Assembly: GCA_934296355.1 (NCBI GenBank)
Contig: CAKRAY010000057.1
Location: 1 to 8,562 of the forward strand
Direction: 5' to 3'
DNA length: 8,562 nucleotides
Source: an uncultured Clostridia bacterium
GTDB lineage: Bacteria; Bacillota; Clostridia; Christensenellales; DTU072
Shown here: piece by piece, positions 1 to 8,562 of the stretch
Layout: the number at the start of each line of letters is the position of its first letter
Position numbering within the stretch: the first letter of the stretch is position 1
The notes under the pieces: generated by a model
What the model saw: only the letters and a program-made list of their open reading frames with translations
Databases searched by the model: none
What the model was told of the DNA's origin: nothing
Position numbers and translations under genes: made by a program

Positions 1-8
1 TATATATG

Positions 9-128
9 ATTCTTTCCCATTCTGACTTTACAGGCGGTTGCGGGATCTCACCGCATCGGCTGTTGGGGCTGTCGGACTCGTCCGTAAAAAACGGCATTAC
101 CGCCGGTTGGCTTAGCCACCCAAAGAAT
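9..128 (-). promoter_or_regulatory. FMN riboswitch (RFN element), divergent variant
   Basis: Read on the minus strand, this stretch carries the hallmarks of the FMN aptamer in order. P1 5' strand ATTCTTT (128-122) pairs with AAAGAAT (15-9). A short P2 is TGGC-TAA-GCCA. ACCGGCGGTAA (107-97) follows, then a variable CCGT/ACGG side stem, AGTCCGACAGC, P5 with GCGG-TGAGATC-CCGC (about 56-39), and finally CCGCCTGTAAAGTCAGAATGGGA (37-15). The usual words are ACCGGCGGT, CCGCGA, CGGTGAnAnTCCG, CCGACnGTnAAAGTCnGGATG. The fold is recognisable, but core positions differ and loop L2 is only about 3 nt. FMN riboswitches control riboflavin synthesis or uptake genes in cis. The expression platform and target gene lie beyond position 1, outside the window. 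A good promoter ends about 10 nt before P1. Confidence 0.85.
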
Positions 129-138
129 ATTTTTCTTA

Positions 139-167
139 ATTTTAATTCTCGATATTCTCTTTGTCAA
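139..167 (-). promoter_or_regulatory. Promoter of the FMN riboswitch transcript
   Basis: On the minus strand TTGACA (167-162), a 17-nt spacer and TAAAAT (144-139) form a near-consensus sigma-A promoter. Its expected start site, near position 131, lies just before the 5' strand of riboswitch helix P1, so the aptamer would be the first thing transcribed. This supports the riboswitch as an expressed element. Confidence 0.75.
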
Positions 168-178
168 GCGTTTGACAA
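161..178. repeat. Inverted repeat TTGTCAA-gcgt-TTGACAA over the riboswitch -35 box
   Basis: Two perfect 7-bp arms (161-167 and 172-178) are separated by 4 nt. The left arm contains the minus-strand -35 hexamer. It may be an operator for a dimeric regulator. It could also be chance, because TTGACA-like words are favoured near promoters. Confidence 0.4.
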
Positions 179-183
179 GTAGC

Positions 184-223
184 GCGCGTTGCGCCGCTCG
201 GTTTTCGTAAGAAATCAACGCGC
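184..223. repeat. Nested hairpin between divergent promoters
   Basis: Outer arms GCGCGTT (184-190) and AACGCGC (217-223) enclose an inner TTTC-GTAA-GAAA stem. It sits between the minus-strand riboswitch promoter and the plus-strand promoter of the CofE-like gene, so neither predicted transcript contains it. If it acts at all, it acts as DNA. Confidence 0.4.
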
Positions 224-252
224 CTATGTCGCTCCCGGCGTTATTCGTTTTG

Positions 253-282
253 TTGACAAACATAGGTAAAAAATAGTATTAT
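253..282 (+). promoter_or_regulatory. Promoter of the CofE-like gene
   Basis: TTGACA (253-258), an 18-nt spacer and TATTAT (277-282) lie upstream of the gene starting at 349. The expected start near 289 leaves a leader of about 60 nt that begins just before the hairpin at 303-328. Confidence 0.65.
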
Positions 283-302
283 ATTATCATAAAAAATAAT
301 TA

Positions 303-328
303 CGTTCTCGCCTTGCGAGGCGGGAACG
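303..328 (+). promoter_or_regulatory. 5' leader hairpin of the CofE-like mRNA
   Basis: CGTTCTCGCCT (303-313) and AGGCGGGAACG (318-328) pair over 11 positions with a single G-U pair and a TGCG loop. There is no U-run after it, so it is not a simple terminator. It ends 6 nt before the ribosome binding site at 335-339 and may stabilise the mRNA end or affect ribosome access. Confidence 0.5.
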
Positions 329-348
329 ACGTTTAGGAGATGTGCATT

Positions 349-1536
349 ATGGAAAGATTAATCGGTACGGTTTCGCGCGGCATAAGAGCGCCGATAATAA
401 GACAGGGAGACGATATCGCCAAAATCGTGGTAGACAGCGTTTTGGACGCTTGCAAGAATCATAACATAACTTTAAGAGATAAAGACGTCGTGTGCGTGAC
501 GGAAGCGGTCGTAGCGAGAGCGCAAGGCAATTATGCGAGCGTGGACGACATCGCGGCGGACGTAAAGAGCAAGTTCGGCGACGCGACGGTGGGCGTTATT
601 TTCCCGATTCTCAGCCGTAACCGTTTCGCAATTTGTTTAAGAGGCATCGCGAAAGGTTTGAAAAAAATCGTGCTTATGCTCAGTTATCCTTCGGACGAAG
701 TGGGCAATCATCTCGTCGATTTGGACACGCTCGACGAAAAGGGCGTTAATCCGTGGAGCGACGTGCTTACCGAAAGTAAGTATAGAGAACTTTTCGGTTA
801 TAGAAAGCATACGTTTACCGGCGTAGATTATATCGATTACTATAAGAAACTTATCGAAGAGAGCGGTTGCGAAGCGGAAATCATCTTTGCGAACGACTGC
901 CGCGCCATTCTCGACTATACCGACAAAGTTCTTAACTGCGACATTCATACGAGAGCGAGAACGAAACGCCTTCTCAAAGCCAAAGGCGCAACGGTATACT
1001 CCCTCGACGATATACTTACTTCCTCGATAAACGGCAGCGGATTTAACGAAAAATACGGCTTGCTCGGTTCCAATAAAGCGACGGAAGACACGATAAAACT
1101 CTTCCCGCGCGACTGTCAAAAAGTCGTAGACAGAATTCAAAAAGAACTTACCGAAAAAACGGGCGCAAAAGTGGAAGCGATGATTTACGGCGACGGCGCG
1201 TTCAAAGACCCCGTGGGTAAGATTTGGGAACTCGCCGACCCGGTGGTTTCTCCCGCGTATACCTCCGGACTCGAAGGACAACCTAACGAAGTAAAACTAA
1301 AATATCTTGCCGACAACAACTTTGCCGACCTCAGCGGACAAGCGCTTAAAGACGCGATCAGCGACTATATACGCCACAAGGACGCCGATCTCGTAGGACA
1401 AATGGTTTCGCAAGGCACCACTCCGCGCAGACTTACCGACCTTATCGGCAGTCTTTGCGACCTTACCAGCGGCAGTGGCGACAAAGGCACGCCTATCGTG
1501 CTTGTTCAAGGCTATTTCGATAACTATACGAAGTAA
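349..1536 (+). CDS. CofE-like protein (coenzyme F420-0:L-glutamate ligase family)
   Basis: The 395-residue product resembles the F420_ligase family. In methanogens and actinobacteria that family adds glutamate to F420-0 with GTP. The N-terminal part shows family-like blocks: PIIRQGDD (residues 15-22), DVVCVTEAVVARAQG (46-60), and near the C-terminal third MIYGDGAFKDP (278-288). No signal peptide or membrane segment is seen, so it should be cytoplasmic. Archaeal CofE is about 250 residues, so this longer form is the one seen in gut Clostridia that generally lack the F420 pathway, and its substrate is uncertain. The start at 349 is preferred because AGGAG at 335-339 is 9 nt away; the in-frame ATG at 340 touches the Shine-Dalgarno. 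It appears monocistronic, with its own promoter and a terminator at 1552-1584. Confidence 0.75.
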   Translation: MERLIGTVSRGIRAPIIRQGDDIAKIVVDSVLDACKNHNITLRDKDVVCVTEAVVARAQGNYASVDDIAADVKSKFGDATVGVIFPILSRNRFAICLRGIAKGLKKIVLMLSYPSDEVGNHLVDLDTLDEKGVNPWSDVLTESKYRELFGYRKHTFTGVDYIDYYKKLIEESGCEAEIIFANDCRAILDYTDKVLNCDIHTRARTKRLLKAKGATVYSLDDILTSSINGSGFNEKYGLLGSNKATEDTIKLFPRDCQKVVDRIQKELTEKTGAKVEAMIYGDGAFKDPVGKIWELADPVVSPAYTSGLEGQPNEVKLKYLADNNFADLSGQALKDAISDYIRHKDADLVGQMVSQGTTPRRLTDLIGSLCDLTSGSGDKGTPIVLVQGYFDNYTK

Positions 1537-1551
1537 TTTATTAAAAAAAGG

Positions 1552-1584
1552 AAAAAGAAGCCTTTGCCGAGGCTTCTTTTTTTT
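1552..1584. terminator. Bidirectional rho-independent terminator (CofE-like gene / TetR gene)
   Basis: Arms AAAAAGAAGCC (1552-1562) and GGCTTCTTTTT (1571-1581) surround an 8-nt loop. A T-run follows on the plus strand and a T-rich run follows on the minus strand (complement of 1541-1556). It can therefore stop transcription from both convergent genes. Confidence 0.85.
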
Positions 1585-1602
1585 GTTTGCGCGATTAGTT
1601 TT

Positions 1603-2202
1603 TTATTTGAAAATGTTTAATAAGGTTTTTATTACGATTTCGCGCATCGCCTTGTAATCTATGTAGTCGTGTTTGTCGTACACGGACTCGTGCGCGAAAG
1701 ATTGTATCATATTCATTGCGAGGTGAATCTTTTCTTTGGGATTCTCTATTTGCATATTCGCGCGGGCGAACGCGTCGGATAAATTCTTGGTTACGTGTTC
1801 TTCCAAGGAAAGGAAAGCGGAGTTAACGCCGTTGTCCGTAGATTCGAGCGCGTGTAAAGCGTTATGTAAATGCGCGTTCTTTTGATGTATCTCTATAGTT
1901 TTGTCGATGATTAAGGGTATTAAGCGTTCTAAATCCAATTTATCTTCCGTAATCGTCATAATTTCCATTAACGGCTTCGACACTTCGTCTATATATATCT
2001 TAATTACATATTGTAATATATCTCTTTTATCCTTAAAGTAACTGTACACGATTCCGGTAGAAACGCCGGCGCGCTTGGCTATTTCCGCCGTGTTGGCGGC
2101 GTAGTAACCCACTTCCGCGAATACTTCGTAACTCGCGCGAATGATTCTATTCTTCTTTTCCGTGGACCTGTCTTGTTGAGGTTGCCTGATCTTTTTTTCC
2201 AT
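1603..2202 (-). CDS. TetR/AcrR-family transcriptional regulator
   Basis: The 199-residue product has the standard TetR length and layout. A basic N-terminus is followed by a helix-turn-helix of about residues 20-56, ending in TAEIAKRAGVSTGIVYSYF (38-56). This matches the family pattern, including the typical G-(I/V)-Y-x-Y-F end of the recognition helix. The C-terminal two thirds are helical and would form the dimer and an unidentified ligand pocket. Family members are usually repressors released by a small molecule. The gene is divergent from the feo operon, with 215 bp between the starts, and a 7+2+7 palindrome lies in the feo promoter spacer, so feo and self-control are plausible targets. 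Its own ribosome binding site is poor: only an AGAGA-like run further upstream is visible. Its effector and targets are inferred, not seen. Confidence 0.9.
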   Translation of the reverse strand: MEKKIRQPQQDRSTEKKNRIIRASYEVFAEVGYYAANTAEIAKRAGVSTGIVYSYFKDKRDILQYVIKIYIDEVSKPLMEIMTITEDKLDLERLIPLIIDKTIEIHQKNAHLHNALHALESTDNGVNSAFLSLEEHVTKNLSDAFARANMQIENPKEKIHLAMNMIQSFAHESVYDKHDYIDYKAMREIVIKTLLNIFK

Positions 2203-2317
2203 AATATTTGTAGTTTATATCTCTTTGGTAAAAAAAGCAAGAAAATATCAAAAATCAAGCAAAAAAATATTGCGCACAATTTTTTTGAAAAATATGAATG
2301 AAGTTTCATATTATTGC

Positions 2318-2346
2318 TTGACAAACAAGTTTGTCGGTAATATAAT
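2318..2346 (+). promoter_or_regulatory. Promoter of the feo operon
   Basis: TTGACA (2318-2323), exactly 17 nt and TATAAT (2341-2346) form a full-consensus promoter. Its expected start near 2353 leaves a leader of about 65 nt before feoA1. A promoter this strong usually needs repression, which fits the palindrome within its spacer and the nearby dyads. Confidence 0.85.
2320..2335. promoter_or_regulatory. Candidate repressor operator inside the feo promoter
   Basis: GACAAAC (2320-2326), AA, GTTTGTC (2329-2335) is a perfect 7-bp inverted repeat that starts inside the -35 box and fills most of the -35/-10 spacer. A dimer bound here would block RNA polymerase. The divergent TetR-family gene next door is the simplest candidate ligand, by inference only. 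Confidence 0.55.
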
Positions 2347-2417
2347 AAATGCGAAATTGAAATAAGTTTCATATTTTCGGACGTTAAGTTCATATCTATG
2401 AAACGAAGGAGTCGATA

Positions 2418-2630
2418 ATGCCGATTATATTAGCCCCGATGAACGTTACGCTTAAAGTAATAAGAATCGGATCCGACGAGAAGACGAAAAAGCATCTCGA
2501 AAGTTTGGGAATTACGCTCAGCAGCGAGTTATCCGTTTTAAGCAGCAGCGGCGGCACCGTTATTGTTAAAGTTAAGGACGGCAGAATCGCGCTTGACAGA
2601 GAATTGAGCGCAAAAATATTCGTAGCGTAA
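2418..2630 (+). CDS. feoA: FeoA-domain protein (first copy)
   Basis: This 70-residue cytoplasmic protein belongs to the FeoA family, small SH3-like proteins that assist the Fe(II) permease FeoB. The family pattern is visible in KVIRIGSDEKTKKHLESLGI (about residues 12-31), a helix ending in L-G-I, followed by a strand-rich half with VLSSSGGTVIVKVKDGRIAL and a closing VA. The start is fixed by AAGGAG at 2406-2411, 6 nt before the ATG. It is the first gene of the operon and lies 38 bp before a second, more canonical feoA. The two copies differ widely in sequence, so they are probably specialised and not a recent duplication. Its individual role is unknown. Confidence 0.88.
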   Translation: MPIILAPMNVTLKVIRIGSDEKTKKHLESLGITLSSELSVLSSSGGTVIVKVKDGRIALDRELSAKIFVA

Positions 2631-2668
2631 AAAATATTCAGAAAAAATATCTAAAGGAGATTGAAAAT

Positions 2669-2908
2669 ATGGAGAAAACACTTGACAATTTTGTCCTCGG
2701 CGAAAAAGGCGTCGTTAAGGCGGTCGTCGGCGAAGGCAAGATAAAAAGACGTTTGTTCGATATGGGCATTACGCCGGGCGCTGAAATCTATATGAGAAAA
2801 CGCGCGCCTCTCGGAGACCCGTTGGAGATCACTCTCAGGGGATACGAACTCACTTTGAGAAAAACGGAAGCGGTATGCGTAACGATGATAACGGAGGGCA
2901 ATAAGTAA
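2669..2908 (+). CDS. feoA: FeoA ferrous iron transport protein A (second copy)
   Basis: The 79-residue product is a textbook FeoA: GEKGVVKAV near the start, RRLFDMGITPGAEI (about residues 28-41), then RAPLGDPLEITLRGYELTLRK, ending in the typical AVCVTMI strand. These are the hallmark M-G-(I/L)-x-P-G and A-P-x-G-D-P motifs. FeoA is a small SH3-like cytoplasmic partner of FeoB, thought to modulate its GTPase or assembly. AAAGGAGA at 2653-2660 sets the start. The stop codon overlaps the feoB start by one base (TAATG at 2906-2910), which indicates translational coupling with feoB. Confidence 0.95.
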   Translation: MEKTLDNFVLGEKGVVKAVVGEGKIKRRLFDMGITPGAEIYMRKRAPLGDPLEITLRGYELTLRKTEAVCVTMITEGNK

Positions 2909-5253
2909 TGAAAAAGTTCGCTTTAGCAGGAAATCCTAACTGCGGAAAGACCACGTTATTTAACAGTTTGACCGGTTCTACGGCGCACGTAGGAAACTGG
3001 CCCGGCGTAACCGTGGACAAGCGCGAAGGTTTATATAAGAAATGCGCGGAACCCGTTCAAATCGTCGACCTTCCCGGTATCTACTCGTTATCCCCGTACA
3101 CGCCGGAAGAAGTTATCGCAAGAAACTATATTCTTGACGAAAAACCCGACTGTATCATAAACATAGTCGATGCGACTAACCTCGAACGTAACCTTTATTT
3201 GTCGACGCAAATCATGGAAATCGACGTTCCTATGGTAATCGCGCTTAACTTCATGGACGCGGTAGAAAAGAACGGCGACAAAATCGACGCGAGGGAACTC
3301 GAAAGCAGATTGGGTATCCCGGTAGTTAAAATTTCCGCTTTGAAGGAAACCGGACTTAAAGACCTTATGGATAAGGCGTACAACGAAAGCAAAAAGGTTC
3401 GTACCGGCGCCAGCGTATTGGAAAGCACGCCCATAGCGCACCTTATCGGCGACGTTACCATTGCGTTAAAAGGTCAAAACGTCAATAACCCGTTGTTCCA
3501 CGCCATTAAACTCGTAGAGAACGACAGTATAGAAGTAATAATGCATAAAGAAACGGTAGCGATGGTAGACGAATTCAAACAAACGTTTACCGACGAAGTA
3601 TTCGGTACCGATTTCGAAGCGTTGATTGCCGACGCGAGATATAAGTATATCTCCAAAAATTTCGCTTCCGTCGTAGAACGTAAGAATAAAGACAAAGTAA
3701 AAATGACTAAGTCCGATAGGGCGGACAAAGTATTGACCCATAAGATTTGGGGAATTCCCATCTTCCTGCTTATTCTTTTCGGTATTTTCCATTTAACATT
3801 CGGCGAGGACCTCTTATACTTAGGTAAGATATTCTCATTGCCCGCCCTTGCAGACTTACAACCTACTTGGTTTGTAGACGGCGAGCCTATCAATTACGGC
3901 GTAAAACTTGCGCTATGTTTCTATGACGGCGCGCTGTTCTCGCCCGGCGTTATCATTAACAATATATGGAACGATTGTATGGTAGGCGAGTTGTTCGGAC
4001 TTATTCAAGGCGCAGTCGAAAGTAGCGCTATGGCGCCGTGGGCAATCGGACTAATCAATAACGGTATAATCGACGGTTTAGGCGCGGTATTATCGTTCTT
4101 GCCCCCGATCCTCGTATTGTTCCTGTTCTTCTCGATTCTCGAAGATTCCGGATATATGGCGCGTATCGCGTTCATACTTGACAGAGCGTTCCGTAAATTC
4201 GGACTTTCCGGTAGAGCGTTCATGCCTATGATAATGGGCTTCGGTTGCTCGATTCCGGCAATGATTAACACTCGTACGCTTGCGGACGAAAAAGAAAGAA
4301 CCGCTACGGTAAGAGTAATTCCTTTCTTCTCTTGCGGCGCGAAACTTCCTATCTTGACCGCGACGGCGGGCGCAATCGTAGCGTACTTTAACGTAAGTAA
4401 CGCCGACGCTATCACGTTCGGTATGTACGTACTCGGTATGGCAACGGCGGTAGTAAGCGTACTCTTAATGAGAAGCACAACCTTGAAGGGCGAGACGCCT
4501 CCGTTCATTATGGAACTTCCGGCATACCACGCTCCACAGTTTAAGAATCTAATGGCGCATCTTTGGGATAAGACGAAGCACTTCGTAAAAAAAGCGTTTA
4601 CGATAATCCTCGCGTCCACGATAGTAATTTGGGTACTCACTCACTTCTCGTTCGATTGGCACTTGCTCAAAGACGAAGAGATTAACCAAAGTATCTTAGC
4701 GGGATTAAGCAAACTCATTCAACCTTTGTTCACGCCTCTCGGCTTCGGTAGTCAATTAGGCGAATTCGGTTGGGTGTTCGTAGTAGCGGTCGTAAGCGGA
4801 CTTATCGCGAAAGAAAACGTTATCGGAACGTTCGGCACTCTCGGCGCATGCTTGATTGCCGTTGCGAATATGCAATTCCCCGGACTTGACATCGCGGCAG
4901 AAGACGGTGTAGACGCCGTACAAGCAATGATTATGGCGACCGGAATTACCATCCCCGGACTTATCTCCTTCATTGCGTTCAACATGACTACGATTCCTTG
5001 TTTCGCCGCGGTTGCTACCGCAAAAGCGGAATTACAAGACAAGAAGCGGTACGATTTCACGTTAGTGTTCTGGTTGATTGCTTCTTACACGGTAGGAACG
5101 ATGGTATACACGATTGGTTCTTGGTGGTGGACGACCTTCATCTGGTTGGCAGTCATAGCGATAATCGTTGCGTTGATTGTTTTGAAGAACAAAGGTAAAC
5201 TCAACTTCAAAAAGATTAACTTCAAAAAGATAGCAAGAAAAGGAGCGAAATAA
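2908..5253 (+). CDS. feoB: FeoB ferrous iron permease with GTPase domain
   Basis: The 781-residue product is a complete FeoB, the Fe(II) transporter of the cytoplasmic membrane. The N-terminal G domain shows G1 GNPNCGKT (8-15), the switch I region GVTV (33-36), G3 DLPG (54-57), G4 NFMD (114-117) and a G5-like SALKETG (143-149). A helical GDI-type linker follows to about residue 275. The membrane part holds two Gate regions with the family cysteines in GFGCSIPA (Cys447) and FFSCGAKLP (Cys476), and a further conserved-looking IPC (Cys698). Length is normal for clostridial FeoB. GGAGGG at 2893-2898 sets the start. The Lys-rich C-terminal tail contains a doubled NFKKI. It is coupled to feoA2 and followed by a Cys-rich small gene. 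No feoC is seen. Confidence 0.97.
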   Translation: MKKFALAGNPNCGKTTLFNSLTGSTAHVGNWPGVTVDKREGLYKKCAEPVQIVDLPGIYSLSPYTPEEVIARNYILDEKPDCIINIVDATNLERNLYLSTQIMEIDVPMVIALNFMDAVEKNGDKIDARELESRLGIPVVKISALKETGLKDLMDKAYNESKKVRTGASVLESTPIAHLIGDVTIALKGQNVNNPLFHAIKLVENDSIEVIMHKETVAMVDEFKQTFTDEVFGTDFEALIADARYKYISKNFASVVERKNKDKVKMTKSDRADKVLTHKIWGIPIFLLILFGIFHLTFGEDLLYLGKIFSLPALADLQPTWFVDGEPINYGVKLALCFYDGALFSPGVIINNIWNDCMVGELFGLIQGAVESSAMAPWAIGLINNGIIDGLGAVLSFLPPILVLFLFFSILEDSGYMARIAFILDRAFRKFGLSGRAFMPMIMGFGCSIPAMINTRTLADEKERTATVRVIPFFSCGAKLPILTATAGAIVAYFNVSNADAITFGMYVLGMATAVVSVLLMRSTTLKGETPPFIMELPAYHAPQFKNLMAHLWDKTKHFVKKAFTIILASTIVIWVLTHFSFDWHLLKDEEINQSILAGLSKLIQPLFTPLGFGSQLGEFGWVFVVAVVSGLIAKENVIGTFGTLGACLIAVANMQFPGLDIAAEDGVDAVQAMIMATGITIPGLISFIAFNMTTIPCFAAVATAKAELQDKKRYDFTLVFWLIASYTVGTMVYTIGSWWWTTFIWLAVIAIIVALIVLKNKGKLNFKKINFKKIARKGAK
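5203..5232 (+). repeat. Tandem 15-bp repeat in the feoB tail
   Basis: AACTTCAAAAAGATT (5203-5217) is followed directly by AACTTCAAAAAGATA (5218-5232). The copies differ at one base and duplicate the peptide NFKKI in the basic C-terminal tail. The length is a multiple of three, so the frame is kept. It is probably a harmless slippage duplication. Confidence 0.8.
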
Positions 5254-5260
5254 GATAAAT

Positions 5261-5425
5261 ATGGGCGCATGGGAAATCGTAATTATTGTAGTGTGCGTAT
5301 GCATCGTCGTAGGCGTAGTCATAGGCGCGATAATACGAAAGAAAAAAGGCAAGGGAAGTTGCGATTGCGATTGTTCGAGTTGCCCCTCCTGCTCCGCTTG
5401 TAAAAAACGGGATGAAGAAAAATAA
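5261..5425 (+). CDS. FeoB-associated Cys-rich membrane protein
   Basis: This 54-residue protein starts 7 bp after the feoB stop. It has one membrane helix (about residues 4-25, with Cys12 and Cys14 inside it), a basic stop-transfer segment RKKKGKG (26-32), and a short tail with six cysteines at 34, 36, 38, 41, 44 and 47, ending in KKRDEEK. This is the architecture of the FeoB-associated Cys-rich membrane protein family. The charge pattern puts the Cys cluster in the cytoplasm, where it could bind iron or another metal near the FeoB exit; that function is inferred, not established. AGGAG at 5241-5245 is 15 nt from the ATG, longer than usual, so reinitiation after feoB is likely. The operon terminator follows at 5446. 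Confidence 0.88.
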   Translation: MGAWEIVIIVVCVCIVVGVVIGAIIRKKKGKGSCDCDCSSCPSCSACKKRDEEK

Positions 5426-5445
5426 AATAACTAATGATAAAAAAA

Positions 5446-5477
5446 GGAAGCCTTGTTGCAAGGCTTCCGTTTTTTTT
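5446..5477. terminator. Bidirectional rho-independent terminator (feo operon / DUF308-like gene)
   Basis: GGAAGCCTTG (5446-5455), TTG loop, CAAGGCTTCC (5459-5468) is a perfect 10-bp stem. On the plus strand G and eight T follow; on the minus strand a T-run from the A-tract at 5439-5445 follows. It serves both convergent units. Confidence 0.92.
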
Positions 5478-5491
5478 ATTTGCTTCGAGAA

Positions 5492-6076
5492 TCAGTAAGC
5501 GATTAAATCGATTGTTCCGACCGCGATAGCCAAGCCGCCGAAGATATAGAAGCAAATGCCATCGGAAGCGGAACTCACTTCGCTGAGCGCGAGCAACGCG
5601 ATAAGCACGCCGGTAATCATCGCTACAATCGCTAAAACGATATCGAAAACTTGCAAACTCTTACTGCGAGGACGGATAATGAATCTGATAAGAATAGCCA
5701 AACCGTACGCCGCGATTAACGAGCCGAGCAAGATTATGAACCATTTTTGTACCGAAGAAGAGAATACCATAAGAAGTATGCCCGCCACGAATACTACCAA
5801 GCCGAGTAAGAAATAGATTATAACCGAGTTATCGATTTTCTTACCGGAAATCATTTTACGGAAATTGCTGATCGCTATGAAGAATCCGCCTACGATGAAG
5901 ACTACGGATATAACGGTGAGGGCGATTGCGGAAACGCTTCTTCTTTCAGTGACTAAAAGTATGCCTACGACAGCGAGAATCGCGCCGAAAAGCCTTACTG
6001 CGGTGTTGCTTAAAGGCGAACGTTTAGCCGTAGCCGCGGCAGAATTTGCGGTGGTCGCTTTTTGTTTTGTTGCCAT
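5492..6076 (-). CDS. HdeD/DUF308-like multi-helix membrane protein
   Basis: The 194-residue product begins with a polar Ala/Thr/Lys-rich stretch (about 1-24) and then has six predicted membrane helices, roughly at residues 27-43, 49-70, 83-105, 110-131, 141-164 and 172-192. Helices contain small-residue patterns such as GAILAVVGILLV and GLVVFVAGILLMV repeated in pairs, which resembles the duplicated helix units of the HdeD/DUF308 family. Members are of unknown biochemical role; E. coli HdeD is linked to acid stress. The assignment rests on topology and composition, not on a diagnostic motif. AAAGGAG (6093-6087) lies 10 nt before the ATG, and a clear promoter is at 6131-6159. It is convergent with, and functionally unlinked to, the feo operon as far as the sequence shows. 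Confidence 0.75.
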   Translation of the reverse strand: MATKQKATTANSAAATAKRSPLSNTAVRLFGAILAVVGILLVTERRSVSAIALTVISVVFIVGGFFIAISNFRKMISGKKIDNSVIIYFLLGLVVFVAGILLMVFSSSVQKWFIILLGSLIAAYGLAILIRFIIRPRSKSLQVFDIVLAIVAMITGVLIALLALSEVSSASDGICFYIFGGLAIAVGTIDLIAY

Positions 6077-6130
6077 AATGTTTTGTCTCCTTTATTTATA
6101 AGTTTTTTTACAAAAGATATTGCGTTGAAT

Positions 6131-6159
6131 ATTGTAGCAAAAAAAACTTTGTTTTTCAA
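6131..6159 (-). promoter_or_regulatory. Promoter of the DUF308-like gene
   Basis: On the minus strand TTGAAA (6159-6154), 17 nt, and TACAAT (6136-6131) form a good sigma-A promoter about 55 bp upstream of the start codon at 6076. Confidence 0.75.
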
Positions 6160-6208
6160 GTCTCTTACATAATATATTTTATAGTCGTTTGCGAGATTCG
6201 CGACAACT

Positions 6209-6246
6209 CGCGCGCCGCGCTTTTGCGGAGTAAAAGAATGCGCGCG
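6209..6246. repeat. GC-rich nested hairpin between divergent promoters
   Basis: Perfect outer arms CGCGCGC (6209-6215) and GCGCGCG (6240-6246) enclose an inner CTTTT (6220-6224)/AAAAG (6232-6236) stem with a 7-nt loop. It lies between the minus promoter at 6131-6159 and the plus promoter at 6271-6299, upstream of both transcripts. Its layout resembles the structure at 184-223. Confidence 0.45.
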
Positions 6247-6270
6247 GAACGTTCAGACAAAAATTGGGTA

Positions 6271-6299
6271 TTGAATTATCGCAAGCGTCGTGCTACAAT
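6271..6299 (+). promoter_or_regulatory. Promoter of the 51-residue membrane protein gene
   Basis: TTGAAT (6271-6276), 17 nt, and TACAAT (6294-6299) precede the gene by about 90 bp. The leader contains a small GGCT/AGCC hairpin around 6329-6344 and no other recognisable element. Confidence 0.7.
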
Positions 6300-6388
6300 A
6301 AACTTAGAAGGGTAAACAAGTTGATTTTCGGCTTAATATTTAGCCTTAAAACTTGCTTAATTCAATCTTTAATACTCGGAGGCGCGTT

Positions 6389-6544
6389 ATGTTCGAAAAA
6401 TTTGACAAAGATAAATTACGTAAGATTTTCATTCCGCTGTTTTTCGTTATTTCCGTAGTCGCCATTATGGCGATAGTTGCCTTCGTGGCAAGTAACGTCG
6501 GCGTAGCCACGGTGACTGCGGACGTTGGGCCGATAATCTCGTAA
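6389..6544 (+). CDS. Small single-pass membrane protein, unknown function
   Basis: The 51-residue product has a charged amphipathic N-terminus (FEKFDKDKLRK, residues 2-12), one hydrophobic helix of about 25 residues (13-38, rich in I, V, F and A), and a short polar tail ending in ADVGPIIS. The topology suggests a cytoplasmic N-terminus and a short outside tail, or an uncleaved signal anchor. It matches no family that I recognise. GGAGG at 6378-6382, 6 nt before ATG 6389, supports this start over the upstream in-frame ATG at 6353. It has its own promoter and a terminator hairpin at 6577-6609, so it is a free-standing gene. It could also be a secreted peptide precursor, but no leader-cleavage motif is visible. 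Confidence 0.65.
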   Translation: MFEKFDKDKLRKIFIPLFFVISVVAIMAIVAFVASNVGVATVTADVGPIIS

Positions 6545-6576
6545 TCCTACAGGAATTATCAGAAATATTGACTTTC

Positions 6577-6609
6577 GGTTACCGCTTTATTAAGTTCGGT
6601 AACCTTTTT
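6577..6609 (+). terminator. Terminator of the small membrane protein gene
   Basis: GGTTACC (6577-6583) and GGTAACC (6598-6604) form a perfect 7-bp stem with a 14-nt loop, followed by TTTTT (6605-6609). It lies 33 bp after the stop codon. The loop is long and the T-run short, so strength is uncertain. Confidence 0.65.
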
Positions 6610-6930
6610 ATACGGTTTTTCAATCTCGCGCAGGTCTATAATTGCGGTTTTTATGCGGTTTTTTACAAGTCAAAAAGAGGTTTTTCGCGCGCCAAGCGAA
6701 CGAAAAAGGTTATTCGATAAAAAATATTTTCTTTTTTTAGGAAAAAAAATTGTTCTTACCGCTTGCAATGCGTTTGACTTAATCTTTTTTTTGAAGTTAT
6801 ATAACAAGGTTATTTGTGTCGCACACGCATACGCGTGCGTACGAAAGGATTTTCGAGTCGCATATTGCTTTAAGAAAAGCGCGATGAAAGAATTTTGAAA
6901 AAACGTTAAAAGAATTAAAACGAGGATTCT
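6610..6930. other. Non-coding stretch upstream of the lipoprotein gene
   Basis: No convincing gene is visible: open frames here are Lys/Phe-rich, lack ribosome binding sites and reflect A/T runs. It holds three (T/A)(G/A)CGGTTTTT words (6611, 6643, 6654), overlapping short stems TTTTTCG/CGAAAAA (6681-6707) and TTCGC/GCGAA (6684-6700), a candidate promoter at 6774-6803, and a CACGC-ATAC-GCGTG hairpin in the following leader. The composition is more A/T-rich than the flanking genes. Confidence 0.5.
6774..6803 (+). promoter_or_regulatory. Candidate promoter of the lipoprotein gene
   Basis: TTGACT (6774-6779), an 18-nt T-rich spacer and TATATA (6798-6803) give a plausible promoter, with a leader of about 120 nt before the gene at 6931. 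The A/T-rich context makes a chance match possible. Confidence 0.45.
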
Positions 6931-8097
6931 ATGATGAAGAAAAGAATGGTACCGATTATCATGATTGCCGTGGCGTTGCTGGCGTGCTTTTTGACCGCGT
7001 GCAATTCCGGCGAGGTCGACGTAAGCGGTAAAACGAAAGTGGTGTTCGTACTCGAAGGCGGAACGTATAAAAACAGCGACCTTCCCGTTACCTACTACTA
7101 CGGGTTCGAAGAAGGAACGAGCAATTTGATTAAAGACATGTTCGCGAGCGACACGGGATACAAGTTGGAACGCAACGGATACGAAGTCGAGGGTTGGTAT
7201 CGTACGAGAAAGGAAGACGGCGGAAAAGTTACTTACGAAGACAAGTGGAATTTCGAAACCGACAAGGTTACGAGCGAGGGCGTCACTTTGTACGCGAACT
7301 GGCAACCTATTATCAAGTATTCCTACGCGATTTACTATAAAAAAGCCGACGGCACCGAACAACAAATCGGCGAACCGTATTTCGTAAAGAAAGGCGACGC
7401 GTTCAACGACATTCTCGGCAAGGCGAAGAAAGGTATGTCGGGCTATACGTTTTTACGCTTCGCGCAAGCAAACGGCGAAGAATGGGACGAAACGTTTAAG
7501 CATCCCGGCGGCGAAACCGACTGCGAAATAAAAGTTTACGCCGAGTACATCGAGGGTAAGTGGAGTATCGTGAATACGTTTAACGAACTCAAACTCAACA
7601 AGAAGAACAACATTTATCTTAACGCCGATTTAGACCTTGGCGGAAAAGAATTTTCCTTCGGCGAATATAAGGGCAACTTTAACGGCAACGGACATACGAT
7701 AAGCAATTTCAAAATCGCTTACGACCCGTCGCGTAACGGGCTTTCCGAAGATAAAAACGATTCCACTATGAAGAGTTTGTACATAAGCGTTTTCGGCAAC
7801 GTGAAAAACGCCGTTATCGAAAACTTAACGCTCGCAAACGTTTCGGTGGAAGTAAGCACTACGTTTGACCAAACCGACAGAATTTACGTTTCCGCAATAT
7901 GCTCGTTTATGGAGAATTCCGTAATACGCAACGTTAACGTAAAGAACTTCGATATGACAATCGCGAAAACGCCGTGGGACGACGACGAAGAAAAGAAAAA
8001 AGATAATCTGGTCGTCGCGGCGGACGGAATTTACGTAGAAAAGGACGAAACGTCCGCAGTGGAAAATTCGAGCGTGGAATACGCCGGGAAAGAATAA
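6931..8097 (+). CDS. Lipoprotein with InlB-like and GLUG/beta-helix-like regions
   Basis: The 388-residue product has a signal peptide with a lipobox LTAC (Cys24), so it should be anchored on the outer face of the membrane. Residues about 34-125 read as an InlB B-repeat/Listeria-Bacteroides repeat: a V-V-F strand at the start, then GYEVEGWYR (near 84-91) and closing LYANW (120-124). Residues 127-212 form a second, more degenerate module (GYTFLRF, KVYAEY). Residues about 212-345 contain DLDLGGKEF and GNFNGNGHTISNF (248-260), then AVIENLTLANVSV and SVIRNVNVKNFDM, typical of GLUG-type beta-helix repeats. The tail is charged. GAGG at 6922-6925 serves ATG 6931 or the adjacent 6934. Surface adhesion or polymer binding is inferred from the domains only. 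Confidence 0.8.
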   Translation: MMKKRMVPIIMIAVALLACFLTACNSGEVDVSGKTKVVFVLEGGTYKNSDLPVTYYYGFEEGTSNLIKDMFASDTGYKLERNGYEVEGWYRTRKEDGGKVTYEDKWNFETDKVTSEGVTLYANWQPIIKYSYAIYYKKADGTEQQIGEPYFVKKGDAFNDILGKAKKGMSGYTFLRFAQANGEEWDETFKHPGGETDCEIKVYAEYIEGKWSIVNTFNELKLNKKNNIYLNADLDLGGKEFSFGEYKGNFNGNGHTISNFKIAYDPSRNGLSEDKNDSTMKSLYISVFGNVKNAVIENLTLANVSVEVSTTFDQTDRIYVSAICSFMENSVIRNVNVKNFDMTIAKTPWDDDEEKKKDNLVVAADGIYVEKDETSAVENSSVEYAGKE

Positions 8098-8108
8098 GTC
8101 AATACTCG

Positions 8109-8125
8109 AAAAACGCCGCGTTTTT
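8109..8125 (+). terminator. Possible weak hairpin with T-run
   Basis: AAAAACG (8109-8115) and CGTTTTT (8119-8125) can pair around CCG. The stem is mostly A-T with a 3-nt loop, so it is at best a partial terminator in the 86-bp gap between the two lipoprotein genes. Partial read-through would leave the downstream gene co-transcribed at a lower level. Confidence 0.3.
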
Positions 8126-8183
8126 AACGCGAGCGACAACGAAAGTATAAAATAAAAGAGAAAAAATAAACGGAGGTCAGCAT

Positions 8184-8562
8184 ATGACTACAAGAACGAG
8201 AGTGAAAAAAAGAGTTTTCGTCGGCATCGTATCCGTACTGATGCTTTTATGCGTGGTAACCGCTTTCACGGCTTGCCGCGACAAGAAAACTTATTACAAC
8301 AACGAAACCGACGCTTTGGTTTTCTCCACGCAAGAATTGGATAAGGTTTTCAATCCTTTCTTTTCTACGTCGGCAACCGACGGTAACGTGGTAGGCTTGA
8401 CGCAAATCGGAATGATCGGTAACGACAAGAACGGCAGACCCGTATACGGCGACGACGAAGCGGTTGTCGTCAAGGATATGCAAACCTTGACCGAAGGCGA
8501 GGGCGAAGAGCAAAAAACGACTTACTACTTCGTATTGAAGAACAACGTTCGTTTTTCTAACG
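8184..8562 (+). CDS. ABC transporter substrate-binding lipoprotein, oligopeptide type (partial, 3' end missing)
   Basis: The frame runs open to the window edge, giving 126 residues. The N-terminus has basic residues (RTRVKKR), a hydrophobic core and a lipobox FTAC with Cys31, so the protein is a lipoprotein. The mature start DALVFSTQELDKVFNPFFST (45-64) is the usual opening of family 5 (OppA/DppA-like) solute-binding proteins, which bind peptides or other solutes outside the cell. Further family-like text is TYYFVLKNNVRFSN at the edge, where these proteins have Y-x-F-x-L-(R/K)-x-x-(V/I)-x-F-(S/H)-(D/N)-G. GGAGG at 8172-8176, 7 nt before ATG 8184, sets the start. Permease and ATPase genes are expected to the right but are not visible. 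Confidence 0.85.
   Translation, partial: MTTRTRVKKRVFVGIVSVLMLLCVVTAFTACRDKKTYYNNETDALVFSTQELDKVFNPFFSTSATDGNVVGLTQIGMIGNDKNGRPVYGDDEAVVVKDMQTLTEGEGEEQKTTYYFVLKNNVRFSN

What the first reader, a model, noticed from the sequence alone, without database searches (positions are those of the whole stretch)
9..128. FMN riboswitch with altered binding core and clipped P2 loop
Aligned by eye without gaps to the well-known F. nucleatum FMN aptamer from its position 82 to 101, this RNA has C where that RNA has A85 (window position 34, CCGCC instead of CCGAC), and A where it has G98 (window 21, GTCAGAATG instead of GTCnGGATG). CCGCGA is CCGACA, J1/2 is shortened, and L2 is about 3 nt instead of about 7. 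A48 and A99 equivalents are kept. A85 helps form the base triple that stacks on the flavin ring, and L2 normally contacts L6. Rare FMN-riboswitch variants with altered ligand specificity are known in C. difficile and other bacteria, so this could sense another flavin-like compound. It has an excellent promoter, which argues against simple decay.
Basis: partly seen in the sequence, partly recalled or inferred. Interest (0 to 1): 0.72.

Follow-up and report, generated by a model that had tools for sequence, protein, structure and literature searches.

The report
Vitamin B6 riboswitch from FMN fold
This RNA, which databases file as a flavin (FMN) riboswitch, belongs to a distinct group that sits in front of vitamin B6 genes in many bacteria and is predicted to sense pyridoxal phosphate, an essential coenzyme that two recent reviews list as lacking a known natural RNA sensor.

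Summary
In detail: the minus strand of window 5-132 folds as an FMN-riboswitch aptamer (RF00050, 63.0 bits, just under the 66.2 cut-off) with C for A85, A for G98 and CCGACA for CCGCGA. It is not a lone mutant. A sequence-only scan found 53 loci with the double change, and further searches brought the set to 101 copies in at least seven class-level groups of bacteria. All 96 aligned copies share features absent from 44 canonical aptamers (30 from the same genomes): a fixed short P4 whose loop (CCYCA) can pair with J6/1 (UGRG), and no A85/G98 pair. Gene context separates the two. Of 96 readable variant copies, 95 precede vitamin B6-type genes: 85 transporter S components related to pyridoxamine transporter HmpT, 7 pdxS, 2 pyridoxamine-pyruvate-transaminase-like, 1 pyridoxal-type kinase. 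Of 43 readable canonical copies, 43 precede ribU or ribD. Best reading: a riboswitch that evolved from the FMN fold to sense PLP. The window's own target gene lies beyond its left edge. No binding was tested.

The parts
5..132 (-). Variant FMN-fold aptamer (P1-P6), predicted PLP-sensing; R1 places it at 8-129
   Evidence: RF00050 63.0 bits; own model R1 136.7 bits, the window being one of its 29 training sequences
139..167 (-). Sigma-70-like promoter TTGACA-17-TAAAAT upstream of the aptamer
   Evidence: consensus scan, 11 of 12
60..71 (-). Class signature CAGCCCCAACAG: residues C47, A48 and the fixed short P4 with its loop
   Evidence: motif in 96 of 96 variants (53 of 53 retrieved without it, 43 of 43 of the rest), 0 of 44 canonical
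64..67 (-). P4 loop strand CCCA of the proposed P4-loop/J6-1 pseudoknot
   Evidence: four pairs, all cells paired in 92 distinct rows; C-G 65, U-G 24, U-A 3 at the one varying pair
16..19 (-). J6/1 strand UGGG of the proposed pseudoknot (residues 100-103)
34..34 (-). C at the A85 position (A85 stacks on the flavin in FMN aptamers)
   Evidence: sequence; variant and canonical counts; role of A85
21..21 (-). A at the G98 position
   Evidence: sequence
72..73 (-). J3/4 entry: G45, A46 (A46 replaces C46)
35..35 (-). G84 equivalent, phosphate-contact residue kept
   Evidence: 96 of 96 variants; role
57..57 (-). G62 equivalent, phosphate-contact residue kept
   Evidence: 96 of 96 variants; role
104..104 (-). 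G32 equivalent, phosphate-contact residue kept
   Evidence: 96 of 96 variants; role

Best explanation
The window RNA is a copy of a distinct, conserved variant of the FMN-riboswitch fold whose relatives precede vitamin B6 uptake, salvage and synthesis genes, and it likely senses pyridoxal 5'-phosphate (PLP) and would switch its gene off when PLP is plentiful. Shown: the fold, the altered core shared by 96 aligned copies, the split of gene contexts from canonical FMN aptamers, and terminator-like hairpins in 40 of 78 leaders. Inferred: the phosphate-binding guanines are kept for the 5'-phosphate of PLP; the shortened P4 loop pairs with J6/1 beside A99 and rebuilds the ring-binding side for a small pyridine; ligand binding stabilises P1 and favours the terminator. 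Inferred: the window copy controls a PdxU-type S component just beyond its left edge.
For: The 53 loci were found by sequence alone and the rest by a covariance model or the P4-loop motif; no search used gene content. First assigned genes: by tblastn, 81 S components, 6 pdxS, 2 transaminases, 1 kinase and 1 unassigned among 91 readable of 96 copies; five further copies are 4 S components and 1 pdxS-pdxT. PF07155 matches 78 of 78 S components tested of those 81 and 4 of 4 of the later ones; it is the family of PdxU and PdxU2/HmpT (PMC9997740, passages). A profile of the 78 matches one solved protein, 4hzu_S (E 7.7e-33), the HmpT whose bound substrate was identified as pyridoxamine (PMC4860826, abstract and passages), while a profile of 40 canonical targets matches RibU first. 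14 of 14 kinases aligned (of 17) match pyridoxamine kinase NF005491, best E 9.8e-99; 6 of 6 PdxS match PdxS models; the L090 transaminase's best NCBIfam model is pyridoxamine-pyruvate transaminase. Four genomes carry two copies, at two different B6-type genes. pdxST, pdxK and pdxU are also the main genes of the protein regulator PdxR's regulon (PMC5320631, passage). Canonical contrast: A85/G98 in 42 of 42 parsed of 44, ribU 40 and ribD 3 of 43 readable. 35 of 43 variant-bearing genomes tested have neither PdxS nor PdxJ over cut-off. Phosphate-site G32, G62, G84 are kept in 96 of 96, G11 in 92 and G10 in 88.
Against: No binding or expression data. The window's own gene is not visible (7 bases follow the R1 match). 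L043 has no B6 gene assigned. The tblastn assignment sought only chosen families, so an unrelated gene in between would be missed; in 85 of 90 assigned copies the match starts within 224 bases, in 5 it starts 266-673 bases away. The kinase shown scores below the curated cut-off (218.5 against 231) and the transaminase well below it (288.5 against 600). The pseudoknot's changes come from few lineages, and three of its four pairs never vary. R1 scores of variants and canonical copies overlap (variants down to 64.7, canonical up to 94.5), so the class is told by its residues, not by score. Residues 85, 98 and 99 vary within the class, so which bases read the ring is not known. PLP is the inferred vitamer; pyridoxal, pyridoxamine or PMP are not excluded. 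38 of 78 leaders gave no terminator-like hairpin under the criterion used. The genomes tested for PdxS and PdxJ are of unstated completeness.
Confidence: 0.8

Rival explanations
1. The RNA still binds FMN and couples B6 genes to flavin status. The pocket changes would only tune affinity.
For: Many copies pass the RF00050 cut-off (8 of 10), and A48 and the phosphate guanines are kept. A 2015 paper raised networks between riboflavin and other vitamins for two such cases (PMC4418817, passage).
Against: No variant keeps A85 with G98 (0 of 96); A99, which pairs with the ligand in FMN aptamers, is T or G in 18 of the 43 copies not selected for it; P4 is rebuilt; no riboflavin gene was assigned to any readable copy while canonical copies precede ribU or ribD.
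Confidence: 0.08
2. The ligand is a B6 vitamer other than PLP, such as pyridoxal, pyridoxamine or PMP.
For: Same gene evidence; HmpT carries pyridoxamine.
Against: The kept phosphate-site guanines and the cofactor logic of vitamin riboswitches favour the phosphorylated end product; both are inference.
Confidence: 0.09
3. The ligand is a thiamin precursor (HMP or its phosphates), the S components being HMP transporters and the kinases HMP kinases.
For: The 4hzu S component was first named HmpT for HMP, and all 14 kinases also match HMP-kinase models.
Against: pdxS, pdxT and pyridoxamine-pyruvate-transaminase-like targets have no place in thiamin synthesis (general knowledge); NF005491 pyridoxamine kinase is the best model for the kinase shown and by best E-value over the set (9.8e-99 against 3.6e-20 for the HMP-P kinase model); pyridoxamine was identified in HmpT.
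Confidence: 0.02
4. The window copy is a decayed FMN riboswitch.
For: Score below the RF00050 gathering cut-off.
Against: The same changes recur in 53 loci, helices covary, and a good promoter match precedes it.
Confidence: 0.01

Closest known systems
FMN riboswitch (RFN element, RF00050)
   Same: Overall P1-P6 architecture, A48, phosphate-contact guanines, terminator-like platforms
   Different: No A85/G98 pair, C47, fixed short P4 with a conserved loop that can pair with J6/1, B6-type genes instead of riboflavin genes
Subtype 2 FMN-riboswitch variant of C. difficile (Atilho 2019, paper not held; known here from the review PMC11477304, passages)
   Same: Derived FMN fold with altered pocket and a ligand other than FMN
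   Different: That one precedes an MFS efflux gene, is an ON switch and binds lumichrome and lumiflavin; its sequence could not be compared here
'FMN riboswitch' at yaaDE (pdxST) of Thermaerobacter marianensis, noted in PMC4418817 (passages)
   Same: FMN-like aptamer in front of PLP synthase, like the 7 pdxS copies here
   Different: Reported as an oddity without obvious role; no variant class and no B6 ligand proposed in the passages read; its sequence was not examined here
PdxR regulon (PMC5320631, passage)
   Same: Controls pdxST, pdxK and pdxU
   Different: PdxR is a protein transcription factor, not an RNA

Membership tests
FMN riboswitch (RF00050) | P1-P6 aptamer fold with covarying helices | tested here: met
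   RF00050 63.0 bits, slightly under the 66.2 cut-off; helix covariation
FMN riboswitch (RF00050) | A85 with G98, the ligand-stacking layer | tested here: not met
   C/A in the window; 0 of 96 variants against 42 of 42 parsed canonical copies, 2 of 44 canonical not parsed
FMN riboswitch (RF00050) | A48 and A99 | tested here: inconclusive
   Both kept in the window; in the class A48 is 95 of 96 by the parse and 96 of 96 by the motif-anchored parse; A99 is 78 of 96, 53 of these selected for it
FMN riboswitch (RF00050) | Extended P4 with variable loop | tested here: not met
   Fixed loop motif in 96 of 96 variants, 0 of 44 canonical
FMN riboswitch (RF00050) | Control of riboflavin genes | tested here: not met
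   Class: 0 of 96 readable copies; canonical: 43 of 43 readable. For the window itself the gene is off the edge
FMN riboswitch (RF00050) | Binds FMN | not testable with these tools
   Needs biochemistry
Subtype 2 FMN-riboswitch variant | Precedes an MFS efflux gene | tested here: not met
   Not among the first genes assigned, though an MFS-like ORF is second in L035 (by eye); the pocket sequence of subtype 2 was not available
PLP-sensing riboswitch (proposed) | Upstream of B6 transport, salvage and synthesis genes | tested here: met
   95 of 96 readable copies; window copy itself not readable
PLP-sensing riboswitch (proposed) | Binds PLP | not testable with these tools
   Needs biochemistry

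The most novel reading that the evidence does not exclude
This is the first natural riboswitch class for pyridoxal 5'-phosphate: an FMN aptamer that kept its phosphate site, shortened P4, closed the loop onto J6/1 as a pseudoknot and so replaced the flavin slot with a pyridine slot, then took over the whole B6 regulon (pdxST, pdxK, pdxU, pyridoxamine transaminase) across several classes of bacteria while its FMN parent still controls riboflavin uptake in the same cells.
Probability: 0.75. Interest if true: 0.95.

Novelty: new variant of a known kind. Interest (0 to 1): 0.9.

Why it matters
Reviews of 2022 and 2023 name pyridoxal phosphate among the coenzymes without a validated or discovered riboswitch, and discuss whether such blind spots reflect limits of RNA (PMC10043782; PMC11207198; passages). 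A PLP riboswitch would fill that gap, show one aptamer fold moving from one coenzyme to another, offer an explanation for the odd 'FMN riboswitch' at pdxST reported in 2015, correct annotations that would call these genes flavin-regulated, and point to B6 importers in uncultured bacteria in which no B6 synthesis gene was found.

Tried and rejected
Extending the window leftward was not possible: no genome is held for it, and tblastn of five window proteins against the loci held by then gave only one distant FeoB match. A flavin-like ligand was dropped on gene context. Riboflavin import was considered because Pfam names PF07155 'ECF-type riboflavin transporter' and 44 of 78 S components also match an NCBIfam riboflavin-transporter model at E <= 0.001 (35.4 bits against a cut-off of 99 for the L025 protein). 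It was dropped because PdxU and HmpT belong to PF07155, the profile of the S components matches 4hzu_S alone among solved structures, and the transporters after canonical aptamers match RibU structures and PF12822 in 37 of 40 (18 of those 40 also match PF07155 weakly, so the two families are related). Thiamin precursors were dropped because of pdxS, pdxT and the transaminase. A viral-contig scan gave one match without an aptamer around it. A scan of 391 genomes of the class of G003 found only G003 itself: the class is rare in that group under the pattern used. A tree with the diagnostic columns masked no longer separates all canonical copies (55 variants plus 10 canonical), so single origin rests partly on the diagnostic residues. 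Whether C. ljungdahlii CLJU_c14910 belongs here was not tested. Rows dropped before counts: L050 (truncated) and repeat fetches of places already counted (L084, L094, L095, L102, L141, L144, L146-L149, L151, L162-L167).

Full report
Observation. The minus strand of window 5-132 is an FMN-type aptamer by RF00050 (63.0 bits, E 8.7e-13, cut-off 66.2). A promoter-like TTGACA-17-TAAAAT lies upstream. Only 7 bases follow the R1 match, so the window's own target gene cannot be read.

The changes are conserved. A scan of the species-genome collection for the double-substituted 3' core, which did not specify P4 or any gene, returned 53 loci, titled as Clostridia, Christensenella-like or other Bacillota genomes. 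The 53 sequences of that set kept for alignment (the window and 52 loci; L050 is truncated) all have a P4 loop motif that the scan had not asked for, and UGRG in J6/1, of which the scan fixed only UG. A covariance model R1 was built from 29 of them and run on 398 genomes of the phylum of G025. Its best matches are more copies with the same P4 loop, interleaved further down with canonical FMN aptamers; R1 scores of the two kinds overlap (variants down to 64.7, canonical up to 94.5), so the class is told by its residues. A P4-loop pattern found 36 sites in 32 of 154 genomes of the class of G329, and matches in 1 of 2 genomes of the class of G123, 2 of 59 of G390, 4 of 26 of G225, 1 of 391 of G003, 2 of 2 of G090 and 3 of 13 of G153, with no match of the reversed control pattern in any genome. 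The class therefore occurs in at least seven class-level groups.

Anatomy. Alignment A2 holds 96 variant copies and A3 holds 44 canonical copies, 30 of them from genomes that also carry a variant. Canonical copies read A85 and G98 in 42 of 42 parsed (2 of 44 not parsed, both with CCAAC); no variant has that pair. In the 43 variants whose retrieval did not specify these residues, position 85 is A 29, C 5, T 5, G 4; position 98 is A 35, G 6, C 1, T 1; position 99 is A 25, T 13, G 5. The loop motif is in 96 of 96 variants and 0 of 44 canonical copies; UGRG alone is also in 15 of 44 canonical copies. The phosphate-contact guanines named in PMC7573352 (passages) are kept: G32, G62, G84 in 96 of 96, G11 in 92 and G10 in 88 (the last two depend on alignment of J1/2). 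The P4 loop CCYCA can pair with U100-G103: 100% of cells in 92 distinct rows, with C-G 65, U-G 24 and U-A 3 at the one varying pair, the U-A cases in L087, L101 and L145. Helices covary strongly overall (covariation score 0.451 against 0.192 in shuffles and at most 0.121 when slid). In a tree 55 of 55 variants separate from 37 canonical copies with support 0.943; with the diagnostic columns masked, the best split holds 55 variants and 10 canonical copies.

Gene context. By tblastn with a chosen set of reference proteins, the first gene assigned after 91 readable variants (5 of 96 too short: window, L001, L045, L052, L129) is an S component in 81, pdxS in 6, a transaminase in 2, a pyridoxal-type kinase in 1 and unassigned in 1 (L043). 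A kinase follows 16 of the 81 S genes, and pdxT was seen after 4 of the 6 pdxS. The match starts within 224 bases of the aptamer in 85 of 90 assigned copies and 266-673 bases away in L101, L105, L087, L007 and L114. The reference proteins were taken from the loci themselves, so naming was checked apart. PF07155 matches 78 of 78 S components tested of 81, three having short open frames. Five further copies are 4 S components, all PF07155, and 1 pdxS (PF01680) followed by pdxT. Pyridoxamine kinase NF005491 matches 14 of 14 kinases aligned of 17. PdxS models match 6 of 6. Pyridoxamine-pyruvate transaminase is the best model and 2z9u the best PDB match of the L090 transaminase, below the model's cut-off. 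PF07155 holds PdxU and PdxU2/HmpT (PMC9997740, passages). A profile of the 78 S components matches one solved protein, 4hzu_S, the HmpT from which pyridoxamine was identified by mass spectrometry (PMC4860826, abstract and passages).

Four genomes carry two copies each at different B6-type genes: G329 (L091 pdxST, L139 S), G470 (L128 pdxST, L153 S), G474 (L154 pdxST, L130 S), G463 (L123 transaminase, L152 S). In contrast, 43 of 43 readable canonical copies precede ribU (40) or ribD (3). Of the 40 of these proteins that could be cut out, 37 match PF12822 and 3 RibD_C, and their profile matches the RibU structures 3p5n, 5kc0 and 5kbw first.

Physiology. Of 50 genomes searched with RF00050, 44 have two matches, one has three and five have one. 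35 of 43 variant-bearing genomes tested (32 of those 50 and 11 others) have neither PdxS (8 have it) nor PdxJ over cut-off (0 have it; one weak match in G329), so most would have to import B6 (completeness of these genomes is not told). A terminator-like hairpin lies between aptamer and gene in 40 of 78 leaders, 2.8 expected in shuffles; for canonical leaders it is 23 of 32, 1.2 expected. This fits an OFF switch; the direction is inferred.

Mechanism, inferred. The FMN fold reads a phosphate through guanines and a ring through A48, A85, A99. The variant keeps the phosphate side, changes the ring side, and folds a short P4 loop onto J6/1 next to residue 99. A small phosphorylated pyridine such as PLP would fit this rebuilt side. 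PLP is the end product that the gene types found serve, and is the usual kind of feedback ligand for vitamin riboswitches (general knowledge).

Known work. PMC4418817 (2015, passages) reports an FMN riboswitch at yaaDE (pdxST) of Thermaerobacter marianensis and at a carbohydrate kinase of C. [quoted passage not shown] Two reviews list pyridoxal phosphate as lacking a riboswitch (PMC10043782; PMC11207198; passages). Searches of the held library for 'PLP riboswitch' and six similar phrases gave 0 papers; searches for riboswitch with pdxS, with pyridoxal and PdxU, and with pyridoxal, FMN and variant gave no listed paper whose title or abstract start proposes one (listings). Most subscription papers, including Atilho 2019 and Serganov 2009, are not held, so prior publication elsewhere is not excluded. 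At these aptamers Rfam matched no family other than FMN.

Noticed in passing
window 340-1536 (+): Divergent gene with a PF01996 F420-0:gamma-glutamyl ligase domain (208 bits) but far below the CofE equivalog cut-offs. It is on the other strand and is not the riboswitch's target.
   Followed up: partly
window 2418-5253 (+), with 1603-2202 (-): Small FeoA-like proteins followed by a FeoB-like iron transporter, next to a divergent TetR-like regulator (by eye).
   Followed up: no
window 6931-8097 (+): Secreted lipoprotein-like protein, followed by a second lipoprotein-like ORF that runs off the right edge (by eye).
   Followed up: no
canonical-aptamer loci such as L056, L058, L061-L064 (alignment A8): 8 of 40 proteins after canonical FMN aptamers also match TsaE (PF02367, best E 2.2e-39), so RibU appears fused to the tRNA-modification ATPase TsaE in some of these bacteria. 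Which eight was not listed; the loci named are long RibU ORFs by eye.
   Followed up: no
L118, L119, L120: Variants with a greatly extended P3 stem-loop (by eye), still with the fixed P4 loop and an S component downstream.
   Followed up: no
L002, L027, L029, L034, L047: In the P4 loop the first G is A where a loop C is U (G-C 91 and A-U 5 of 96), a hint of a further pair inside the loop; the five copies are read by eye.
   Followed up: partly
L043:3815-3939: Variant aptamer with no B6 gene detected downstream; the only readable exception.
   Followed up: partly
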